From assembly GCF_000786105.1 (NCBI RefSeq), contig NZ_JTEV01000010.1, positions 124,001 to 188,000 of the forward strand: 64,000 nucleotides of DNA, given 5' to 3'. Under the pieces are notes generated by a model. It saw nothing but the letters and a program-made list of their open reading frames with translations, did no database searches and was not told the origin of the DNA. The position numbers and the translations under genes are program-made. Position 1 is the stretch's first letter. Each line of letters opens with the position of its first letter. This stretch comes from Bdellovibrio sp. ArHS (GTDB lineage: Bacteria > Bdellovibrionota > Bdellovibrionia > Bdellovibrionales > Bdellovibrionaceae). Shown here piece after piece: positions 1 through 64,000 of this stretch.

Positions 1-395
1 AAGAACACATGGCTGCACATGCGGTACAAACAGTCGCCGACGGTTTCCCTGGATTGGGTATCGTTGCCGCGGTTCTGGGTATCGTAAAAACCATGGCCCA
101 CTTGACCGAAGGGGTTGAAAAAATCGGTTCCTTGGTTGCCGGCGCCCTGGTTGGAACGATGTTAGGGGTTTTCTGTGCCTACGGTTTGATTGCACCAACA
201 GCATCAAAAATGGGTGCGGATATCGAAGCGGAAGGTCGCTATCTGGCTTGTATTAAAGCAGCCATGATTGCGTTGCAAAGAGGCGCGCCACCGATCGTGT
301 GTGTCGAGTACGCTCGTCGTACGATCATGCCTGAAGAGCGTCCTTCATTTGACGAAGTAGATAAGGCAACAAAAGAGATTAAGAAAGCGGCTTAA
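1..395 (+). CDS. motA: Flagellar motor stator protein MotA, C-terminal part
   Basis: This is the C-terminal half of MotA, the proton-channel stator subunit that couples ion flow to flagellar rotation. The reading frame is open to the left edge, so the true start lies outside the window. The visible part holds the VADGFPGLGIVAAVLGI segment and the AYGLIAP segment. These correspond to the last two MotA membrane helices and contain the two prolines conserved in the family. A charged cytoplasmic tail follows (PEERPSFDEV). motB follows after 97 nt on the same strand, the usual stator operon order. An internal Met at position 9 is not the real start, because the conserved sequence before it is missing. 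Confidence 0.93.
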   Translation, partial: EHMAAHAVQTVADGFPGLGIVAAVLGIVKTMAHLTEGVEKIGSLVAGALVGTMLGVFCAYGLIAPTASKMGADIEAEGRYLACIKAAMIALQRGAPPIVCVEYARRTIMPEERPSFDEVDKATKEIKKAA

Positions 396-492
396 TTAGA
401 GCCGCAAAGGCCAAGCGGGCTTTGTCCCGCACAACCGGACTTGTGATGAAATAAGGACTGAGGAAGGATTCCTCAAGAAAACTGGATAAGAA

Positions 493-1455
493 ATGGCAGA
501 AAAAAAGCAAACCATTGTTATCAAAAAGATCATCGTTTCAGGAGGCGGCCACCACGGCGGTTCCTGGAAGGTGGCTTTGGCCGACTTCATGACGGCCCTT
601 ATGGCATTCTTTCTGGTCATGTGGCTGTTAGGTCAATCCGAAGAAACAAAAAAAGCCGTTTCAGATTATTTCTCGACACCTTCTGTGATTGAGTACAACT
701 TCCAGAACTTCGGCGCAGAAATCACGCTCGAGAAATTATTCCTGGATATCTTGAATGAGCCCTTAAAAGCTTTCCAAAGTTTTATGGAGCCCGCGGACAC
801 AACGCCAAATCTTTTGGATATGGGCTCCACAAAAGTGGTGGCGGCTTACTTGGCTGACCAGATGAATGACGTTGCGAAAAATGTGACGGTCACTCCTGAA
901 GGTTACGACTTTGATATCCCTGACTACATGCTTTTTGAAAGAGGCACGGCCACACCGAACGCAAGTTTCGTGAAAGTCATGGATAAAATCAAAGGCATTA
1001 CAACCGGTCTTAAAGAAGCTGACATCAAGTTGACGTCAGGATTGTTTGTGCAAGCGGTGGCTGATGGCAATGTGATGACTGCAAATAAAGTGGCGGCAGA
1101 AAGATTCGACATCGTTCGCAATAAGATCCTGGCATCCCTGGAAACGAACACGGTGTCCGTGACTGGTGGAATCAGTGTCAAAGAAAAACGGGGAGAGATC
1201 GATCCGGCGAAACTCGTGGGCTTCATCCGAGTGAAGATCGCGCAGAAGGAAATCACTTCGGATGGACGAAAACCGCGAAAACTCGAAACACTGTTTGGTC
1301 CGTCACGTGTGGATATGTCTGTGTATGACAACTTTGTGAATCAGATCAGCAATCGTAAAAAAGAGCAAGAACCGCCGAAAAACTTAAAAGAACAGGTGGA
1401 TCAAGAACTCAACGATGCTGCTGGAATTACAGATCCGTCGACGCCGACAGAATAA
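493..1455 (+). CDS. motB: Flagellar motor stator protein MotB
   Basis: MotB (320 aa) forms the proton channel with MotA and anchors the stator to peptidoglycan. A basic N-terminus leads into one membrane helix, [20 protein letters not shown]. Asp31 in [11 protein letters not shown] matches the essential proton-carrying Asp of the family. The periplasmic part should be an OmpA-like wall-binding domain, but it is divergent. A segment like the N-x-x-A-x-x-R-x-x-x-V signature is visible ([13 protein letters not shown]), while the usual GHTD-type motif is not obvious. The C-terminus is charged and Pro/Glu-rich. The last 29 nt overlap the convergent porin gene. The start fits a weak GGATAAGAA upstream. 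Confidence 0.92.
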
Positions 1456-2107
1456 AAAAGACGTCGCCGGCCCCATTGAATTGGGAGCTTTCGCTGGTTC
1501 CAGTGAGAGCTCCTTCTAAGAAGATCACGCCCCATTTTGTTCCTAACCCAGTGCGCCCGTCGAAGTAAGCATTTATATTGTCGACATTGGGTGTGTTGTA
1601 ACCGATCTCGTTATTCCACTTCCAGCCATTGAAAACATTGGAAACTTTGCCGAACGCAAAGCGCTTCGAGTTTTCATCCGTACCTTCCCAATTGCTAAGG
1701 CTGTCATACATGATGCGATAGTCGAACATGTTCAAACGGACACCAATGATGTTTCCGTTTCGGTCCCCACCATTGTAGTACTGGCTTTGCGCATAACTGA
1801 TGACCAGATTTGTATTGGCGGAAAAAGTGACTTTGATGTCACCTAAAAGTCTGAGATTAAAATGATCATCGCTATTTTCGAAATTAGTGTTGGAGCCCCA
1901 AACACCCAAGCGGAACTGCGAACCAAAATGAAACCAAAATGTTCCCTGAAGGGCTGGCGACTTGTCCGATTGGGACAGGCCGTTTTCCACATAATGGGAA
2001 AGAAGGCTGATATCTCCGGAAAGATCAAAGGTTGGCGAAGTGCCATCGGCGCCTTGTGCCTTCCAGAAGCTCATTAGAATAATTATAAAAGCAATGTATC
2101 TTCGCAT
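1427..2107 (-). CDS. Putative TorF-family outer-membrane porin
   Basis: A secreted protein of about 226 aa with an N-terminal signal peptide ([19 protein letters not shown]) and a body of alternating hydrophobic/polar, aromatic-rich strands typical of a small beta-barrel. The phrases [20 protein letters not shown] and NNEIGYNTP resemble the Gcw_chp/TorF family of putative porins, whose function is poorly known. The family call comes from recalled motifs. An in-frame GTG lies 12 nt upstream, but the ATG at 2107 directly precedes the signal peptide and is preferred. The gene is convergent with motB and their 3' ends overlap by 29 nt. No transport substrate can be assigned. Confidence 0.7.
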
Positions 2108-2216
2108 AGATAGTCCCACTCATTCTGAACTAAATAAGTGCGAAAAACAAAGACTTCACCAAAGTGGATTTGGGGGACTGGACTTTTGGCTCTGGTCGCT
2201 CAGGCAAAAAGGTGTT

Positions 2217-3050
2217 ATGGTGCCGGTTCTTATGAATTTAAATTTGCCTTTGCATGATTACACCTTTGTCGCTTTTGATACTGAAACTAGTGGAGCTTAT
2301 CCCGTGGGGCACGACATCGTCGAGTTTGGCGCCATCAAATGGTTTCAAGGCGAAGAGGTTGGCCGCCTGCAGTTTCTTTTGAAGCCACGCGAACCCATGA
2401 CCGATTTCATCATCGGTATTCACGGAATCACCAACGAAATGGTGCAGGATGCCCCCGCGATGGCTGATAAAATTCATGAGATCCATTCTTTCATCAAAGG
2501 GTCGGTAGTGATGGCACATCATGCTCCTTTTGATATGGGTTTTTTGGCGGCGGAGTTTGAAAAGTATCATCTGTCACTGCCGCCTGAGCCGGCTTTGTGC
2601 ACCAGTCTTCTTTCGCGTAAATGGATTCACGGTGTAGAAAATCACAAGCTGCAAACTTTGGTGAAGCATTTGACCATTGATGGGGGCCAGGCCCATCGCG
2701 CTTATGACGATGCAAAATCATGTTTGTATGTTGCGCTGGCCTGTTTTCAGAAAATGGATCCGAACGTAACATTGACTGATGCTATAAAAAGTCAGGGAAA
2801 AAATCTTTGGTGGCGCGATTATTCTTTGGCCGCCTTGAATGAATCCAAGTTCGTGCTGCTCAAACAGGCAATTCTGGCGAAACAAGACGTGGACATGGTA
2901 TATATGGGGGGCTCGGCAAAAGGGGAAGTGCGTCGGGTCACGCCTATCGGAATAGTCCGAAATCCTGACGGAGATTATCTTCAGGCTTTTTGTCACAAAG
3001 AAAAAACGCCCAAGCGTTACTATTTAAACCGCATCGCCGATGTTGGGTAA
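2217..3050 (+). CDS. DEDDh 3'-5' exonuclease with WYL-like C-terminal segment
   Basis: A 277-aa protein of the DnaQ/RNase T exonuclease fold. The DEDDh motifs are visible: FDTETSG gives Asp21 and Glu23, HHAPFDMGF gives Asp106, and HRAYDDA gives the His160/Asp165 pair. The family removes nucleotides from 3' ends of DNA or RNA. About 100 further residues follow. The last 60 or so (VDMVYMGG, EVRRVTPIGIV, YYLNRIADVG) resemble the strand pattern of a WYL ligand-binding domain. It is not clearly the polymerase III epsilon subunit, since that tail is unusual. The frame is open further upstream, but ATG 2217 with AAAAAGG just before it is the first start that fits the conserved fold. Confidence 0.82.
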   Translation: MVPVLMNLNLPLHDYTFVAFDTETSGAYPVGHDIVEFGAIKWFQGEEVGRLQFLLKPREPMTDFIIGIHGITNEMVQDAPAMADKIHEIHSFIKGSVVMAHHAPFDMGFLAAEFEKYHLSLPPEPALCTSLLSRKWIHGVENHKLQTLVKHLTIDGGQAHRAYDDAKSCLYVALACFQKMDPNVTLTDAIKSQGKNLWWRDYSLAALNESKFVLLKQAILAKQDVDMVYMGGSAKGEVRRVTPIGIVRNPDGDYLQAFCHKEKTPKRYYLNRIADVG

Positions 3051-3262
3051 ATTCATTCATTCCTTCTCATTTTTTCAGATCAATAGGCCTTCGTATAGTT
3101 GTGTACGCTGACCCCCCTCTTAGAAAACGTTTTTTTTGAAGAAACCTCTTCAGCAATACTAATTTCGGTGAATCCAGCCGATATTATAATGTAGGTGAAG
3201 TCTCACTATCGTGGAATTCTAGGTGCGAGAGAATTTCATCTGAGGTTAAACTTGGGGGGATT

Positions 3263-5317
3263 ATGGATATATCCAGAATATCTGGAACCAAAGGATTTTC
3301 TGTCGTAGAGACTCTGGTAGCGATAGGTGTCCTGGCCGTCTTACTGGGTTTGACGGCTGTGGGACTATCATCTAAATGGCAAGGACTTCGGATTGTTTCA
3401 GATCAAGAAAGCTGTGCTGAGAATTTACGTGCGGTGGCCTCGAAGATAAAGGGACTAGGTGTGAATTTAGACTCGACGCCGGTGGGTCTGCAGGATCTGT
3501 CCAATGTACGATGGGTTGAGAATCTACCTTCAGAACAATCAGATGCTTCGACGGGAGGGGGCCTCATTTCAGTCGCTGATAGATGGGGCGCGATTCAAGG
3601 AAAGAGTTTACTTAGTCAGACTCCAAAGACCACGGTTTCAAGATTGCCCTATTTATATAATGGAACGAATCAGATATTAGCCTCTGTGTTTAATTCCTCG
3701 CCTGAAGTTTGCACTCAAGGAGTGGATCTTTATTCCGTATTTCAGCACGATAAGATTTCGGACCTTGAAAAGGGACAGATCACAATCAAGATTCAGCCTT
3801 ATCTTGCGTCATCCGGAGAGGTCATTTCCTGTAAAAATATCGTGCGCCCCCTTTACAGCAGACCATTGTCACGAAACGAACCCGCAGCAATGGTGCAGGA
3901 TCGAGTTGCAACGTTTGGGGAAAATATCTGGGATATCGGATGGAATGTGGAATTAAAAGGAACTTCCGGGAACGCGAAGGGCGCCGGAGTCGCCTGTTCT
4001 TTGTCTTTGAACTTTATGCCTCAAGTTGATTCCGATGAGCCTGTCGAACCAGAGTTTAAAAATATCGTTAATGAATCTAAGGCCACCGCAAAAGTTTGCG
4101 AGTTTCCGACACATAAATTTTCATTTGAAGTCGGCTATTTTTCAAAAAAGAGAGGTCCCGGAGACGGAATGTTGTGCCGAAGCCTGTCTTCGACTTTTTT
4201 GCCTCAAGGGAAAGAGATTTGTCCGGGAGCCCCCATCATACCAGAGTTCCAAGAGTCGAACCTGTGGGTGCCTTGTGATAAACTATCAATTTGTGGGCGC
4301 TCTCCTTCAAGGGTTGTTTCAACGGCCGACCAGAACTCTGCGGAGTTTCTCAAAATCGAATACGAAAATATTCCTTGGAGCTGCCAGATAAACCTTGAAG
4401 CCCTGAGTGTCGATGGAGCTGGGAATCTTTCGAAAAAATCCTTTCTATCGGAGGTCATTCGAGTCCCTGCCTGTGCTTATTGTGCGAGTACTCGCAAGGA
4501 CCAATGTTTAGATTGTCCGGCAGATACCGCCTGCGGTCAGCGAGTGGTGAAGGCCGATAGCGAAGTTTATACGTCTGAACGACTGTGTGTGCACAAGGCC
4601 AGAAAGTGCACCCAAGAGGTCTGGGCCCGTGCGACCGTGGTGACCTGGTTGCCCTATAGGGTCGTCGGTGATGACCCTAACTGTTGTATAGAAGCCGGGG
4701 TTTACAATGAAAAGCCTTCTTGCCAATTTTTCCCCAACCCTGGGAATCAACCTCCTTATAGAGATGTTCGTACACATGGGTATCCCGCGGGTCTCGGTTC
4801 CGGGGATGGGTGTGGAGGCTATGCTTGTTGGATTGGGTGGCACAACATATTCCAGTGCTTTGCCATAAACTCCTTTAGTGCTACGGCCGAGTGGACTTTT
4901 AATGGGAAGGCCCCTCCGGGAGTTACATTCGTGACGAAAGTTGCTCCGATGGCGTCCTTTGCGCCTGATTGCGATGAGATGGTAGATCGAAGTCAAGTGG
5001 TGCCGCCACCTTCACCAGTACCATCACCAAAATCAAATGAGGCCGATGAAGAACAGGTTTTAGAAGTCACCATGGTAGCTCCCGAAAAAGTTTCGACTAA
5101 GGGTGCTTCCGTGAGAATTCTTGGAAAAGGTTTCGGTAGCCAAACTCAAGTTTTTATTGGTGGAGCTCTTTGCGGAGACGTGGCCGTACTGTCGTCTGCG
5201 GAAATGACTTGCTTCGCGCCGCCAAGGGCTGCTGCTGGGAATGTTCGGGTTATGGTCTCTAACGGAACTGGAATCCAAAAAGAGTGGAGTGGAACGTTGG
5301 TCTATGAAGAGAAGTAA
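3263..5317 (+). CDS. Large pseudopilin with Cys-rich ectodomain and C-terminal IPT/TIG-like domain
   Basis: A 684-aa protein starting with a type IV prepilin signal. KGFSVVETLVAIGVLAVLLG has the Gly-Phe cleavage site (Gly11/Phe12), Glu at mature position 5 (Glu16) and a long hydrophobic helix. Pilins are usually 150-200 aa, so this is several times the normal size. The ectodomain has many Cys, including a cluster near residue 400 (CAYCASTRKDQCLDCPADT), suggesting a disulfide-stabilised surface protein. A Pro-rich linker (PPPSPVPSPK) leads to about 85 residues with the pattern of an IPT/TIG immunoglobulin-like fold (GASVRILGKGFGSQTQVFIG). A strong GGGGGG Shine-Dalgarno stretch precedes the ATG. 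It is first in a tightly overlapping three-gene operon. A role in adhesion or as a pilus/T2SS tip component is inference. Confidence 0.82.
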   Translation: MDISRISGTKGFSVVETLVAIGVLAVLLGLTAVGLSSKWQGLRIVSDQESCAENLRAVASKIKGLGVNLDSTPVGLQDLSNVRWVENLPSEQSDASTGGGLISVADRWGAIQGKSLLSQTPKTTVSRLPYLYNGTNQILASVFNSSPEVCTQGVDLYSVFQHDKISDLEKGQITIKIQPYLASSGEVISCKNIVRPLYSRPLSRNEPAAMVQDRVATFGENIWDIGWNVELKGTSGNAKGAGVACSLSLNFMPQVDSDEPVEPEFKNIVNESKATAKVCEFPTHKFSFEVGYFSKKRGPGDGMLCRSLSSTFLPQGKEICPGAPIIPEFQESNLWVPCDKLSICGRSPSRVVSTADQNSAEFLKIEYENIPWSCQINLEALSVDGAGNLSKKSFLSEVIRVPACAYCASTRKDQCLDCPADTACGQRVVKADSEVYTSERLCVHKARKCTQEVWARATVVTWLPYRVVGDDPNCCIEAGVYNEKPSCQFFPNPGNQPPYRDVRTHGYPAGLGSGDGCGGYACWIGWHNIFQCFAINSFSATAEWTFNGKAPPGVTFVTKVAPMASFAPDCDEMVDRSQVVPPPSPVPSPKSNEADEEQVLEVTMVAPEKVSTKGASVRILGKGFGSQTQVFIGGALCGDVAVLSSAEMTCFAPPRAAAGNVRVMVSNGTGIQKEWSGTLVYEEK

Positions 5318-6026
5318 GGGATTCACAGTGATTGAAGTCCTGGTGGCAACAGGTTTGGCAGGAGTGGCAATAGGCGCATCCCTGTACTATCTAAAATTTG
5401 TGAAGGAAAACTATGTTGCGGTAGTAGGAGCGATCAGCCACGAAGAAGAGTTGATGAAGATGTTGTACTTTTCCAGATCGTACCTCAGTCAGGCTATTAA
5501 TCTGAAAACTACGACAAACAATATAGATAGCTATAAATCCGATGGACAACAGGGGTTGTTAAGATTGGGAAGTTTTGGCCAAGCGGGTGATGGCAGCGTA
5601 CACACCCTGGGGCTTTTCAAACAAGAACACGCGACTAGGAATAAGAGCTCTTATAAGGTGACAGGGATGTTCTTCAAAGAGCCGACGGAAAATACTCCAG
5701 GGATGATTTTCTTTGATACGGGCGGAGAGCCCCGGCCCTCGCATAAAGCAATTTCTTTTAGTGGGTTGTTGTCCATGGCGGTGAGTGAGCCGCAGATCAC
5801 GGCAGAAGGGAACGTCCATTCTGTACAGATCGAAATAAAAACAAGACGTTTTTTTTCTGGGCAGAGTTGGTGTCTGCATAAATGCGAAGAGCGTAGATAC
5901 CGGGATATTGGAAGAAAGACGCGAATTTTCTTTAGGAATAATGTCATTCGCGACAGCGCCAAGGGCGTTTTCGCAGATCGTGCTTTTGGGAAGATATATT
6001 TTTTTAGATCGGAAATCTTGAAATGA
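5304..6026 (+). CDS. Type IV pseudopilin (prepilin-type N-terminus), 240 aa
   Basis: The N-terminus MKRSKGFTVIEVLVATGLAG is a textbook class-III prepilin signal: short basic leader, Gly-Phe cleavage site, Glu5 and hydrophobic helix. The rest is a soluble domain that I do not recognise beyond minor-pilin character, with a Cys pair near the end (WCLHKCEERR). ATG 5304 lies directly before the leader and overlaps the preceding pseudopilin gene by 14 nt, so translational coupling is likely. The frame also runs upstream to an earlier Met, but that would bury the leader. The protein would be inserted in the inner membrane and cut by PilD-type prepilin peptidase before assembly. Confidence 0.83.
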   Translation: MKRSKGFTVIEVLVATGLAGVAIGASLYYLKFVKENYVAVVGAISHEEELMKMLYFSRSYLSQAINLKTTTNNIDSYKSDGQQGLLRLGSFGQAGDGSVHTLGLFKQEHATRNKSSYKVTGMFFKEPTENTPGMIFFDTGGEPRPSHKAISFSGLLSMAVSEPQITAEGNVHSVQIEIKTRRFFSGQSWCLHKCEERRYRDIGRKTRIFFRNNVIRDSAKGVFADRAFGKIYFFRSEILK

Positions 6027-7282
6027 ATAAGGCCGGTTTTTCGCTATTGGGATTTGCACTGATTTTTGCCGTGATTTCGTCTGTTATCATGTTCGAGATC
6101 ACCAGGAATTTTGATTCGCTTTTGAAGACGAAAATGATTTATCGAAGAGCTTATTTGGCACAAAGTGCTTCAGAAGATATCGCCCAGAAGATTAAGCGCG
6201 CGTACGATCTTGGGGTCATGGTGAAGAATAAAGGAAGTCAGTGCTCTACCTATGGCAATCTTTATCCGCTGCGCGTAGGAAATCTTGATTTCTGTTTTCC
6301 AGAGGGTGATGAATTGTGCGGCATCGATGGCATTTACTGTTTGAAGACCTCTTCGATTCGCAGGGCGGTCTTTACGGCCTTCAGGGAGCGAAACTCAAAA
6401 TTTAAGATGATGGCGCAAGCTCTTCTTGGCGTCGATGTTCGGGCTTCTCAAGAAAGTGTTTATTGGCCAGAGGACCCCCGTTCAGCTCATATAAGTAATG
6501 CAATGGTTTTGGACGACTGCGAAGACGGCTCATGCTATTCTTGTGGTAAGGATCTAGTGTGCGTCTCCTACGAAGTCTGCTTGAAAAGCGGGCTTACCTG
6601 CGCAAGTGTCATCGAACAAGTTGTCGGTTTTCCGGAAAAGACTCCAAGTTCCTGCAAGGACTTGGTGGAAATGGGTTTTACCGCTGATGGGAACTATACT
6701 ATCATTTTGCCTGATCGCGGGCCGACCGAAGTGTATTGTAAGATGAATCCATCGGATGAATGTGGAGCTGGCTGGATGTTGGTTTATTCACAAAATGGTG
6801 CGACCATTCTTCCGGATGATTCAACGCCCACTGCGGGAGCCAATTATCCCAAAAACCCCGAGGAACGAACCACGGGACGAATCCTGCCTTCAGTGGATTG
6901 GAATGATGACATGATCGCATGTTCTCCAGATGGAGGAGCGACTGTTCATAGACTTTGTTTTAAGAAAGATAACATTGTGTGGGATACCGTGAGAACGGAG
7001 TCTTCGACGTGCACCTATGGACTGAAGCCTATCGAGGGCAGTGGTGGTGCCGGAGGACAAGCCAATATCAGTTATGTCGAGAAATCGAAAGGAACGAGTG
7101 GTGGGCCTCCTTGTGGCAACACGTGTGACTTCGAAAAGAGATTTCGTTTTGACGGAAAAACTCCAGGCGGTCTTCCCGTGACCATAGGAGTATCGGCTTC
7201 ATCTTGTGGGACAGAGGAGCCTGTGTGTGGGAATGTTCAAGGGGCTAACGCAAATATGAAGTTTTGGTATTATGTGCGTTAG
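6023..7282 (+). CDS. GspK/PilX-like minor pseudopilin with fibrinogen-like segment
   Basis: A 419-aa protein whose start overlaps the previous stop (ATGA). The N-terminus MNKAGFSLLGFALIFAVISS looks like a prepilin leader (cleavage after Gly5) but has Gly rather than Glu at mature position 5. Lack of Glu5 is a known trait of the tip pseudopilin GspK. From about residue 211 the sequence CKDLVEMG, DGNYTIILPDRGP, EVYCKMN and CGAGWMLV matches the start of fibrinogen-related domains (the YC-x-GGGW pattern). At least 16 Cys are present. A terminator follows. Display of a lectin-like domain at the tip of a pilus-like fibre, perhaps for prey contact, is inference. The domain call needs a profile search. 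Confidence 0.8.
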   Translation: MNKAGFSLLGFALIFAVISSVIMFEITRNFDSLLKTKMIYRRAYLAQSASEDIAQKIKRAYDLGVMVKNKGSQCSTYGNLYPLRVGNLDFCFPEGDELCGIDGIYCLKTSSIRRAVFTAFRERNSKFKMMAQALLGVDVRASQESVYWPEDPRSAHISNAMVLDDCEDGSCYSCGKDLVCVSYEVCLKSGLTCASVIEQVVGFPEKTPSSCKDLVEMGFTADGNYTIILPDRGPTEVYCKMNPSDECGAGWMLVYSQNGATILPDDSTPTAGANYPKNPEERTTGRILPSVDWNDDMIACSPDGGATVHRLCFKKDNIVWDTVRTESSTCTYGLKPIEGSGGAGGQANISYVEKSKGTSGGPPCGNTCDFEKRFRFDGKTPGGLPVTIGVSASSCGTEEPVCGNVQGANANMKFWYYVR

Positions 7283-7307
7283 CGCACGGTTCGCGAAAGG
7301 CTTTCAA

Positions 7308-7340
7308 GGGAATTTCGGAAAAATTCCCATTTTTAATTTT
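7308..7340 (+). terminator. Intrinsic terminator of the pseudopilin operon
   Basis: GGGAATTT and AAATTCCC form an 8-bp perfect stem with a five-base loop, followed by ATTTTTAATTTT. It sits 25 nt after the last pseudopilin stop and runs into the 3' end of the convergent lspA gene. Confidence 0.75.
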
Positions 7341-8265
7341 CATCGTCTTTGTATTCGATCACGTTGACAGTGCGCTCTTTTTTAATTTGATTTAAGCGCT
7401 CGTTGACTTGTTCGGCCAGCTCTTCGAGATGTTTAAATTCGTCTCCCGCTCGTAATTTCAGTGGAGTGGAGGTTCCTTCCAAAGAAGTCTTCAGGAAGCG
7501 TTCGAAGGCGTAAAGTGGTCCGGCAATACGATGAGAAATCAAACGTCCCACCGCAAACAAGATGGCGCAAAAGGCAATGCAGATAATAATGAAGGTGATC
7601 ACATAAGGGACCAGGAATTTATTGAGAAGAAAAGCGTTGTTTCCTACCAGTTCCTGGATGGTGACACGCATATAAGTGTACGAAAAAACCAGACAGATCA
7701 AGGTCAGACTTAAACCCACCGCCATCAAAATAAAACAATATTTCAACTGGAAAGGCATGTTGACCCAGTACTGCTTGCGCACGTTGTTTTCCGGCCAAAG
7801 CAGCTCACCTTCGCGAATGATTGCATAGACGATCAAGGCATAGCCCAGCCATTGCAAAGCATCGGCTAAATTGAAGGCAGGGCTTGAAAGTGAAGGTGTG
7901 CCGACGACAATGAAGTCCACGACATAACCCCATATGATTCTGTCAGTGACGTTGCCAATAATGCCGCCGATCAAAATAGAGAGACCGCTTCGCAGCGTAA
8001 GTGACTTGATGGGCAAAAGGTATTGAATCAAAGCATATGTACAAAGAAGGAAGGCACCGCCCGTAGACAATGACACGATTCTAAGCACAGAGGGCAAATC
8101 CGAGAACAAACCGAGCATAGCGCCATGATTATGGTGCAAAACAAAATGAATCGGACCAAAGGATTTTAGCTGCGTGATGCCTGTAGCCCAAACTTTCGTA
8201 ACGCGGTCGATGAGCCAAGTTGCCAGAAGGGGAAGAATCACTATAAGCCATTCACGTTTTTTCAT
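7333..8265 (-). CDS. lspA: Lipoprotein signal peptidase (LspA) fused to a membrane/HAMP-like tail
   Basis: The first 155 residues or so are LspA, the inner-membrane aspartyl protease that removes signal peptides from diacylated prolipoproteins. The catalytic pair is visible: Asp108 in GNVTDRIIWGYVVDF and Asp135 in FNLADA. The N-terminal DRVTK box is also present. Ordinary LspA ends at 160-170 aa, but this protein has 310. The extra part has two more predicted membrane helices (about 173-195 and 213-235). It continues into HRIAGPLYAFERFL and GDEFKHLEELAEQVNERL, which look like a HAMP linker, and then a charged tail. HAMP domains normally relay signals in sensor proteins, so the fusion is odd. 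It diverges from the PBP4-type gene. Confidence 0.88.
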   Translation of the reverse strand: MKKREWLIVILPLLATWLIDRVTKVWATGITQLKSFGPIHFVLHHNHGAMLGLFSDLPSVLRIVSLSTGGAFLLCTYALIQYLLPIKSLTLRSGLSILIGGIIGNVTDRIIWGYVVDFIVVGTPSLSSPAFNLADALQWLGYALIVYAIIREGELLWPENNVRKQYWVNMPFQLKYCFILMAVGLSLTLICLVFSYTYMRVTIQELVGNNAFLLNKFLVPYVITFIIICIAFCAILFAVGRLISHRIAGPLYAFERFLKTSLEGTSTPLKLRAGDEFKHLEELAEQVNERLNQIKKERTVNVIEYKDDEN

Positions 8266-8343
8266 GCACTTCAGTCTAACAATTCACGCCAGTTCTTGCG
8301 AAGAAAAACTTCAGCCTTTACTATACCTAGACGGGTACGACCG

Positions 8344-8350
8344 AGGGAGC
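8344..8350 (+). promoter_or_regulatory. Ribosome-binding site selecting a TTG start for the PBP4-type gene
   Basis: GAGGGAG lies five nt before TTG 8356, which opens the signal peptide. The in-frame ATG 60 nt upstream would add a 20-residue Arg-rich stretch before the signal peptide and has no such site, so TTG is preferred. Confidence 0.6.
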
Positions 8351-8355
8351 TGGAC

Positions 8356-9795
8356 TTGAAATATCTTATCGCCACTATTTTGCTATTTTCTGCTTTTACA
8401 AATGCGCAAACACCAGGCTCTGATTCCAAAGACAAATTTGCTGATCTTGCCAAAGAATATCAATCTTTGCTGAAGAAATATGGCGTGGACGCCAAGGATT
8501 TGGGCATGTATGCCACGGTCGGCGAAGGCGAAGAAATGAAAGTTCTTTTGGACAACAACGGTTCCAAAGTGATGATCCCGGCTTCGATTTCCAAAATTGC
8601 CACGGCTTCAGCTGTTTTAGAACACTTTCCGCCCGGTTATAAATTCAAAACTCAGCTGCTATCCACGGCAGAACCCAAGAATGGTGTTCTTAAGGGGACT
8701 CTTTACCTAAAAGGGGCAGGCGACCCCTCTTTTGTCTCAGAAAATATGTGGTACCTGGTCAACGCTTTCACTCGGAATAACGTTAAAAAAATTGAAGGCG
8801 ACATCGTCGTCGACGATTCTCTTTTTGACAAAGTTCGTTACGACCTGAGTCGGCAGAAAGAGCGCGTGGACCGGGCTTACGACGCCCCGGTGGGCGCGAT
8901 GAGTTTCAATTGGAACTCGGTGAATATTTTTGTTCGCCCGAATGGGGTCGGGACCGGTGCGCAAGTAACCATTGATCCAGAAAATGAATACATTCGTTTG
9001 GTCAATCGGGCGAAAACCGTGTCTGGTTCGGGAAACAATCTGATAGCGGACCGGGAAGATGATAAGAAGTTTCCCGGCGACGTCGTCATTGTGGGCGGAT
9101 CGATCGGACAGGGTTTGAAAGAGGTTGTCATTTTTAAGAATGTTCAGCAACCCGACCTTTGGGCAGGCTACAATTTGAAATCTTTTTTGGCGCAAAGAGG
9201 AATTCAACTGACCGGAGACGTGAAGAACGGTGTCACACCAGAGAAGGCGGATGTTTTAGCGGAATCAGAAAGCAAGCCGATCGAGCAGATGGTGGCCGAC
9301 ATGAATAAGTTTTCCAATAACTACGTCGCCGAAATGCTTACAAAAAACTTGGGTGTGGCGAAAAAGTCAAAAGGAGCGACGTTGGCAGACGGCATGCAGG
9401 TTATTAATGAGCATCTGCAAAGTTTAGGGCTTCCTGCGGATCAGTACAAAATAAACTCGCCATCTGGTTTGTCACGAGAAAACAGAATTTCATCCTTCGC
9501 TATGTGGAAAGTATTGGACCACTTGCGGGATGATTTCCGAGTCCAGCCCGAATTTCTGACGTCCTTGCCCATCGCGGGCGTTGATGGCACTCTCAAAAAG
9601 CGAATGAAAAACTCTTCGGCCGAACGCTGGGTGCGTGCTAAAACGGGATTTTTGACGAATGTCGTATCCTTAGCCGGTTACGCGGGATTAGAGGATGGTC
9701 GAGTGGTCACGTTTTCATTTGTTTATAACGGGTCTACGGATGAAACGAAGATTCGCGCGTTTTTTGATAATTTACTTATTTATCTTGTAAAATAA
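8356..9795 (+). CDS. dacB: D-alanyl-D-alanine carboxypeptidase/endopeptidase, PBP4 (DacB) type
   Basis: A 479-aa periplasmic penicillin-binding protein, close to the length of E. coli PBP4 (477 aa). PBP4 enzymes cut the terminal D-Ala and the 4-3 cross-links of peptidoglycan. The three active-site motifs are present: SISK (Ser77/Lys80), SNN in KFSNNYVAEML, and KTG in RAKTGFLTNV. A signal peptide (LKYLIATILLFSAFTNAQ) opens the protein when translation begins at TTG 8356. In Bdellovibrio, PBP4-type enzymes are known to remodel the prey wall during entry. Whether this copy acts on prey or on the cell's own wall cannot be told. The lytic transglycosylase gene starts 31 nt downstream, so co-transcription is likely. 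Confidence 0.9.
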   Translation: MKYLIATILLFSAFTNAQTPGSDSKDKFADLAKEYQSLLKKYGVDAKDLGMYATVGEGEEMKVLLDNNGSKVMIPASISKIATASAVLEHFPPGYKFKTQLLSTAEPKNGVLKGTLYLKGAGDPSFVSENMWYLVNAFTRNNVKKIEGDIVVDDSLFDKVRYDLSRQKERVDRAYDAPVGAMSFNWNSVNIFVRPNGVGTGAQVTIDPENEYIRLVNRAKTVSGSGNNLIADREDDKKFPGDVVIVGGSIGQGLKEVVIFKNVQQPDLWAGYNLKSFLAQRGIQLTGDVKNGVTPEKADVLAESESKPIEQMVADMNKFSNNYVAEMLTKNLGVAKKSKGATLADGMQVINEHLQSLGLPADQYKINSPSGLSRENRISSFAMWKVLDHLRDDFRVQPEFLTSLPIAGVDGTLKKRMKNSSAERWVRAKTGFLTNVVSLAGYAGLEDGRVVTFSFVYNGSTDETKIRAFFDNLLIYLVK

Positions 9796-9826
9796 GCCGA
9801 ATGAGAACCAGGAAGGTGGACGTTCG

Positions 9827-11014
9827 ATGAAAAAGCTGAGTGTCTCAATATTATGCGCAATCTTATCTGTCGCTTCTATCGCGGGAGCGCAAGGTGATAT
9901 TGCTGCGCAAGTGGTGCCCCAGGTATTGGGAAGAAGTCCTGAAGAAGTTCGCCCTTGGCGTGCACCTTCCTATGCGGATCAATCTGCCTCCTTGGGCTAT
10001 CACGACAGTGCCTTTTCCATTCCTAAAGGCATGGAAAAACAGGTTCAGTTTTGGATCGATGTCTATACCAAATACACGACAGAACAAGGTGTTATTCACG
10101 ATTCAGAAAATGTCGAAACAGTTTATGAAATTGTCGATCTCAAAGGTCTTAAGACCGAGCGTGAAAAGCAAAAGAAAGTCGATGAAGTAAAAAAAGTCAT
10201 CGCGGCTCGCTTGGCAACTCCTGAAGAAGGGGAACGCTTGCGCTTTCAATTGGGTCAGAAAGATCGCATGCAAGACGCGATTTTCTATTCCGGTCGTTAC
10301 CTTGAAGACATGGAAAAAATTTTCCGAGACAACAAAGTTCCTGTGGAACTGACGCGTCTGGCATTTGTCGAAAGCTCGTTCAATATCATGGCTCGTTCCA
10401 AAGTGGGAGCAAGCGGCATTTGGCAGATCATGCCTTACACCGCTCGCCCTTATAAGATGATTTCTCCCGTTGTAGATAAACGAAATCATCCGCTGGAAGC
10501 GACAAAGCTTGCGGCAAAACTTCTTCGTCAGAACTACAATATGCTTGAATCCTGGCCTTTGGCGGTCACGGGTTACAATCACGGACCGACCGGCGTTTTA
10601 AAAATGACCAGAAGCTATGAAACCCGCGAATTGGGTGAGCTGGTGCAAAACGTTCGTTCGCGCAAAAGCTTTGGTTTTGCTTCAAGAAACTTTTATGCAA
10701 GTTTCCTTGCCGCCTTGGAAGTTGAAAAGAACGCGAATAAATATTACGGCTCCGTCGTATGGTCCAAACCTTTGCCGGCTCAGGAATTAAAACTTCCCGT
10801 GTCTGTGAAGTATAAAGAGATTGTGGGCTGGTTTGACGGCGATGACTCAAAAGCTCAGGTGTATAATCCGCATCTGACTCAAAAAGCTCGCAAAGGTCAT
10901 CCTATTCCGGCCCAAACGGTGATTTCAGTTCCGAAGGATAAATACAATGTGGCTTTGATTTCTCTAGCACGGAAAAATCGTACCGTGGCTATGGAAGATA
11001 AGAAAAGTCGTTAG
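9827..11014 (+). CDS. Secreted lytic transglycosylase, SLT/MltD-like
   Basis: A 395-aa exported protein (signal peptide about residues 1-21, ending IAGAQG) with a soluble lytic transglycosylase domain. Glu182 in AFVESSFN is the catalytic glutamate, followed by GASGIWQIMPYTAR and VTGYNHGPTG, the usual SLT motifs. These enzymes cut the glycan strand between MurNAc and GlcNAc, forming 1,6-anhydro ends. No LysM repeats are evident in the C-terminal 100 residues, unlike full MltD. It lies downstream of the PBP4-type gene and is followed by an intrinsic terminator, so the two probably form a wall-remodelling unit. A role against prey wall versus self wall is open. Confidence 0.88.
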   Translation: MKKLSVSILCAILSVASIAGAQGDIAAQVVPQVLGRSPEEVRPWRAPSYADQSASLGYHDSAFSIPKGMEKQVQFWIDVYTKYTTEQGVIHDSENVETVYEIVDLKGLKTEREKQKKVDEVKKVIAARLATPEEGERLRFQLGQKDRMQDAIFYSGRYLEDMEKIFRDNKVPVELTRLAFVESSFNIMARSKVGASGIWQIMPYTARPYKMISPVVDKRNHPLEATKLAAKLLRQNYNMLESWPLAVTGYNHGPTGVLKMTRSYETRELGELVQNVRSRKSFGFASRNFYASFLAALEVEKNANKYYGSVVWSKPLPAQELKLPVSVKYKEIVGWFDGDDSKAQVYNPHLTQKARKGHPIPAQTVISVPKDKYNVALISLARKNRTVAMEDKKSR

Positions 11015-11033
11015 ACTCTGTCATTTTGAAAAT

Positions 11034-11066
11034 AAAAAAAGGGAGCCAGCAAGGCTCCCTTTATTA
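11034..11066. terminator. Bidirectional intrinsic terminator
   Basis: GGGAGCC-AGCAA-GGCTCCC with an A-run before it and TTTATTATTT after it. It can end the transglycosylase transcript on the plus strand and the TetR gene on the minus strand. Confidence 0.85.
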
Positions 11067-11086
11067 TTTCGATCAAGAGGTTCAAT

Positions 11087-11770
11087 TTAAATAAAGTCGC
11101 CCTTTGCGCGGGAAGCGTTCGTCGCAGTTGTCTCCATCGATGAACCTATGTCCAAATATTTAAAGAACAATTGATGGATTTCTTTTACAATGCCCGCATC
11201 GTGGATAGCTTCGGGCTTATCGATAGACATTGTATTTACCAAACCGATAAAGGCATTGACGACTAGATAAGAAACCTTGTCCATGTCGCGGCCTGGAATC
11301 GGCGGAAGATTGTAACGAACCACCTCTTGGAAGAAGCGAATGGATTCGGACATATAAGCGGCTTCAGCAACATAATATTGGATCGTTGTTAGTTTGGCGC
11401 GCAGTTCTGAGTTGCGGCGGATTGTTTCCACGGCAAGTTCGATCATAGCTTTCACACGCTGTTCAGGGGGAAGGGGAGAGATCGCGCGCATTTTTTCACT
11501 AATAAGGCGCTTGTCCTCTTCGACGATGTTTTTAACCACGGCTTGAACGACGGATTCCTTGTTGCCAAAAAACTGATAAAGGGACCCGATGCTGACGCCA
11601 GCTTCTTTCGCAATTTTATCTGTCGTTATCGAGTAAAAGCCTTCGGAAATTAACAAACGAGAGCAGGCATCTAAGATGGTTGCCACCGTTTGTCTTGAAC
11701 GCTCTTGTGTCGGCGCTTTCACGATGATCTTAGTTTTCTTTGCTTTTTCTTTCTCAAGTGACTGACTCAT
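11087..11770 (-). CDS. TetR/AcrR-family transcriptional regulator
   Basis: A 227-aa regulator with an N-terminal TetR helix-turn-helix: ATILDACSRLLISEGF, then DKIAKEAGVSIGSLYQFFGN. A helical ligand-binding half follows. The start at 11770 is chosen because AGAAGGGA precedes it and because the HTH then lies near the N-terminus after a Lys-rich leader. The open frame extends 28 codons upstream. A short dyad (ATAC-GCTCA-GTAT) lies about 20 nt upstream and could be its operator, but the arms are only 4 bp. The target genes and ligand are unknown, and no adjacent efflux gene is present. Confidence 0.85.
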   Translation of the reverse strand: MSQSLEKEKAKKTKIIVKAPTQERSRQTVATILDACSRLLISEGFYSITTDKIAKEAGVSIGSLYQFFGNKESVVQAVVKNIVEEDKRLISEKMRAISPLPPEQRVKAMIELAVETIRRNSELRAKLTTIQYYVAEAAYMSESIRFFQEVVRYNLPPIPGRDMDKVSYLVVNAFIGLVNTMSIDKPEAIHDAGIVKEIHQLFFKYLDIGSSMETTATNASRAKGDFI

Positions 11771-11934
11771 GCCAGAATTATCCCTTCTAAATACGCTCAG
11801 TATGGATTCGTGTCCTAATGAGGACAGAATAAGGAGCAACGCAGATACGGGCAAGTCTGGTTTTTTACAGAATTGTAATGATCCTGCAATGAATATGGAT
11901 TTTAGTAGGGAATGTGATTCCTGCTTGTTTTTGC

Positions 11935-12381
11935 CTACTCAAGTTCTTGTGAACAATAAACTTCAGCTCGTTGAGCATTGGCGGGATAGGCCATGCTTTT
12001 AGCAAAACTCTGACACTGTTTTTTGGTGAGCGAGCGATTGAAGCGGCGAAGGCAATCCCAACGAACCTCGTCGCCCGTATCCGCATATTCCATGCTTTTA
12101 GAAATCGCATGGCAGTCCTTGATCCCGATTTGGCGAAGCTCGTAAAGACAGACAAGGCGCGCCTCTTCAGCGTTGGTGGAGTATTCCATTGTTTTCGCGA
12201 CATTTAAGCACGAAGCCACCGTCAGTTGGTTTTTCTTCTGCTTTAAACATTGCATTCTTAGATCGTCACGTTGATCCATTGCCAGGCGGTTCTTTCCGGT
12301 GACTTGGCAAAGGCTTCCCGCCTGAGCGGAAACCATAGAAAAGAAAAATGCAAAGACCATGAGCAGCTTGAATAGATGCAT
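11935..12381 (-). CDS. Small secreted protein made of four Cys-paired repeats
   Basis: No known family was recognised. The protein (148 aa) has a signal peptide (HLFKLLMVFAFFFSMVSAQA) and then four tandem units of about 32 residues. Each has two Cys roughly 19-20 residues apart: C-x-x-x-x-K-x-M-E/A-Y, a loop, then R-x-x-C-L/S. Clear copies start CLNVAKTMEYS, CHAISKSMEYA and CQSFAKSMAYP; the first, CQVTGKNRLAM, is more divergent. The even Cys spacing suggests one disulfide per helical hairpin repeat. ATG 12381 follows a GAGGGA ribosome site. It lies on the same strand between the hydrolase gene (upstream start at 13599) and the TetR gene. Confidence 0.72.
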   Translation of the reverse strand: MHLFKLLMVFAFFFSMVSAQAGSLCQVTGKNRLAMDQRDDLRMQCLKQKKNQLTVASCLNVAKTMEYSTNAEEARLVCLYELRQIGIKDCHAISKSMEYADTGDEVRWDCLRRFNRSLTKKQCQSFAKSMAYPANAQRAEVYCSQELE

Positions 12382-12516
12382 AAGAAATTCCCTCATTGCG
12401 GTATTAGTGCAAAATGAGGGCGCTGTATTCTTCTTTATATTTGATTTTAGGCAGGCCCCCCTGTCTAACTTTGATACAGGGGGCGAAAATGGCGGTACGT
12501 GAGTCCTCATGTTTTC

Positions 12517-13599
12517 TTAGAGTTCCAAAAAGTCCGTCTTGATTTGCTCAAGGAAAGACTCTTGAAAGGGCAGTGGGCTCTCATTGGGTTCCTTGCCGTT
12601 AAAACTGCTCAGTTGCGAAGAGGCTTTGCGAATGAAATGGTCTCCGTTGGGAACGGCCACCAGTTTGACGGAACTGGTTCCAAATCCGTTAATTTGCGCG
12701 GCCATCGAAATAAATTCTGACCATTGCGAGCCGATAAAATCCGAAGAGCCCGAAAAAACTACCACGGCTGTTCGTGCCTGGCTGATATCCGCAACCGGAT
12801 CAACATCACCTAACTCTTGCATATAAGTCCAATGTGCTTGCATTTGAAAGTAATGGTTCATGTCGGGGTACTTGGTCAGAATTTCTTGGGGTGTTTTTTT
12901 GTATTTATAAAATTCCTGAGAAACCAAAGCAATTCTATTCATGATTCCGGCAACCTGATTAGGTTGATAGCCTGCAAGAAGAAACTGGCGGCGATGGTTA
13001 GAGATGTCATAATCAAACCATTTTGTGGCTAAGCTTCCATAGACCGCAATTTTTTTAACGCTCACTTCTTGGGCTATAAAGGGAGCGATCACGCCGCCAA
13101 TACTATGACCAAAAATATAGAGACGATCTTTTTGCACAAAAGGGTAACTGGCCAAAGCTTTCATTCCGGCTTTGAATCCAGCTAACTCCCGTTGAAAACT
13201 TTGTAACTGGCAAGGGGTTCCTTTGCTATCACCCATGCCTGTCTTTTCCACTCGCATGGTTACAAAGCCTAGGCGCGCCACAAAATCAATAATGCGGTGA
13301 TAGGCATCCGGCTTCGGGCCTGTACCCGAAAAATCCATCGAATAGCAGCCTAAGCCACCGACGAAGAGAAGTGCCGGTGAAGGTTTATCGCCAGCGGGTT
13401 TAGTCACAATCACTCGTTGAACTTCATTGCCAACTTTGACCGAGCCATAAATAATTTGATAGGCAGAACTGGATTCTCGCGGGAAGCCGCCAGCGGTGGG
13501 CTCTCCCAACTCATTTGGAATTGAGACGGCTTGAGTGCCAAGACACCACAAAACAGTCACAAATCCTACACAAAGCGGCCTGATTTTTTTAATAAACAT
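12517..13599 (-). CDS. Secreted alpha/beta-hydrolase
   Basis: A 360-aa exported protein (signal peptide ending in CLGTQA) with an alpha/beta-hydrolase fold. GHSIGG carries the nucleophile Ser in the elbow. FVGGLGC and TMRVEKTGMGDSKG fit the oxyanion strand and the following strand. An Asp in VVFSGSSDF and a His in PNGDHF fit the rest of the triad. The family includes esterases and peptidases. The layout resembles dienelactone-hydrolase/prolyl-peptidase-like serine hydrolases, but the substrate is unknown. It lies 45 nt downstream of the MBL-fold hydrolase on the same strand, so the two may be co-transcribed under the divergent AraC-type regulator. Confidence 0.8.
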   Translation of the reverse strand: MFIKKIRPLCVGFVTVLWCLGTQAVSIPNELGEPTAGGFPRESSSAYQIIYGSVKVGNEVQRVIVTKPAGDKPSPALLFVGGLGCYSMDFSGTGPKPDAYHRIIDFVARLGFVTMRVEKTGMGDSKGTPCQLQSFQRELAGFKAGMKALASYPFVQKDRLYIFGHSIGGVIAPFIAQEVSVKKIAVYGSLATKWFDYDISNHRRQFLLAGYQPNQVAGIMNRIALVSQEFYKYKKTPQEILTKYPDMNHYFQMQAHWTYMQELGDVDPVADISQARTAVVVFSGSSDFIGSQWSEFISMAAQINGFGTSSVKLVAVPNGDHFIRKASSQLSSFNGKEPNESPLPFQESFLEQIKTDFLEL

Positions 13600-13644
13600 A
13601 ATGAAGTCCTTCTCTTTATCCGTCTGCCTGTTGGGCGGAAAAAA

Positions 13645-14460
13645 CTAATTATTGTCAGCAGTATTCAGAATCATGCGAGTTCCGGGTGCAAGATCGATAA
13701 GTCTTTTTTGCAGGCCAAACATCGCAAACGCAGTGTCCATGAGCATTTTACCTTGGGTGAAGTGCTGCCAGTTATCCTGGTGAACTGGAATGATTTTCGA
13801 ATTGGGAGACGCGTGTGACAAGGAAAGTACTTCGTTGGTATCCATGGTTAGACGTACGGGAACTTCGGTTGGATGGGCGGCGCCAGCAAACGCGAAAATG
13901 TATTTCGGCTTAAATGTATCGACCACCATTTTGACTCCGGGATACCAAACCGTGTCGCCAGTGATATAGAAAAGATCTTGTTGAGAGTTTACATCCGTGA
14001 TCACGAATCCGATGACTTCACCAACAACGGCTTCGATTCCTTCGGGGCCATGTTGCGCTGGAGTCGCCGTGATTTTAAGCTCTCTTCCGTTGGGAGTGCG
14101 AAATCTTCTTTCGTCCCATGGTGACATACCCACCGCATTGTTTTTCAGTCGTTTGGCGCCGGATTGCGTGGTGAGAACGTGTTGAGCCAAGGGCAGAAGC
14201 TCTCGTCCAGAGTGATCTAGGTTGTCGGCGTGTTCATCGTGAGTCAGCAAAACAAGATCGATCTTGCCAAGATCTTTGCGATCTACGGCAGGGGCCTCGG
14301 TTTTATGCAAAGTCACTGGGCCAGGGTAAATCGACTGAGCCTCGTCAAAGGTGGGATCTGTAATAATTTTGTAGCCATCGATTTCGATAAGCACTGTGGG
14401 GCCGCCAACGTGAACGATTTCGATATGAGGGGGTGCGGGTGGAAGATTGATGAATGTCAT
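13645..14460 (-). CDS. MBL-fold metal-dependent hydrolase (UlaG-like)
   Basis: A 271-aa cytoplasmic protein of the metallo-beta-lactamase superfamily. The metal motif is LLTHDEHADNLD, a variant of HxHxDH with the first His in THDEH and Asp in HAD. Further ligands fit TPAQHGPEG, TGDTVWYPG and IPVHQDNW. The start of the protein (HVGGPTVLIEIDGYKIITDPTF) is typical of the UlaG/YtnP-like branch, which includes lactonases and hydrolases of unclear substrate. An AAGGAG ribosome site precedes the ATG. It diverges from the AraC-type regulator across 83 nt that contain a near-perfect palindrome, which suggests that this regulator controls it. The substrate is not predictable from sequence. Confidence 0.85.
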   Translation of the reverse strand: MTFINLPPAPPHIEIVHVGGPTVLIEIDGYKIITDPTFDEAQSIYPGPVTLHKTEAPAVDRKDLGKIDLVLLTHDEHADNLDHSGRELLPLAQHVLTTQSGAKRLKNNAVGMSPWDERRFRTPNGRELKITATPAQHGPEGIEAVVGEVIGFVITDVNSQQDLFYITGDTVWYPGVKMVVDTFKPKYIFAFAGAAHPTEVPVRLTMDTNEVLSLSHASPNSKIIPVHQDNWQHFTQGKMLMDTAFAMFGLQKRLIDLAPGTRMILNTADNN

Positions 14461-14509
14461 AATAAGCTCCTTCGCTTGGAGCCTGTTTTACCCTTTGCGT
14501 AATCCGTTT

Positions 14510-14533
14510 TAAAGTGGCATAAATGACACTTTA
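14510..14533. promoter_or_regulatory. Near-perfect 24-bp palindrome, likely AraC-type operator
   Basis: Arms TAAAGTG and CACTTTA flank a core with a second pair, CAT/ATG, around AA. Twenty of 24 positions are symmetric. It ends 10 nt before the regulator's ATG and lies about 50 nt upstream of the divergent MBL gene. The TGGC half-site resembles the start of sites bound by AraC regulators with DJ-1-like domains. Binding is inferred. Confidence 0.6.
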
Positions 14534-14543
14534 GGGGTTAATT

Positions 14544-15500
14544 ATGCCAAAACGAAAAAACCTAAAGATCGCCATTATGGCTTATGATGCTGTCAGTATC
14601 GGCTTTGTCCTTCTTATCAGGGACGTATTCAAGATTGCAAACATGGTATTAGAGAGTGATTTTTACGAGTTAGAGATCATTAGCTACAAACAACGCCATG
14701 TCGGCGATGGCGAGGTCTCTCTTCAGGCGAAGGCCCCAGGAAAGGCATACGACTATATTATTGTACCTCCGGCGACAGACTTTAAACCTTCGTTCTTAAA
14801 TAACTATGAAAAAGAAGGCCGTTTGCTACAGGCATATCGAGACAAGGGTTCTGTGATTGTCTCCTCTTGTCTGGGCAGTCTGATTGTGGCTCAGGCCGGA
14901 CTCTTGGATGGAGCCTCAGCGACCACGCATTGGGCCTGGCTGGATTTTGCAAAACAGAAGTTTCCAGAAGTTCAGTGGAACATTCAAAAAATGATCTGTG
15001 AAACGTCGGAATTCATCACAGCGGGAGGTTACTTAGCGGCTATCGATCTTTTACTAAGTATTATTGGCAGAAGTTCCGGGAAAAATGTGGCCCAGAAAGT
15101 AGGGAAGATTATTCTGGCGGAAACGATTCGCGAAAGTCAGTCGATATTCTCGATGAAGCTGGTACTTCCAGGTAAAGCGGGAAGTGGATTTGAAAACCTG
15201 GAAGCTTGGGTCGAGAACAATCTGCGCAGGGATATTCAGGTAAATGATATGGCCGAGTTTTCTCTGATGAGTCTTAGGACTTTCCAAAGAAAGTTTTCAG
15301 AAGCCTTTGGAATCAGTCCGCAGAGGTATTTACAGATCAAGCGTGTTGAAAAGGCCAAACAGCTTCTTTCCGATCAATCATTAAGTCTGGAAGAGATTTT
15401 AGAAAGAGTCGGGCTCGGAGACCCCTCGGCTTTTCGCAAAGTTTTTAAGCGTGAAATCGGTTTAAGTCCTTCAGAGTTTCGTCGCCGGTCAATTAGCTAA
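14544..15500 (+). CDS. GlxA-family transcriptional regulator (DJ-1/PfpI domain plus AraC HTH)
   Basis: A 318-aa regulator in two parts. Residues 1-190 or so form a DJ-1/PfpI (class I glutamine amidotransferase-like) domain. A Cys sits at the nucleophile-elbow position in VSSCLGSLIVAQAGLL, followed by ATTHWAW. The C-terminal 100 residues are an AraC-type double helix-turn-helix (SLMSLRTFQRKFSEAFGISPQRYLQ and GLGDPSAFRKVFKREIGLSPSEFRRR). This architecture is the GlxA/FtrA family, which often controls catabolic or stress genes. The effector is unknown. A strong palindrome just before the start suggests autoregulation and control of the divergent hydrolase genes. Confidence 0.9.
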   Translation: MPKRKNLKIAIMAYDAVSIGFVLLIRDVFKIANMVLESDFYELEIISYKQRHVGDGEVSLQAKAPGKAYDYIIVPPATDFKPSFLNNYEKEGRLLQAYRDKGSVIVSSCLGSLIVAQAGLLDGASATTHWAWLDFAKQKFPEVQWNIQKMICETSEFITAGGYLAAIDLLLSIIGRSSGKNVAQKVGKIILAETIRESQSIFSMKLVLPGKAGSGFENLEAWVENNLRRDIQVNDMAEFSLMSLRTFQRKFSEAFGISPQRYLQIKRVEKAKQLLSDQSLSLEEILERVGLGDPSAFRKVFKREIGLSPSEFRRRSIS

Positions 15501-15623
15501 TCAACCTCGGGTAACCTGGCCTATATATTCCCGATCTGAGACGGACAATTCACTCACCAGCTAAAGTCGAGCGCGTAACAAACCGATACAGAAAGTGATT
15601 TAAACATCTGAAGAGGTTCTGTT

Positions 15624-16631
15624 ATGAAGATCCCTGTATTGATCCTCGGGTTTCTATTTTCGATGTCTGTTTATTCCGCCCCTAGGCAGGACGTGGAAAA
15701 GAAGATTATTGCTGACCTGGCACAAAGTTTTTCCCATCTGAAAACTCCTTCAGAAGCATTGGCAAGAATGAAGCCGCATTTAACCGATGAAGAAGTAAAA
15801 TATTTGCAGAATCTGATCGAAAAAAAGCTGTGGTTAGAAATGCCCCAGATTGAAAACGAAGGACGTTTAATCACTTACAAGTTTTCTAATGGCACGAAGC
15901 TCGCGGTCGAAATCGCCGACTACTTTGGTAGGACCTACGTGGTGAACGGCCATAAGTTAGAGCTCGAGCGCTATGCCACTTTAGAAGAACAAATATCTTA
16001 CTTGCGCCGCTTTATCAGTATGCGAGTCCTCTCGTCAGAGAAAAAGGGGGCCGGGCTGTGGTCTCTATTTCTTCCCTCGGCCCACGCGTCACTGACTTGC
16101 AATATGGTAGTCAGCTCGGGCTGTCTTGAAGTTTCGATGGCGGCCGCTCTTTGGCTGACGCGGGAAGCGTCCACGGAGTCTCCATTGGCACGCTGTCGTG
16201 ATAACTATTACTACAATAAAAATCAGGATATGACGAAAAAATGCCTGTCTCAATACGGCAACAGTCTGTCTTTATCGAGTATTCAAGAGATCAGCGAGAT
16301 TTTGGCGCAGACAGCGCATACATCCTTGGAAATTTCCTGTAACAAAGGTGAAGGTCCTCATATTTGGATCAACGGAGAAGAGGTCACGCGCTTCAACAAG
16401 GGACTTACGGCAGCAGATTATTCGATTACGATGAAGCAGGATCCTCATTTGAAACTCAATAAACTTCCAGCCGCAGTCTTACGCTGCTGTCAAAAGCCTT
16501 CGGGGGATCCTTTAGCCGGTGAGTGCGAAGAGTTTGTGAATAACCATCTTGGCATAAAAGAGAAACGCACCAAGGAATTTGGAGGATCTCATTTGCGGAT
16601 TCGTGGGAAAGAAATTGAAGGAAGAAGATAA
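15624..16631 (+). CDS. Secreted protein of unknown function
   Basis: I do not recognise this family. The protein (335 aa) has a signal peptide (KIPVLILGFLFSMSVYSAPR) and a mostly helical first half (ADLAQSFSHLKTPSEALARM). The second half is Cys-rich: LTCNMVVSSGCLEVS, ARCRDNYYY, KKCLSQ, LEISCNKGEG, RCCQKPSGDP and GECEEF. These could form several disulfides in the periplasm or outside the cell. The segment HIWINGEEVTRF may be a short beta-hairpin. The last 25 residues are strongly basic. An AAGAGG ribosome site precedes the ATG. It stands alone between the AraC-type regulator and a bidirectional terminator. Confidence 0.7.
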   Translation: MKIPVLILGFLFSMSVYSAPRQDVEKKIIADLAQSFSHLKTPSEALARMKPHLTDEEVKYLQNLIEKKLWLEMPQIENEGRLITYKFSNGTKLAVEIADYFGRTYVVNGHKLELERYATLEEQISYLRRFISMRVLSSEKKGAGLWSLFLPSAHASLTCNMVVSSGCLEVSMAAALWLTREASTESPLARCRDNYYYNKNQDMTKKCLSQYGNSLSLSSIQEISEILAQTAHTSLEISCNKGEGPHIWINGEEVTRFNKGLTAADYSITMKQDPHLKLNKLPAAVLRCCQKPSGDPLAGECEEFVNNHLGIKEKRTKEFGGSHLRIRGKEIEGRR

Positions 16632-16633
16632 TA

Positions 16634-16662
16634 AAAAACCCAGCCGAAGCTGGGTTTTTTAA
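16634..16662. terminator. Bidirectional intrinsic terminator
   Basis: CCCAGC-CGAA-GCTGGG stem with A6 before it and T6 after it. It serves the secreted unknown gene (plus) and the M14 carboxypeptidase gene (minus), whose stop codons lie within a few bases on each side. Confidence 0.88.
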
Positions 16663-16663
16663 T

Positions 16664-17902
16664 TTAAGGTTTGAAGATAGGTCCGTTACCAGAATTCAGA
16701 ACCCGGTAAGGGTTGTCAGAGTATTCAATCAAATACAGAACAGGTTCCAGATTTTTTCTTTGTACTTCCGGAATCACGCCTGCGCCAGGATAGAAGCCCC
16801 CAGATCCCCAACCGCTGTTGCCAGGATCCAGTTCAAAGGTGAAAGAGATGATCTTGTGTTCGGCATAAGACCAATCCGTGGTGTCGCCGCTAGCAATATA
16901 GAGCTCTGAGGATTGTTGAGGAGTGTAGCCGTTCCACTCGGCCATTTTTTTTGCCATGGTTTCGTGAACTTGTTTGTCCTGGGTATTGGCGATGCTTTCG
17001 TAGACATGGCCCCAAGGATAAAGAATTAACTGAGAATAAGTGTGGAATGAAAGAAGGATCGTGATGTTTTCATGAGTGTCCACGTACTTCTTAATGGCTT
17101 GCGTTTCAGGTTCACTGAAAGCGTTAGGGCCCCGGAAAGTTTCACTGTTCGGACTGGTGCTGGCACCGCCGCCACCCCAGCCATAACCATAGTTCCGATT
17201 CAAATCGACGCCGTAAGTTCCGTTGCTATTGCGGGTGCGATTTTTTCGCCATGATTTATAGCTGCCTGTTGAAATATCGTATTCCGCGCCATCGGGGTTG
17301 ACCATGGGAATGATATGAATATCACGACTGTTGACCAAACGTTGGATGCGCGGATTGCCGCTGGCGTACTCGGTAAGAAGATACTCAATATAGTAAATAG
17401 GAAGTTCAATCGACAGATGTTCACGGGCATGGTGGCCACCCATAAATAAAGAAGCGGGAACGGTGTCGGCTTGGGCCAAGTTGCCGGAGATTCGTACTGC
17501 CCAAATATCGCGGCCTTCGACGGATTTGCCGATCGAACTCATCTGTGAAATCGCGCTGTGAGAAGCAACCAGGTTGCGAAGTTTTTCAGTCATTTCCGCA
17601 TAGTTGTGGAAAGCGGCGTCTTTTGCGGGGAAGTCCATTGCGTCGGTCAAAGGAAAGCTGACATCCAGCAAGCCCATGCGCTCCAGAGCATTCTTTTCTT
17701 CAAGGCTTCCCACACCGATCACGTAATCTTCACGGGTGGTTTCAATAGACAAACCGGTATTGGCAATCAAAGATCTTTCAAACTTATCTTTGGCGCGCAC
17801 CTTCATCCAATATTGTGTCGAATCAACAGTGTAGGCATTTTGAAAAGGCAGAAAGCCAACCGCCACAAAAGCGGCTGCAACGAGCACCTTGGTGATTTTC
17901 AT
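16664..17902 (-). CDS. Secreted zinc carboxypeptidase, M14 family
   Basis: A 412-aa exported metallocarboxypeptidase. The zinc ligands are visible: His158 and Glu161 in GGHHAREH and His287 in SFHTYSQ. The Arg-rich substrate-binding stretch DLNRNYGYGW and VNPDGAEY match the family, and FELDPG carries the probable catalytic Glu. M14 enzymes remove C-terminal amino acids from proteins. The N-terminal 100 residues look like a propeptide, as in secreted pro-carboxypeptidases, following a signal peptide ending QNAYT. A strong AAGGAGGGG ribosome site fixes the ATG. A digestive role, breaking down prey protein, would suit a predator but is inference. Confidence 0.9.
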   Translation of the reverse strand: MKITKVLVAAAFVAVGFLPFQNAYTVDSTQYWMKVRAKDKFERSLIANTGLSIETTREDYVIGVGSLEEKNALERMGLLDVSFPLTDAMDFPAKDAAFHNYAEMTEKLRNLVASHSAISQMSSIGKSVEGRDIWAVRISGNLAQADTVPASLFMGGHHAREHLSIELPIYYIEYLLTEYASGNPRIQRLVNSRDIHIIPMVNPDGAEYDISTGSYKSWRKNRTRNSNGTYGVDLNRNYGYGWGGGGASTSPNSETFRGPNAFSEPETQAIKKYVDTHENITILLSFHTYSQLILYPWGHVYESIANTQDKQVHETMAKKMAEWNGYTPQQSSELYIASGDTTDWSYAEHKIISFTFELDPGNSGWGSGGFYPGAGVIPEVQRKNLEPVLYLIEYSDNPYRVLNSGNGPIFKP

Positions 17903-18014
17903 AACCCCTCCTTGGGTCTGACATCTCTGTCAGGAATACCTTAGTGTCATTTATCTTTGTCGAGGTACAAGTCTTTAGTCAGTGCACACAGCCTTAGGTC
18001 TAGCTGTTTTAATT

Positions 18015-19028
18015 TTACCAGCGAATGGGTTCTGGCTCGATTTCCACGCCGAACATATTTTTTACGTCGCCACTGACCTGATTGGCAAGTTTCCAGACGT
18101 CGTCTGCAGAGGCGCCACCGTGATTCACCAGAACCAAAGCCTGCTTTTCAAACATGCCGACAGGCCCTAATTTTTTGCCTTTCCAGCCAGCTCTATCAAT
18201 CAACCACCCGGCGGCAAGTTTGAAATTCGTGCTCAGGTAAGGATAACTGACCAGGTCCGTATGTTTCATTAAAATGGCGTCGCGCATTTCTTTTGAAACG
18301 ATGGGATTTTTGAAGAAGCTGCCTGCGTTTCCTATGACTTTTGGATCGGGAAGCTTGGACTGACGAATGTGAATGACGGCGTTGGCAATAGTGCGTGGAT
18401 CTGCAGCCAGTTGTTGGCGCTCCAGTTCTTTACGGATGTCTCCGTATTCAAGATGCAGAATGTTCTGTTTGGGCAAACGGAAGGTCACATCCCAGACAAG
18501 ATAGCGACCAGCACCGTCGTTTTTAAAATAACTGTCACGATAGGCGAACTGGCATTCCTTGTTGTTCAGCTTTTTTGTTTCGCCAGATTGTAAGTCCAGA
18601 CAGGTGACTTCCCAAATGCTGTCTTTCACTTCGACGCCATAAGCCCCGATATTCTGAATTGGCGAAGCGCCCGCAGTTCCCGGAATAAGAGAAAGATTTT
18701 CTAATCCCCAGTAACCCTGCTGCAAAGTCCACTGCACGAAATCATTCCAAACTTCGCCCGCTTGCACTTTCACGAACCAAAAATCCTTGTCGTCGGCGAC
18801 AAGTTCTTTTCCTTGATTTGAAACCTTCAGCACTAAGCCAGAGATGGAAGAGGGAAGTACAAGGTTGCTTCCGCCACCTAAAATATTCCAATTCAACTTT
18901 TTTAGGGAAGAATCATTTTGCAGAGCATGCAAATCCGAAGGGGAGTAGAGCTCTGCAAAGTGCTCTGCTTGTGAGCGCAATTGAAGAGTATTAAATGAGC
19001 TAAGGTCAACTTTTGTGCGAATCTGCAT
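18015..19028 (-). CDS. murB: UDP-N-acetylenolpyruvoylglucosamine reductase
   Basis: MurB (337 aa) reduces UDP-GlcNAc-enolpyruvate to UDP-MurNAc using NADPH and FAD, the second committed step of peptidoglycan precursor synthesis. FAD-binding motifs are visible (WNILGGGSNLVLP and LIPGTAGASPIQNIGAYGVE), as is the active site (YRDSYFK, GNAGSFFKNP with the catalytic Ser, and a C-terminal Glu in FGVEIEPEPIRW). The length and tyrosine loop fit the type I enzyme. In many bacteria murB sits beside murC in the dcw cluster, but here it lies about 7 kb before rsmH on the opposite strand. It is 15 nt downstream of a PilZ gene and probably co-transcribed with it. Confidence 0.95.
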   Translation of the reverse strand: MQIRTKVDLSSFNTLQLRSQAEHFAELYSPSDLHALQNDSSLKKLNWNILGGGSNLVLPSSISGLVLKVSNQGKELVADDKDFWFVKVQAGEVWNDFVQWTLQQGYWGLENLSLIPGTAGASPIQNIGAYGVEVKDSIWEVTCLDLQSGETKKLNNKECQFAYRDSYFKNDGAGRYLVWDVTFRLPKQNILHLEYGDIRKELERQQLAADPRTIANAVIHIRQSKLPDPKVIGNAGSFFKNPIVSKEMRDAILMKHTDLVSYPYLSTNFKLAAGWLIDRAGWKGKKLGPVGMFEKQALVLVNHGGASADDVWKLANQVSGDVKNMFGVEIEPEPIRW

Positions 19029-19043
19029 GGTGTACAGATTTTA

Positions 19044-19349
19044 TTAGAAGCTGACGGCTTTGGCCATCATTCTTTCCAGAACCTGATCTTTGTTAATAAA
19101 ACAAATGCCAAGTCCCAGGCCTTTGCTCCAAATCACTTCTGCCGCAACGTTGTGCGTACGTCGAACGCTGTCGAGCTGGACGGTCATATTTAGAAGATCG
19201 CCCTTTTGCGGGACGTAGTCTCCTTGTGACACCTCAAGAAAGGCGCCGGTCTGAGAAAGATTTTTTAAATGCGCAACCAGAGTTCCGATATGGCCATAAA
19301 CTTCGATTTTCGCAGTTTCTTTTGTGGCAAATCTTTGCGAGGTTTTCAT
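19044..19349 (-). CDS. PilZ-domain protein
   Basis: A 101-aa single-domain protein with the PilZ fold pattern. AKIEVYGHIGTLVAHLKNLSQTGAFLEV holds the NxSxxG core (NLSQTG), and AAEVIWSKGLGLGICFIN is the typical closing strand. PilZ domains bind cyclic di-GMP through an RxxxR box plus the (D/N)xSxxG motif. Here the N-terminal box is poor (QRFATKETAK has only one Arg), so ligand binding is uncertain. It precedes murB by 15 nt in the same direction, so the two are probably one transcript. Any regulatory effect on MurB or the wall is speculation. Confidence 0.8.
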   Translation of the reverse strand: MKTSQRFATKETAKIEVYGHIGTLVAHLKNLSQTGAFLEVSQGDYVPQKGDLLNMTVQLDSVRRTHNVAAEVIWSKGLGLGICFINKDQVLERMMAKAVSF

Positions 19350-19453
19350 GGGGACTCCGGCGACGACATGTTCCTGACTTTATTGTCGGAGGAAATATCG
19401 TGTTCGTAGAGTCCAAAACTCCCGGTTCTCAAAATGAGACTGTAATCTGGACT

Positions 19454-19963
19454 CTATTTGCGAATGTAGGTAAGAAACGAAAATGGAATGGGCAGTTCGA
19501 CGTCACGACGTGCGGTCTGTGTGAAAACCTTTTCGTCGATTTGCGGGTAATAGGTGTCACCCGGGAACTCCTGATGAATAAGGGTCAGATACACTTTGTC
19601 GGTTATGGCCATGGACTGCTTGTAGATTTCTCCGCCGCCGATAATAAAAACTTCGTCGCCCCATTTTTCAGTCAGAGGCTTGGCGTGTGCCACCGCTTCG
19701 TCGAGAGAAGAAACAAAAACCACCGGGCTGGATTCTGTGGACGGAAAGCTGTGTTTTGACGGATCACGCGTGATCACGATGTGATAGCGATGGGGAAGAG
19801 AGCGGCCGTTGAACGAGTCAAAGGTCTTTCTTCCCATGATCATAATATGACCCTTTGTAGTATCGCGGAAAAATTTCATGTCTTCAGGAAGACTCCAAGG
19901 AAGGCCTCCCTGAGTTCCGATGACATGATTTTTTGAGCAGGCCACAACGTGGGTTAAAATCAT
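19454..19963 (-). CDS. folA: Dihydrofolate reductase
   Basis: DHFR (169 aa, near the 159 aa of E. coli) reduces dihydrofolate to tetrahydrofolate with NADPH. Visible motifs are [23 protein letters not shown] (catalytic acidic residue and M20 loop region), [18 protein letters not shown] and [11 protein letters not shown]. The start overlaps the thyA stop by 4 nt (ATGA), so the two are translationally coupled. This is functionally sensible, because thymidylate synthase produces the dihydrofolate that DHFR recycles. Confidence 0.95.
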
Positions 19964-20754
19964 ACAGCCACCGGCGCTTTGATCGCAGGATGCGGGTCGT
20001 AGCCTACGATTTCAATATCCTCGTAAGTGAAGGCGAAAAGATCCTTCACCTCTGGATTTAGCTTCAACTGAGGAAGAGGACGGAAGTCACGAGTCAGTTG
20101 CAGTTGCGCCTGCTCCAGATGATTCGTGTAAAGGTGCGCATCGCCCAGAGTATGAACGAAATCACCGACACCCAAATCACAGACTTGAGCGATCATATGA
20201 GTCAGTAAGGCATAGCTGGCGATATTGAAGGGCACGCCTAGAAAAATATCGGCACTTCTTTGATAAAGCTGACAAGACAGTTTGCCGTTAGCCACATAGA
20301 ATTGGAAAAAGGCATGGCAGGGTGGCAGCGCCATTTTATCAACATCGCCCGGATTGAACGCCACGACTAAAAGGCGTCGAGAATTCGGATTTTTTTTGAT
20401 TTGTTCAACCACGTTGGAAATTTGATCGATCGTACGACCATCGGCGGTTTCCCAAGAGCGCCACTGTTTACCATAGACCGGTCCTAAGTTGCCGTTTTCA
20501 TCCGCCCACTCATCCCAGATGGTTACTTTGTTGTCGTGCAGATATTTGATATTTGTTTCACCTTTAAGGAACCATAAAAGTTCATGAAAGATCGACCGCG
20601 TGTGCAACTTCTTTGTCGTTAAAAGAGGAAAACCTTCTTCGAGGTTGTAGCGCATTTGATAGCCGAAAGTGGAAATAGTTCCGGTTCCGGTGCGGTCTTC
20701 TTTTTTTGTGCCATTTTCAAGAACGAACTTAATAAGATCGTGGTACTGCTTCAT
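19960..20754 (-). CDS. thyA: Thymidylate synthase
   Basis: ThyA (264 aa, the same length as E. coli ThyA) methylates dUMP to dTMP using methylene-tetrahydrofolate. The catalytic Cys is in [32 protein letters not shown] and [11 protein letters not shown] are the dUMP-binding motifs, and [17 protein letters not shown] is the conserved N-terminal stretch. GGAGGATCG directly before ATG 20754 sets the start; an in-frame Met nine codons upstream has no such site. First gene of the thyA-folA pair. Confidence 0.96.
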
Positions 20755-20941
20755 CGATCCTCCCTGAGAGGTGCTTAGCAACAGTATTTTGGAACCTGTC
20801 TTTTTTGTCTATGGAAATGCAGGCATATCGCAGGGCCCAAAGGGGGTTTCGTATTGTGTCATGAAAGGCTTTGTTGCCTATTTGCTGCACATCTCGACAC
20901 TGAAAGCGGCCCTATAAGACAAGCCTTTGTTAAAACCTGAC

Positions 20942-20960
20942 GGACCCAGGCGTTGGGACC
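20942..20960 (-). other. Hairpin just after the pqiB-like stop
   Basis: GGTCCCA-ACGCC-TGGGTCC on the minus strand has 7-bp arms with one mismatch. It begins three bases past the stop of the last pqi-like gene. The T-run after it is short (GGTTTT, nine bases on), so termination is possible but not certain. Confidence 0.35.
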
Positions 20961-20963
20961 TTG

Positions 20964-21821
20964 TTATTCCAGAACCGTGTTCCACTTTTCATAGTCTTTC
21001 GGGGGCTCTGCGAGTAAAGAAAATTTCGCTTGAGCCTTCGCCATTTCTCCTGCGGGTGAAGGTGTTGCAAGCTCGACTCCGCCACGAAGAACCGTATCCA
21101 GAGCGTCGATTTTTAGTTCGGATTTGAATAAACCTAACTTCGCCTTAATCCCGGAAGAACGCCAAAACACAGTGTTTGTTCTGACGACACGAACATAACG
21201 ATTTAAAATATTGATTTGCAGAAGAACGGTTTGCCCGGTCTTGGACAAGATTTCTTTCGTGACGGTGCCGACTTTCAATCCGCGAAAGGTGACCGAGTCG
21301 CCGGCGCTGACAGAACCGAGATTGCTAGTTTCCAGTTGATAAGTGCTAGTGTCCTCAAGAGGGTCTTTGGATTCTCCGCCCTCTTTGCCTTTGAATTCCT
21401 TTTTTATGGGGCCACCGATTTTTCCGGGATCGACGGAAATATAAGCCCCTTCGATCAGGGTCTCGAGGCCAGAAACGCCCTGCAGGCTGACTTTGGGGGT
21501 GACCAACCAGAAGCGGGTGCCTTCCACTGCGAATTCTTCAGCGTGTTTATACAAAATAGCATGCGCCACAACGTCCTTTTTGTCTCTAGAGATCATCACT
21601 TTGTGAACATCACCGATCGTCACTCCTCGGTAACGAATTTGTGTTTTACCGGGTTGAATCTGCGAGCCATCATCAAAGAAGATTTTTATATGGGGACCAC
21701 GCTGCTGCCAATAACCCCAAAAAAGCCACACTGAAATGGCAATAGCAAAGGCGGGGAATAACCAGATATACCATCCAGCTTTCAGGGCTTTCACACGTTG
21801 TTCTGTGGCTGTTTCAGTCAT
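20964..21821 (-). CDS. MCE-domain protein, shortened PqiB-like
   Basis: A 285-aa inner-membrane-anchored periplasmic protein. One N-terminal helix (GWYIWLFPAFAIAISVWLFWGYW) is followed by MCE (mammalian cell entry) domains: DGSQIQPGKTQIRYRGVTIGDVHKV and, second, AGDSVTFRGLKVGTVTKEIL. MCE proteins such as PqiB and YebT form channels that carry lipids between membranes. PqiB normally has three MCE domains in about 546 aa, but only about two are visible here. Its start overlaps the preceding PqiA-like gene by 8 nt, so the two are one operon. No PqiC lipoprotein gene is adjacent. The lipid substrate is unknown. Confidence 0.82.
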   Translation of the reverse strand: MTETATEQRVKALKAGWYIWLFPAFAIAISVWLFWGYWQQRGPHIKIFFDDGSQIQPGKTQIRYRGVTIGDVHKVMISRDKKDVVAHAILYKHAEEFAVEGTRFWLVTPKVSLQGVSGLETLIEGAYISVDPGKIGGPIKKEFKGKEGGESKDPLEDTSTYQLETSNLGSVSAGDSVTFRGLKVGTVTKEILSKTGQTVLLQINILNRYVRVVRTNTVFWRSSGIKAKLGLFKSELKIDALDTVLRGGVELATPSPAGEMAKAQAKFSLLAEPPKDYEKWNTVLE

Positions 21822-22428
21822 CGCTTTCTCTTTCCCATAACATTTGTGGATCGAAGTACGCCGATGCGAGCATCGTAAAAATCACGACAAGCAGGAACAT
21901 GATGGATCCTGATTCCGGTCGAACTTCGGCCAGGTTTCCTAATTTCATAATGGCAACTAAGACCGCTAAAAGAAAAATGTCCAGCATCGACCAGCGACCG
22001 ATGGCTTCGACAATATGATAAAGCGTGGTCTTAAAGCGCGCGCGTCGGTTGTTTTTAGCTGTGGCTGACAGATAGAACAAAATGAGCAGCTTCATCAGCG
22101 GAATCAGAATGCTGGCTAAAAATACAATAATCGCTATTGGCCAGTAACCCGTGTCGGACAGCTGCAGGATGCCGCTCCAGATTGTAGACGTGGTTTTGTT
22201 GCCATAGATTTCTAAGGTCATAAATGGAAAGAAATTGGCGGGCAAATAAAGGATCAATGCCGTGAATGAAAAGGCCGCAGTCAGTTTAGTTGATTTGGGA
22301 TTAAGGCGAGTATTCCGACTTCCGCAACGATCACAAATAATTGTGGCGCGCACGTGAACGGGAACAGGCATATGATACCCGCAAACCTCACAGACCAAAT
22401 ATCGCGTCGGCGTTTTCGTTTCTTCCAT
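21814..22428 (-). CDS. PqiA-family membrane protein, single-domain
   Basis: A 204-aa integral membrane protein with a PqiA domain. It starts with a zinc-ribbon-like Cys cluster (VCEVCGYHMPVP, ICDRCGSRN). Four membrane helices follow, including FSFTALILYLPANFFPFMTLEIYG, the family hallmark, and AIGRWSMLDIFLLAVLVA. E. coli PqiA has two such halves in about 417 aa, and this protein has one. It works with MCE proteins in lipid transport and envelope integrity. The ATG at 22428 places the Cys cluster near the N-terminus. An earlier in-frame Met would overlap the hpt terminator and is disfavoured. Confidence 0.82.
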   Translation of the reverse strand: MEETKTPTRYLVCEVCGYHMPVPVHVRATIICDRCGSRNTRLNPKSTKLTAAFSFTALILYLPANFFPFMTLEIYGNKTTSTIWSGILQLSDTGYWPIAIIVFLASILIPLMKLLILFYLSATAKNNRRARFKTTLYHIVEAIGRWSMLDIFLLAVLVAIMKLGNLAEVRPESGSIMFLLVVIFTMLASAYFDPQMLWERESDD

Positions 22429-22512
22429 GCAGGCGATTTTAGCTTGAGCCGAGCGGGGGTCATTCTGCAATGACTGGGCTTGCAGAGATGCAAATGAAAG
22501 GCTGTAAAGCGG

Positions 22513-22548
22513 CAAAAAAAAAGCCCTTTGTGGAAACAAAGGGCTTTA
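22513..22548 (-). terminator. Intrinsic terminator after hpt
   Basis: On the minus strand AAGCCCTTTG-TTTCCA-CAAAGGGCTT forms a 10-bp perfect stem followed by a T-run. It separates the zinc-ribbon/upp/hpt operon from the pqi-like genes downstream. Confidence 0.88.
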
Positions 22549-22569
22549 TCGGAAACAAAAAGAAGCTGT

Positions 22570-23100
22570 TTATTGGAAGTTCTGAACTTGGGCGATGTAA
22601 GGAAGGTTGCGATAATAACCCTGATAATCCAAGCCATATCCGACGACAAAATCGTTTGGAATTTTGAAGCCGACATGGTCGATATCGCATTTGACCTTCA
22701 AGGCATCTGGTTTTTCCAACAACGATACTGTCGTCAGGCTTTTCGGTTTGCGAGATAGAATTGCATTTTTCAAGTAATTCATCGTCAGGCCGGTATCGAT
22801 AATGTCTTCCACCAAAATCACGTGGCAGTTTTCGACCGGACTCGCCAAATCCAAAGTCACTTTCACTTCACCCGAAGAAGAAGTGCCACCGTGATAAGAT
22901 GCTACACCGAAAAACTCGCAAGTGATGTCCGCATTGATGTTGCGGATTAAATCCGAGTAGAACATGAAAGAGCCTTTAAGAACGCAGACCGCGACAACTT
23001 TTTCGTCCTTAAATTTCTTGGACAGAGTTTCGCCCAACTCTTTTACTTTGGCCTGAATTTGTTCTTCAGTGATGTAAGGTTTTAGTGAAAGGTTTGTCAT
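22570..23100 (-). CDS. hpt: Hypoxanthine phosphoribosyltransferase
   Basis: A 176-aa purine salvage enzyme that joins hypoxanthine or guanine to PRPP, giving IMP or GMP. The PRPP loop VILVEDIIDTGLTMNYL has the paired acidic residues followed by DTG. CVLKGSFMFYSDLIR carries the conserved KGS loop, and SYHGGTSSSGEV is the flexible active-site loop. The start at 23100 follows GGAGAG. It is third in an operon after the zinc-ribbon gene and upp, with short gaps, and ends in a strong terminator. Purine and uracil salvage side by side suits an organism that reuses prey nucleobases. Confidence 0.94.
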   Translation of the reverse strand: MTNLSLKPYITEEQIQAKVKELGETLSKKFKDEKVVAVCVLKGSFMFYSDLIRNINADITCEFFGVASYHGGTSSSGEVKVTLDLASPVENCHVILVEDIIDTGLTMNYLKNAILSRKPKSLTTVSLLEKPDALKVKCDIDHVGFKIPNDFVVGYGLDYQGYYRNLPYIAQVQNFQ

Positions 23101-23116
23101 AGTGCTCTCTCCATAT

Positions 23117-23905
23117 CTACACAAAAGAGTTATTCATGATCTCGCCGAAGCCGCCGCCGCCAGGGACGATGTATTGTTTGTCGTTCAGGCCGCGTTCTTG
23201 ATCCCAATATTCCCCGGGAATAGCCTCTAAAACTGCCGTAGAAGACAGCCCTCGGTCAAGCCTTAAGGCATAGATCACGACATCAGGGTGGGCGCTAAGT
23301 ACATTCTTCAAATATTCAGGGGTTACGATCAGGTTTAACGCAATAAACTTTTTTGCGGGTCCTTCGATATGAGTTTTATAGTGATCTACGGCCGTGATCA
23401 TTGTGTTTCCGGTCGCTCCCATGGGGTCCGGGAAGATGACATGCGCGTCTTTAACGTCGCCCCCGATTTTCATGCCGCCAAACTCTGCCCCTGTGACCTT
23501 GTCTTTGTTGTTCGTCACGCGGGCTGCAAAGATATGATCCTGACGCACGTTTTGCGGCTTCAGGGAAAAATGGAGGGCATTATAGCAAATATGACTGGGG
23601 TAGGTCCCGGCCCGGGCCAGATTTACGCTGACGGCCTTTTGCTCGGCGGACAGGCGCACACCCTGAAGTAATTTGTCGGGATGCGCCTCTGACATGCGCG
23701 TGGGTTGGATGAAGTTCTCTAATGTGAACTCGTTATTCATGATAACGGCTATCAGGTGCGTATAAAGCACTTCAACAATGCGATTGATTTCGGGTTGAAA
23801 GCAATCGGCAGAACACAAGCGCGCTAAAAGACCACTCAGGAACGGACTGTCAATGATGTGCACCTGAGACCCGTATTTGTGTCTCAGTTCTTGATGAAAC
23901 GTCAT
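23117..23905 (-). CDS. upp: Uracil phosphoribosyltransferase
   Basis: A 262-aa enzyme converting uracil and PRPP to UMP. The PRPP-binding loop is FPDPMGATGNTMITAVDHY, and the C-terminal uracil-binding stretch is LNDKQYIVPGGGGFGEI. Typical bacterial Upp is about 208 aa. This one has about 50 extra residues, mainly N-terminal (HQELRHKYGSQVHIIDSPF onward), and its PRPP loop is GATGNT where most have LATGGS. It may therefore belong to a divergent branch of the family. The gap to hpt is 16 nt and to the upstream zinc-ribbon gene also 16 nt, so one operon is likely. Confidence 0.88.
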   Translation of the reverse strand: MTFHQELRHKYGSQVHIIDSPFLSGLLARLCSADCFQPEINRIVEVLYTHLIAVIMNNEFTLENFIQPTRMSEAHPDKLLQGVRLSAEQKAVSVNLARAGTYPSHICYNALHFSLKPQNVRQDHIFAARVTNNKDKVTGAEFGGMKIGGDVKDAHVIFPDPMGATGNTMITAVDHYKTHIEGPAKKFIALNLIVTPEYLKNVLSAHPDVVIYALRLDRGLSSTAVLEAIPGEYWDQERGLNDKQYIVPGGGGFGEIMNNSFV

Positions 23906-23921
23906 ATTGAACCTTTGGTGA

Positions 23922-24956
23922 CTAGTTGCCCTTGACGAACTCGATGAAGATCACAAACTCGCTGTCGCCCGCACGAAAACGGGGCGAACGCAAAATCTTA
24001 AAAACATCGATGGCTGTCAGTTCGTCATCGTTTTCCAGATTAGACTGCGCAGGCATGACTCCGGCAAGGAAAAACCCGGTGCGGCCACCGATTTCGAAAA
24101 TGGCGGGAAAAGACTTTCTTTGAACTTCAAAGTTGCCCGAGGGGGTGGGATCTTTCCAGGTTCTTTGGATTTCCAGATTGCCCCGAAGCGTGTTGCCCTC
24201 AATTTCATTGATTTCAAAAAATGTGGTCAAACCGATTTCAATCGTTGGATCACGGCGATCTTTAATGGAATACGACCATTGAATCGTCCCGGCACCATCA
24301 AGAGCCCGTTCTTCTTTGTGCAAAATCGTGATTTGTGGCCGATTGATATTAGAATCCACCGTGGGTAAAATTCCCGCGGCATAGTCGTTAAAATTCATGA
24401 ATTGGCCGGTGTTGCGACTGGCGCCCATAATCGCATTCAGACTGCCACGACCGACTTCCGCGTAATAGACGACCAAGTGGGCCTCGTTTTTAGCAACGGC
24501 GCGCGCTGATTTTTCTGTTCCGGTGGGACTGGCGGTCGCTGAAGCTGTAGGGCTTGCAGCCGGGGCCGGAGCCGCTACCTTGTAGGCAGTCACCACGCCA
24601 TCAGCGGCATCGTTCTTCGCGTCAACTTGCGGTTCTTGAGAAGCTTGATCCGTCGGCGAGGGCTCGGCCGCCTCAGGGCCTGCTGCAGGAGCTGTATTCG
24701 GGGACGGGTTGATCTGAACTGTCGATTTAAGATAGTTCACGCGCCGTTCAAGGTTTTGCTGACCTTTTTGATAAAGACTGATCCCGACGCCACCAGCAAT
24801 GACAACCAAAAGAGAAAGTTGAATCAAAGGATTGCCGAAAACCCGCTTCCACAGCGGAGGTGTCGCTGGTTTAAAACTTTCCATATCAACGCCACACTGT
24901 GCGCAGTATTTATCTTTCGGTTGTTGGAACCCACAGCGTGGACAGTTGATCAACAT
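23922..24956 (-). CDS. Zinc-ribbon membrane protein of unknown function
   Basis: Not assigned to a characterised family. The 344-aa protein begins with a zinc ribbon (INCPRCGFQQPKDKYCAQCGVD), then one membrane helix (LIQLSLLVVIAGGVGISLY). A low-complexity Ala/Pro/Ser linker of about 80 residues follows (APAPAASPTASATASPTG), then a periplasmic beta-rich domain of about 170 residues (LVVYYAEVGRGSLNAIMG, IGLTTFFEINEIEGNTLRGNLEIQRTW). The layout, with a cytosolic zinc ribbon, a linker across the periplasm and an outer domain, suggests a signalling or scaffolding role. It leads the operon with upp and hpt and diverges from rsmH across 168 nt. Confidence 0.75.
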   Translation of the reverse strand: MLINCPRCGFQQPKDKYCAQCGVDMESFKPATPPLWKRVFGNPLIQLSLLVVIAGGVGISLYQKGQQNLERRVNYLKSTVQINPSPNTAPAAGPEAAEPSPTDQASQEPQVDAKNDAADGVVTAYKVAAPAPAASPTASATASPTGTEKSARAVAKNEAHLVVYYAEVGRGSLNAIMGASRNTGQFMNFNDYAAGILPTVDSNINRPQITILHKEERALDGAGTIQWSYSIKDRRDPTIEIGLTTFFEINEIEGNTLRGNLEIQRTWKDPTPSGNFEVQRKSFPAIFEIGGRTGFFLAGVMPAQSNLENDDELTAIDVFKILRSPRFRAGDSEFVIFIEFVKGN

Positions 24957-25124
24957 AAAATTAGGTTAAGACAAAGCGACTTGACGCTCAATAGAATAAT
25001 TCATACCTTGAAATCTCAAGAGAGAATCCTAGAGCGCGTGAATAAAATGGCCGGGACCGAGCGCTCCTCGCGCGGTGTCCGCGACCCTTTTACCAAGTGC
25101 TTTTACAGATCGAGAGCCGCAGCT

Positions 25125-26111
25125 ATGAAGAAGTACAAGCCGAAGTCCGGTGAAAAAATAGAGATTAAAGAAGAAATCATCCCGCCAAAAGTCGAGCTGC
25201 CTTTTGAGTTTTCTCCCGAGCACTATCCCGTTTTACTGCAAGAAGTTCTAGCCGCCTTTTATCCTTTTCGCGCAAAAGAAAAGCCCACTTATTTCGATGG
25301 CACTTTCGGGCGGGGCGGTCACTACTCGGCGGTGCGCTATGTGATTCCCCAGATGAAAGCCACGGTCATGGACCAAGATCTAGCCGCGGTGAATTTCGCT
25401 AAAACCCGCTTCCAGACGGACGTCGAGCAGGGCCAGTTAACGATAATACATGGAAACTTCTCTCAATTTTCGGAACACAATCTGAATAATTTTGATATGA
25501 TGCTCTTAGATCTAGGTGTGAGTTCTCCGCAATTAGACCAGGCGGAGCGCGGCTTTAGTTTTTATCACGATGGCCCCCTGGATATGCGAATGAATCAGCA
25601 ACAAGGAATGACAGCAGAGATGCTTGTGAATACGGCTTCAGAGGAAGAACTCATTCGAATCTTCAAAGACTACGGTGAAGTGTATCGCCCGGCCCGCGTC
25701 GTTCGCGCCATTGTCCATGACCGTAAAACCAAAGCTTTTCAATCCACCAGTCAGTTGGCAGGCCTTATCGAGCGTGTCGATGGGTGGCAAATCAAAGGGC
25801 ATCATCCCGCTACCAAATATTTTATGGCATTGCGCCTGGCTGTGAATTCGGAACTGGAAGTTGTCGAACAGGCTTTGCCAGCCATGATGAAGTCCTTGAA
25901 TCCTGGTGGGCGTTTAGCCGTCATCACCTTCCATTCTTTGGAAGACCGTATCGTGAAGAATATCTTCAAAGATGCTGAAGATCTTGGTCGCCCCGTTTAT
26001 AAAAAAGTGATTGTTCCCACTCAGGAAGAGTGTGACAAAAACTCTCGCTCGCGCTCCGCGAAGTTGAGAGTCTTCGAGAGGAGTGCTCAGGATGAGCTCG
26101 GAAAACTTTAG
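25125..26111 (+). CDS. rsmH: 16S rRNA (cytosine-1402-N4)-methyltransferase
   Basis: RsmH (formerly MraW, 328 aa) methylates C1402 of 16S rRNA using S-adenosylmethionine. Motifs: HYPVLLQEVL near the start, the SAM loop FDGTFGRGGHYSAV, LLDLGVSSPQLDQAERGFSF, DMRMNQ and ITFHSLEDRIVK. The start at 25125 gives an N-terminal extension of about 30 charged residues before HYPVLL, slightly longer than usual. The ribosome site is weak (GAGAG), and the frame stays open far upstream through the GC-rich leader. It opens the dcw cluster. mraZ, which usually precedes it, is absent from the window. ftsL overlaps its end by 20 nt. Confidence 0.95.
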   Translation: MKKYKPKSGEKIEIKEEIIPPKVELPFEFSPEHYPVLLQEVLAAFYPFRAKEKPTYFDGTFGRGGHYSAVRYVIPQMKATVMDQDLAAVNFAKTRFQTDVEQGQLTIIHGNFSQFSEHNLNNFDMMLLDLGVSSPQLDQAERGFSFYHDGPLDMRMNQQQGMTAEMLVNTASEEELIRIFKDYGEVYRPARVVRAIVHDRKTKAFQSTSQLAGLIERVDGWQIKGHHPATKYFMALRLAVNSELEVVEQALPAMMKSLNPGGRLAVITFHSLEDRIVKNIFKDAEDLGRPVYKKVIVPTQEECDKNSRSRSAKLRVFERSAQDELGKL

Positions 26112-26427
26112 GCAGTTAAAACCTTTTTTTAGTATTCTCGTCATCATCTTCACCCTGTTTTCCATCGTCTTTTTGCAGATGGAGGAGCGGCGCATGGGTT
26201 ACAGCGTTTTAAAGCTGACCCGCGAACATAAAAAAGTGTGGGAAGAAAAGCGCACCAAAGAAATCGCTTTGGCGAAAATCACCCGACCGCAATTGCTGGA
26301 TACAATGGCGCAGCAAAAATTCACTCTTAAAAAAGTCCAAGCCAATCAGATTATCCACCTCAGCGGTCCTGTCGCTAGTGATGTGGAAAAAGTGGTGAAT
26401 AAAGATATCGCAAAAAAGGACCTGTAA
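26092..26427 (+). CDS. ftsL: Cell-division protein FtsL-like
   Basis: A 111-aa bitopic membrane protein with a short N-terminus, one helix (FFSILVIIFTLFSIVFLQM) and a periplasmic coiled-coil-like part (LKLTREHKKVWEEKRTKEIALAKITRP). FtsL sequences are poorly conserved. The call rests on size, topology and position between rsmH and ftsI, where ftsL always lies in dcw clusters. FtsL joins FtsB and FtsQ and activates the FtsW-FtsI synthase. ATG 26092 is favoured by GAGGAG upstream and overlaps rsmH, which suggests coupling. Confidence 0.85.
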   Translation: MSSENFRQLKPFFSILVIIFTLFSIVFLQMEERRMGYSVLKLTREHKKVWEEKRTKEIALAKITRPQLLDTMAQQKFTLKKVQANQIIHLSGPVASDVEKVVNKDIAKKDL

Positions 26428-28407
26428 TTGAAATCACGTATCGTCATTATTTTTGTAGGTATATTGGTTCTATGGTCAGCCTTGATTCTGCGTGCCGGGT
26501 ATTTGCAGTTTTTACCGAATGATCGCTTGAATTCGTTGCAGAACCGGCAGTTTCAAACCAAGGTGACGCTGCAAGCGCGTCGCGGAGCCATCGTGGATAG
26601 CAATGGGCGTGATCTTGCGATGTCGGCTGCGGCCTATTCTTTATATGCGGATCCCAAAATTATTGAAAATCGAAAACTGGCAGCGAAGAAACTCGCCAAA
26701 GTTTTAAACCAGTCCTACGAGTCTGTTTATGCGAAGATCAAAGACGGGAATCGTCGCTTCGTGTGGATTCAGCGGATGTTGGATCAAGGTGCCGCTGACG
26801 AGATCAAATCCTGGGACATCCGTGGACTTTCCTTCGTTGAAGAATGGCGTCGGGTTTATCCGAATGAAACTTTATTGGCGCAGACCTTGGGCTTTTTAGG
26901 AATTGAAGGTCAGGGGTTGGAAGGGCTGGAATTAGGTTACAATCAGTTGCTGGCCGGAAACCAAAAGAAAGTTTCGGTCAAGCGGGATGCTCGTGGTCGT
27001 CCTTTGATCAATGATGGCTTGATGTTCATTGAGAATCCAGAAGGAAGCGAATTGCGTCTGACGGTGGACTCTGAGCTGCAATATCGATTGGAAAGCGAGT
27101 TGGCCAACGCCGTCTCTACTTTTGAAGCGGATCACGCTGTAGGTGTTATCCTGGATGCGAAGACTTCCGCGGTTTTGGCTTTAGCTTCAGCGCCCACCTT
27201 TGATGTCAATAAGGCGATGAAAGCGGCCGCCGAACATCGTCGCAATAAAATCGTCACAGATGCATTTGAGCCGGGCTCGACGATGAAAACCTTCGTGATC
27301 GCCGCCGCCTTGCGGGACGGTTTGATTCAACCCAACACCAAGTTCTACTGTGAAAAGGGCAGCTTCAAAGTGGGCGATCGCATTATTCGCGAGGCGGAAT
27401 CCAAAGAGAAATTCGAGGACCTGACAGTCTCTGAAATTCTGGCGGTGTCTTCAAATGTGGGTACGACGAAAATTGCTTTTAAGATGGGCTCAGACAAACT
27501 TCGTCAGGGACTTCTGGATTTTGGCTTCGGCCAAAGATTGGGTGTGGATCTTCCCGGAGAAGCACGGGGCATGGTGCAAGCTTTGCCTTGGAGACAGCAC
27601 TTGCTAAGTAATATCTCTTTCGGTCACGGTATTTCCGCGACACCATTGCAAATCGCCAACGCTTTTGCCGCGATCGCCAACGGCGGAGTTTTGAATCGAC
27701 CGTACATCGTACAGAGCATTCGTGATGCCGAAACAGGCGAGTTGAAAGAAGCAGAAGTAAAACCCATCCGCCGAGTTTTAACAGCCGAACAAGCAGCCCA
27801 GATGCGGGCAATGCTTGTTGGTGTTACAACCGTTGGCGGAACGGGCGGTAACGCTCGTGTTGACGGTTTTATGGTGGGTGGTAAAACGGGAACTGCGCAG
27901 AAGGTGAATCCCAACGGTCGCGGGTATCTAAAAGGTGCTTATATTTCAAGCTTCGGTGGTTTCATCCCTGCGAATGATCCAAAATTCGTGATTTATGTGG
28001 CAGTGGATTCGCCTCGCAAAGCATATTATGGCGCTACCGTGGCAGCACCTCTTTTTGCGCGCATGGCCTCTTACGCCGTCCGCAAAGAAGGCATTGCGCC
28101 GTTGCCGATTGCGGAAGTTTCGACGGTGGATAAAAAAGTGCGTCGTATCGCCGCGGAACCCAAACCTGCGGTGAAGATTCCTGTAAAAGAAGTATTGACG
28201 GCTTCTGAGCTTGATAAGGTGACAGAGGTGATGACCGGCGAAACAGTTCCTAACTTGAAGAATCTGACGACACGAGAAGTTCTTCGCCGTATCAACGGTC
28301 AGGACTTGAAGGTGAAATTTGTCGGCCAGGGGGTTGTCGCTGACACCATTCCGGATGCGGGCTCTCTTCTTCCGGAATCCAAAGAAATCACAGTCATCAT
28401 GAAGTAA
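26428..28407 (+). CDS. ftsI: Septal peptidoglycan transpeptidase FtsI (PBP3) with C-terminal PASTA-like domain
   Basis: A 659-aa class B penicillin-binding protein that cross-links septal peptidoglycan with FtsW. An N-terminal helix (IVIIFVGILVLWSALILRAG) and the dimerisation part (RRGAIVDSNGRDLAMS) precede the transpeptidase. The active-site motifs are Ser284/Lys287 in PGSTMKTF, SSN in AVSSNVGTTKI, and KTG at about 486 in GGKTGTAQKV. The last 60 residues (GETVPNLKNLTTREVLRRI, VVADTIPDAGSLLPESKEI) fit a PASTA domain. This is absent from E. coli FtsI but known in SpoVD/PBP2x-type proteins and some deltaproteobacteria-like groups. The start is TTG immediately after the ftsL stop. Confidence 0.94.
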   Translation: MKSRIVIIFVGILVLWSALILRAGYLQFLPNDRLNSLQNRQFQTKVTLQARRGAIVDSNGRDLAMSAAAYSLYADPKIIENRKLAAKKLAKVLNQSYESVYAKIKDGNRRFVWIQRMLDQGAADEIKSWDIRGLSFVEEWRRVYPNETLLAQTLGFLGIEGQGLEGLELGYNQLLAGNQKKVSVKRDARGRPLINDGLMFIENPEGSELRLTVDSELQYRLESELANAVSTFEADHAVGVILDAKTSAVLALASAPTFDVNKAMKAAAEHRRNKIVTDAFEPGSTMKTFVIAAALRDGLIQPNTKFYCEKGSFKVGDRIIREAESKEKFEDLTVSEILAVSSNVGTTKIAFKMGSDKLRQGLLDFGFGQRLGVDLPGEARGMVQALPWRQHLLSNISFGHGISATPLQIANAFAAIANGGVLNRPYIVQSIRDAETGELKEAEVKPIRRVLTAEQAAQMRAMLVGVTTVGGTGGNARVDGFMVGGKTGTAQKVNPNGRGYLKGAYISSFGGFIPANDPKFVIYVAVDSPRKAYYGATVAAPLFARMASYAVRKEGIAPLPIAEVSTVDKKVRRIAAEPKPAVKIPVKEVLTASELDKVTEVMTGETVPNLKNLTTREVLRRINGQDLKVKFVGQGVVADTIPDAGSLLPESKEITVIMK

Positions 28408-28412
28408 AAGTG

Positions 28413-28441
28413 AAGGGAAGAGATAGTCTTCCCTTTTTTTT
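28413..28441 (+). terminator. Intrinsic terminator after ftsI
   Basis: GGGAAG-AGATAGT-CTTCCC stem followed by T8. It ends the rsmH-ftsL-ftsI block and separates it from recQ, so murE and murF need their own promoter. Confidence 0.88.
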
Positions 28442-28590
28442 GTCCGATTTTTTTCAAACATCGGCCAGTTGTGTCAGTCTTTCGAGTCTCAATTAAAACC
28501 TAATCCAGTTCGTTCTTTGCTCTTCGAGTTTACTCTGGAAGCTCAGATATTTGTTGCTTCACCTTCCTCTTTCAAAGAAAGTACTCGAAT

Positions 28591-30153
28591 ATGGAAATCC
28601 AGCAGGCGTCGCCTTCCGATCTTTTAAAAAAATATTTCAAGCTTTCCCAGTTTCGCCGTGGGCAACAAGAGATCATCGACGCCGTACTCGCCAATAAAGA
28701 TGTTTTAGCAGTTCTTCCCACGGGTGGCGGTAAGTCCCTGTGCTATCAATATCCAGCGGTGCACTTTCAAAAGCTGGTGATTGTTATTTCGCCTTTGATT
28801 GCCTTGATGAAAGATCAAGTGATGGCTTTGCGCAGGCTGGGAATTCCCGCTGGATGTCTGCACTCGGGGCAATCCGATGATGAAAAACGTGAGGTCTTTG
28901 CCGAGTTAAATAAAGGCGGCGCTTTCGTGCTCTATCTTTCTCCGGAAAGAGCGCAAAAAGAGGGCTTTCAAAAATGGGTGCAACATAAGCCCATCGCACT
29001 TTTTGCCGTCGATGAAGCGCACTGTGTGTCACAATGGGGCCATGATTTCCGTGAAGAGTATGCACAACTGAGTATTTTGAAAAAACTGTGCCCTCATGTT
29101 CCGATCTTAGCTTTGACTGCTTCGGCAACGCCAACGGTGTTGGACGATATTTCCAAACATCTGAATTTGCAAAAGCCAGAACGCATGGTCCATGGTTTCT
29201 ACCGTTCCAATCTTTATTATCAAGTTGAACTTTGTGAAAATGAAGAAGCCAAGCTGGAGCTGCTTCTTCAAAGTATTAAGTCTACGCCCACGGGGCGAAT
29301 CATTGTCTATTGCGGAACTCGCAAGGTGACCGAATCTACCGCGGCGTTGTTGCAGAAAAAATTCAAGCAGGTTGGCTTTTATCATGCGGGCCTTTCCGCA
29401 GAAGTCCGGGCGCAAACGCAGGAATCTTATGCCGAGGGGGCTCTGCGAATTCTTGTCGCGACCAATGCCTTTGGTATGGGAATCGATCAGCCGGATGTGC
29501 GTTTGGTCGTGCACTATCAGATTCCTGCAAACATCGATGCCCTTTATCAGGAAATGGGCCGGGGTGGACGTGACGGTGTCGAATCCACCTGTCTGACTTT
29601 GTATTCGAAGAAAGACAAGGGGCTGCAGTCCTACTTTATTCATTCTTCGGAAGCGCCAGAGGAAATCAAAAGTGCGCGTTGGCGCAATCTCGAGGCACTC
29701 GTCAATTATTCAGAGGGCGGTGAGTGTCGTCATGCCGAGATTCTTACGTACTACAAAGACTCGCAACGCATCGAACGTTGTGGTCACTGTGACAACTGTG
29801 ATCCGAAGTCTGTGCGTCGTATTTTAAAACCACTAACGCCCTCTTTGGTGCTTGATACCACTCTGGAAAAAATTAAATCGACTTTGAAGAAGACGAAAAA
29901 GCCCAAGGCCTCAGACCTGGATTTCGTTTTGGATGACATCCAAGAAAAGCGTTACGAGATTTTGCGCCAGTGGAGAAAAGCGAAAGCCAAAGAACTGGAT
30001 GCTCCGGCGTTTGTGGTCTTCAGCGATCAAACTTTGAAACATCTTGCCGTGAAAAACCCGCAAAGTCTTGAGGAAATGAAGTCTGTTTACGGCATCGGCG
30101 ACGCCAAAATTGAAAAATTTGGTTGGGACGTCCTGGCAGAGTTAACCCGCTAG
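28591..30153 (+). CDS. recQ: RecQ-type ATP-dependent DNA helicase, short form
   Basis: A 520-aa superfamily 2 helicase. Motifs: FRRGQQEIIDAVL (motif 0), PTGGGKSLCYQYP (Walker A), DEAHCVSQWGHDFR (DEAH plus aromatic loop), LTASATP, VATNAFGMGIDQPDVR and QEMGRGGRDG (motif VI). Four Cys in GECRHAE and RCGHCDNC form the RecQ zinc site. Only about 50 residues separate this from a C-terminal HRDC-like domain (FSDQTLKHLAVKNPQSLEEM, YGIGDAKIEKFG). The winged-helix part of the RQC domain therefore seems to be missing, making it about 90 aa shorter than E. coli RecQ. It may have altered DNA binding. It sits between ftsI and murE. Confidence 0.92.
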   Translation: MEIQQASPSDLLKKYFKLSQFRRGQQEIIDAVLANKDVLAVLPTGGGKSLCYQYPAVHFQKLVIVISPLIALMKDQVMALRRLGIPAGCLHSGQSDDEKREVFAELNKGGAFVLYLSPERAQKEGFQKWVQHKPIALFAVDEAHCVSQWGHDFREEYAQLSILKKLCPHVPILALTASATPTVLDDISKHLNLQKPERMVHGFYRSNLYYQVELCENEEAKLELLLQSIKSTPTGRIIVYCGTRKVTESTAALLQKKFKQVGFYHAGLSAEVRAQTQESYAEGALRILVATNAFGMGIDQPDVRLVVHYQIPANIDALYQEMGRGGRDGVESTCLTLYSKKDKGLQSYFIHSSEAPEEIKSARWRNLEALVNYSEGGECRHAEILTYYKDSQRIERCGHCDNCDPKSVRRILKPLTPSLVLDTTLEKIKSTLKKTKKPKASDLDFVLDDIQEKRYEILRQWRKAKAKELDAPAFVVFSDQTLKHLAVKNPQSLEEMKSVYGIGDAKIEKFGWDVLAELTR

Positions 30154-30226
30154 AACTTGGCGTCCTATATCTTAGTACTTGGAATTCTCGGTAGAGATCC
30201 CCATTAAGTCCCGCCATAATTTTTCC

Positions 30227-30988
30227 ATGGCGGAAGCATTTGATAAAAACAAAATCATAGAGGCCTTATCTGAAAACCTAAAATCTTCTTCACGGGCTCA
30301 AGCGGCCTGGTTGGGGGGCTCGACAGCCACCGGCTATGAGGACTCTTTGTCCGACACTGACATTGTCGTCATCAGTTCTTCTCCTGAAGAAATATTCAAA
30401 ATTATCGAGGCTTCTTTGCGACAGCTTTTTCCGATCGAACACATCTGGAATGTGGAAGACTCGCCGTGGAAGAATTTTTCTCAGAAGTTTTATGTCTTAG
30501 AGCAGGCCCCCAGCACCTACTACGTCGATGCCGGTGTTTTTCAGTCGTTGGAACCTGCGGATTACGCGGAATATTTCAATGTCGAACGCCATGGTGCGCC
30601 GGTCCTGCTTTTCGATAAGAGCGGTATTTTGCAGGCCGCCGCACAATCGCCCCGCTATGAAAATTCCAAAAAAATGGATTGGTCTCAATGGATTGCCCGC
30701 TTCGAAATACTTTATCGAACTTTTTTAAAGGAATCGATGCGCGGAAAGTACATTGACAGTTACACGTTCTATCAGAGACTCGTGATGATGTGGGTGCAAC
30801 TGTTACGCGGTCAACGCGCACCTCAGAAGCATGATTTTGGCATGCGTTACCTGTATCGGGACCTGCCCGCGGACGAAGCCGCTTATATCGAAAAACTGCT
30901 GCAGGTTTCAAATATTCGCTCGATGCAAGAAGCCGCCGCTGATTTAAAAATGAAAATGACAAAATTTCCAAAGGACGTTTCTTTATGA
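30227..30988 (+). CDS. Nucleotidyltransferase-fold protein
   Basis: A protein of about 253 aa with a Pol-beta-type nucleotidyltransferase signature: WLGGSTATGYEDSLSDTDIVV has the GGS loop and the Asp-x-Asp metal pair. A helical C-terminal half follows, as in aminoglycoside adenylyltransferase-like and YdfE-like enzymes. The target (antibiotic, nucleotide or protein) cannot be predicted. ATG 30227 is the first Met before the conserved region. A TTG at 30179 is in frame but has no good ribosome site. The stop overlaps the next gene by 4 nt (ATGA), so they form one operon. Confidence 0.78.
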   Translation: MAEAFDKNKIIEALSENLKSSSRAQAAWLGGSTATGYEDSLSDTDIVVISSSPEEIFKIIEASLRQLFPIEHIWNVEDSPWKNFSQKFYVLEQAPSTYYVDAGVFQSLEPADYAEYFNVERHGAPVLLFDKSGILQAAAQSPRYENSKKMDWSQWIARFEILYRTFLKESMRGKYIDSYTFYQRLVMMWVQLLRGQRAPQKHDFGMRYLYRDLPADEAAYIEKLLQVSNIRSMQEAAADLKMKMTKFPKDVSL

Positions 30989-31854
30989 AGATTTTAGTTT
31001 TAGGTGGGACCAGATACTTTGGCCGAAGACTTGTGCATTCGCTGATTCAAGAAGGTCATGAAATATGGGTTCTTTCCCGGGGCCAACAGGAGGATGATTT
31101 TGGCGCTCGTGTGCATCGACTCAAAGGGGATCGTAAGAACCAAGAATCCCTGGCTCAGGCGGTGGGTTCTCTATCTTTTGACTTGGTCGTCGATCAGGTC
31201 TGCATGACCCCCAATGATGCGGCAATAAGCTGTGAGGTGTTTGCGGAAAAAACGCCTTATTACATTATGACTTCGACCATGTCCGTGTATTCCTTAGGAG
31301 GGAATCTTCAGGAGGATAGCTACAACCCCTTCTTGTACCAGCCGAAAAAGCCTACCAATCCCGCCGAAGAATATGGAGAAGGGAAGCGCGCGGCGGAAAA
31401 CTACTTTGCGACCAAAGCCCCTTTTAAGTGTGCATTCGCCCGCTTTCCTGTTGTAGTCGGAGAAGATGATTACACCGGCCGTCTGTGGGGGCATATTAAG
31501 AAAATCAGAGACGAAGAGCCTCTTTATTTTCCCAACTTAAATGCCAAATTTTCTTTTATCACGTCCGAGGATGCGGCTCGCGCGCTCTTGTGGTTGGTAC
31601 ATTCTAAACACGAAGGCGCTTTTAATTTCGCCTCTGAGGATGCCATTCCCCTCAAAGAACTTGTTCAGGACATCGAAGCTATCACGGGAAAAAAAGCGCA
31701 CCTGCTGCAAGAGCCTTCGCCAGAAAACTGGTCCCCGTATGGAATTACCGAGGACTGGTTTTTAAATGTCGAAAAAGCCAAGGCCGCCGGCTTTAAAGCA
31801 CAACCGGTGAGCCAGTGGCTTCATTCGCTCTTAGTCAGCTTGAATCGAGTTTAA
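30985..31854 (+). CDS. NAD-dependent epimerase/dehydratase family protein
   Basis: A 289-aa extended short-chain dehydrogenase-like protein. The Rossmann motif is LVLGGTRYFGRRL. STMSVY and the pattern YGEGKRAAE (Tyr-x-x-x-Lys) mark the active site. GGTRYFGR is typical of a branch annotated as isoflavone reductase-like or RNA-binding-like epimerases, whose substrates are unclear. Start and previous stop overlap as ATGA. The 3' end overlaps the convergent esterase gene by 24 nt. Nothing nearby indicates a sugar-nucleotide pathway, so the substrate stays open. Confidence 0.83.
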   Translation: MKILVLGGTRYFGRRLVHSLIQEGHEIWVLSRGQQEDDFGARVHRLKGDRKNQESLAQAVGSLSFDLVVDQVCMTPNDAAISCEVFAEKTPYYIMTSTMSVYSLGGNLQEDSYNPFLYQPKKPTNPAEEYGEGKRAAENYFATKAPFKCAFARFPVVVGEDDYTGRLWGHIKKIRDEEPLYFPNLNAKFSFITSEDAARALLWLVHSKHEGAFNFASEDAIPLKELVQDIEAITGKKAHLLQEPSPENWSPYGITEDWFLNVEKAKAAGFKAQPVSQWLHSLLVSLNRV

Positions 31855-32517
31855 GTATTCACCGATTTTCATGATCACAGGGGCGGGGATTTCGTGCCCG
31901 CCGCGAAAGCTTAACATCGACCCTTTCATTCCGTTTTGATTCAAAAGGGTGTTGAGCTTTTGCGCTTGTTTATGCCCCAGAACCTGATCCATTTCGCCGT
32001 GACTTTGGAAGAATCGTTGTCCTTGACGAGCCGGAATGAGTTTCTTCCATTCTTCCTGATGCAGCAAGGTTCCCGACATAATGACAAGTCCAGCGGGAGT
32101 TTCGGGCGCACGTAGATAAATTTCTGTCGCGAGCATCGCGCCCTGACTGAATCCACCCAGGACAATTTTGTTCCAAGGCACTTTGAGTTGCCGAATCATT
32201 TCCATGGCGGCGTCGTAAGCCTTGGGAAGACCTTTCGGCGTTTCATTGCTGAAGTCGCGGTGCTCGCCGCGAGCTTGAGCCTCTTGGATCTCTAGCATAT
32301 TGACGGTCCACCAGGCGCGTCCCATCCAGGCTGGTCCAATGGGCACTTCTAAAATTCCATTCGGAAAAAGCCAATTGTAGGTCTTCTTGGTGGAAATCAT
32401 ATCCCCCAAAGAAAAAAGGTCATTACAGTCAGCGCCGAAGCCGTGAAAGAAGATCACCCAGGGCGCGTTATCGTCATTATTTATTTCTTGGCAATGTATC
32501 TTTCCGAGTTGTCTCAT
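31831..32517 (-). CDS. Phospholipase/carboxylesterase-type serine hydrolase
   Basis: A 228-aa alpha/beta hydrolase of the acyl-protein thioesterase/carboxylesterase family. Motifs: FFHGFGADCNDL, the nucleophile in LGGFSQGAMLA (GFSQG), an Asp near SHGEMDQVLG and the His in FRGGHEIPA. WLFPNGILEVPIGPAWMGRAWW fits the loop around the pocket. It probably hydrolyses short acyl esters or lysophospholipids. It starts only 34 nt from the divergent murE start, so both promoters must be compact or overlap the genes. Its 3' end overlaps the epimerase gene. Confidence 0.87.
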   Translation of the reverse strand: MRQLGKIHCQEINNDDNAPWVIFFHGFGADCNDLFSLGDMISTKKTYNWLFPNGILEVPIGPAWMGRAWWTVNMLEIQEAQARGEHRDFSNETPKGLPKAYDAAMEMIRQLKVPWNKIVLGGFSQGAMLATEIYLRAPETPAGLVIMSGTLLHQEEWKKLIPARQGQRFFQSHGEMDQVLGHKQAQKLNTLLNQNGMKGSMLSFRGGHEIPAPVIMKIGEYLNSIQAD

Positions 32518-32551
32518 AACTTAGTCATACGCTATTCTTGAAACCGAGTCT

Positions 32552-34045
32552 ATGAAACTGAATAATCTCTTTGCCAGCATTCCAGGAATTTCGAATTACA
32601 CTGTGCCAGATGTGGAAGTCAGCGGCGTTTTTAATGATGCGCGTCTGGTAATTCCTGGAGCGGTTTTTGTTGCGATCCGCGGTAGCAAACTGGATGGGCA
32701 CAGTTTTTTGAACGACGCTGTTACCAAAGGGGCCGCGGCTTTGGTTGTCGAAGATCGCACCAAAGTTCCACAGGGCTTTAGCGGCTTCATCTTCCCAACG
32801 GACAACTCACGGGAAACTCTGGATCTTTTAGCCAGTCGTTTTTACTTGGATCCGGGACAGGAACTTTTTTGTGTCGGTGTGACCGGAACAAACGGAAAAA
32901 CTTCCGTGACGTATATGACCGAGGCAATTTTAAACGCCGGAAAAATTCCCACCGGAGTCATTGGCACGGTCAATCATCATCTGGGCGAAAAAGTCTGGCC
33001 ATCAGAAATGACCACGCCGGATCCTGTATTTTTGCAAAAACGTCTGCGTGAATTCCGCGATGAGGGGGCCATGGCCGTAGCCATCGAAGTGTCCTCGCAC
33101 GCTTTGGATCAGAAGCGCGTCGACAGTGTTCCATTTAACACGGTCATCTTCACGAACCTGACCCGGGATCATTTGGATTATCACGAAACCATGGATCAGT
33201 ATTTTGAGGCCAAACAACGGCTTTTCACGGATCTGTTATGGAAGACCGAAAAGAAACCCTGTTATGCCATTATTAATACGGTGGATAAGTATGGCCGTCG
33301 TTTGAAGGTCGCTGATCCGGCGGTTCTTTGGACTTACGGGGCTAAGGATGCAGATATTCGTTACGAAATTTTGAAAATGGATTTCGCGCTGACTCATTTC
33401 AAAGTGCAGACGCCGCTTGGTGAAGGGGAAGTGCGCCTTCCAATGTCGGGCACGCATAATGTTTTGAATGCCCTGGCCGCGTTAGGAGCGGGACTTTCCG
33501 CCGGAATTCCTTTGGCAATTTGTATTGAAGCCTTAGAGGCTTTCACCGGTGTACCGGGTCGTCTGCAATCGGTTCCTAATCAACAGGATCTTGCGGTGTT
33601 TGTTGATTATGCCCATTCTCCAGATGCCCTTGAGAATGTCTTAACCGCATTAACAAAAGTGCGCGAGAATCTAAATTCCTCAGCGCGAATTTGGACGATT
33701 TTTGGTTGCGGCGGAGATCGAGACAAAGGGAAGCGTCCTTTAATGGCGCAAATGGCTCTGCGTTTTTCCGATCAGGTCGTGATCACATCGGACAATCCGC
33801 GGACGGAAGATCCGCAAAGTATTATCGATGATATCTTAATGGGTGTGACAGATTCTGCGAATAAAACAAAGACCTCGGTCTATGTCGATCGTAAAGAAGC
33901 TATTCATCAGACCATAAAAAAAGCTCAACCCGGCGATGTTGTTCTTATTGCCGGGAAGGGACATGAAGACTACCAAATTATCGGCAAAGAAAAATTTCCA
34001 TTCAGTGACGTGAAAGTAGCCGAAGAAGCCTTGCAAGGGAGATAA
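32552..34045 (+). CDS. murE: UDP-MurNAc-L-Ala-D-Glu:meso-diaminopimelate ligase
   Basis: MurE (497 aa) adds the third amino acid to the peptidoglycan stem peptide with ATP. Motifs: GVTGTNGKTSVTYMTE (P-loop), AIEVSSHALDQKRV, FTNLTRDHLDYH (with the Lys of EAKQRLF) and GCGGDRDKGKRPLM. DNPR in ITSDNPRTED is the known marker for choosing meso-diaminopimelate rather than lysine, so this organism should have mDAP-type wall. murF follows 6 nt later. The terminator after ftsI and the inserted genes separate it from the first dcw block. Confidence 0.97.
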   Translation: MKLNNLFASIPGISNYTVPDVEVSGVFNDARLVIPGAVFVAIRGSKLDGHSFLNDAVTKGAAALVVEDRTKVPQGFSGFIFPTDNSRETLDLLASRFYLDPGQELFCVGVTGTNGKTSVTYMTEAILNAGKIPTGVIGTVNHHLGEKVWPSEMTTPDPVFLQKRLREFRDEGAMAVAIEVSSHALDQKRVDSVPFNTVIFTNLTRDHLDYHETMDQYFEAKQRLFTDLLWKTEKKPCYAIINTVDKYGRRLKVADPAVLWTYGAKDADIRYEILKMDFALTHFKVQTPLGEGEVRLPMSGTHNVLNALAALGAGLSAGIPLAICIEALEAFTGVPGRLQSVPNQQDLAVFVDYAHSPDALENVLTALTKVRENLNSSARIWTIFGCGGDRDKGKRPLMAQMALRFSDQVVITSDNPRTEDPQSIIDDILMGVTDSANKTKTSVYVDRKEAIHQTIKKAQPGDVVLIAGKGHEDYQIIGKEKFPFSDVKVAEEALQGR

Positions 34046-34051
34046 AAAACA

Positions 34052-35476
34052 ATGAGAGCCATGGACGTGCAAACCATTGTCAATGTAACCGGAGCCCAAG
34101 TTCTTGGACGTAAAGATGAAAAATTTCAGGGTCTCGGCACGGACACACGCGCCGATCTTAAAGGGCAGCTTTTCCTAGCGTTAAAAGGTGAGGCTTTTGA
34201 TGCCCATCAATTCCTTGATAAAGCGGTTCAGCAAGGGGCCACGGGTCTTTTGGTTCACGAGGACAGCGAGCTTGTAAAAAAACTTCAGGGACAAGTTACG
34301 ATTCTGAAGGTGTCTGATACGTTGAAGGCATTGCAACAATTAGGGACGTGGGCACGCCGCCAGTCTAAAGCGAAGGTTTTAGGTATCACTGGTTCGAATG
34401 GAAAAACGACGACCAAAGAGTTCACGGCGGCGCTCATTGGTTCCGCAAAAAGAGTTCACTACAACAAAGGTTCTTTCAACAATCATTGGGGCGTTCCTTT
34501 CACACTTCTGCAAATTCCGGCTGATGCCGAAGTGGCAGTGGTTGAGATGGGAATGAATCATGCCGGTGAATTGACAGAGCTGGTTCATATCGCCGAGCCT
34601 GACGTCGTGGTCTGCACCATGGTGGGCCGAGCGCACATGGAGTTTTTCGGCAGCATCGAAAAAGTGGCCGAAGCCAAAGAAGAAATCTATGAAGCCGCCG
34701 ACATGAACACCCTGCGCATTTATAATCTGGACAATCCACAGACTCATAACATGTACGTCAAGGCAGTCGAGAAGAAGTATCCACGTGAAAAAATTCTAAC
34801 TTTTTCGTCGGAAGACCCGCGGGCTGACGTGCATCTGACGATCTCTGCCATGAATATGGGCGAACTTTCTATTAAAGGAAGTATCGCGGGAAAGTCAGGA
34901 TCAGCGAGTGTTCAGGTTTTCGGTTCCCAGAACTTAACCAATCTGATGGCAGCAGCCTCCTTGGGCTTGGCAGCGGGTTTGACGGCGGAACAGGTTTGGA
35001 AGGGATTGCCTTATTGTAAAACCAACTGGGGCCGCAATCAGCTTGTGAATTTAAAATCGGGCGCACAAATGATCTTTGACGCTTACAATGCCAACCCCGA
35101 TAGCATGAAAGCGCTGATTGATAATATGAAGCTCTTAACTGTGCCAGGGCGAAAAGTGGGTGTCTTCGGGCAGATGCGCGAATTAGGAAGTGCCTCAGCC
35201 TCTTTGCATGAAGAGTTGGGCACTTGGGTGGGGCAAGCGGGATTCGATAAAGTCTATTTTATCGGAGACGACTATGAAGCCTTTGGGAAAGGCTTGCAAA
35301 AAGCCGGTTATAAAAATCCCTCACTGATCGAAAAAGATTTTAAGGAATCTTCGGGTCAGGATTTGGGACGGTTTTTACAATCTGGAGATATTGCTGTCGT
35401 GAAGGCATCACGCGGGACAAAGCTGGAACGCTTTGTATTCCCTTGTGAACCTTTGGACTTCGCGGAGAAGCAGTAA
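34052..35476 (+). CDS. murF: UDP-MurNAc-tripeptide:D-Ala-D-Ala ligase
   Basis: MurF (474 aa) attaches D-Ala-D-Ala to the UDP-MurNAc-tripeptide, the last cytoplasmic step before the lipid stage. Motifs: GITGSNGKTTTKEF (P-loop), NKGSFNNHWGVPFTLLQ, AVVEMGMNHAGEL, VCTMVGRAHMEFFGS, IFDAYNANPDSM and GQMRELGSAS. The start 6 nt after murE implies a murE-murF operon. mraY, which usually follows, is about 4.7 kb away, beyond the Cpx-like module. Confidence 0.97.
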   Translation: MRAMDVQTIVNVTGAQVLGRKDEKFQGLGTDTRADLKGQLFLALKGEAFDAHQFLDKAVQQGATGLLVHEDSELVKKLQGQVTILKVSDTLKALQQLGTWARRQSKAKVLGITGSNGKTTTKEFTAALIGSAKRVHYNKGSFNNHWGVPFTLLQIPADAEVAVVEMGMNHAGELTELVHIAEPDVVVCTMVGRAHMEFFGSIEKVAEAKEEIYEAADMNTLRIYNLDNPQTHNMYVKAVEKKYPREKILTFSSEDPRADVHLTISAMNMGELSIKGSIAGKSGSASVQVFGSQNLTNLMAAASLGLAAGLTAEQVWKGLPYCKTNWGRNQLVNLKSGAQMIFDAYNANPDSMKALIDNMKLLTVPGRKVGVFGQMRELGSASASLHEELGTWVGQAGFDKVYFIGDDYEAFGKGLQKAGYKNPSLIEKDFKESSGQDLGRFLQSGDIAVVKASRGTKLERFVFPCEPLDFAEKQ

Positions 35477-35478
35477 CA

Positions 35479-35503
35479 CGCTGAACCTTGGACAGGTTCA
35501 GCG
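35479..35503. repeat. Perfect 10-bp inverted repeat after murF
   Basis: CGCTGAACCT and AGGTTCAGCG enclose a five-base loop directly after the murF stop. There is no T-run on either side, so it is not a standard terminator. It could protect the mRNA 3' end or serve as a factor-dependent stop site. Confidence 0.55.
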
Positions 35504-35531
35504 CTGTGGTGAAAAGCGCAAGATACATAAG

Positions 35532-35969
35532 CTACTCCCACTTTTTGTGAAACTTCTCGATTTTTTCGACAAGTTCCTTTTTCTGTTCAGCGGTCAGGCT
35601 TTTGTGCAACACGGCCACTTTATCGAGATATTTGTCGACCCGTGCATCCATGCGCGCCTGCCGTGCCTGAAGCACTTCTTTGATTTTGCCTTTATCAAGT
35701 TCGTCGGCAAGAAGCATTGCTTTCAAGTCGCCATATAAAGACTGGCGAGTGGCTTTTTCCTCAGCAAAGTCTTTTTTGAGCTCGTTCGTGATATCTTTAA
35801 GAAGAACCTTTTGCTGTTCATTGAAATCAAATTTATCGGCGATCTTTTCACTTACGGCATTAATTCTTTCTTCAGGACTGCGATGGCATCCAGTCATTAA
35901 ACCAAGTCCAGCGAAAGCCAAGGCGACGCCCAAAACGCGAGGCCATTTTCTTTTAATTCCCATTTTCAT
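35532..35969 (-). CDS. Spy/CpxP-like periplasmic lipoprotein
   Basis: A 145-aa predicted lipoprotein. The signal ends in the lipobox GLMTGC, with Cys28 to be lipidated. The mature part is all-helical and highly charged (DFNEQQKVLLKDITNELKKDF, DKGKIKEVLQARQARMDARVD, HKSLTAEQKKELVEKIEKFH). LTAEQKKEL is the LTxxQ motif of the Spy/CpxP family, periplasmic chaperones and stress sensors that dampen the Cpx kinase. AAGGAG before the ATG fixes the start. It diverges from a two-component system across 161 nt containing a CpxR-box-like repeat, the same layout as cpxP/cpxRA in E. coli. Confidence 0.8.
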   Translation of the reverse strand: MKMGIKRKWPRVLGVALAFAGLGLMTGCHRSPEERINAVSEKIADKFDFNEQQKVLLKDITNELKKDFAEEKATRQSLYGDLKAMLLADELDKGKIKEVLQARQARMDARVDKYLDKVAVLHKSLTAEQKKELVEKIEKFHKKWE

Positions 35970-36054
35970 AACAGCTCCTTTGAGGTGAGTGGGTTTCTTG
36001 AAGACCAGTGTAGAGCTTCACAGCCTGGCAGTGGTTGCTGGGTTGTTAATATTT

Positions 36055-36069
36055 GTAACAAATTGTAAC
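36055..36069. promoter_or_regulatory. CpxR-box-like direct repeat GTAAC-N5-GTAAC
   Basis: GTAAC-AAATT-GTAAC lies between the divergent Spy/CpxP-like and response-regulator genes. The E. coli CpxR consensus is GTAAA-N5-GTAAA, so both the spacing and four of five bases per half agree. The site is 62 nt from the regulator start and 86 nt from the lipoprotein start. Binding is inferred from sequence and context only. Confidence 0.6.
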
Positions 36070-36130
36070 TGCTTGATTATTCTGGGGTTTAACCCTTTCG
36101 CCAAAACCTTTTATGAACTAATATAAAGGC

Positions 36131-36823
36131 ATGAATCGCATAGCCTTGATCGATGACGATCAGAAATTAGGGGACTTGTTAAAGCAGTATTTCAGCCAGT
36201 TCGAGCTGGAGGCGGTGCAATTCACCCTCCCCTCAGAGGCTCTGTCGGCTTTAAAGCGCGATAAATTTGATGCGATTATTCTGGATGTGATGTTGCCGGA
36301 AATGGATGGCTTTGAAGTCTGTAAAAAAATCCGCGCCTTCAGTGACCTGCCGATCTTAATGCTGACTGCCCGGGGCGAAACCTCTGACAAGGTTCTGGGG
36401 TTGGAGTTGGGAGTGGACGACTATCTGCCCAAACCCTTCGAAGCGCGCGAACTTGTCGCGCGAATGAAAAGCTTGATCCGTCGCTATAAAAAAACCTCTG
36501 TCGGCACAAAACTGCGCTCCGGGGCGTTGCTGCTGGATACCCAGTTGCGAGCGGCGTTTTTGGAAAATCAGAATCTGAATCTGAGCACACACGAATACGA
36601 GTTGTTAAAACTGCTGATGACCTATGCGGGGCAAAGTCTTTCCCGGGATCGCATCATGGATGAACTTCGTGGTGTCGATTGGGAGGCCTACAACCGCAGT
36701 ATCGATGTGGCTGTCAGTCGTCTGCGCCAAAAGCTCAAAGATCCTGCCAAAGCACCGATCTTTCTAAGAACTGTCTGGGGCGAGGGGTATTGTTTTATCG
36801 CTCCGGTGGAGGAAGCACTGTGA
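36131..36823 (+). CDS. OmpR/CpxR-type response regulator
   Basis: A 230-aa regulator with a receiver domain (DDD at 8-10; phospho-acceptor Asp52 in IILDVMLPEMDGFEV; MLTARGE; Lys in YLPKPF) and a C-terminal winged helix (LNLSTHEYELLKLLMTYAGQSLSRDRIMDEL, RSIDVAVSRLRQKL, RTVWGEGYCF). The kinase gene starts inside its stop codon (GTGA), so the two are coupled. Position opposite a Spy/CpxP-like lipoprotein and next to a CpxR-like box suggests an envelope-stress regulator. Calling it CpxR outright would go beyond the sequence. Confidence 0.92.
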   Translation: MNRIALIDDDQKLGDLLKQYFSQFELEAVQFTLPSEALSALKRDKFDAIILDVMLPEMDGFEVCKKIRAFSDLPILMLTARGETSDKVLGLELGVDDYLPKPFEARELVARMKSLIRRYKKTSVGTKLRSGALLLDTQLRAAFLENQNLNLSTHEYELLKLLMTYAGQSLSRDRIMDELRGVDWEAYNRSIDVAVSRLRQKLKDPAKAPIFLRTVWGEGYCFIAPVEEAL

Positions 36824-38103
36824 AACCGCGTGGAATGAAATTATTGATCAAGGTGTTTCTGACTTTTCTTTTGACGGCCATCTTCATTGTTGGCGGACTG
36901 GCTTTGTTAGGACACTCGTTAAGTCCGGAAAAGTCTTTGTCGCCCGTGATTGAAAGCAACGCTGTTTATTATCTGCAATCTTTAAGTGATAAAATCAAGA
37001 CGGCCGCTGATATCGAAGCACTTCGCGAAGATTTGCATTTGCGGGTCCGTCGTGAAGGATTTGAAGACGTGGCCGATCGGCAGGGACTTCCATCCTTCGC
37101 CGTGACAGAAAAGAAAGACAAAGATTTTTCCAATAAACTTTCGTTAGGTCGGGTGAATGGATTTTACTTCGCGGAAGTGAAGGGAGTTTCACCCAGAACC
37201 GTATGGTTTATTGCCAACGCGGATATGCCGCGGGCCTGGGTCTTTCCTTTTCTTTGGGCGGCGGCGTTTATTTTCTTCATCATGGCCATGAGCTTTCTGA
37301 CTATTCGCTGGATGATGTCGCCGATCAAGGCGGTGGTCGAGGGTGTAAATAAAATTTCTCAGGGAAACTTAAAATATCGCATTCAAACCCGCCATCGTGG
37401 AGAGTTTGGTGTCATTGCGGATTCTTTCAATAATATGGCTGATGGCCTGGAAAAAATGATTGTCGCCAAAGAACAGCTTCTGCGCGATGTCAGTCACGAG
37501 TTGCGCAGCCCTTTGACCCGCGTCGGGGTGGCTGTGGATCTGCTGGCGGATGAAAAAATGAAGGTCTCGATTAAAGAGGACCTCGCGAAAATGGAAGATT
37601 TGATTCATCAGATCTTAGAGTCTTATCGTTTGAAAGAGGGCGCCAAATCCTTAAAAAAAGCCAATACCAACTTAAGCGAACTGATCGCCAGTGTGGCCGC
37701 GGATTATGAGTCCTTGGTGCAAATGAAACTGCAACTTCCTTCAGAGGCATCGCTGCCTTTGGATGGAATGCAAATGCAGCGTGTTTTAAGAAATCTTGTT
37801 GAAAATGCGATCAAATATGTAAAGCCCGGCACGCGCGGGTCTTTGGAAATTCTTTTAAATAAGGATTGCGATTTTTGGGTTTTGAAGCTCAAAGATGATG
37901 GCATTGGTATTTCTGAAAAAGATCTGACGCATATTTTTGAACCGTTCTATCGAGCTGATCCGGCCCGTTCGCCAGGGGCCTCGGGGTTTGGTTTAGGATT
38001 GGCAATTGCGCGGGCTGTGGTGGAAGCACATGGAGGAACCATCTCGGTCCGTAGTCAAATAGACGTGGGCAGTGAATTTACAATTCGTCTGCCCATCAAA
38101 TAA
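36820..38103 (+). CDS. CpxA-type sensor histidine kinase
   Basis: A 427-aa membrane kinase. Helix 1 (LLIKVFLTFLLTAIFIVGGLALLG), a periplasmic part of about 110 residues, and helix 2 (AWVFPFLWAAAFIFFIMAM) lead to a HAMP domain (MMSPIKAVVEGVNKISQGNL). The dimerisation domain follows, with the phospho-accepting His in LLRDVSHELRSPLTRV, then the ATPase (NLVENAIKYV; DDGIGISEKDLTHIFEPFYR; GFGLGLAIARAVVEAHGG). GTG 36820, preceded by GGTGGAGGAA, is preferred to an ATG five codons later and overlaps the regulator stop. The stop overlaps the convergent EcsC gene by 8 nt. Confidence 0.92.
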   Translation: MKPRGMKLLIKVFLTFLLTAIFIVGGLALLGHSLSPEKSLSPVIESNAVYYLQSLSDKIKTAADIEALREDLHLRVRREGFEDVADRQGLPSFAVTEKKDKDFSNKLSLGRVNGFYFAEVKGVSPRTVWFIANADMPRAWVFPFLWAAAFIFFIMAMSFLTIRWMMSPIKAVVEGVNKISQGNLKYRIQTRHRGEFGVIADSFNNMADGLEKMIVAKEQLLRDVSHELRSPLTRVGVAVDLLADEKMKVSIKEDLAKMEDLIHQILESYRLKEGAKSLKKANTNLSELIASVAADYESLVQMKLQLPSEASLPLDGMQMQRVLRNLVENAIKYVKPGTRGSLEILLNKDCDFWVLKLKDDGIGISEKDLTHIFEPFYRADPARSPGASGFGLGLAIARAVVEAHGGTISVRSQIDVGSEFTIRLPIK

Positions 38104-38881
38104 TAAGTTCCCGATACAAAGTTTGCACTTCGTTAATTCCATACTTTCTTTCCAGACGACGGACCACGAAATGTCCGCGCGCCATGTCTTGAAAGTGATC
38201 CATGAAAATCACGTTGATAGTGGCGCCGCCCAAGGCTCCGACAAGGGGAATTAATTGAGCCGCCACTTTTTCCGCAACCACCACTTGGAAGCGGGAAGCG
38301 ATACTCGAAAAAAGACGCACGAATAAAGGAGCCGTTTCTTCCGCCAGACTTTTTCCCAGAACGGATTTCGCGGCATCTGTAAAAGCTTTTGATAAAGCCG
38401 CGCGAGTCATAATATAACCAGAGCCCGCAGCATCGTCGGCGGTACTCAGTCCGCCAAAAGCGAAAACTTCCAGGCAGGCAAGCTTGGTGTCGACGTCGGC
38501 AATGTCCTCGCCTTCGCTTTGGGCAATATCGATGATGGATCTCATCATCAAAGTCGTGGAAATCGGGAGTTCAATCAGCAAGGACGCGGGACCTAAAAAT
38601 CCTCCTGCTCCGCCGGTACCCGCGACCGCCAGCTTATGTCCCAGATTGTTGGAGTCTTTTTTCGTAGACGGCTCGACGGTTCGCATGGCGATGTCGTAGG
38701 CGATGTGAATCGATTTTTCCGCCGCTCTATGCACGGTTTTTTGCAACCTGTCTGGCAGAAGAGCGAGTCCCTTTTCGACAGGAGTTCCTATTTTCGCCGC
38801 GATTCGCGCGGTGATGCCAGGTCTTTCCAAAAGTTCTTTCGCTATTCGCAGGGATTGTAAGTCGACGGAATCCATTTGCAT
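38096..38881 (-). CDS. EcsC-family protein
   Basis: A 261-aa protein of the EcsC family, named after a Bacillus gene beside an ABC transporter but of unknown biochemical role. Seen here: VEKGLALLPDRLQKTVHRAAEKSIHIAYDIA, TGGAGGFLGPASLLIELPISTTLMMRSI with a Gly-rich hydrophobic stretch, and LEVFAFGGLSTADDA. Amphipathic or membrane-associated helices are likely. ATG 38881 follows AAGGAGACTCGC, a better site than the in-frame TTG five codons upstream. It is convergent with the kinase gene. Confidence 0.8.
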   Translation of the reverse strand: MQMDSVDLQSLRIAKELLERPGITARIAAKIGTPVEKGLALLPDRLQKTVHRAAEKSIHIAYDIAMRTVEPSTKKDSNNLGHKLAVAGTGGAGGFLGPASLLIELPISTTLMMRSIIDIAQSEGEDIADVDTKLACLEVFAFGGLSTADDAAGSGYIMTRAALSKAFTDAAKSVLGKSLAEETAPLFVRLFSSIASRFQVVVAEKVAAQLIPLVGALGGATINVIFMDHFQDMARGHFVVRRLERKYGINEVQTLYRELII

Positions 38882-39001
38882 GCGAGTCTCCTTCAATGGT
38901 GACGCACTGTCAGTTACAAGTATTTTACACGATGTCGAGACTTGCGGGTTTGTTTTTTAGTTATAAGATGAAATGAGTCGACATTTAACAGGGTGGTTGA
39001 G

Positions 39002-39280
39002 ATGGATTTTAAACATGATGTTCAAGGGCAGAAAATTTTTACGATGGTCGAGGGCGGCGAGGCGCATATTCTTTATCGTCGCGGCCAGGACAACTCCTAT
39101 GATCTCTATTCAACAGAAGTTCCTCCCGAGGCGCGCGGAAAAAATGTTGCGGATCAGTTGGTGCGTGAAGCTCTTAAGCTAGCAAAAAGTGAAAAGGCCC
39201 AAGTGATCGCAACCTGTCCCTATGTTAAAAAATGGTTCGAAAAACATCCCGAAGAAAAAGCCATTTTAAAACATCAATGA
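39002..39280 (+). CDS. Small GNAT-type N-acetyltransferase (YidJ/Gcn5-like)
   Basis: A 92-aa single-domain acetyltransferase of the short GNAT type. AHILYRRGQ and DLYSTEVPPEARGKNVADQLVREALKLAKSEKAQVIATCPYVKKWFEKHPE contain the acetyl-CoA loop (EARGKNVADQL, a variant of Q/RxxGxG/A) and the CPYVKKWF ending common to this family. The substrate is unknown. ATG 39002 follows AGGGTGG. The gene is a single plus-strand unit between minus-strand genes. Confidence 0.82.
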   Translation: MDFKHDVQGQKIFTMVEGGEAHILYRRGQDNSYDLYSTEVPPEARGKNVADQLVREALKLAKSEKAQVIATCPYVKKWFEKHPEEKAILKHQ

Positions 39281-39284
39281 TGCT

Positions 39285-39497
39285 CTAAGATTTTTTTGCC
39301 GGATGAACCACAGAAGAGCGCCCGGCTCCAATATCGGTCAGGGCTCCCGTTGGCGAGCCCTTAACATCCGGTTTTGCCATATCAACGGCGTGCCCCTGCT
39401 TGTTTGTATAGCCCGAGGCGCGCGCATCATGTTCATTCATTTTTCCGTAGTTCATGCGATGACTAGGGAATTTGGGTTTCGCAGCTTTGTCAGTCAT
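39285..39497 (-). CDS. Small basic hydrophilic protein
   Basis: No family recognised. The 70-aa product is hydrophilic, rich in Lys, Gly, Ser and His, with no hydrophobic segment (AKPKFPSHRMNYGKMNEHDA, GRSSVVHPAKKS). It is probably intrinsically disordered. AAAGGGGGA before the ATG is a good ribosome site, which argues that it is real. It lies 20 nt downstream of the CBS gene and may share its transcript. The stop is 4 nt from the end of the convergent GNAT gene. Confidence 0.6.
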   Translation of the reverse strand: MTDKAAKPKFPSHRMNYGKMNEHDARASGYTNKQGHAVDMAKPDVKGSPTGALTDIGAGRSSVVHPAKKS

Positions 39498-39517
39498 ACA
39501 ATCCCCCTTTGCTGGAA

Positions 39518-39982
39518 TTATATACCGGCTTGGCCCACGAGATAAGCAGCTCGTTGCAAAGCCGGATTCACCAGAATCTCGCTGAGATTCCAGGTAATAC
39601 CATCTTCTTTATTTAAGATCTGATGAAGGACAATCAACATGTCTTCGCTGGTAACGATACCAACAACTTCGTCTTTCTTAGTGATGAGAAAGGCCGAGAC
39701 CTTTTCTTCGATCATCCCATCGACGACGTCGGCGATCGGAGTTTCAATGTCAAAAGTCTTTATCGGAGAAGTCATTAATGTGTCGACGCTCACCTCCGCA
39801 GACGGGGCGCGAATCAGATCCCGGTCTGAAAGCATGCCGACAATGTAGTCTTCTTGTTCATCCATCACTGGCAAATGCCGAATCCAATAATTGGCCATGA
39901 GCCGTTGCGCTTCCGCCGCTGAGGCAGTTCTCGACACAGTAATCAGCTTTTTAGTCATGTGATCTTTCAATACAAGTTTCAC
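39518..39982 (-). CDS. CBS-domain-pair protein
   Basis: A 154-aa protein made of two CBS motifs (MTKKLITVSRTASAAEAQRLM, HLPVMDEQEDYIVGMLSDRDL; then MTSPIKTFDIETPIADVVDGM, SAFLITKKDEVVGIVTSEDML). Stand-alone CBS pairs bind adenine nucleotides such as AMP or ATP and regulate partner enzymes or transporters. The start is GTG 39982 with GGAGG six nt upstream. It diverges from mraY across 204 nt. The partner is unknown. Confidence 0.87.
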   Translation of the reverse strand: MKLVLKDHMTKKLITVSRTASAAEAQRLMANYWIRHLPVMDEQEDYIVGMLSDRDLIRAPSAEVSVDTLMTSPIKTFDIETPIADVVDGMIEEKVSAFLITKKDEVVGIVTSEDMLIVLHQILNKEDGITWNLSEILVNPALQRAAYLVGQAGI

Positions 39983-40036
39983 AACGGACCTCCTTCATCA
40001 CTTTTAAAGTTTATCATTTCTATTTGTTTATAACAT

Positions 40037-40051
40037 GATATGTGTCATATC
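40037..40051. promoter_or_regulatory. Inverted repeat upstream of mraY
   Basis: GATATG-TGT-CATATC lies between the divergent CBS and mraY genes in an AT-rich stretch. It has the size of a regulator half-site pair, but no partner protein can be named. TTGCTT and TGCTAAA further on, near 40103-40130, could be a mraY promoter. Confidence 0.35.
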
Positions 40052-40186
40052 TCATAAGATTGATAAAACACCAATGAAATCAATAAGTTATTAACTTTCC
40101 CTTGCTTTTACAAAGAGGTTCATGCTAAACCCTTTAAGTTCCTAGGAAATTTAAATTTATAAGTCACAACAGAGGATACTTTCAGC

Positions 40187-41263
40187 ATGCTTTACCAATG
40201 GCTTTATTCGATGGCGGATCAGTTTTCGCCTCTGAATGTTTTCAGGTACTTGACCGTCCGTACGTTCATCTCGTTCTTCACAGCTTTTCTGTTGTGCTGG
40301 ATGTGGGGGCCGCATTTTATTCGTCGTTTGCAGATGAAGCACTTTGGTCAGTCCATTCGTGACGATGGACCACAAACGCATAAGAAAAAAGCCGGCACGC
40401 CGACAATGGGCGGGGGGCTGATTCTTCTATCAACCTTGGTTCCTTGTTTGTTGTGGGTGGATATGATGAATCCCTTGGTTTGGGGTGTTCTGATTATCAC
40501 TTGGGGCTTTGGTTTGATTGGTTATATGGATGACTGGCTCAAAGTGAGTAAGAAAAACACCAAAGGACTTTCGGGCAAGATTCGTTTGGCCGGAGAGTTT
40601 TTGATCAGTGGCGGCGTCGTGGCTCTGTTGGTGCATTATCATGGATTGAGCACGGCGGTGACGGTGCCTTTCATTAAATCCATCTCTTTGGATTTAGGTT
40701 ATTTCTATATCGTTTTTGCGTCTTTGGTTATCGTGGGCACAGCCAATGCGGTGAATTTGACGGACGGCCTTGATGGCTTGGCGATTGTACCGGTCATGAT
40801 TTCCGCCGCAACTCTGGGCTTATTTGCCTATGTAACGGGGCACTTTTCCATCGCCAATTATCTGCAGATTCCTCACGTTGTGGGCGCGGGTGAGTTGACT
40901 CCGGTCGCGGCGACGATTGTTGCTGCAGGAATGGGATTTTTGTGGTTTAACGCCTATCCCGCGCAAGTGTTCATGGGGGATGTCGGATCTTTGTCATTGG
41001 GAGGTTTCCTAGGGACGATGGCCGTGATCACTCAAAATGAACTTTTGATGGTGCTTTTGGGCGGGGTTTTCGTGGTAGAGGCGTTGTCCGTTATCACCCA
41101 GGTGATCTCTTTTAAAATGACGGGAAAGCGCGTTTTCAAAATGGCGCCGATCCATCATCACTTTGAATTAGGTGGTCTAACGGAAACGAAAATCATCGTG
41201 CGTTTCTGGATCATCTCTATTTTGCTGGCAGTATTAAGTCTATCGACTCTGAAGTTGAGGTAA
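40187..41263 (+). CDS. mraY: Phospho-N-acetylmuramoyl-pentapeptide transferase
   Basis: MraY (358 aa) transfers phospho-MurNAc-pentapeptide to undecaprenyl phosphate, making lipid I. It has about ten membrane helices and the family motifs: [11 protein letters not shown], the Asp pair in [42 protein letters not shown] and the His-rich loop APIHHHFEL. This restarts the dcw cluster after the inserted signalling genes; murD follows 4 nt later. It should have its own promoter in the 204-nt gap upstream. Confidence 0.97.
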
Positions 41264-41267
41264 GAAA

Positions 41268-42656
41268 ATGTATAAAGAGTTTAGCGAATTAAAAGACAAA
41301 AGAATTCTTGTCGTCGGCCTTGGAAAAACAGGCGCGTCTTTGGCGCACTTCCTGACCAAGCACGGGGCACAAGTAACGGTGACCGATCATAAGTCAAAGC
41401 CCGAGCTTTCCACCCAGTTAGAACAACTGGGAGATTTGCCGATCAAGTTTGAACTGGGTGGTCACAGCCCTAAAACTTTCATCGCTCAGGACTTGGTGGT
41501 TTTGTCACCGGGTGTTCCCAGCAATTTGAAAATCTTCGACTATGCCAGATCTCAGGGTATTCGCATCACGGGAGAGTTCGAGTTTTCCGCAGGTTTCATT
41601 AAAGAGCCGATCATTGGCTTGACTGGAACGAACGGGAAAACAACTGTGGCGAAAATCACGGAAGCTATTCTTAAGGAATCCGGCATTAAAACGTGGGTGG
41701 GTGGCGCCAACGAAAAGCCGCTGGTGGATTACCTGCGCTCGGAAGAAAAAGCGCAAGTGGTTATTGCGGAAGTTTCCAGCTTCATGCTGGAACATTGTGA
41801 CACTTTCAACCCCATGAATATTGTTTTCACGAATCTTGCGGAAAACCATTTGGATCGTTATCGCTCGATGGAAGAATACGTGAACGCCAAAAGACGTATT
41901 TTCAAAAACACCAATCAGGCGACGACCAGCATCTTGAATGCGGACGACAACGCTGTGGTGGAATTGGCGCGTGATCCTGCGGTTCAACGCGGGCGAATTT
42001 TTTATTTCTCGCGCAAACCCGCTTTAGAACCACAAATCATGAATATCGGCGGCGCCGTGAATATTGGTGATGAAATCCGTGTTCGTACGGGTCCTGAAAT
42101 CGAAACATTCACGATCAAAAACATGAAGATGCGTGGTAAGCACTCTGTGGAAAATGTTATGGCGGCTATTTTGGCATCGCGTGAACACGGGGCGACTCGT
42201 GAAGCGGTCCAAAAAGTCATCGACAGTTTTTCCGGTCTTCCTCATCGCATTGAGTACGTTCGTAAAGTCGGTGGAGTTCTTTTCTACAATGACTCTAAAG
42301 CGACGAACGTTCATGCAGTACTTCGTGCGCTGGACACTTTTGATGAAAATGTGATCTTGATCGCGGGTGGTAAAGATACCAACTTGAACTATGAACCTCT
42401 GCGCACGGCGGTTAAGAGAAAGGTGAAGACCTTGATCTTAGTCGGGGAAGCGAAAGAAAGAATCAACCGTGATCTGGGAGACTTCTCTGAAACCTTCCTG
42501 ATCGGTACTTTCGAGGAGGCGGTTCTGATCGCTTACCAAAAGTCCAGAATCGGCGACACCGTTCTTCTTTCACCGGGCTGCTCAAGCTTCGATATGTTTG
42601 ACAGTTTTGAAGAGCGCGGCGATTATTTCAAAGAAATCGTGAGAAAGTTTCACTGA
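41268..42656 (+). CDS. murD: UDP-MurNAc-L-Ala:D-Glu ligase
   Basis: MurD (462 aa) adds D-glutamate to UDP-MurNAc-L-Ala. N-terminal UDP-binding fold (ILVVGLGKTGASLAHFL), P-loop in GLTGTNGKTTVAKITE, VFTNLAENHLDRYRSMEEY, FSGLPHRIEYV, FYNDSKATNVHAVL, IAGGKDTNLNY and LSPGCSSFDMFDSFEERGDYF. All are standard for MurD. mraY lies 4 nt upstream. A strong hairpin follows before the lipoprotein gene. Confidence 0.97.
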   Translation: MYKEFSELKDKRILVVGLGKTGASLAHFLTKHGAQVTVTDHKSKPELSTQLEQLGDLPIKFELGGHSPKTFIAQDLVVLSPGVPSNLKIFDYARSQGIRITGEFEFSAGFIKEPIIGLTGTNGKTTVAKITEAILKESGIKTWVGGANEKPLVDYLRSEEKAQVVIAEVSSFMLEHCDTFNPMNIVFTNLAENHLDRYRSMEEYVNAKRRIFKNTNQATTSILNADDNAVVELARDPAVQRGRIFYFSRKPALEPQIMNIGGAVNIGDEIRVRTGPEIETFTIKNMKMRGKHSVENVMAAILASREHGATREAVQKVIDSFSGLPHRIEYVRKVGGVLFYNDSKATNVHAVLRALDTFDENVILIAGGKDTNLNYEPLRTAVKRKVKTLILVGEAKERINRDLGDFSETFLIGTFEEAVLIAYQKSRIGDTVLLSPGCSSFDMFDSFEERGDYFKEIVRKFH

Positions 42657-42691
42657 GGTTTTAGGCCTCAGTCAATACTCATCCATCATTC

Positions 42692-42718
42692 GACCGCCCA
42701 AGACGGGCGGTCTTGATT
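42692..42718 (+). terminator. Strong hairpin after murD, terminator or attenuator
   Basis: GACCGCCC-AAGAC-GGGCGGTC is an 8-bp perfect GC-rich stem followed by TTGATTT, a weak T-tail. A smaller hairpin (ACTGAGG/CCTCAGT) lies just before it at the murD stop. It could reduce read-through into the ftsW part of the cluster. Confidence 0.55.
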
Positions 42719-42735
42719 TAGCCAGGAGGCTTTAA

Positions 42736-43104
42736 GTGTTATCGCAACGTCTTTTCATTCTTTTTACGTCTTCAGCTCTTCTTCTTTCCGGCTGTGCCTC
42801 TGGAACCTTCAAGGCCCGTCAAGAGCAGCGTGAAAAGCTTGCCGCGAGCACTGGCATGTATTGTGAATTTGTCAGCGGTGATTTAAATCCGGATTTAGAC
42901 GTTGAATTGAGCATGCAGATGGCGCGTCGCTGTGATGCCAATCGCAGTTTCTCAATCACCAACTACAAAAACTCGTCTGATCATAACGGTGTGATTTATT
43001 GCTGTGCTTCGACAAAAAGGGGCGCTGTAACTTCCAAAAAGACCTCAACTCCGGCTCCAAAAACAGAAGTTGAAGATCCCAACGCGGAAGTGATTTCCGA
43101 ATAA
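42736..43104 (+). CDS. Small Cys-containing lipoprotein inside the dcw cluster
   Basis: No family recognised. The 122-aa product starts at GTG after AGGAGG and has a lipoprotein signal (LFILFTSSALLLSGC, Cys20). The mature part has Cys at GMYCEFV, ARRCDAN and IYCCAS, so disulfides in the periplasm are likely. It ends in a disordered Lys/Pro/Glu tail. Ser19-Gly-Cys context with Ala after Cys gives no inner-membrane retention Asp, so outer-membrane targeting is expected. Its place between murD and ftsW is unusual; a wall or division role is inference only. Confidence 0.75.
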   Translation: MLSQRLFILFTSSALLLSGCASGTFKARQEQREKLAASTGMYCEFVSGDLNPDLDVELSMQMARRCDANRSFSITNYKNSSDHNGVIYCCASTKRGAVTSKKTSTPAPKTEVEDPNAEVISE

Positions 43105-43190
43105 GCCGGGTCCAGCTTTTAAAACCTGAAATTGCAAGTCATAGACGATAAATTGGACTTCTGATTAACTAAAGGTCGGGAGTCCCATTT

Positions 43191-44333
43191 ATGTTGAGAT
43201 ATTTGTCTAGCAGCTTGTTTTTGGCCATCATCACACTTTTGGGTATTGGTCTTGTTCAGGTCTACTCTTCCAGTTTTATATTTGCGATCGAATCGTATGG
43301 TGACGGACTTTTCTTTTTCAAACGGCAACTGATATTTGCCTTGATCGCCTTCGCTGTTCTGATTGCCACTGTTCACATTCCATTTCGCTATATCGAAAAA
43401 TACGGATGGGCCTTCTGGTTGCTGGCGACTCTAGGGGTTCTAGCCACCTACGTTCCCGGTTTGGGTGTCCGTGTGGGCGGTGCTCTTCGCTGGATTCAGT
43501 TGCCCTTCGGGATTCGCTTTGAACCTGGTGAACTTTTGAAGATCTCTTTCAGTCTTCTTTTTGCAAGCCTTGTCGTCCGCCAGGAAAACTTTTTGGCACG
43601 TGTGAAGTGGCATTGGCTGGTCTTGTTCATGATCTTCCCTTTGGCTTTGCTTCTGAAACAGCCGGATTTTGGAACTTTCGCGATCATCATGATGGTGGGG
43701 GTAACACTGCTGTTCGCATTTGGCTTACAGTGGAAATACATCATCGCATCTTTTGCGGTTCTGATTCCCGCGTTTTACTTTCTGGTGATGTCTGTTCCAT
43801 ACCGACGAGCGCGCGTTTTGGCCTTTCTTGATCCTTGGTCAGATCCGGCTCAGAAGGGCTTTCAGGTGATTCAAAGTATGCTGAGCTTTCATTCCGGAGG
43901 TTTGACCGGAGCGGGATTGGGGCAGGGACAAGGAAAACTCTTCTTTTTACCAGAGGCGCACACGGATTTCACGATGGCAGTTCTTGGTGAAGAGATGGGG
44001 TTTATCGGGTTCGTCGCGATTTTGGCGTTGTATGGATTTGTGGTTTTCCGCGGAATCCAGATCGCGGTCAAAGCTGAGGAGCCTTTTAAAAGAGCGTTGG
44101 CTTTGGGTTTATCAGTGACTTTTGGATTGAGTGTCTTTATCAATGCGGGTGTGGTTATGGGACTTCTTCCGACGAAAGGTTTGACTCTTCCCTTCTTGAG
44201 TTACGGTGGAAGTTCTTTGGTTTCATTGTGCTTCATGTTTGGTCTGATCCTGAATATTGAAAATTCATTTGAGGAAGACAAATTTTCTCGTCGATTCGGA
44301 TCGCGCTGGACACATTCGAAAGCAAAAACGTAA
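43191..44333 (+). CDS. ftsW: Septal peptidoglycan glycosyltransferase FtsW
   Basis: FtsW (380 aa) is the SEDS-family polymerase that builds septal glycan strands from lipid II together with FtsI. About ten membrane helices are present. Motifs: PSLGVRVGG-like GLGVRVGGALRWIQLPFG, EPGELLKISF, LKQPDFGTFAIIM, GAGLGQGQGKLFFLPEAHTDFTMAVLGEEMGF (with the conserved Asp in HTDF) and LPFLSYGGSSLV. murG follows 11 nt downstream. Confidence 0.95.
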   Translation: MLRYLSSSLFLAIITLLGIGLVQVYSSSFIFAIESYGDGLFFFKRQLIFALIAFAVLIATVHIPFRYIEKYGWAFWLLATLGVLATYVPGLGVRVGGALRWIQLPFGIRFEPGELLKISFSLLFASLVVRQENFLARVKWHWLVLFMIFPLALLLKQPDFGTFAIIMMVGVTLLFAFGLQWKYIIASFAVLIPAFYFLVMSVPYRRARVLAFLDPWSDPAQKGFQVIQSMLSFHSGGLTGAGLGQGQGKLFFLPEAHTDFTMAVLGEEMGFIGFVAILALYGFVVFRGIQIAVKAEEPFKRALALGLSVTFGLSVFINAGVVMGLLPTKGLTLPFLSYGGSSLVSLCFMFGLILNIENSFEEDKFSRRFGSRWTHSKAKT

Positions 44334-44344
44334 GAGGACTTGAA

Positions 44345-45421
44345 ATGACTTCCAGTAAAAAAACGATTGTGATCGCGGGTGGTGGAACCGGAGGTCACAT
44401 TTATCCTGGGATCGCGATCGCGCGAGCCATTCAGAAATTGGACCCCAGTGTGGAAGTGCATTTTGTGGGGACTGCGACCGGACTAGAAACAAAGATTGTT
44501 CCGCGTGAAGGTTTTCCCCTGCACTTGATCGAATCCGGTAAATTAAATGTGAAAAGCCCGGTGCAGAAGTTTAAAACTCTTCTGAAGGTGCCAGTGGGTC
44601 TTTGGCAATCCGTGCGTTTGTTGGGACAGCTAAAACCCCTCTACGTGGTCGGGGTGGGGGGATATGCCTCCGGTCCTTTTGTGTTGGCGGCAAGTATTAT
44701 CGGTTTTAACACGGCTATTTGGGAACCCAATGCAATGCCGGGAATGGCCAATCGTCTGCTGGCGCGTTTTGTCGACAAGTGTTTTGTTGTGTTTAGCGAA
44801 GCGAAGAAATTTTTGAAAAGTGACAATGTCATTCAAGCGGGCATGCCCATCCGCGAGGAAATCGAAAATGCGCAACGAGACAAGCGCGAAGATGAGAACT
44901 TTCATCTTCTTTCTTTCGGTGGAAGCCAAGGGGCTCGTGCCATAAATAATTGTTTAAGCGATGCGATTCTGGCAGGGGGCGAGTGGGTGCACAATTTGTC
45001 TGTCGTTCATCAATTAGGCTCGTTAGATTTCAAAAATATTTCGGAAAAATATAAAACGGCCCCTTGTCATGTTGAACCGCAGGAGTTCATCTATGACATG
45101 CCAAAATACTATCGTTGGGCTGACATCATCGTCAGTCGTGGCGGTGCCAGTTCTATTGCGGAAGCAGCGGCCTTCGGGATTATTCCAATCATAATTCCTT
45201 TGCCGGCTGCCGATAACCATCAGCAAAAGAATGCTGAAAGTCTTGTGTCGAAAAATGCCGGACGCATGATCTTGCAAAAAGATTTAACTCCCGAAAGATT
45301 GATTTCAGAAGTTCAATCTTTAAGAAACGATAAAGCTTTGCGTGAACAGATGGTTCAGAATATAAAGAACTTCTACATCCCTCAAGCGGCGACCACCATC
45401 GCAAAGGAAATCTTGCAATGA
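44345..45421 (+). CDS. murG: UDP-GlcNAc:lipid I GlcNAc transferase
   Basis: MurG (358 aa) adds GlcNAc to lipid I, making lipid II on the cytoplasmic face. Motifs: IAGGGTGGHIYPGIAIA, GVGGYASGPFVLAA, EPNAMPGMANRLLA, FGGSQGARAIN and ADIIVSRGGASSIAEAAAFG with PLPAADNHQQKNAE. GAGGACTTGAA precedes the ATG. The stop overlaps the murC start (ATGA), so the two are translationally coupled. Confidence 0.97.
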   Translation: MTSSKKTIVIAGGGTGGHIYPGIAIARAIQKLDPSVEVHFVGTATGLETKIVPREGFPLHLIESGKLNVKSPVQKFKTLLKVPVGLWQSVRLLGQLKPLYVVGVGGYASGPFVLAASIIGFNTAIWEPNAMPGMANRLLARFVDKCFVVFSEAKKFLKSDNVIQAGMPIREEIENAQRDKREDENFHLLSFGGSQGARAINNCLSDAILAGGEWVHNLSVVHQLGSLDFKNISEKYKTAPCHVEPQEFIYDMPKYYRWADIIVSRGGASSIAEAAAFGIIPIIIPLPAADNHQQKNAESLVSKNAGRMILQKDLTPERLISEVQSLRNDKALREQMVQNIKNFYIPQAATTIAKEILQ

Positions 45422-46779
45422 AGTTACAACAAGCCAAATTTCATTTTGTCGGTATCGGGGGCATCGGTATGTGCGGGCTCGCAGAGCTTCTGTATAATAT
45501 CGGCGCAAAAGTTTCTGGCAGCGACATCGCTGACAACACCAACACGGAACGCCTTCGTGAAATCGGAGTGAAAGTCTTTAAAGGTCATCAGGCTTCAAAT
45601 GTCGGTGACGCCGATGTCGTGGTTTATTCCAGCGCTATTCAGTACGGAAACCCCGAAATTTCCGAAGCAAGGGCGCGGCAGATACCCTTGATTCCTCGGG
45701 CCGAAGCGTTGGCGGAAATCATGCGATTGAAACGTGGTGTTGCGGTTGCGGGAACTCACGGTAAGACGACCACCACCTCCATGACTTCAGCGATCTTTTT
45801 GGAAGCCAATATGAGTCCGACAATTGTCGTCGGCGGCCGCTTTGAGCTGATCAAGTCCACCGCCATGTTAGGTTCCGGAGAGTGGCTGGTTGCGGAGGCC
45901 GACGAATCGGACGGAAGTTTTCAAAAACTTTCCCCCGAGATTGCGATCATTACGAACGTCGACTCGGACCACTTGGACCATTATAAAACTTTTGAAAACT
46001 TGCAAAAAAGTTTCTATGACTTCGCCTTGAAAGTTCCTTTTTATGGAAAAGTCATCGCCTGTGGCGATGATCCGGTGATTCGCCAAATTTTCGAAAACTT
46101 TCCGAAGCGCATTTTATTTTACGGCTTTGATGAAAAGAACGATCTTGTGCTTTCGGGACAGCAAGGCAACTATTCCTTGTATCGCGGCGATCGTCTTTTG
46201 GGCACTCGTCACCTGGTGGGTGAATTCAGTCTTAAAGTTCCCGGTCGTCATAACGCCTTGAATGCCACTGCGGGAATTTGCGCCGGTCTTGCCGCCGGAA
46301 TTCCCTTTGCGACTTGCGCGAAAGGGTTGCAGCGTTTTGAAGGTGTCGATCGTCGTTTCCACTTCAAAGGTGAAAAACGCGGCATCAAAATTTACGATGA
46401 TTACGGCCATCACCCCACCGAAGTGCGCGCGGTTTTGCAGGCCTTCCGAGAAAAATATCCGGGGCAGCGCCTGGTGGTTTTCTTTCAGCCGCATCGTTAT
46501 TCACGCACACAGCATTGCTGGCATGATTTTACGACGGCGTTTAAAGAGGCGGACGCGGTTCTTCTTGCCGATATTTATCCTGCCGGTGAAGCGCCAATTC
46601 CAGGTATCAGCAGTGAAAAGTTAGCTTTGGATATGAAGCATGCCAACGCGTCTTATTTCCTTCGCGATGACAAAGCGACGCAAAAAGTGTTGGGCCTTTT
46701 GAAAGAGGGCGACGTCTTTGTCACGTTGGGTGCCGGGGATGGATGGAAACTTGGACTGGATGTTTTGAACCAGCTGTAA
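45418..46779 (+). CDS. murC: UDP-MurNAc:L-alanine ligase
   Basis: MurC (453 aa) adds the first amino acid of the stem peptide. Motifs: FVGIGGIGMCGLAELL, SGSDIADN, VAGTHGKTTTTSMT (P-loop), EADESDGSFQKLSP, ITNVDSDHLDHY, GVDRRFHFKG, YDDYGHHPTEVRA and FQPHRYSRT. In many species murB or ddl and then ftsQ follow directly. Here a terminator follows, then two chemoreceptor genes in the opposite direction. Confidence 0.97.
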   Translation: MKLQQAKFHFVGIGGIGMCGLAELLYNIGAKVSGSDIADNTNTERLREIGVKVFKGHQASNVGDADVVVYSSAIQYGNPEISEARARQIPLIPRAEALAEIMRLKRGVAVAGTHGKTTTTSMTSAIFLEANMSPTIVVGGRFELIKSTAMLGSGEWLVAEADESDGSFQKLSPEIAIITNVDSDHLDHYKTFENLQKSFYDFALKVPFYGKVIACGDDPVIRQIFENFPKRILFYGFDEKNDLVLSGQQGNYSLYRGDRLLGTRHLVGEFSLKVPGRHNALNATAGICAGLAAGIPFATCAKGLQRFEGVDRRFHFKGEKRGIKIYDDYGHHPTEVRAVLQAFREKYPGQRLVVFFQPHRYSRTQHCWHDFTTAFKEADAVLLADIYPAGEAPIPGISSEKLALDMKHANASYFLRDDKATQKVLGLLKEGDVFVTLGAGDGWKLGLDVLNQL

Positions 46780-46816
46780 AATCAGTTCAGGAAGTGTTTA
46801 AAGCCTGGGACCTTTA

Positions 46817-46857
46817 AAGAGGGGCGTCTGACGAAGAACGCCCCTTTTTTTATTTTT
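46817..46857. terminator. Intrinsic terminator between murC and the first chemoreceptor gene
   Basis: GGGGCGT-CTGACGAAGA-ACGCCCC followed by T7-A-T5. It ends the mraY-murC block. Its T-run reaches the stop of the convergent chemoreceptor gene, and the A-run on the other side (AAAG) is too short to be sure of minus-strand function. Confidence 0.82.
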
Positions 46858-48505
46858 ACGAAGCATCATTCATGGGCAGTAAGTCTTCGTGCTTTTGAGA
46901 AGGCGCCGCCGATTTGCTGGAAACACCTGGTTTTCGTGCGGAGCTTCTTTTGGGCAAAGAGTCAGAAAACTCCCTATCTTTTTTGATTTTTCCCTCTATG
47001 ATTTGTGTCAACTCTTGAACCATTGCGTGCATCTGTTGCGACCTTGCGGAAAGCATTTCTGCATTGGTGGCGCATTGGCCAGCGGCGGAAGCATTTCTCT
47101 GTGTGACACGATCCAAGTCATTGATGGACATGTTGATGGAGGCGACCCCTTGAGCTTGCTCGGTGCTCGCTGTTGAGATTTCAATATTTACCGATGTCAG
47201 TTTTTCAATCTGTTGAACGATCTCATTAAGCATAGAACCACTGGCCTGAACGACTTCGTGGCCATTTTCTATTTTTTCTACGCTTTCGCGTATAAGGTCC
47301 GAAATCTCTTTTGCAGAAGTGGCACTTCGCTGCGCTAGAGCCCGAACTGCATCGGCAACTACAGCGAAGCCTTTGCCTTGTTCTCCGGCTCGGGCGGCTT
47401 CAACGGCAGCATTTAGAGCCAGAAGATTTGTTTGGAATGCAATGTCGTCAATCACCGTGATGATCTCTTCAATTTTCTTGGAACTCTTTGCGATTTCTCC
47501 CATGGAAAAGATTAACTTTTCCACTTCGTCTTTACCCGCGCGTGCTTTAGTCTGCGCATCTTCGGCCAGAGTTTTTGCCTCTTTGGTGTGTTCTGCATTC
47601 AGTCGGATCATGCTGGACATTTCTTCGGTGGCCGAGGTCGTTTGCTCGATAGAAGCTGCGGCCGTAGACGCGGCGGCGCTCAAATCTTGCGAGGACTCGG
47701 TGATTTCATGGCTGGCCTTGGCGACGCCCGTGCCGGCTTCCTGAAGTTTTTCAGCAAGACCGGAAAGAGCTTTTAGGGGTTTGTTGAGCATGAGGAAAGA
47801 AATTAGAAGAGCGAGGAATGACAGGCCAGACGACCAACCCACAATGTACCACGTCGCACTGGTCGCTGCGGCCGTAATCTGAGCTTTGCTGGAGGTGACG
47901 GCGAAGCCACCGTGCAGTTTTCCATCAGACCAATTTTCCATGGGGTACCCCAGAATGTCTTTGCCGTTCTTCCAAGGTGAATTGGCAGGGTCCCCATGGC
48001 AGTTCATGCATCCTTGCGCCTCGCTCAGACGGACGGGGCGGTAAACCGTAATGTTGTCTTCGGTCACCGAAGAAATTTCTTTGAGATTGGGATCGGCGGC
48101 GAATTTTTTTAAAACGTCCGATTCTTCGGCTGTCACTTCATTTTTTTCGTTGCGAGGCTCATCGGAAAATACGCGAAAAGTATAACCTTCCTCTGCGGCG
48201 CCTTCCGCGCCCACCTGCATCGCCGCGAAGATAGGAACTTGCTTCAAGATTTTAGTTTTGGCTTCTTTGGAAAGATGACCATCCGGATGTGTCTTCAGAG
48301 CATCTTCGATGCTGTTGTCTAAGCCCCCCTGAGAGGCAATATACGATCGAACGGATTCCAATCGTGATAGAATGGCGCGAGATTTTTCGACGAGCTGTGT
48401 TTCACCCTGTTTAGAGATGCGGGATGTAGATACCAGTACGGCGGCGGTAGTGCAGATGATACAGGCCAAAAGAATACTCATCATTACCTTGATGTTGAAC
48501 TTCAT
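46856..48505 (-). CDS. Methyl-accepting chemotaxis protein with CxxCH haem-type sensor domain
   Basis: A 549-aa chemoreceptor. Helix 1 ([19 protein letters not shown]) is followed by a periplasmic domain of about 180 residues of the Tll0287-like/DUF3365 type. It includes [19 protein letters not shown], where Cys166-x-x-Cys169-His170 is a c-type haem attachment motif, then [12 protein letters not shown] and GGFAVTSS. Helix 2 (about 214-238) and a signalling hairpin ([27 protein letters not shown] split around residue 365) follow. Haem sensors of this kind detect redox state or gases. It is a paralogue of the next chemoreceptor gene, in tandem. The Ser/Lys-rich tail has no obvious pentapeptide for CheR. 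Confidence 0.9.
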
Positions 48506-48674
48506 GAAACGCTCCTTAGAAAAGTTCTCGATGAGCTATCTATCGAACAGGCGTTCGGAAATCATGAGTTACAAATTTGCGACGGGTTTAAAGAAAGTTC
48601 GCCCCGCTTGCGGGACTTAAGTTTTGTTCTTTGATTTTATTGTGCGATTAAATTAATTTAAGGCGATTTTATGT

Positions 48675-48716
48675 AAAAACAAACACGAGTTTGATAGTAA
48701 ACTCGTGTTTGATTAT
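48675..48716 (-). terminator. Intrinsic terminator after the second chemoreceptor gene
   Basis: A long perfect stem (CAAACACGAGTTT and AAACTCGTGTTTG, 13 bp) with a six-base loop, followed on the minus strand by TTTTTAC. It separates the two tandem chemoreceptor genes, so each probably has its own promoter. Confidence 0.85.
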
Positions 48717-48742
48717 TTCAAAAAAATAACGATGGGAATTAT

Positions 48743-50272
48743 TTAGGCGGCGGTTTTGCCGGTAATAATCTGATTAAGATTTTTAACGGCATCGTTCATA
48801 ACCACGGACTGATTGGCCAATTCTTCTGAGGCGGCTGCACACTCTTGAGCTGCGGCGGCATTGGCCTGGGTAATTTTGTCCATTTCGTTCAGAGCTTTGT
48901 TAATTTGTGTGATCCCTTGTTCTTGTTCTCCGCTGGCCGAAGAAATTTCCTCATTCAACGAAGACAGGGACGCAATACTATTTACAATATCTTTTAAGGA
49001 CGCTTCACTTGATAGAACGACCGTGTGCCCTTTTTCAATATTATTCACACTTTCATTGATCAGTGACGAGATTTCCTTAGCGGATGTGGCGCTTCGTTGT
49101 GCCAGACTGCGAACAGCTTCTGCGACAACGGCAAAACCTTTTCCGTGGTCCCCGGCGCGGGCCGCTTCGACTGAGGCATTCAGTGCTAAAAGGTTTGTCT
49201 GAAAAGCGATATCATCGATAACCGTGATAATCTCTTCAATCTTTTTTGAGCTCGTGGTGATTTCGTTCATTGAAACGGTGAGTTTGCGGACCTCTTCTTC
49301 CCCCACGCGGGCCTTTTCCTGAACCTGATAGGCGAGATCGCGCGCCTTGCTGGCGTGTCCTGTGTTCATCTTCACCATGCTGGAAACTTGCTCGGTGGAG
49401 GCGGACGTTTCCTCAATTGAGGCCGCCGCTTTCACTGCGGAACTGCTTAAGTTTTGACTGGAGTCCCTGATTTCTCTGCCGGCGCTGGAAACCTGTGTTC
49501 CTGCGACTGTCAAAGTTTCAATAGACTGTAAAAGTGCTTGCAGCGGTTTGCGCACCACTAGGATGGAGATACCCAAGATCATAACAGTGATTAAAAGAGC
49601 CCAGGCTAAAATGGAAAGTGTTGAATTGGTTGCGGCCGCGGCGACCTGATCTGTAGAGGATGTCACGGCAAAAACCCCGTGAAGTTTTCCGTCTTTCCAA
49701 TTTTCCATAGGATAACCCAAGATGTCCTTGCCATTTTTCCAAGGGCTGGTTGCCGGATCGCCGTGACACAGCAGACATCCCTGAGCTTCAGAAAGACGAA
49801 CAGGGCGATAGACGACCACAGAGTGCTCGTTCGCCTCGACGATTTCTTTTAAGTTCGTATCAGATTCGAATCTTTTAAGAATTTCTGCCTCACTCGCTGT
49901 CGCCTTGTTTTTTTCACGGCGAGGGTTCTGTGAAAAGACGCGAAATTTGTAGCCATCCGCTTCGGCATTTTCGAAGCCGACAACGATAGACGCAAAGATC
50001 GGCACCTTGCGCAGAAGAGTTTGCCGTTCTTCATCGGGAAGTTTTCCATCAGGATATTTTTCGACCGCGTGTCTGAAATCCTTTTCTAGCTTTCCTTGAG
50101 TGGCAATGTAGCTACGAATGGCTTCTAGGCGGGATAATATCGCCTGGGATTTTTCGACAAGCTGTTCTCGTCCCTGGGTGTGAACCTTCGATGAAGAGAT
50201 TGCTACAGCAGCCAGCGTGCAGATAACGCACGATAAGCCCACATTGATAATGATCTTTGTTCCCAATCTCAT
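48743..50272 (-). CDS. Methyl-accepting chemotaxis protein with CxxCH haem-type sensor domain (paralogue)
   Basis: A 509-aa chemoreceptor with the same layout as its neighbour: helix 1 ([20 protein letters not shown]), a periplasmic Tll0287/DUF3365-like domain with [14 protein letters not shown] (Cys166, Cys169, His170 at the same positions), [12 protein letters not shown], helix 2 ([22 protein letters not shown]) and a signalling hairpin with [19 protein letters not shown]. The sensor domains are very similar while the adaptor halves differ more, pointing to duplication followed by divergence in the cytoplasmic part. It diverges from ftsQ. Confidence 0.9.
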
Positions 50273-50505
50273 GATTTCTCCTTGGTAATGTTTCTATCGG
50301 AGGTTGGGTTTATAAACAAAATACTAAGGAACTCACATTTGCACTTATTTTTATTGATCCCGTGGCTCTCGTGTCGACGGGAGCATGAGACCTAGGTCGT
50401 GCTTCACGCTCACATCTGTTTGCAGGAGCGATTATTCACTACTAAGTGAATCGGTGTCTTGTTACTCTAGAATCTACGACAGCAAAGGGTTTGCTCGGAG
50501 AATTT

Positions 50506-51252
50506 GTGAAGAAGCTCGTTTTACAACTCATCTTTGGATTCATCATTTTACCTATAGCTTTGGCGGGCTCACTTTATTATCTGAATCAGAGCGGTTTTTT
50601 TAATATCACCAAAATTGAAGTCATTCTTGAAAACCCACCGGTCGGGCAAGAGCAGTTTTTGAAGCCGCATGTGGATCATCTTGAGGCGGAGCTTGCGAAA
50701 TACAAAGGGATCTCTCTTTGGAGTATCAAACTTAAAAAAATCTCCCGTGAAGTTTCGTCATTGAACTGGGTGGAGCAACTGAACATCAAACGCAGTTGGC
50801 CTGCGACTTTGGCGGTGCGAGTTCGACCTTATGAGGTTAAGCTTTTATATATGAGTAAAGGTGGAAAGCTTCTTCCTATTATTAGGGATGGAAGTTTTTT
50901 AGATGCGGTCGAAACAAAACAAGCCCCCGATGTCGCTCTTCTTGATGGTGAAAATTTTCAGAAACAAAGTGAGCTTCGAAAAAAAGCCGTGGACGTGATT
51001 GAACAAATTCCTGCTGAAGGATCGTTCAGCAAAAAAACGATTTCTGAAATTCGCCACGACACCAAAGAAGGTTTTTGGATGACGATGATAAAGACCGGAA
51101 TTCAAGTGAAGATGGGCGAAGAGCAGGTTTCACTGAAGGCCGCACGAGTTTCACAAGTCGTCGACTATCTCGAGTCTCGCCAATTTGACGCGCGCGTCAT
51201 AGATGCGAATCTGTCTAAGAAAGTCCTTGTCAGGTTGCGTAAGGATCCCTAA
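50506..51252 (+). CDS. ftsQ: Cell-division protein FtsQ
   Basis: A protein of about 248 aa: short cytoplasmic part, one helix (LQLIFGFIILPIALAGSLYYL), a POTRA domain (GFFNITKIEVILENPPVGQEQFLKPH, LWSIKLKKISREVSSLNWVEQLNIKRSWPATLAVRVRPYEV) and a C-terminal beta domain ending in DARVIDANLSKKVLVRL. FtsQ links the FtsB-FtsL pair to the divisome. GTG 50506 with CGGAG five nt upstream fits best. A GTG at 50446 is also in frame but lacks a ribosome site. The 233-nt gap before it holds a perfect GACCTAGGTC palindrome (50389-50398) and should contain the ftsQAZ promoter. Confidence 0.88.
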   Translation: MKKLVLQLIFGFIILPIALAGSLYYLNQSGFFNITKIEVILENPPVGQEQFLKPHVDHLEAELAKYKGISLWSIKLKKISREVSSLNWVEQLNIKRSWPATLAVRVRPYEVKLLYMSKGGKLLPIIRDGSFLDAVETKQAPDVALLDGENFQKQSELRKKAVDVIEQIPAEGSFSKKTISEIRHDTKEGFWMTMIKTGIQVKMGEEQVSLKAARVSQVVDYLESRQFDARVIDANLSKKVLVRLRKDP

Positions 51253-51366
51253 GCTTAAGTCTGGAGGACCGATCAAAGTCGGGTCACAACCGCTTTGAAA
51301 ACCCTTTGAAATGATTTTATTGGGTGGTTCTACAACATTAGATTAAGCATCCGTGAGGACTTAAGG

Positions 51367-52620
51367 ATGAGTACATCAAAACCGAAAGCACCGGTATTGG
51401 CTGGTTTGGACATTGGGTCTACCAAAGTCTCTTTTGTAATCGGCACAGTCAATTCCGATGGAAAAATCGAAGTCGCTGGCGTAGGAACGGCTCCCAATAC
51501 GGGCATCCGCCAAGGCGTTGTAGTCAATATCGAGGCTACAACTGAATCCATTAAAAAAGCTAAAGAAGAAGCAGAATTAATGTCTGGTTATTCCGTCTCT
51601 GACGTCTGGGTTGGAGTGGCGGGAACACACATTTCCTCTTTTGATTCAAAGGGCATGGTCGCCATTAAAAATCGTGAAGTGACACCTTCTGAAATTGACC
51701 GCGTGATCGAAGCTGCAAAAGCTGTGGCGGTTCCTGCGGATCGCACAGTTCTGCATATTCTGCCAAGGGAGTTTAAGGTCGATGGTCAGGACGGAATCAC
51801 AGATCCCGTTGGTATGTCGGGCATTCGCTTAGAAGCCAATGTACACATCGTGACCGGCAGCCAAAGTGCGATCAACAACTCTGTTAAATGCGTAGAAAAA
51901 GCCGGCCTTAAAATTTCCGGTTTGGTTCTAGGACAATTGGCGTCAGCAACGGCGGTTATTTCCAATGATGAAAAGAATCTGGGCGTGTGTGTTGTCGACA
52001 TGGGCGGCGGCGCTTGCAACGCTTTGTATTTCGTCAATGGCAGTGTGGCGCACTCATCGACAATTCCGGTGGGTGGTCAGCACTTTACGCATGACGTGGC
52101 TGTAGGACTTCGCACTCCTCAGTTTGCGGCAGAAGTTTTGAAGAAGAAGCATGGTTGTGCCATGGCTTCTATGGTTAATGAAAACGAGACTATCGAAGTC
52201 GAAGGTGTCGGCGGAAGAAAATCCCGCGTGATTCCTCGCAAAGATCTGGCGGACGTGATTGAGGCAAGAGCAGAGGAAACTTTGAACTTGATCGCCAATG
52301 ACCTTCGTATGAGCGGTTTGATGCCGATGTTGGGTTCAGGAATTGTCCTAACTGGCGGCGCAAGTCAGCTTGATGGTTTGATTGAGATGGGAGAGTTTAT
52401 TTTTGATATTCCAGTTCGCCGGGGAACTCCTCAGCAAATTGGTGGACTGACTGACGTTGTGAAATCTGGAGAGTTCGCAGCGGCAGTGGGTTTGTTGTTG
52501 TACGGTTTGTCGCAAAGAAAAGATTTGCAAGCCGGTCATCAACAACAGGAAGTGAATATCGGCGAGTCACTCGACGGTATCACAAAGAAGATCAAAGATT
52601 TTTTTGGACAGATTTTTTAA
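51367..52620 (+). CDS. ftsA: Cell-division protein FtsA
   Basis: FtsA (417 aa) is the actin-like ATPase that tethers FtsZ to the membrane. Motifs: AGLDIGSTKVSFVIGTV (phosphate 1), CVVDMGGGACNALYF (phosphate 2), LTGGASQLDGLIEMGE (adenosine motif), and a C-terminal amphipathic end (DGITKKIKDFFGQIF) that should insert into the membrane. The region VEKAGLKISGLVLGQLASATAV fits the 1C/2A parts. It lies 114 nt after ftsQ and 56 nt before ftsZ. Confidence 0.97.
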   Translation: MSTSKPKAPVLAGLDIGSTKVSFVIGTVNSDGKIEVAGVGTAPNTGIRQGVVVNIEATTESIKKAKEEAELMSGYSVSDVWVGVAGTHISSFDSKGMVAIKNREVTPSEIDRVIEAAKAVAVPADRTVLHILPREFKVDGQDGITDPVGMSGIRLEANVHIVTGSQSAINNSVKCVEKAGLKISGLVLGQLASATAVISNDEKNLGVCVVDMGGGACNALYFVNGSVAHSSTIPVGGQHFTHDVAVGLRTPQFAAEVLKKKHGCAMASMVNENETIEVEGVGGRKSRVIPRKDLADVIEARAEETLNLIANDLRMSGLMPMLGSGIVLTGGASQLDGLIEMGEFIFDIPVRRGTPQQIGGLTDVVKSGEFAAAVGLLLYGLSQRKDLQAGHQQQEVNIGESLDGITKKIKDFFGQIF

Positions 52621-52676
52621 ATTTTACGGGCATCACCGCTGTAGCCTGGGCGGGCGGTTGAAAAGGGGAGGGTCGA

Positions 52677-54308
52677 ATGTTTGAGCTAGAGGAAAATATC
52701 AATATCGGAGCGAATATCAAGGTGGTCGGTGTTGGTGGCGGCGGTAGTAATGCCGTAACAACAATGATCGAATCTAACATGTCCGGTGTTGAGTTCATCG
52801 TTGCCAACACAGATATCCAAGCATTGAACGCAAATAAAGCTCCTAACAAAATTCAGTTGGGTCTTGATTTGACGAAAGGTTTGGGCGCAGGAGCAAACCC
52901 AGATGTGGGTCGCCGAGCTGCGATTGAGTCATATAATGAGATTGTTGAGAAATTGGAAGGCGCGGACATGGTGTTCGTCACTGCGGGTATGGGTGGCGGA
53001 ACAGGCACAGGTGGCGCTCCGATTGTTGCGAAGATTGCGCGCGAACTTGGCGCTTTGACAATTGGTGTGGTCACTAAGCCCTTCCTGTTTGAAGGTAAAA
53101 AACGCGGTAAACACGCTGAAGGCGGTTTGCAGGAACTTAAAGAGAACGTAGATACTTTGATCGTTATTCCGAATCAAAAGCTACTTTCCATCGCTGCGGA
53201 AAAAACGCCTCTTCTTGAGACCTTCAAAAAAGCCGACGAAGTTCTTCTTCAGGCTGTCAAAGGGATCTCTGACCTTATCAATATCCGCGGTCTGATCAAC
53301 CTGGACTTTGCTGATATCCGTACGGTGATGTCTTCTAAAGGTATCGCAATCATGGGTACTGGCGCTGCAAAAGGTGAAAACCGTGCGGTTGAGGCGGCAA
53401 CAGCGGCGATTTCTTCTCCACTTCTTGAAAATGTTAAAATTGATGGCGCTACGGGCATCATCGTTAACATCACGGGTGGTTCAGATCTTTCTCTATATGA
53501 AGTGAACGAGGCGACGACTCTTATCACTGAAGCAGCTCATGAGGATGCGGAAATCATCTTCGGTGCGGTTATCGATGATAACATGGGTGACGAGGTTCGT
53601 GTAACTGTGATCGCCACAGGTTTTGATTCTCACGATGTCAAACTTGTGAACGATATGGCGCAAGTAAATCAAATGCAGAATTTCTTGAACCAACAGGCGA
53701 CGGCTCAATTCGGCGGAATGAACATGATGCCGCAAATGCCACAGATGCCGCAAATGCCGGTGATGCCACAAATGCCGCAGATGCCACAATTCCAAATGCC
53801 GCAAATGCCGACAATGCCACAGATGCCACAAGCTCCACAGCAAGCAGCGCCTGTTGAATTGCCGCCAATTGCGACTGTTCAATCTCATGTGATGAATTTT
53901 ACCCAGCCACAACAGGAGGGTCCCTCGGTAACTGAGACGGTTGTAATTCCTCCAGTAGCTCCAGTGACTCCTCAAGTGGCTCAACAAGCTGCTCAAAACA
54001 TGATGGTTCAGCAGGCTCAGCCACAACAGCAAGAGGTGGCAACACCGATTCAGCCACAAGTTGAAACAACGGTGTCTCCACGAGATATGTTGTTGGCGAA
54101 AGCTCGCGCTTTTAAAGAAAGCCAAGACTTGAAAGCTCGTCATAACAACCCTGAACAGTTGTCTATGAACGTAGACCATGAACAGCAATCTTTGGAAGAA
54201 GCGCGCCGCATGGCTCGTGAAGTTTTGAGTTCTCCATTCTCTAGCCAAAATCTTGAAGTACCGGCGTTCATTCGCAAGAAACAAGGTTTTGATTTGAATA
54301 AAGAATAG
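52677..54308 (+). CDS. ftsZ: Cell-division GTPase FtsZ with long Met-Pro-Gln-rich linker
   Basis: FtsZ (543 aa) is the tubulin homologue that forms the Z-ring. The GTPase core (about 1-320) has [10 protein letters not shown], the tubulin signature [21 protein letters not shown] and the T7 loop region [12 protein letters not shown]. The remaining 220 residues are low-complexity. Residues 351-385 are MPQ/MPT/MPV triplets, followed by Gln/Pro/Ala/Val-rich sequence and a charged helix-like stretch. The C-terminal peptide [12 protein letters not shown] matches the conserved FtsA/ZipA-binding tail. E. coli FtsZ has 383 aa, so the linker is unusually long. GGGGAGGG precedes the ATG, and the stop overlaps the next start by one base. 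Confidence 0.97.
53727..53831 (+). repeat. In-frame ATGCCRCAR triplet repeats in ftsZ
   Basis: Nine-base units encoding Met-Pro-Gln, with variants for Val, Thr and Phe-Gln, fill 105 nt of the linker of ftsZ. Third-position changes (CCG/CCA, CAA/CAG) show some age, but the units remain similar enough for slippage to change copy number between strains. Confidence 0.9.
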
Positions 54309-55057
54309 TGGAAGCCTGGTTTTTATCTGATATTCACTTAAAATCCGCCGAAGAGCGCAATGGGAAAATCCTGTTGCGCTTTTTGCGTTCTTTGCTGCAA
54401 CAAGACCCTTCGCAGATTCATCTTTTCATGCTGGGGGATATCTTTGATTTGTGGGTGGGTGGTCATACCTATTTTGCCAACAAGTTTCCGGAACTGATGC
54501 AGGCTTTAAAAGATCTTCGCAAGGCGGGGGCTCGAATCACCTACATTGAAGGAAATCACGATGTGCACGTCGAGGGTTTCTTTCAAAAAAAACTGGGTGT
54601 GGAAGTTCATGTTGAAGCTCAGTATTACAATTTGGATGGTCTTACTGTGCGTTGCGAGCACGGGGATTTAATCAATCTTGCCGATGAAAAGTATCTGAAG
54701 TATCGCAGCCTTATTCGCAATCCCTATATCAAGCCTCTGGGAAATATTCTTCCCGGTAAGTTTTGGGATCATATTGGGAACAAGGCCAGTCAGCGCAGCC
54801 GTCAGCGCAGCGGCCATTATCGCGCGACCAATGAAGATCAGCTAGTGCACATGATCCGTACTCACACCGAGAAGGCGTACAAGGAAAAGCCATTCGATAT
54901 TATCATCTCTGGCCACATGCACGTTTTTGATGACCATATCGAGGATATTCAGGGACGAAAAGTGCGCACCATCAATCTGGGATCTTGGTTTGAAGAGAAA
55001 GTAAAAATCTTTCGAATCAAAGACGGCAAAGCGGATTGGGTGTATATAGAGTCCTGA
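54308..55057 (+). CDS. lpxH: UDP-2,3-diacylglucosamine diphosphatase-like phosphoesterase
   Basis: A 249-aa calcineurin-like metallophosphoesterase of the LpxH type, which cleaves UDP-2,3-diacylglucosamine to lipid X in lipid A synthesis. Metal motifs: FLSDIHL, MLGDIFDLWVGG, EGNHDVH, CEHGDLINL and SGHMHVFDD. It begins at GTG, overlapping the ftsZ stop by one base, so it is translated with ftsZ. Assignment to LpxH rather than another phosphoesterase rests on motif layout and size (E. coli LpxH is 240 aa). Confidence 0.83.
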   Translation: MEAWFLSDIHLKSAEERNGKILLRFLRSLLQQDPSQIHLFMLGDIFDLWVGGHTYFANKFPELMQALKDLRKAGARITYIEGNHDVHVEGFFQKKLGVEVHVEAQYYNLDGLTVRCEHGDLINLADEKYLKYRSLIRNPYIKPLGNILPGKFWDHIGNKASQRSRQRSGHYRATNEDQLVHMIRTHTEKAYKEKPFDIIISGHMHVFDDHIEDIQGRKVRTINLGSWFEEKVKIFRIKDGKADWVYIES

Positions 55058-55060
55058 GTT

Positions 55061-55765
55061 TTACCTACCGTTGGTCGAACAATAGAAACCTTCAAGGTTC
55101 ATATTCAGTTCAGGCTCCTGCTCACACCAGGCCTCGTCCAAGGAAAGACGTTGTTTTTTCGCGTGGCCTAGCAGGATCGTCATTTTCAGATAAGTAGGCG
55201 TCAGAGTCTCGCGAATTTTAAAGACCACGTTTGGATAGGGTTTGCGAGGGTTGCCGGCTTCGTATCCTCGTGCGCAAAGTTCTTCGCGCACGGACTGTCT
55301 GACGGTTTTATAGGTTCCAGCCCACAGCCCCCAAAGACCCGCCAGATAACCCGTACGATCTTCACCGACCGTGCAATGGAAATAAATACTTTTGTTGTTC
55401 TGAAGAGCTTTTTCAATGGTGCGAAGAGCCTGAATCGTCATCTGGCAGGAAGATTTAAAATCATGCAGATCCTTCCAAAGAAATGGAATGTGAGTGATGT
55501 CATTCTGAGCCAGTCCCAGGCTTTGCAAAGTCAAAATCTGTTTTGCAACTTCGCCCTTGGTTTCGTTTTTGAAAATCAAAAATTCTTCGACTCCTAAAGC
55601 CAGCAGTTCTGCCATTTGCTTTTTATTAGCGGGAGCTTTGCCGCGAATAACGGCCGCATCACCCGCATTATAGATCACATGCGCATTGGGAATGGAACTT
55701 CCCGGGACAAGCGCATGGGCGGCGGAACTTAAAAAAAGAAAAAGGCAGGCCACAAGTGTTTTCAT
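55061..55765 (-). CDS. Secreted dual-specificity/tyrosine phosphatase-like protein
   Basis: A 234-aa exported protein (signal peptide MKTLVACLFLFLSSAAHA). The Cys-x5-Arg phosphatase signature is in IYFHCTVGEDRTGYLAG (Cys131, Arg137), and WKDLHDF upstream could supply the general-acid loop. It resembles the bacterial tyrosine-phosphatase-like family that includes secreted effectors and phytase-like enzymes. The substrate could be phosphotyrosine, inositol phosphates or lipids. For a predator, release into prey is an attractive idea but is inference. Its stop is 3 nt from the end of the convergent lpxH gene. Confidence 0.82.
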   Translation of the reverse strand: MKTLVACLFLFLSSAAHALVPGSSIPNAHVIYNAGDAAVIRGKAPANKKQMAELLALGVEEFLIFKNETKGEVAKQILTLQSLGLAQNDITHIPFLWKDLHDFKSSCQMTIQALRTIEKALQNNKSIYFHCTVGEDRTGYLAGLWGLWAGTYKTVRQSVREELCARGYEAGNPRKPYPNVVFKIRETLTPTYLKMTILLGHAKKQRLSLDEAWCEQEPELNMNLEGFYCSTNGR

Positions 55766-55836
55766 GGTCCCGTTTATACTGAAAGAGACCTGAAAGTTAA
55801 ACGCCCATAGTAAATAAGTTATTATGCTTTTTCAGA

Positions 55837-55866
55837 ATAAAAAAGGGCTCCCGTGAAGGAGCCCCT
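55837..55866 (-). terminator. Intrinsic terminator after the outer-membrane protein gene
   Basis: On the minus strand GGGGCTCC-TTCAC-GGGAGCCC with a T6 tail (ends ATTCTG), about 30 nt after the outer-membrane protein stop. Confidence 0.85.
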
Positions 55867-55895
55867 AGGTGATCGGACGTGGGAACAAAGTGAGA

Positions 55896-56651
55896 TTAAA
55901 AATTCATTGTATAGCCAATAAGGCCTTGAACGCCTGACATCGTCGTTCTTAGGTCAGAGCCGTCTCTTTCGACCTCAGCGCCGTTGCCACACTGGCTGAC
56001 GCCGGGAATGTCATTACTGGCGGTACAATTGCCACCCGTAGAGACGTTACGTTCAATCGGCATGTAGCGCATGTTTCCTTCCACCGTCAGACAGTGGGTG
56101 TCGGTAAAGCAGAATTCAGCACCGATGCCGCCCATGGCTCCGAAGGCGCTGCCTTTGAAGTCCAGATTTTTTGAGCCTGCGGTCATCGAGCCATTCAAGC
56201 TTCCGTAACCCAAGCCCGTTTGCATGTAGAATTTGATAAAGGAGTTTTCCAGAGGGTAAAGGCGGAAGATGGGGAAGACCGTATAACCAGTCAGCTCGTA
56301 GGAATAAGATCCTGCCGCTCCGGAACCATCCGTTTTTTGCGTAAAATAAGAAGGACGAAGAACCATGGCGTACATCGTGCCGCTGAAGCGATAGCTCCAG
56401 TTGACGTAAAACTCCAACGCCGAACCCATGTTCTTAACGTTCGCAAAGCCATTGTTGGTGGTGTAATCGATAACTCTATTCACGTCATCCTGATCTGCCG
56501 ATACGGTGGAAAGACCGATACCTAAGGCCATGTCACCTGAAAGGCCGCGACTGCCGCCGAAACGTCTTTGTGCATTTGCATCTTGTACGCTGAAAACAGA
56601 GACCGCAAGAACTGTTGAAAGAAAAATTCCAACCTTATTCAACATCTTCAT
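55896..56651 (-). CDS. Outer-membrane beta-barrel protein
   Basis: A protein of about 251 aa with a signal peptide ending SVQDANAQ. The body is Gly/Tyr-rich with alternating strands (GSALEFYVNWSYRFSGTMYAMVLRPSYF, SFIKFYMQTGLGYGSLNGSM, GAMGGIGAEFCFTDTHCLTVEGNMRYMP). It ends MSGVQGLIGYTMNF, with the C-terminal Phe that marks outer-membrane barrels for BAM insertion. It resembles OmpW/OmpA-like small barrels. GGAGGATTCTTT before ATG 56651 sets the start, two codons before another Met. The function is unknown. Confidence 0.8.
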   Translation of the reverse strand: MKMLNKVGIFLSTVLAVSVFSVQDANAQRRFGGSRGLSGDMALGIGLSTVSADQDDVNRVIDYTTNNGFANVKNMGSALEFYVNWSYRFSGTMYAMVLRPSYFTQKTDGSGAAGSYSYELTGYTVFPIFRLYPLENSFIKFYMQTGLGYGSLNGSMTAGSKNLDFKGSAFGAMGGIGAEFCFTDTHCLTVEGNMRYMPIERNVSTGGNCTASNDIPGVSQCGNGAEVERDGSDLRTTMSGVQGLIGYTMNF

Positions 56652-56739
56652 AAAGAATCCTCCTGATTCCCACCGATTTGACTCACTATTAGAATCTTTT
56701 AATCCACACACTGTATGCAACTAACATTATACAAGTTTA

Positions 56740-56767
56740 GGACAAAGGACGGGATCATCTTTTGTCC
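56740..56767. repeat. Inverted repeat between the divergent porin and Nudix genes
   Basis: GGACAAA and TTTGTCC are separated by 14 nt in the 165-nt divergent region. It may be an operator or hairpin, but nothing else supports a function. Confidence 0.3.
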
Positions 56768-56816
56768 AGGGGAGTTATATTGAGACAAAGCTTTCTCGGT
56801 GTGAGACTCTTTTTTA

Positions 56817-57365
56817 ATGAAGCACTTAGAAGAAAAAACGCTGTCGACAAAACAGATTTTCAAAGGCCGATACTTGCGCATCGAGCAGGATCAGGTCCAG
56901 GCACCCGACGGCCGTACGTACACTCGCGAATACATCCTTCATCCAGGCGCGGCTATGATGATTCCGCTTCTTTCCAATGGCAATATCGTGATGATTCATC
57001 AGTATCGGCATGCAGTTAAGCAGGTCTTTTTAGAGTTTCCCGCGGGTAAACGCGATCACAATGAAGAGACATTACTAACCGCACAGCGTGAGCTTTTGGA
57101 AGAAACCGGATATCAAGCCAAGGACTGGAAATTTCTGACCACCATTCATCCTGTTATTGGTTACTCGAACGAGCACATAGATTTATTTCTGGCCCGGGAT
57201 CTGACCGTCACGCAACAAAAGCTGGATCACGGCGAATTTATTGAGGTCGTCGAAGTAAAACCAGAAGACCTCATGCGCCTGGTGCGCGATGGAAAAGTCA
57301 GCGATGTGAAAACCCAGATCGGGGCTTTTTGGCTTGATAAAATTCTTCGCGGGGAGTGGAATTAG
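56817..57365 (+). CDS. Nudix hydrolase (ADP-ribose pyrophosphatase-like)
   Basis: A 182-aa Nudix enzyme. The complete Nudix box GKRDHNEETLLTAQRELLEETGY fits Gx5Ex7REUxEExGU (shown here in two pieces: GKRDHNE and RELLEETGY). MIHQYRHAVKQVFLEFPAGK and HPVIGYSNEHIDLFLARDL are typical of the ADP-ribose pyrophosphatase group, which hydrolyses ADP-ribose and similar nucleoside diphosphates. The aconitase gene starts 15 nt downstream, so they share a transcript. The link between the two functions is not obvious. Confidence 0.9.
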   Translation: MKHLEEKTLSTKQIFKGRYLRIEQDQVQAPDGRTYTREYILHPGAAMMIPLLSNGNIVMIHQYRHAVKQVFLEFPAGKRDHNEETLLTAQRELLEETGYQAKDWKFLTTIHPVIGYSNEHIDLFLARDLTVTQQKLDHGEFIEVVEVKPEDLMRLVRDGKVSDVKTQIGAFWLDKILRGEWN

Positions 57366-57380
57366 GACGGGGGACGTCCT

Positions 57381-60056
57381 ATGCACATTCAATCAAAAGA
57401 CAGTTTTAAAACCAAAGAAACTCTTCAGGTCGGAAACGCATCCTACACGATCTATAATCAACAAAAGATTTCTCATCCGAATTTAAAAAAGCTTCCGGTG
57501 TCGATGAAGGTTTTGCTTGAAAATCTTCTGCGCCATGAAGATTCCTTGCATGTGACGAAGGAAGATATTGAGTCTTTTTTAAGTCTGGACCCCAAATCTC
57601 TTCTGCGTGAAATTTCTTTTTTTCCAGCGCGGGTTCTGATGCAGGACTTCACCGGTGTTCCGGCCGTCGTGGATCTGGCGGCGATGCGAGACGCTATGAA
57701 AAATCTGGGCGGAGATCCCAAGAAGATCAATCCTCTGGTTCCTGTCGATCTCGTGATTGACCACTCGGTGATGGTGGACTCTTTTGGTTCAAGTCGTTCA
57801 TTTGATGAAAACGTCAAAATGGAGTTTGAAAGAAATCACGAGCGCTACGTCTTTCTAAAATGGGGACAGAACGCCTTCCAAAATTTCAAAGTGGTCCCGC
57901 CGGGCACTGGCATCTGCCATCAGGTGAATTTGGAGTACATTGGTAAAACCGTGTGGAATTCCCATGGGCACGCATTCCCAGACACGTTGGTCGGGACAGA
58001 CAGCCATACGACGATGATCAACGGCCTTTCTGTTTTAGGTTGGGGTGTTGGTGGCATCGAAGCCGAAGCAGTGATGCTAGGTCAACCGTTAAGCATGTTG
58101 ATTCCCGAAGTGATTGGCTTCCGCTTGCACGGAAAACTCAAAGAAGGTGCGACGGCCACGGATTTGGTTTTGGTGATCACCCAAATGCTTCGTAAAAAAG
58201 GCGTGGTTGGTAAGTTTGTTGAATTCTTCGGCTCGGGACTGGCGACGATGCCTTTGGCGGATCGGGCGACGATTGCGAATATGGCCCCCGAATATGGAGC
58301 CACTTGCGGCTTCTTCCCGGTCGATGAAGAGACAATCAAGTATTTGCGTTTATCGGGTCGACCCCAAGAAACTATTGCTTTGGTTGAAAGTTATGCGAAG
58401 GCGACCGGCTTGTGGCGCTCTGAAGAGAACGAAAAGCACTACTTCTTTCAGGATATTTTAGATCTCGATCTTTCCACCGTCGAACCGTCACTGGCAGGGC
58501 CGAAGCGTCCTCAAGACCGTGTTGTACTTTCGGGTGCACAAAAAGATTTTCAAACTCAACTTGTGACAGGCTTTCAGGTTGCAGAAAATATGACCTCGAA
58601 AGAAAAGTCACAGATGGTCGTGGAAGGTGCTGACTACACAGTGGGACATGGAGACGTAGTTATCGCTGCGATCACAAGTTGTACGAATACGTCCAACCCC
58701 TCTGTGATGATTGGTGCAGGCCTGGTTGCCAAAAAAGCTGTTGAAAAAGGTCTGCAAGTGAAGCCTTGGGTAAAAACCTCTTTGGCACCGGGATCTCAGG
58801 TGGTGACGGACTATCTAGAGAAATCGGGGGTCCAAAAGTATCTCGATCAATTGGGCTTTAATCTTGTGGGCTATGGTTGCACGACTTGCATTGGAAATTC
58901 CGGTCCTCTGCCTGCGCCGATTGCAACGGCCGTGGAAAAAGGCAATTTGGTTGTGGCCTCGGTGCTTTCGGGGAATAGAAACTTTGAAGGTCGCATTAAT
59001 CCTCATGTGAAAGCCAACTATCTGGCGTCACCGATGCTTGTGGTGGCCCATGCCTTGGCCGGTAGTATGCACGTGGATATTACTAAAGATCCAGTCGGCC
59101 AAGATAAAGCCGGGCAGCCGGTGTATCTCAAAGATATCTGGCCGAGTAATCAGGAGATCCAAGATCTTGTGAATAAGACTGTGGAAACTAAAATGTTTGA
59201 TTCCCGCTACGGCAACGTCTTCGCGGGAACTGACGACTGGAAAAAAATCAATACGACATCATCACAGACCTATTCCTGGGATGAAAGCACGTACATTAAA
59301 AATCCTCCTTATTTTGTCGGCATGACGATGACACCTGAAAAGATGACAGATGTAAAAGGGGCGCGAGTTCTGGCCATCCTCGGGGATTCAATTACCACGG
59401 ATCATATTTCTCCAGCGGGCAGTATAAAAAAAGATTCTCCAGCGGGTCGTTATCTGATCGGCAAAGGCGTCGCTCCTCAGGACTTTAACTCATATGGTTC
59501 GCGCCGGGGAAATGACGATGTGATGGTGCGGGGGACCTTCGCCAATATCCGCATTAAAAATGAAATGCTGGGGGGCTTGGTCGAAGGAGGTATGACTAAG
59601 CATATTCCGACTGGGGAAGTGCTAGCGATCTACGATGCTTCGATGAAATATCAGGCGGAAAAAACTCCATTGGTAGTGGTCGCAGGGAAGGAATATGGAA
59701 CTGGATCGTCGCGCGACTGGGCCGCAAAGGGCACACGTCTTTTAGGTATTAAAGCGGTGATTGCGGAAAGTTTTGAGCGCATCCATCGTTCAAACTTAAT
59801 CGGGATGGGTGTTCTTCCTCTGCAATTCCATCCGGGCACGGATCGTAAGACACTTAATCTGGACGGCACCGAAGTTCTGGATATTGTCGGCATCGAAGGC
59901 GGCATGAAGGCGCAACAGGATTTGACTGTTAAAATTACCCGCGCTAGTGGTCAGACGGAAGAGATCAAGGTTCGCTCGCGGATCGATACTGCCGTCGAGT
60001 TAGAGTACTACAAAAATGGCGGAATTCTTCACTACGTTCTTCGTAAGCTGACATAA
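57381..60056 (+). CDS. acnA: Aconitate hydratase A
   Basis: Aconitase (891 aa, same length as E. coli AcnA) isomerises citrate to isocitrate in the TCA cycle. The [4Fe-4S] ligands are Cys in [15 protein letters not shown] and the pair in [14 protein letters not shown]. Other family motifs: [66 protein letters not shown] and [16 protein letters not shown]. Bacterial AcnA apo-protein can also bind mRNA; nothing here tests that. It ends at a strong terminator. Confidence 0.97.
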
Positions 60057-60064
60057 AGTTCGCT

Positions 60065-60094
60065 GGCAGCCCATTCACCGGGCTGCCTTTTTAT
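60065..60094 (+). terminator. Intrinsic terminator after acnA
   Basis: GGCAGCCC-ATTCACC-GGGCTGCC followed by T5-A-TT, starting nine bases after the acnA stop. Confidence 0.9.
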
Positions 60095-60286
60095 TCCTAA
60101 ATTCCTCTAAAAATCGCTCCCAAGTAAAAATTACCTGTAGAACTTCTTAGCGAAAAAGCCCTCTGTCGGGTGGAAACGAAAGCCCCCTTTGCCTGTAGTG
60201 TGTTTACTTTTGCTTTGAAAGTTGAAACCGTTGGCAGGGTATTTGCTGTTCTGTTTTCGTCTTTTTATTTTTAGAACGGAGAAATT

Positions 60287-61084
60287 ATGAACTTTATGAA
60301 GTATGGCGCTATCGTTATGACGATGGTGGTCTCTCAAACAGCGTCGGCCTCTTTCTGGGGAAAAGTTAAAAACGCATTTAACGATTGTAAGTATACCGAG
60401 CAGGAATACGCCGAAACAGTGGCTTTTGAAAAGCAGATGACAGAAAAATTGCCCGAGCACTTTAAGGGTCGTTTTTCTGAAAGTGACTTTGAAACAAAAC
60501 CTTGGATGCGTGATTTCCGCTATGTGATCGTCGTGAACAAGGCTTCACGCGGTCCAACGGCTCAGACCATGAAAGTTTATGAATACGGTTATCTGATTCA
60601 TGATACGAAAATATCGACAGGTCGTGAAGGTTTTGAACTTCGCCGTAAGAACAAAGTCTGCACAGGTGCGCCACCCAAGTCTTATTGGTCGCAGACCCCA
60701 ACAGGATATTATACTCCAAAGTATTTGTCCGAAGATCATAAATCCAGCTCTTGGGATTCCGACATGCCTTATGCGATCTTCTTCGATATCGAAAACGGTT
60801 TGGCGTTACATCAGGTTCATAGAAACTATGTTGATATGTTAGGGGACCGAGCTTCCGGCGGTTGTATTCGTCAGGATAAAGAGACCGCTGAAAATCTTTT
60901 CTTCCGAGTTAAAGAAACGGAGCGTTCTGTAGTTCCTGCGGTGAATTTGGATGGCACACCAGTTTTGGATGAAAACGGCGATGTGAAATACATTTCTCAG
61001 CAAGAGATGATTCATTCTAAAACGGGTCAGTTGATGAAGTTTAATACCTTCAGTGCGTTGATCATCGTTCAAGACGTTAAATAA
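60287..61084 (+). CDS. L,D-transpeptidase (YkuD family)
   Basis: A 265-aa exported protein (signal ending TASAS) with a YkuD catalytic domain. LALHQVHRN carries the conserved His (175), and GDRASGGCIRQD carries the catalytic Cys193 and Arg195. YVIVVNKASRGPTAQTMKVYEYG is the domain start. These enzymes form 3-3 cross-links, attach proteins or exchange D-amino acids on peptidoglycan. Bdellovibrio is known to use many L,D-transpeptidases during prey invasion. Whether this one works on prey or self is open. CGGAGAAATT before the ATG is a clear ribosome site, and a terminator follows. Confidence 0.88.
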   Translation: MNFMKYGAIVMTMVVSQTASASFWGKVKNAFNDCKYTEQEYAETVAFEKQMTEKLPEHFKGRFSESDFETKPWMRDFRYVIVVNKASRGPTAQTMKVYEYGYLIHDTKISTGREGFELRRKNKVCTGAPPKSYWSQTPTGYYTPKYLSEDHKSSSWDSDMPYAIFFDIENGLALHQVHRNYVDMLGDRASGGCIRQDKETAENLFFRVKETERSVVPAVNLDGTPVLDENGDVKYISQQEMIHSKTGQLMKFNTFSALIIVQDVK

Positions 61085-61103
61085 TTATATTCTACTTTAA
61101 AAT

Positions 61104-61140
61104 AAAAAAAGGCCGGTTTCTCACCGGCCTTTTTTTATTT
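61104..61140. terminator. Bidirectional intrinsic terminator
   Basis: AGGCCGGT-TTCTC-ACCGGCCT flanked by A7 and T7, between the convergent L,D-transpeptidase and oligopeptidase genes. Confidence 0.9.
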
Positions 61141-63228
61141 TACCTTTTGGTCGATCATCAGAATAAAAGAATACTCTGTGGCGGTTTCTTTAAGCTGATC
61201 GAAACGGCCCGAGGCTCCGCCGTGTCCCGCTTCCATATCCGTCTTTAGCAGAATCAAAGAAGAACCTTGGTTATGATCGCGCAGTTTTGCGACCCACTTG
61301 GCGGGCTCCCAGTACTGAACCTGAGAATCATGCAACCCAGTGGTTACCAGGGTGTTGGGATAAGTCTGATTTTTCACGTTGTCGTAAGGGGAATAGGACT
61401 TGATATATTCATACGCGGCCTTGTCGTGAGGATTTCCCCACTCGTCATATTCTCCCGTTGTCAGGGGAATCGAGTCGTCCAGCATCGTCGTTATCACATC
61501 CACAAAGGGCACTTGCGCCACAATCCCTTGATACAGGTCAGGGCGCAAATTCATCACCGCTCCCATTAAGAGTCCTCCCGCACTGCCACCCATGGCATAG
61601 ATGCGTTTGGGGGACGCCGTTTTGTTCTTGATCAAAGCTTCCGTGCAGTCGATGAAATCGTTGAACGTGTTTTTCTTATTTATTGTCCTGCCGGTGTCAT
61701 ACCAGTCGCGGCCCATTTCGCTGCCTCCGCGAATATGCGCTTTGGCGAAGACAAAACCGCGGTCCACCAGACTGAAGACATCGCTGCTAAACCACGGGTC
61801 CATGCTGGCCCCGTAAGAGCCATAACCATAGATCAACAGAGGCGCTTTGCCATCATTCTGATGCTCTTTCTTCATGACTAAAGAAACGGGCACTTTCACG
61901 CCGTCACGGGCGGTGATGAAGATTCTTTCCGTCTTATAAAGCTCGGGATTGTAGTTGGGAACCTCATGGGTTTTTTTAAGCATCTGTTCCCGCGTTTTCA
62001 TGTTTATTTCATAAACTGAAGGGGGGCGGCGCATGGATTCATAGTCATAACGAACCCACTCAGATTCGAATTCCCGGTTGTCACCAACAGAGGCCATGTA
62101 ACTGCCGTCGGCAAAAGGAATCAGAAAAGAGTTTTGTGCTTTTTTATCCGTGATATGAATCTGCGTTAAGCCATTTCTTCTTTCGTCCAAAACTAGATAG
62201 TTTTTGAAGGCGGTCACGTCTTGAAGAAAAGTGTCCGTACGGTGTGGGATGAGTTCTTTCCAGGACTGCGCATTGGTGTGGGAAAGCTCTGCGGTCATCA
62301 GCTTGTAGTTCTTAGCATTTTTGTTCGTGATGATATAAAAGCGGTCGCCATCGTCCGTCACGGAATATTCATGTTCGCGTTCACGGGGATTGAAGATGCG
62401 AAAAACGTCCGTGGGCTTATTCGCATCAACAAAACGAACTTCCGTGGTCAGAGTACTGCTCGAGCCAATGTAGATGAATTTTTTCGATAGTGACTTATAC
62501 ACATACGTATTAAAGGTCTCGTCTTTTTCGTGATAGACGAGATCTTTTTTATGGGTGCGAAGATTGTAACGATAGATTTTTTCACTGCGTAAAGTTTTGG
62601 GATTCTGTTCCGCATAGAAAATGGTTTCGTTGTCATTGGCCCACGTCAGATTGGACGTCATATTGGGAATCGTGTCTGGAAGCAACTTTCCGGAAATCAG
62701 ATCTTTGAAGTAAACCGTGAAAAAGCGACGACCCACGGTATCCACCGCATACGCTAGGATCTGATGATTCGGACTCATCCGTGGACCCGTCGATTCGAAG
62801 TAATCATGACCCTTTGCCAGTTCCGGCATATTGATCAGGACTTCTTCAGGACCTTGCGGTGTGCCCTTATAGCGGACATAAAGAGGATATTGCTGACCCT
62901 GTTCGTAGCGAGCCGCATAGTAATAGCCGCCGTCTTTGACCGGTGTCGAAGACTCATCTTCTTTCACTCGGGATTTCAGTTCCTTAAATAGGTTTTCTTC
63001 CAAGTCCTTCACAGACTGTAAAGCTTGCGCCGTGAACTCATTTTCCTTTTTTAAATGCTCAATGACTTTAGGATTTTCTCTTTCTCGTAACCAGTAGTAT
63101 TCATCGGTTCTGGCATCGCCATGTTTATTCAGAACCACAGGCACTTTGTTAGGTTGCGGATATGAGCGAAGATCTTTGTGCATGCAGGAAACTCCCAGAA
63201 GTAGAACAGCGTACGTAACTTTTTTCAT
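61135..63228 (-). CDS. ptrB: Oligopeptidase B-like prolyl oligopeptidase, probable lipoprotein
   Basis: A 697-aa S9A-family serine peptidase. An N-terminal beta-propeller (YYWLRERENPKVIEHLKKEN, DYFESTGPRMSPNHQILAYAVDTVGRRFF) is followed by the catalytic domain: Ser in YAMGGSAGGLLMGAV, Asp in TTGLHDSQVQYWEP and His in EAGHGGASGR. Oligopeptidase B (E. coli PtrB, 686 aa) cuts peptides after basic residues. Unlike the cytosolic E. coli enzyme, this one has a signal with a lipobox-like end (VLLLGVSCMHKD), so it is probably exported and lipidated. The start at 63228 fits this signal; the longer open frame upstream lacks it. Confidence 0.9.
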   Translation of the reverse strand: MKKVTYAVLLLGVSCMHKDLRSYPQPNKVPVVLNKHGDARTDEYYWLRERENPKVIEHLKKENEFTAQALQSVKDLEENLFKELKSRVKEDESSTPVKDGGYYYAARYEQGQQYPLYVRYKGTPQGPEEVLINMPELAKGHDYFESTGPRMSPNHQILAYAVDTVGRRFFTVYFKDLISGKLLPDTIPNMTSNLTWANDNETIFYAEQNPKTLRSEKIYRYNLRTHKKDLVYHEKDETFNTYVYKSLSKKFIYIGSSSTLTTEVRFVDANKPTDVFRIFNPREREHEYSVTDDGDRFYIITNKNAKNYKLMTAELSHTNAQSWKELIPHRTDTFLQDVTAFKNYLVLDERRNGLTQIHITDKKAQNSFLIPFADGSYMASVGDNREFESEWVRYDYESMRRPPSVYEINMKTREQMLKKTHEVPNYNPELYKTERIFITARDGVKVPVSLVMKKEHQNDGKAPLLIYGYGSYGASMDPWFSSDVFSLVDRGFVFAKAHIRGGSEMGRDWYDTGRTINKKNTFNDFIDCTEALIKNKTASPKRIYAMGGSAGGLLMGAVMNLRPDLYQGIVAQVPFVDVITTMLDDSIPLTTGEYDEWGNPHDKAAYEYIKSYSPYDNVKNQTYPNTLVTTGLHDSQVQYWEPAKWVAKLRDHNQGSSLILLKTDMEAGHGGASGRFDQLKETATEYSFILMIDQKVK

Positions 63229-63304
63229 GGGAATCAGGCTATCACGGGGAGTCGTCAGTGGGTACAAGCCTCTTGGAAATCCAAGAGGCTGTGCTTGAGC
63301 TAGG

Positions 63305-64000
63305 CTAAGGTCTGGCTTCGCCGCCGCTTTGTTGTTGTTGAAAGCGAATCTGATTTTGTCGGGCCAAGGCTTTATTGAAGGCATCGGCAAAGGTTGTACG
63401 CGCGAATTCTTCAAGGGACGTGGCGGTCGTATTGACCTTATCACGCTGGAAGGTTCCGGCAATAGTGCCATTGCCAAAAGCTTCTTCCATTTCCAGATAC
63501 ACGTCCGCCCAATCTTCGGTCAGCCCGGCGCCGATATAGTAATTGCGCATTTCTTGGGGCGGCACTTCCACATATTCCAGGTCGTCGTGACCGATCGCCC
63601 GGCCTAAAATTTTCGCAGCCTCATTCATCGAGATATCTCTTTCGCCCAGAAGATATTCCACGTTGTGAGATTTGAAGTCGGGATTCATCAATAAAAATGC
63701 CGCGCGAGCTGCAATATCCCGTGTCGCTACCATTGGAATCGGCACTTCTCCATTTATAGTTCCGAACATGCGGTTCATGCCGATAATACTGGGAAGTCCT
63801 GCGATCAGGTTCTCCATAAAGTAGGTGCATCGCAGGTGCATAATATCAGCATGAGTGATTTCACTGAGACGTTCCTCTTGATCGTGCAGCCCCAAGATCG
63901 GGCCCGTGCCGCTTTCAAGATCGGCTCCGACGCTGCTTAAGTTGACGACTTTTTTAATTCCGGCTTCTTCAATGGCTTCGGCAATAACTTCACCGAATTT
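63305..64000 (-). CDS. NmrA-like NAD(P)-binding protein, 5' part cut by window edge
   Basis: The frame is open through the right edge, so the N-terminus is missing; 231 residues are visible. KKVVNLSSVGADL near the edge is the strand-loop of an atypical short-chain dehydrogenase. GEVPIPMVATRDIAARAAFLLMNP, NVEYLLGERDISMNEAAKILGRAIG and YVEVPPQEM match NmrA/YwnB/QorB-like proteins, which sense or reduce NAD(P)-linked substrates. The tail is Gln-rich (RQNQIRFQQQQSGGEARP). Met/Leu codons inside the visible part are not starts. The substrate is unknown. Confidence 0.82.
   Translation of the reverse strand, partial: KFGEVIAEAIEEAGIKKVVNLSSVGADLESGTGPILGLHDQEERLSEITHADIMHLRCTYFMENLIAGLPSIIGMNRMFGTINGEVPIPMVATRDIAARAAFLLMNPDFKSHNVEYLLGERDISMNEAAKILGRAIGHDDLEYVEVPPQEMRNYYIGAGLTEDWADVYLEMEEAFGNGTIAGTFQRDKVNTTATSLEEFARTTFADAFNKALARQNQIRFQQQQSGGEARP

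Follow-up and report, generated by a model that had tools for sequence, protein, structure and literature searches.

A pilin operon in Bdellovibrio that probably encodes an accessory filament tip with TIG and fibrinogen-like modules

Three overlapping pilin genes, psp1, psp2 and psp3, lie in a 3.54-Mb draft Bdellovibrio genome (G000), within a window of 64,000 nucleotides (C10:124001-188000) that comprises the whole stretch of DNA analysed. Judged from sequence, the operon probably encodes an accessory I/J/K-type tip (priming) complex of a type IV filament carrying grafted binding modules, a reading to which we assign a probability of about 0.6. Its observed basis consists of the prepilin leaders, the gene overlaps, the co-occurrence of three families, the boundaries of the modules, a patchy distribution and the replacement of the locus in relatives.

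Organization of the operon and prepilin leaders

The three intact, co-transcribable frames occupy window positions 3263-5317 (psp1), 5304-6026 (psp2) and 6023-7282 (psp3) on the + strand, with overlaps of 14 bp between psp1 and psp2 and of 4 bp between psp2 and psp3. The products are a large modular pilin of 684 aa, a GspJ/PilW-like pilin of 240 aa and a GspK/PilX-like pilin of 419 aa, and with 26 Cys in psp1 and 20 in psp3, 'Cys-rich' is a fair description. The psp1 leader (MDISRISGTKG/FSVVE) contains Glu5, the psp2 leader reads MKRSKG/FTVIE, and in the psp3 leader (MNKAG/FSLLG) mature position 5 is Gly and Glu5 is missing. The earlier note had described three overlapping genes with prepilin-type leaders, a Cys-rich ectodomain in the first and a third without Glu5; its coordinates and leaders proved exact, and the psp2 start is best placed at the ATG at 5304 (MKRSKG/FTVIEVLVATG), a refinement.

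A strict leader test on the 134 window ORFs of at least 80 aa passed psp1 and psp2 and no others. Since psp3 was not accepted by this script in that set, it is called a pilin on the strength of a family HMM match and a confidently modelled alpha1 helix of 66 residues. In leave-one-out HMMs, which are family profiles built without the window's own proteins, psp1 is matched at E 7.7e-41 (aa 2-532), psp2 at E 7e-41 (aa 2-237) and psp3 at E 2.5e-14 (aa 1-99, with a weak extra match at aa 157-196). Pfam N_methyl exceeds its cut-off in psp2, the only one of the three, and reaches E 0.035, under the cut-off, in psp1. The alpha1 helix is modelled with moderate confidence in psp1 and high confidence in psp3, within structure models that are poor overall (pLDDT 48-49). 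The class III prepilin leader followed by a long N-terminal alpha1 helix places the proteins in the type IV pilin/pseudopilin superfamily.

A possible terminator, a stem-loop followed by a T-run (7308..7328, + strand), lies 3' of psp3 in sequence common to close relatives, a call weakened by the only mild excess of terminator-like sites over shuffles. Upstream of psp1, the element GTGTACGCTGACCCCC at window positions 3101-3116 is the single occurrence in the window, against 0.01 expected (<=2 mismatches); no role emerged for it.

TIG and fibrinogen-like tails beyond the pilin parts

The leave-one-out family matches stop before the C-terminal ends of psp1 and psp3, the order-wide family part being aa 2-532 in psp1 and the pilin part aa 1-205 (6023-6637) in psp3. 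As family similarity ends before both tails, the TIG and fibrinogen-like parts look as if they had been grafted onto older pilins, and both proteins have the build of modular pilins, with a pilin part and a separate non-pilin domain beyond the family boundary.

The IPT/TIG-like fold that had been proposed to end the first gene is borne out at aa 602-673 (5066..5281, + strand): PF01833 matches at E 2.1e-7 (31.3 bits against a curated cut-off of 20.9), the AF2 model reaches a pLDDT of about 80-90 in this region of an otherwise poor model, and Foldseek aligns it with the IPT/TIG domains of EBF1/EBF3 at probability 1.0. No TIG domain was found in ten large pilins of related and comparable clusters, and among the family members compared so far the TIG tail is private to psp1. 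Both TIG and fibrinogen-like folds are recognised binding-type folds, which would support a tip with binding modules; TIG domains are often merely structural, which counts against a binding role.

The C-terminal tail of psp3 (aa 206-419; 6638..7279, + strand) begins with a fibrinogen/ficolin-like segment at aa 208-254, and the remainder is unrecognised. Its relationship to PF00147 and NF040941 is seen only indirectly, through phmmer and Foldseek and not by direct profile match, psp3 giving no match to Pfam (PF00147) or NCBIfam (NF040941) even at E 1 and thus none at the Fibrinogen_C cut-off. By phmmer, aa 208-254 match ficolin-1 at E 6e-4, and psp3 matches, at E 2.8e-15 in a small ORF set, a relative in which Fibrinogen_C (Pfam 6.6e-49) and NF040941 (7.4e-76) domains are each found five times. 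Foldseek pairs psp3 with ficolins at probability 1.0 over about 46 residues. After aa 254 the model confidence is very low and the last ~160 residues are unrecognisable, so that 'fibrinogen-like' is secure for the first ~50 tail residues only; the fibrinogen-like segment earlier ascribed to the third gene holds for aa 208-254, and its extension over the last ~160 residues is not secure. Full-length K-type rows were misaligned with this tail in alignment A1, and trimmed rows were used. In a comparison with 60 relatives and 291 genomes of the phylum, this genome alone had a pilin with a fibrinogen-like tail.

Fibrinogen-like repeats also occur in a family (f18) of secreted proteins of ~1190 aa encoded directly downstream of long fibre-like genes (L124:1767-5351; L126:3415-6993; L128:1477-5040; L129:2600-9728; L130:3110-6691; L131:1071-4652; L132:3717-7286). 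Each of the two proteins tested (L124, L126) has five such repeats, and an S74 chaperone domain is found in six of the neighbour genes, the L124 upstream gene, cut by the contig end, lying outside the scan. A 265-aa fibrinogen-like protein (G012, L049:8309-9106) likewise adjoins an S74 fibre gene. The fibrinogen-like proteins and the neighbouring fibre genes may form paired adhesin systems.

Pilin types and the likely filament

From profile comparisons, psp2 is clearly a GspJ/PilW-type pilin, matching GspJ at E 2.9e-9 (hhalign) and the J-type pilin of a cluster kept widely in Bdellovibrio at E 2.5e-8. The nearest profile to psp1 is the I-position pilin of that same cluster (E 1.6e-7), a weak I assignment. 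For psp3 the comparison has no clear winner and is not distinctly GspK-like, and the K/PilX-like assignment draws on the missing Glu5, the gene order and the long helix. Set against GspIJK, the resemblance is clear for J and weak for I, and for K it lies in the missing Glu5 and gene order only. The operon has no H/FimU-type adaptor gene, which counts against the tip model.

As had been stated before, the trio has no gene for a major pilin, ATPase or PilC beside it; such genes are found elsewhere in the genome, which contains a T2SS cluster with GspG-K (contig C21), a PilA-like pilin and six matches to the T2SSE ATPase family that exceed the cut-off. The operon flanks contain no gsp genes, so the trio does not lie in a gsp operon as T2SS pseudopilins do. 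No PilY1 was detected among the three proteins by Pfam or is encoded in the operon, which does not have the set of PilY1 with FimU, PilV, PilW and PilX; genome-wide searches for PilY1 (PF05567) and PilW (PF16074) also gave no match, with controls silent too, and are little informative. Nor do the psp proteins match TadE/F/G in Pfam or NCBIfam; their leaders are of the N_methyl type instead, which sets them apart from Kil/Tad.

These data bear on a rather unlikely alternative, in which the trio forms another T2SS pseudopilus tip in the periplasm and its modules select or push particular secreted substrates and do not meet an outside surface. It would fit the proximity of psp2 to GspJ, which at least equals that to the other cluster's J-type pilin, the presence of a T2SS in the genome, and the fact that the T2SS tip likewise consists of I, J and K with no further minor pilins. 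However, the cluster on C21 already has its own GspI, GspJ and GspK beside the T2SS genes, psp1 lies closer to the I-position pilin of a non-T2SS cluster, and surface binding is a better fit for large variable end modules. With psp2 GspJ-like, psp1 nearer the non-T2SS cluster and psp3 without a clear winner, the comparisons favour a type IVa pilus only mildly over a T2SS pseudopilus.

Replacement of the operon at the exonuclease-lspA site

The flanking genes motA-motB-OMP-exonuclease and lspA-dacB-slt are kept in all 16 fetched congeners. The operon is present at this site in 0/16, with something else or nothing in its place, and at 22 named lspA loci one weak helix-level match was obtained and nothing more. 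Relative to the closest relatives, whose lspA is 98% identical, homology ends at 3035 and returns at 7306; the segment between (3036..7305, no strand assigned) is a swapped cassette without counterpart in them, a chemoreceptor-like gene standing there instead. The adjacent lspA-like protein shares 90% identity with its counterpart in B. bacteriovorus kdesi (NZ_CP102930.1). Across the congeners (L094-L109) the gap measures between 15 bp and nearly 8 kb, and the genes in it, where it is not empty, are unrelated to one another: chemoreceptor-, Lon-, HflX- or ABC-like by look of sequence. In Bdellovibrio at large, the exonuclease-lspA gap is a hotspot of gene turnover.

No foreign base composition was found, gene-level GC lying within about 1.5 sd and GC3 within about 1.7 sd, and this ordinary composition suggests a similar donor or a non-recent gain; loss in relatives instead of gain is possible. 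That the operon is a recently gained passenger, silent or non-functional, is very improbable: its absence from the site in every compared congener and promoter-like sites no commoner than in shuffles speak for it, and three intact frames, translational overlaps and a base composition fitting the genome speak against it. The trio looks like an accessory cassette, exchangeable and not needed by every predator.

Distribution of the families in the order

Among the loci compared, 15, from 15 genomes of the order, unite members of the psp1, psp2 and psp3 families, with varying gene order and orientation; this is a count and not a frequency, as the loci were picked for containing psp relatives. With a psp1-core profile, matches that extend past the pilin helix are almost restricted to the order, and those listed elsewhere nearly all stay within the helix. 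Such extended matches occur in 7 of the 21 sampled Bdellovibrio (the genome itself, G008, G010, G011, G014, G021 and G022), and the family is absent from B. bacteriovorus kdesi (G015). Scans of genome contigs and of plasmids for psp3 returned no match.

The genome contains another cluster of the same layout on C42 (L133:7681-12541; 887, 320 and 412 aa), cut by the contig end, and further trios of large, J-type and K-type pilins are found in its closest relatives, G018 and G001 (L134:11048-16233; L135:10925-16109); all three have diverged too far for the psp1 profile to match past the helix. Besides a 930-aa pilin-like protein that lacks Glu5 and has a coiled-coil-like stretch, the widely kept Bdellovibrio pilin cluster, present in two copies in the genome, encodes pilins of I type (160 aa) and J type (320 aa) and a 380-aa protein that looks secreted (L089:5362-10785; L092:5497-11005; L137, L140, L141, L142 and L143). 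Next to nine related pilin loci lie genes for long membrane proteins of a single family, apparently multi-pass and with a DSExW motif near the start (L042:2551-3987; L044:3828-5510; L048:7388-9013; L175:2195-3889; L178:10202-11785; L182:2874-4598; L184:3919-5817; L134:9123-10961; L135:9000-10838), sometimes accompanied by family 2 glycosyltransferases. A role of these proteins in pilin modification is a guess; as a glycosylation partner for the trio the family was rejected, as it has no Pfam glycosyltransferase match and is absent from the psp operon.

Model of the tip and its possible role

In the favoured model of a filament tip, a prepilin peptidase would cleave psp1 (I/PilV position), psp2 (J/PilW-like) and psp3 (K/PilX-like), and their N-terminal helices would pack into a short bundle. 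The resident machine, encoded elsewhere in the genome, would polymerise a major pilin beneath this bundle, and psp3, lacking Glu5, could occupy the very end of the filament. As the trio would lead the fibre, the grafted C-terminal parts would be held at the tip, where the Cys-rich and TIG region of psp1 and the fibrinogen-like tail of psp3 may bind a surface ligand, probably one carried by prey or by some other surface. Because the pilin parts are kept across the order and the end modules differ, the cassette would behave as an interchangeable tip, gained and lost at variable sites. Processing, the trimer, the tip position, the filament type and the ligand are what we infer.

The earlier note had proposed a tip complex mounting binding domains on a pilus-like fibre, possibly for prey recognition. 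The first part is the best reading of the co-occurring families, the GspJ-like psp2, the missing Glu5 of psp3, the TIG domain and the fibrinogen-like segment. A dedicated and essential role in prey recognition is argued against by the patchy distribution, with the family confined to a third of sampled Bdellovibrio and lacking in kdesi, and by the empty or otherwise occupied site in congeners. The conservation check thus points to an optional, variable tip; prey binding is neither shown nor excluded by it, and prey recognition by the trio is plausible. A tip for surface sensing, gliding on solids or DNA uptake, with modules that bind non-prey ligands, is improbable: patchiness within a predatory genus shows that the operon is not needed for predation as such, but the modules are akin to lectin-type fibrinogen domains, used beside S74 fibre genes in relatives, and cell adhesion is favoured.

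MAT fibres and a MIDAS adhesin account for only a part of how Bdellovibrio picks and grips such varied prey. If the tip model is true, accessory pilin-based tips with differing end modules would add to adhesive diversity from a second source, one that can be deleted, and natural tip variants would be suited to deletion and binding tests in laboratory predators. More tentatively, and doubtful as a whole, Bdellovibrionales might possess order-specific exchangeable pilus-tip cassettes, made of a J-type, a K-type and a large modular pilin, with end modules shuffled between lineages, horizontally renewed tips that help set prey range, and fibrinogen-like modules shared with S74 fibre adhesin loci.

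Comparison with known systems

Modular pilins, PilY1/minor-pilin clusters and Kil tips are already known kinds; private here are the TIG tail and the fibrinogen-like tail. The trio resembles the GspI-GspJ-GspK tip of the T2SS in having three minor pseudopilins in a row, a J-like second gene and a third without Glu5. GspK carries an internal alpha-domain (PMC8179133), whereas psp3 has a C-terminal fibrinogen-like tail instead, and in the trio psp1 greatly exceeds the other two genes in size, with no secretion genes alongside. Myxococcus xanthus has several alternative PilY1/minor-pilin tip clusters per genome, thought to serve one type IVa pilus (PMC7541494), and several putative tip clusters likewise occur in the present genome; those clusters comprise FimU, PilV, PilW and PilX with a separate PilY1, whereas the trio has no PilY1-like gene and bears its modules on the pilins.

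The Kil/Tad tip KilLMN is a heterotrimer in which one small pilin joins larger modular ones; predation employs several paralogous sets that can be interchanged, and B. bacteriovorus is predicted to have Tip-like complexes (PMC12075869). The trio would have a comparable make-up, with a small pilin beside bigger modular ones in a putative heterotrimer and several alternative sets; Kil tips are of the TadE/F/G type, in contrast to the class III (N_methyl, GFxxxE) leaders and the GspJ-like member of the psp genes. The MAT chimeric fibre adhesins of Bdellovibrio are found on the predator's surface and combine a common shaft with tip domains that vary (PMC10769870); unlike the trio, they are trimeric fibres of ~1,000 aa and not pilins. 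In modular type IV pilins, such as S. sanguinis PilB and PilC and an InterPro set of 264 architectures, a functional module is grafted at the pilin C-terminus (PMC8179133), as in psp1 and psp3. TIG and fibrinogen-like modules are outside the functions named in the text of that paper, as opposed to its full dataset, for the most frequent architectures, and the trio differs in combining two modular pilins within one J/K-linked operon.
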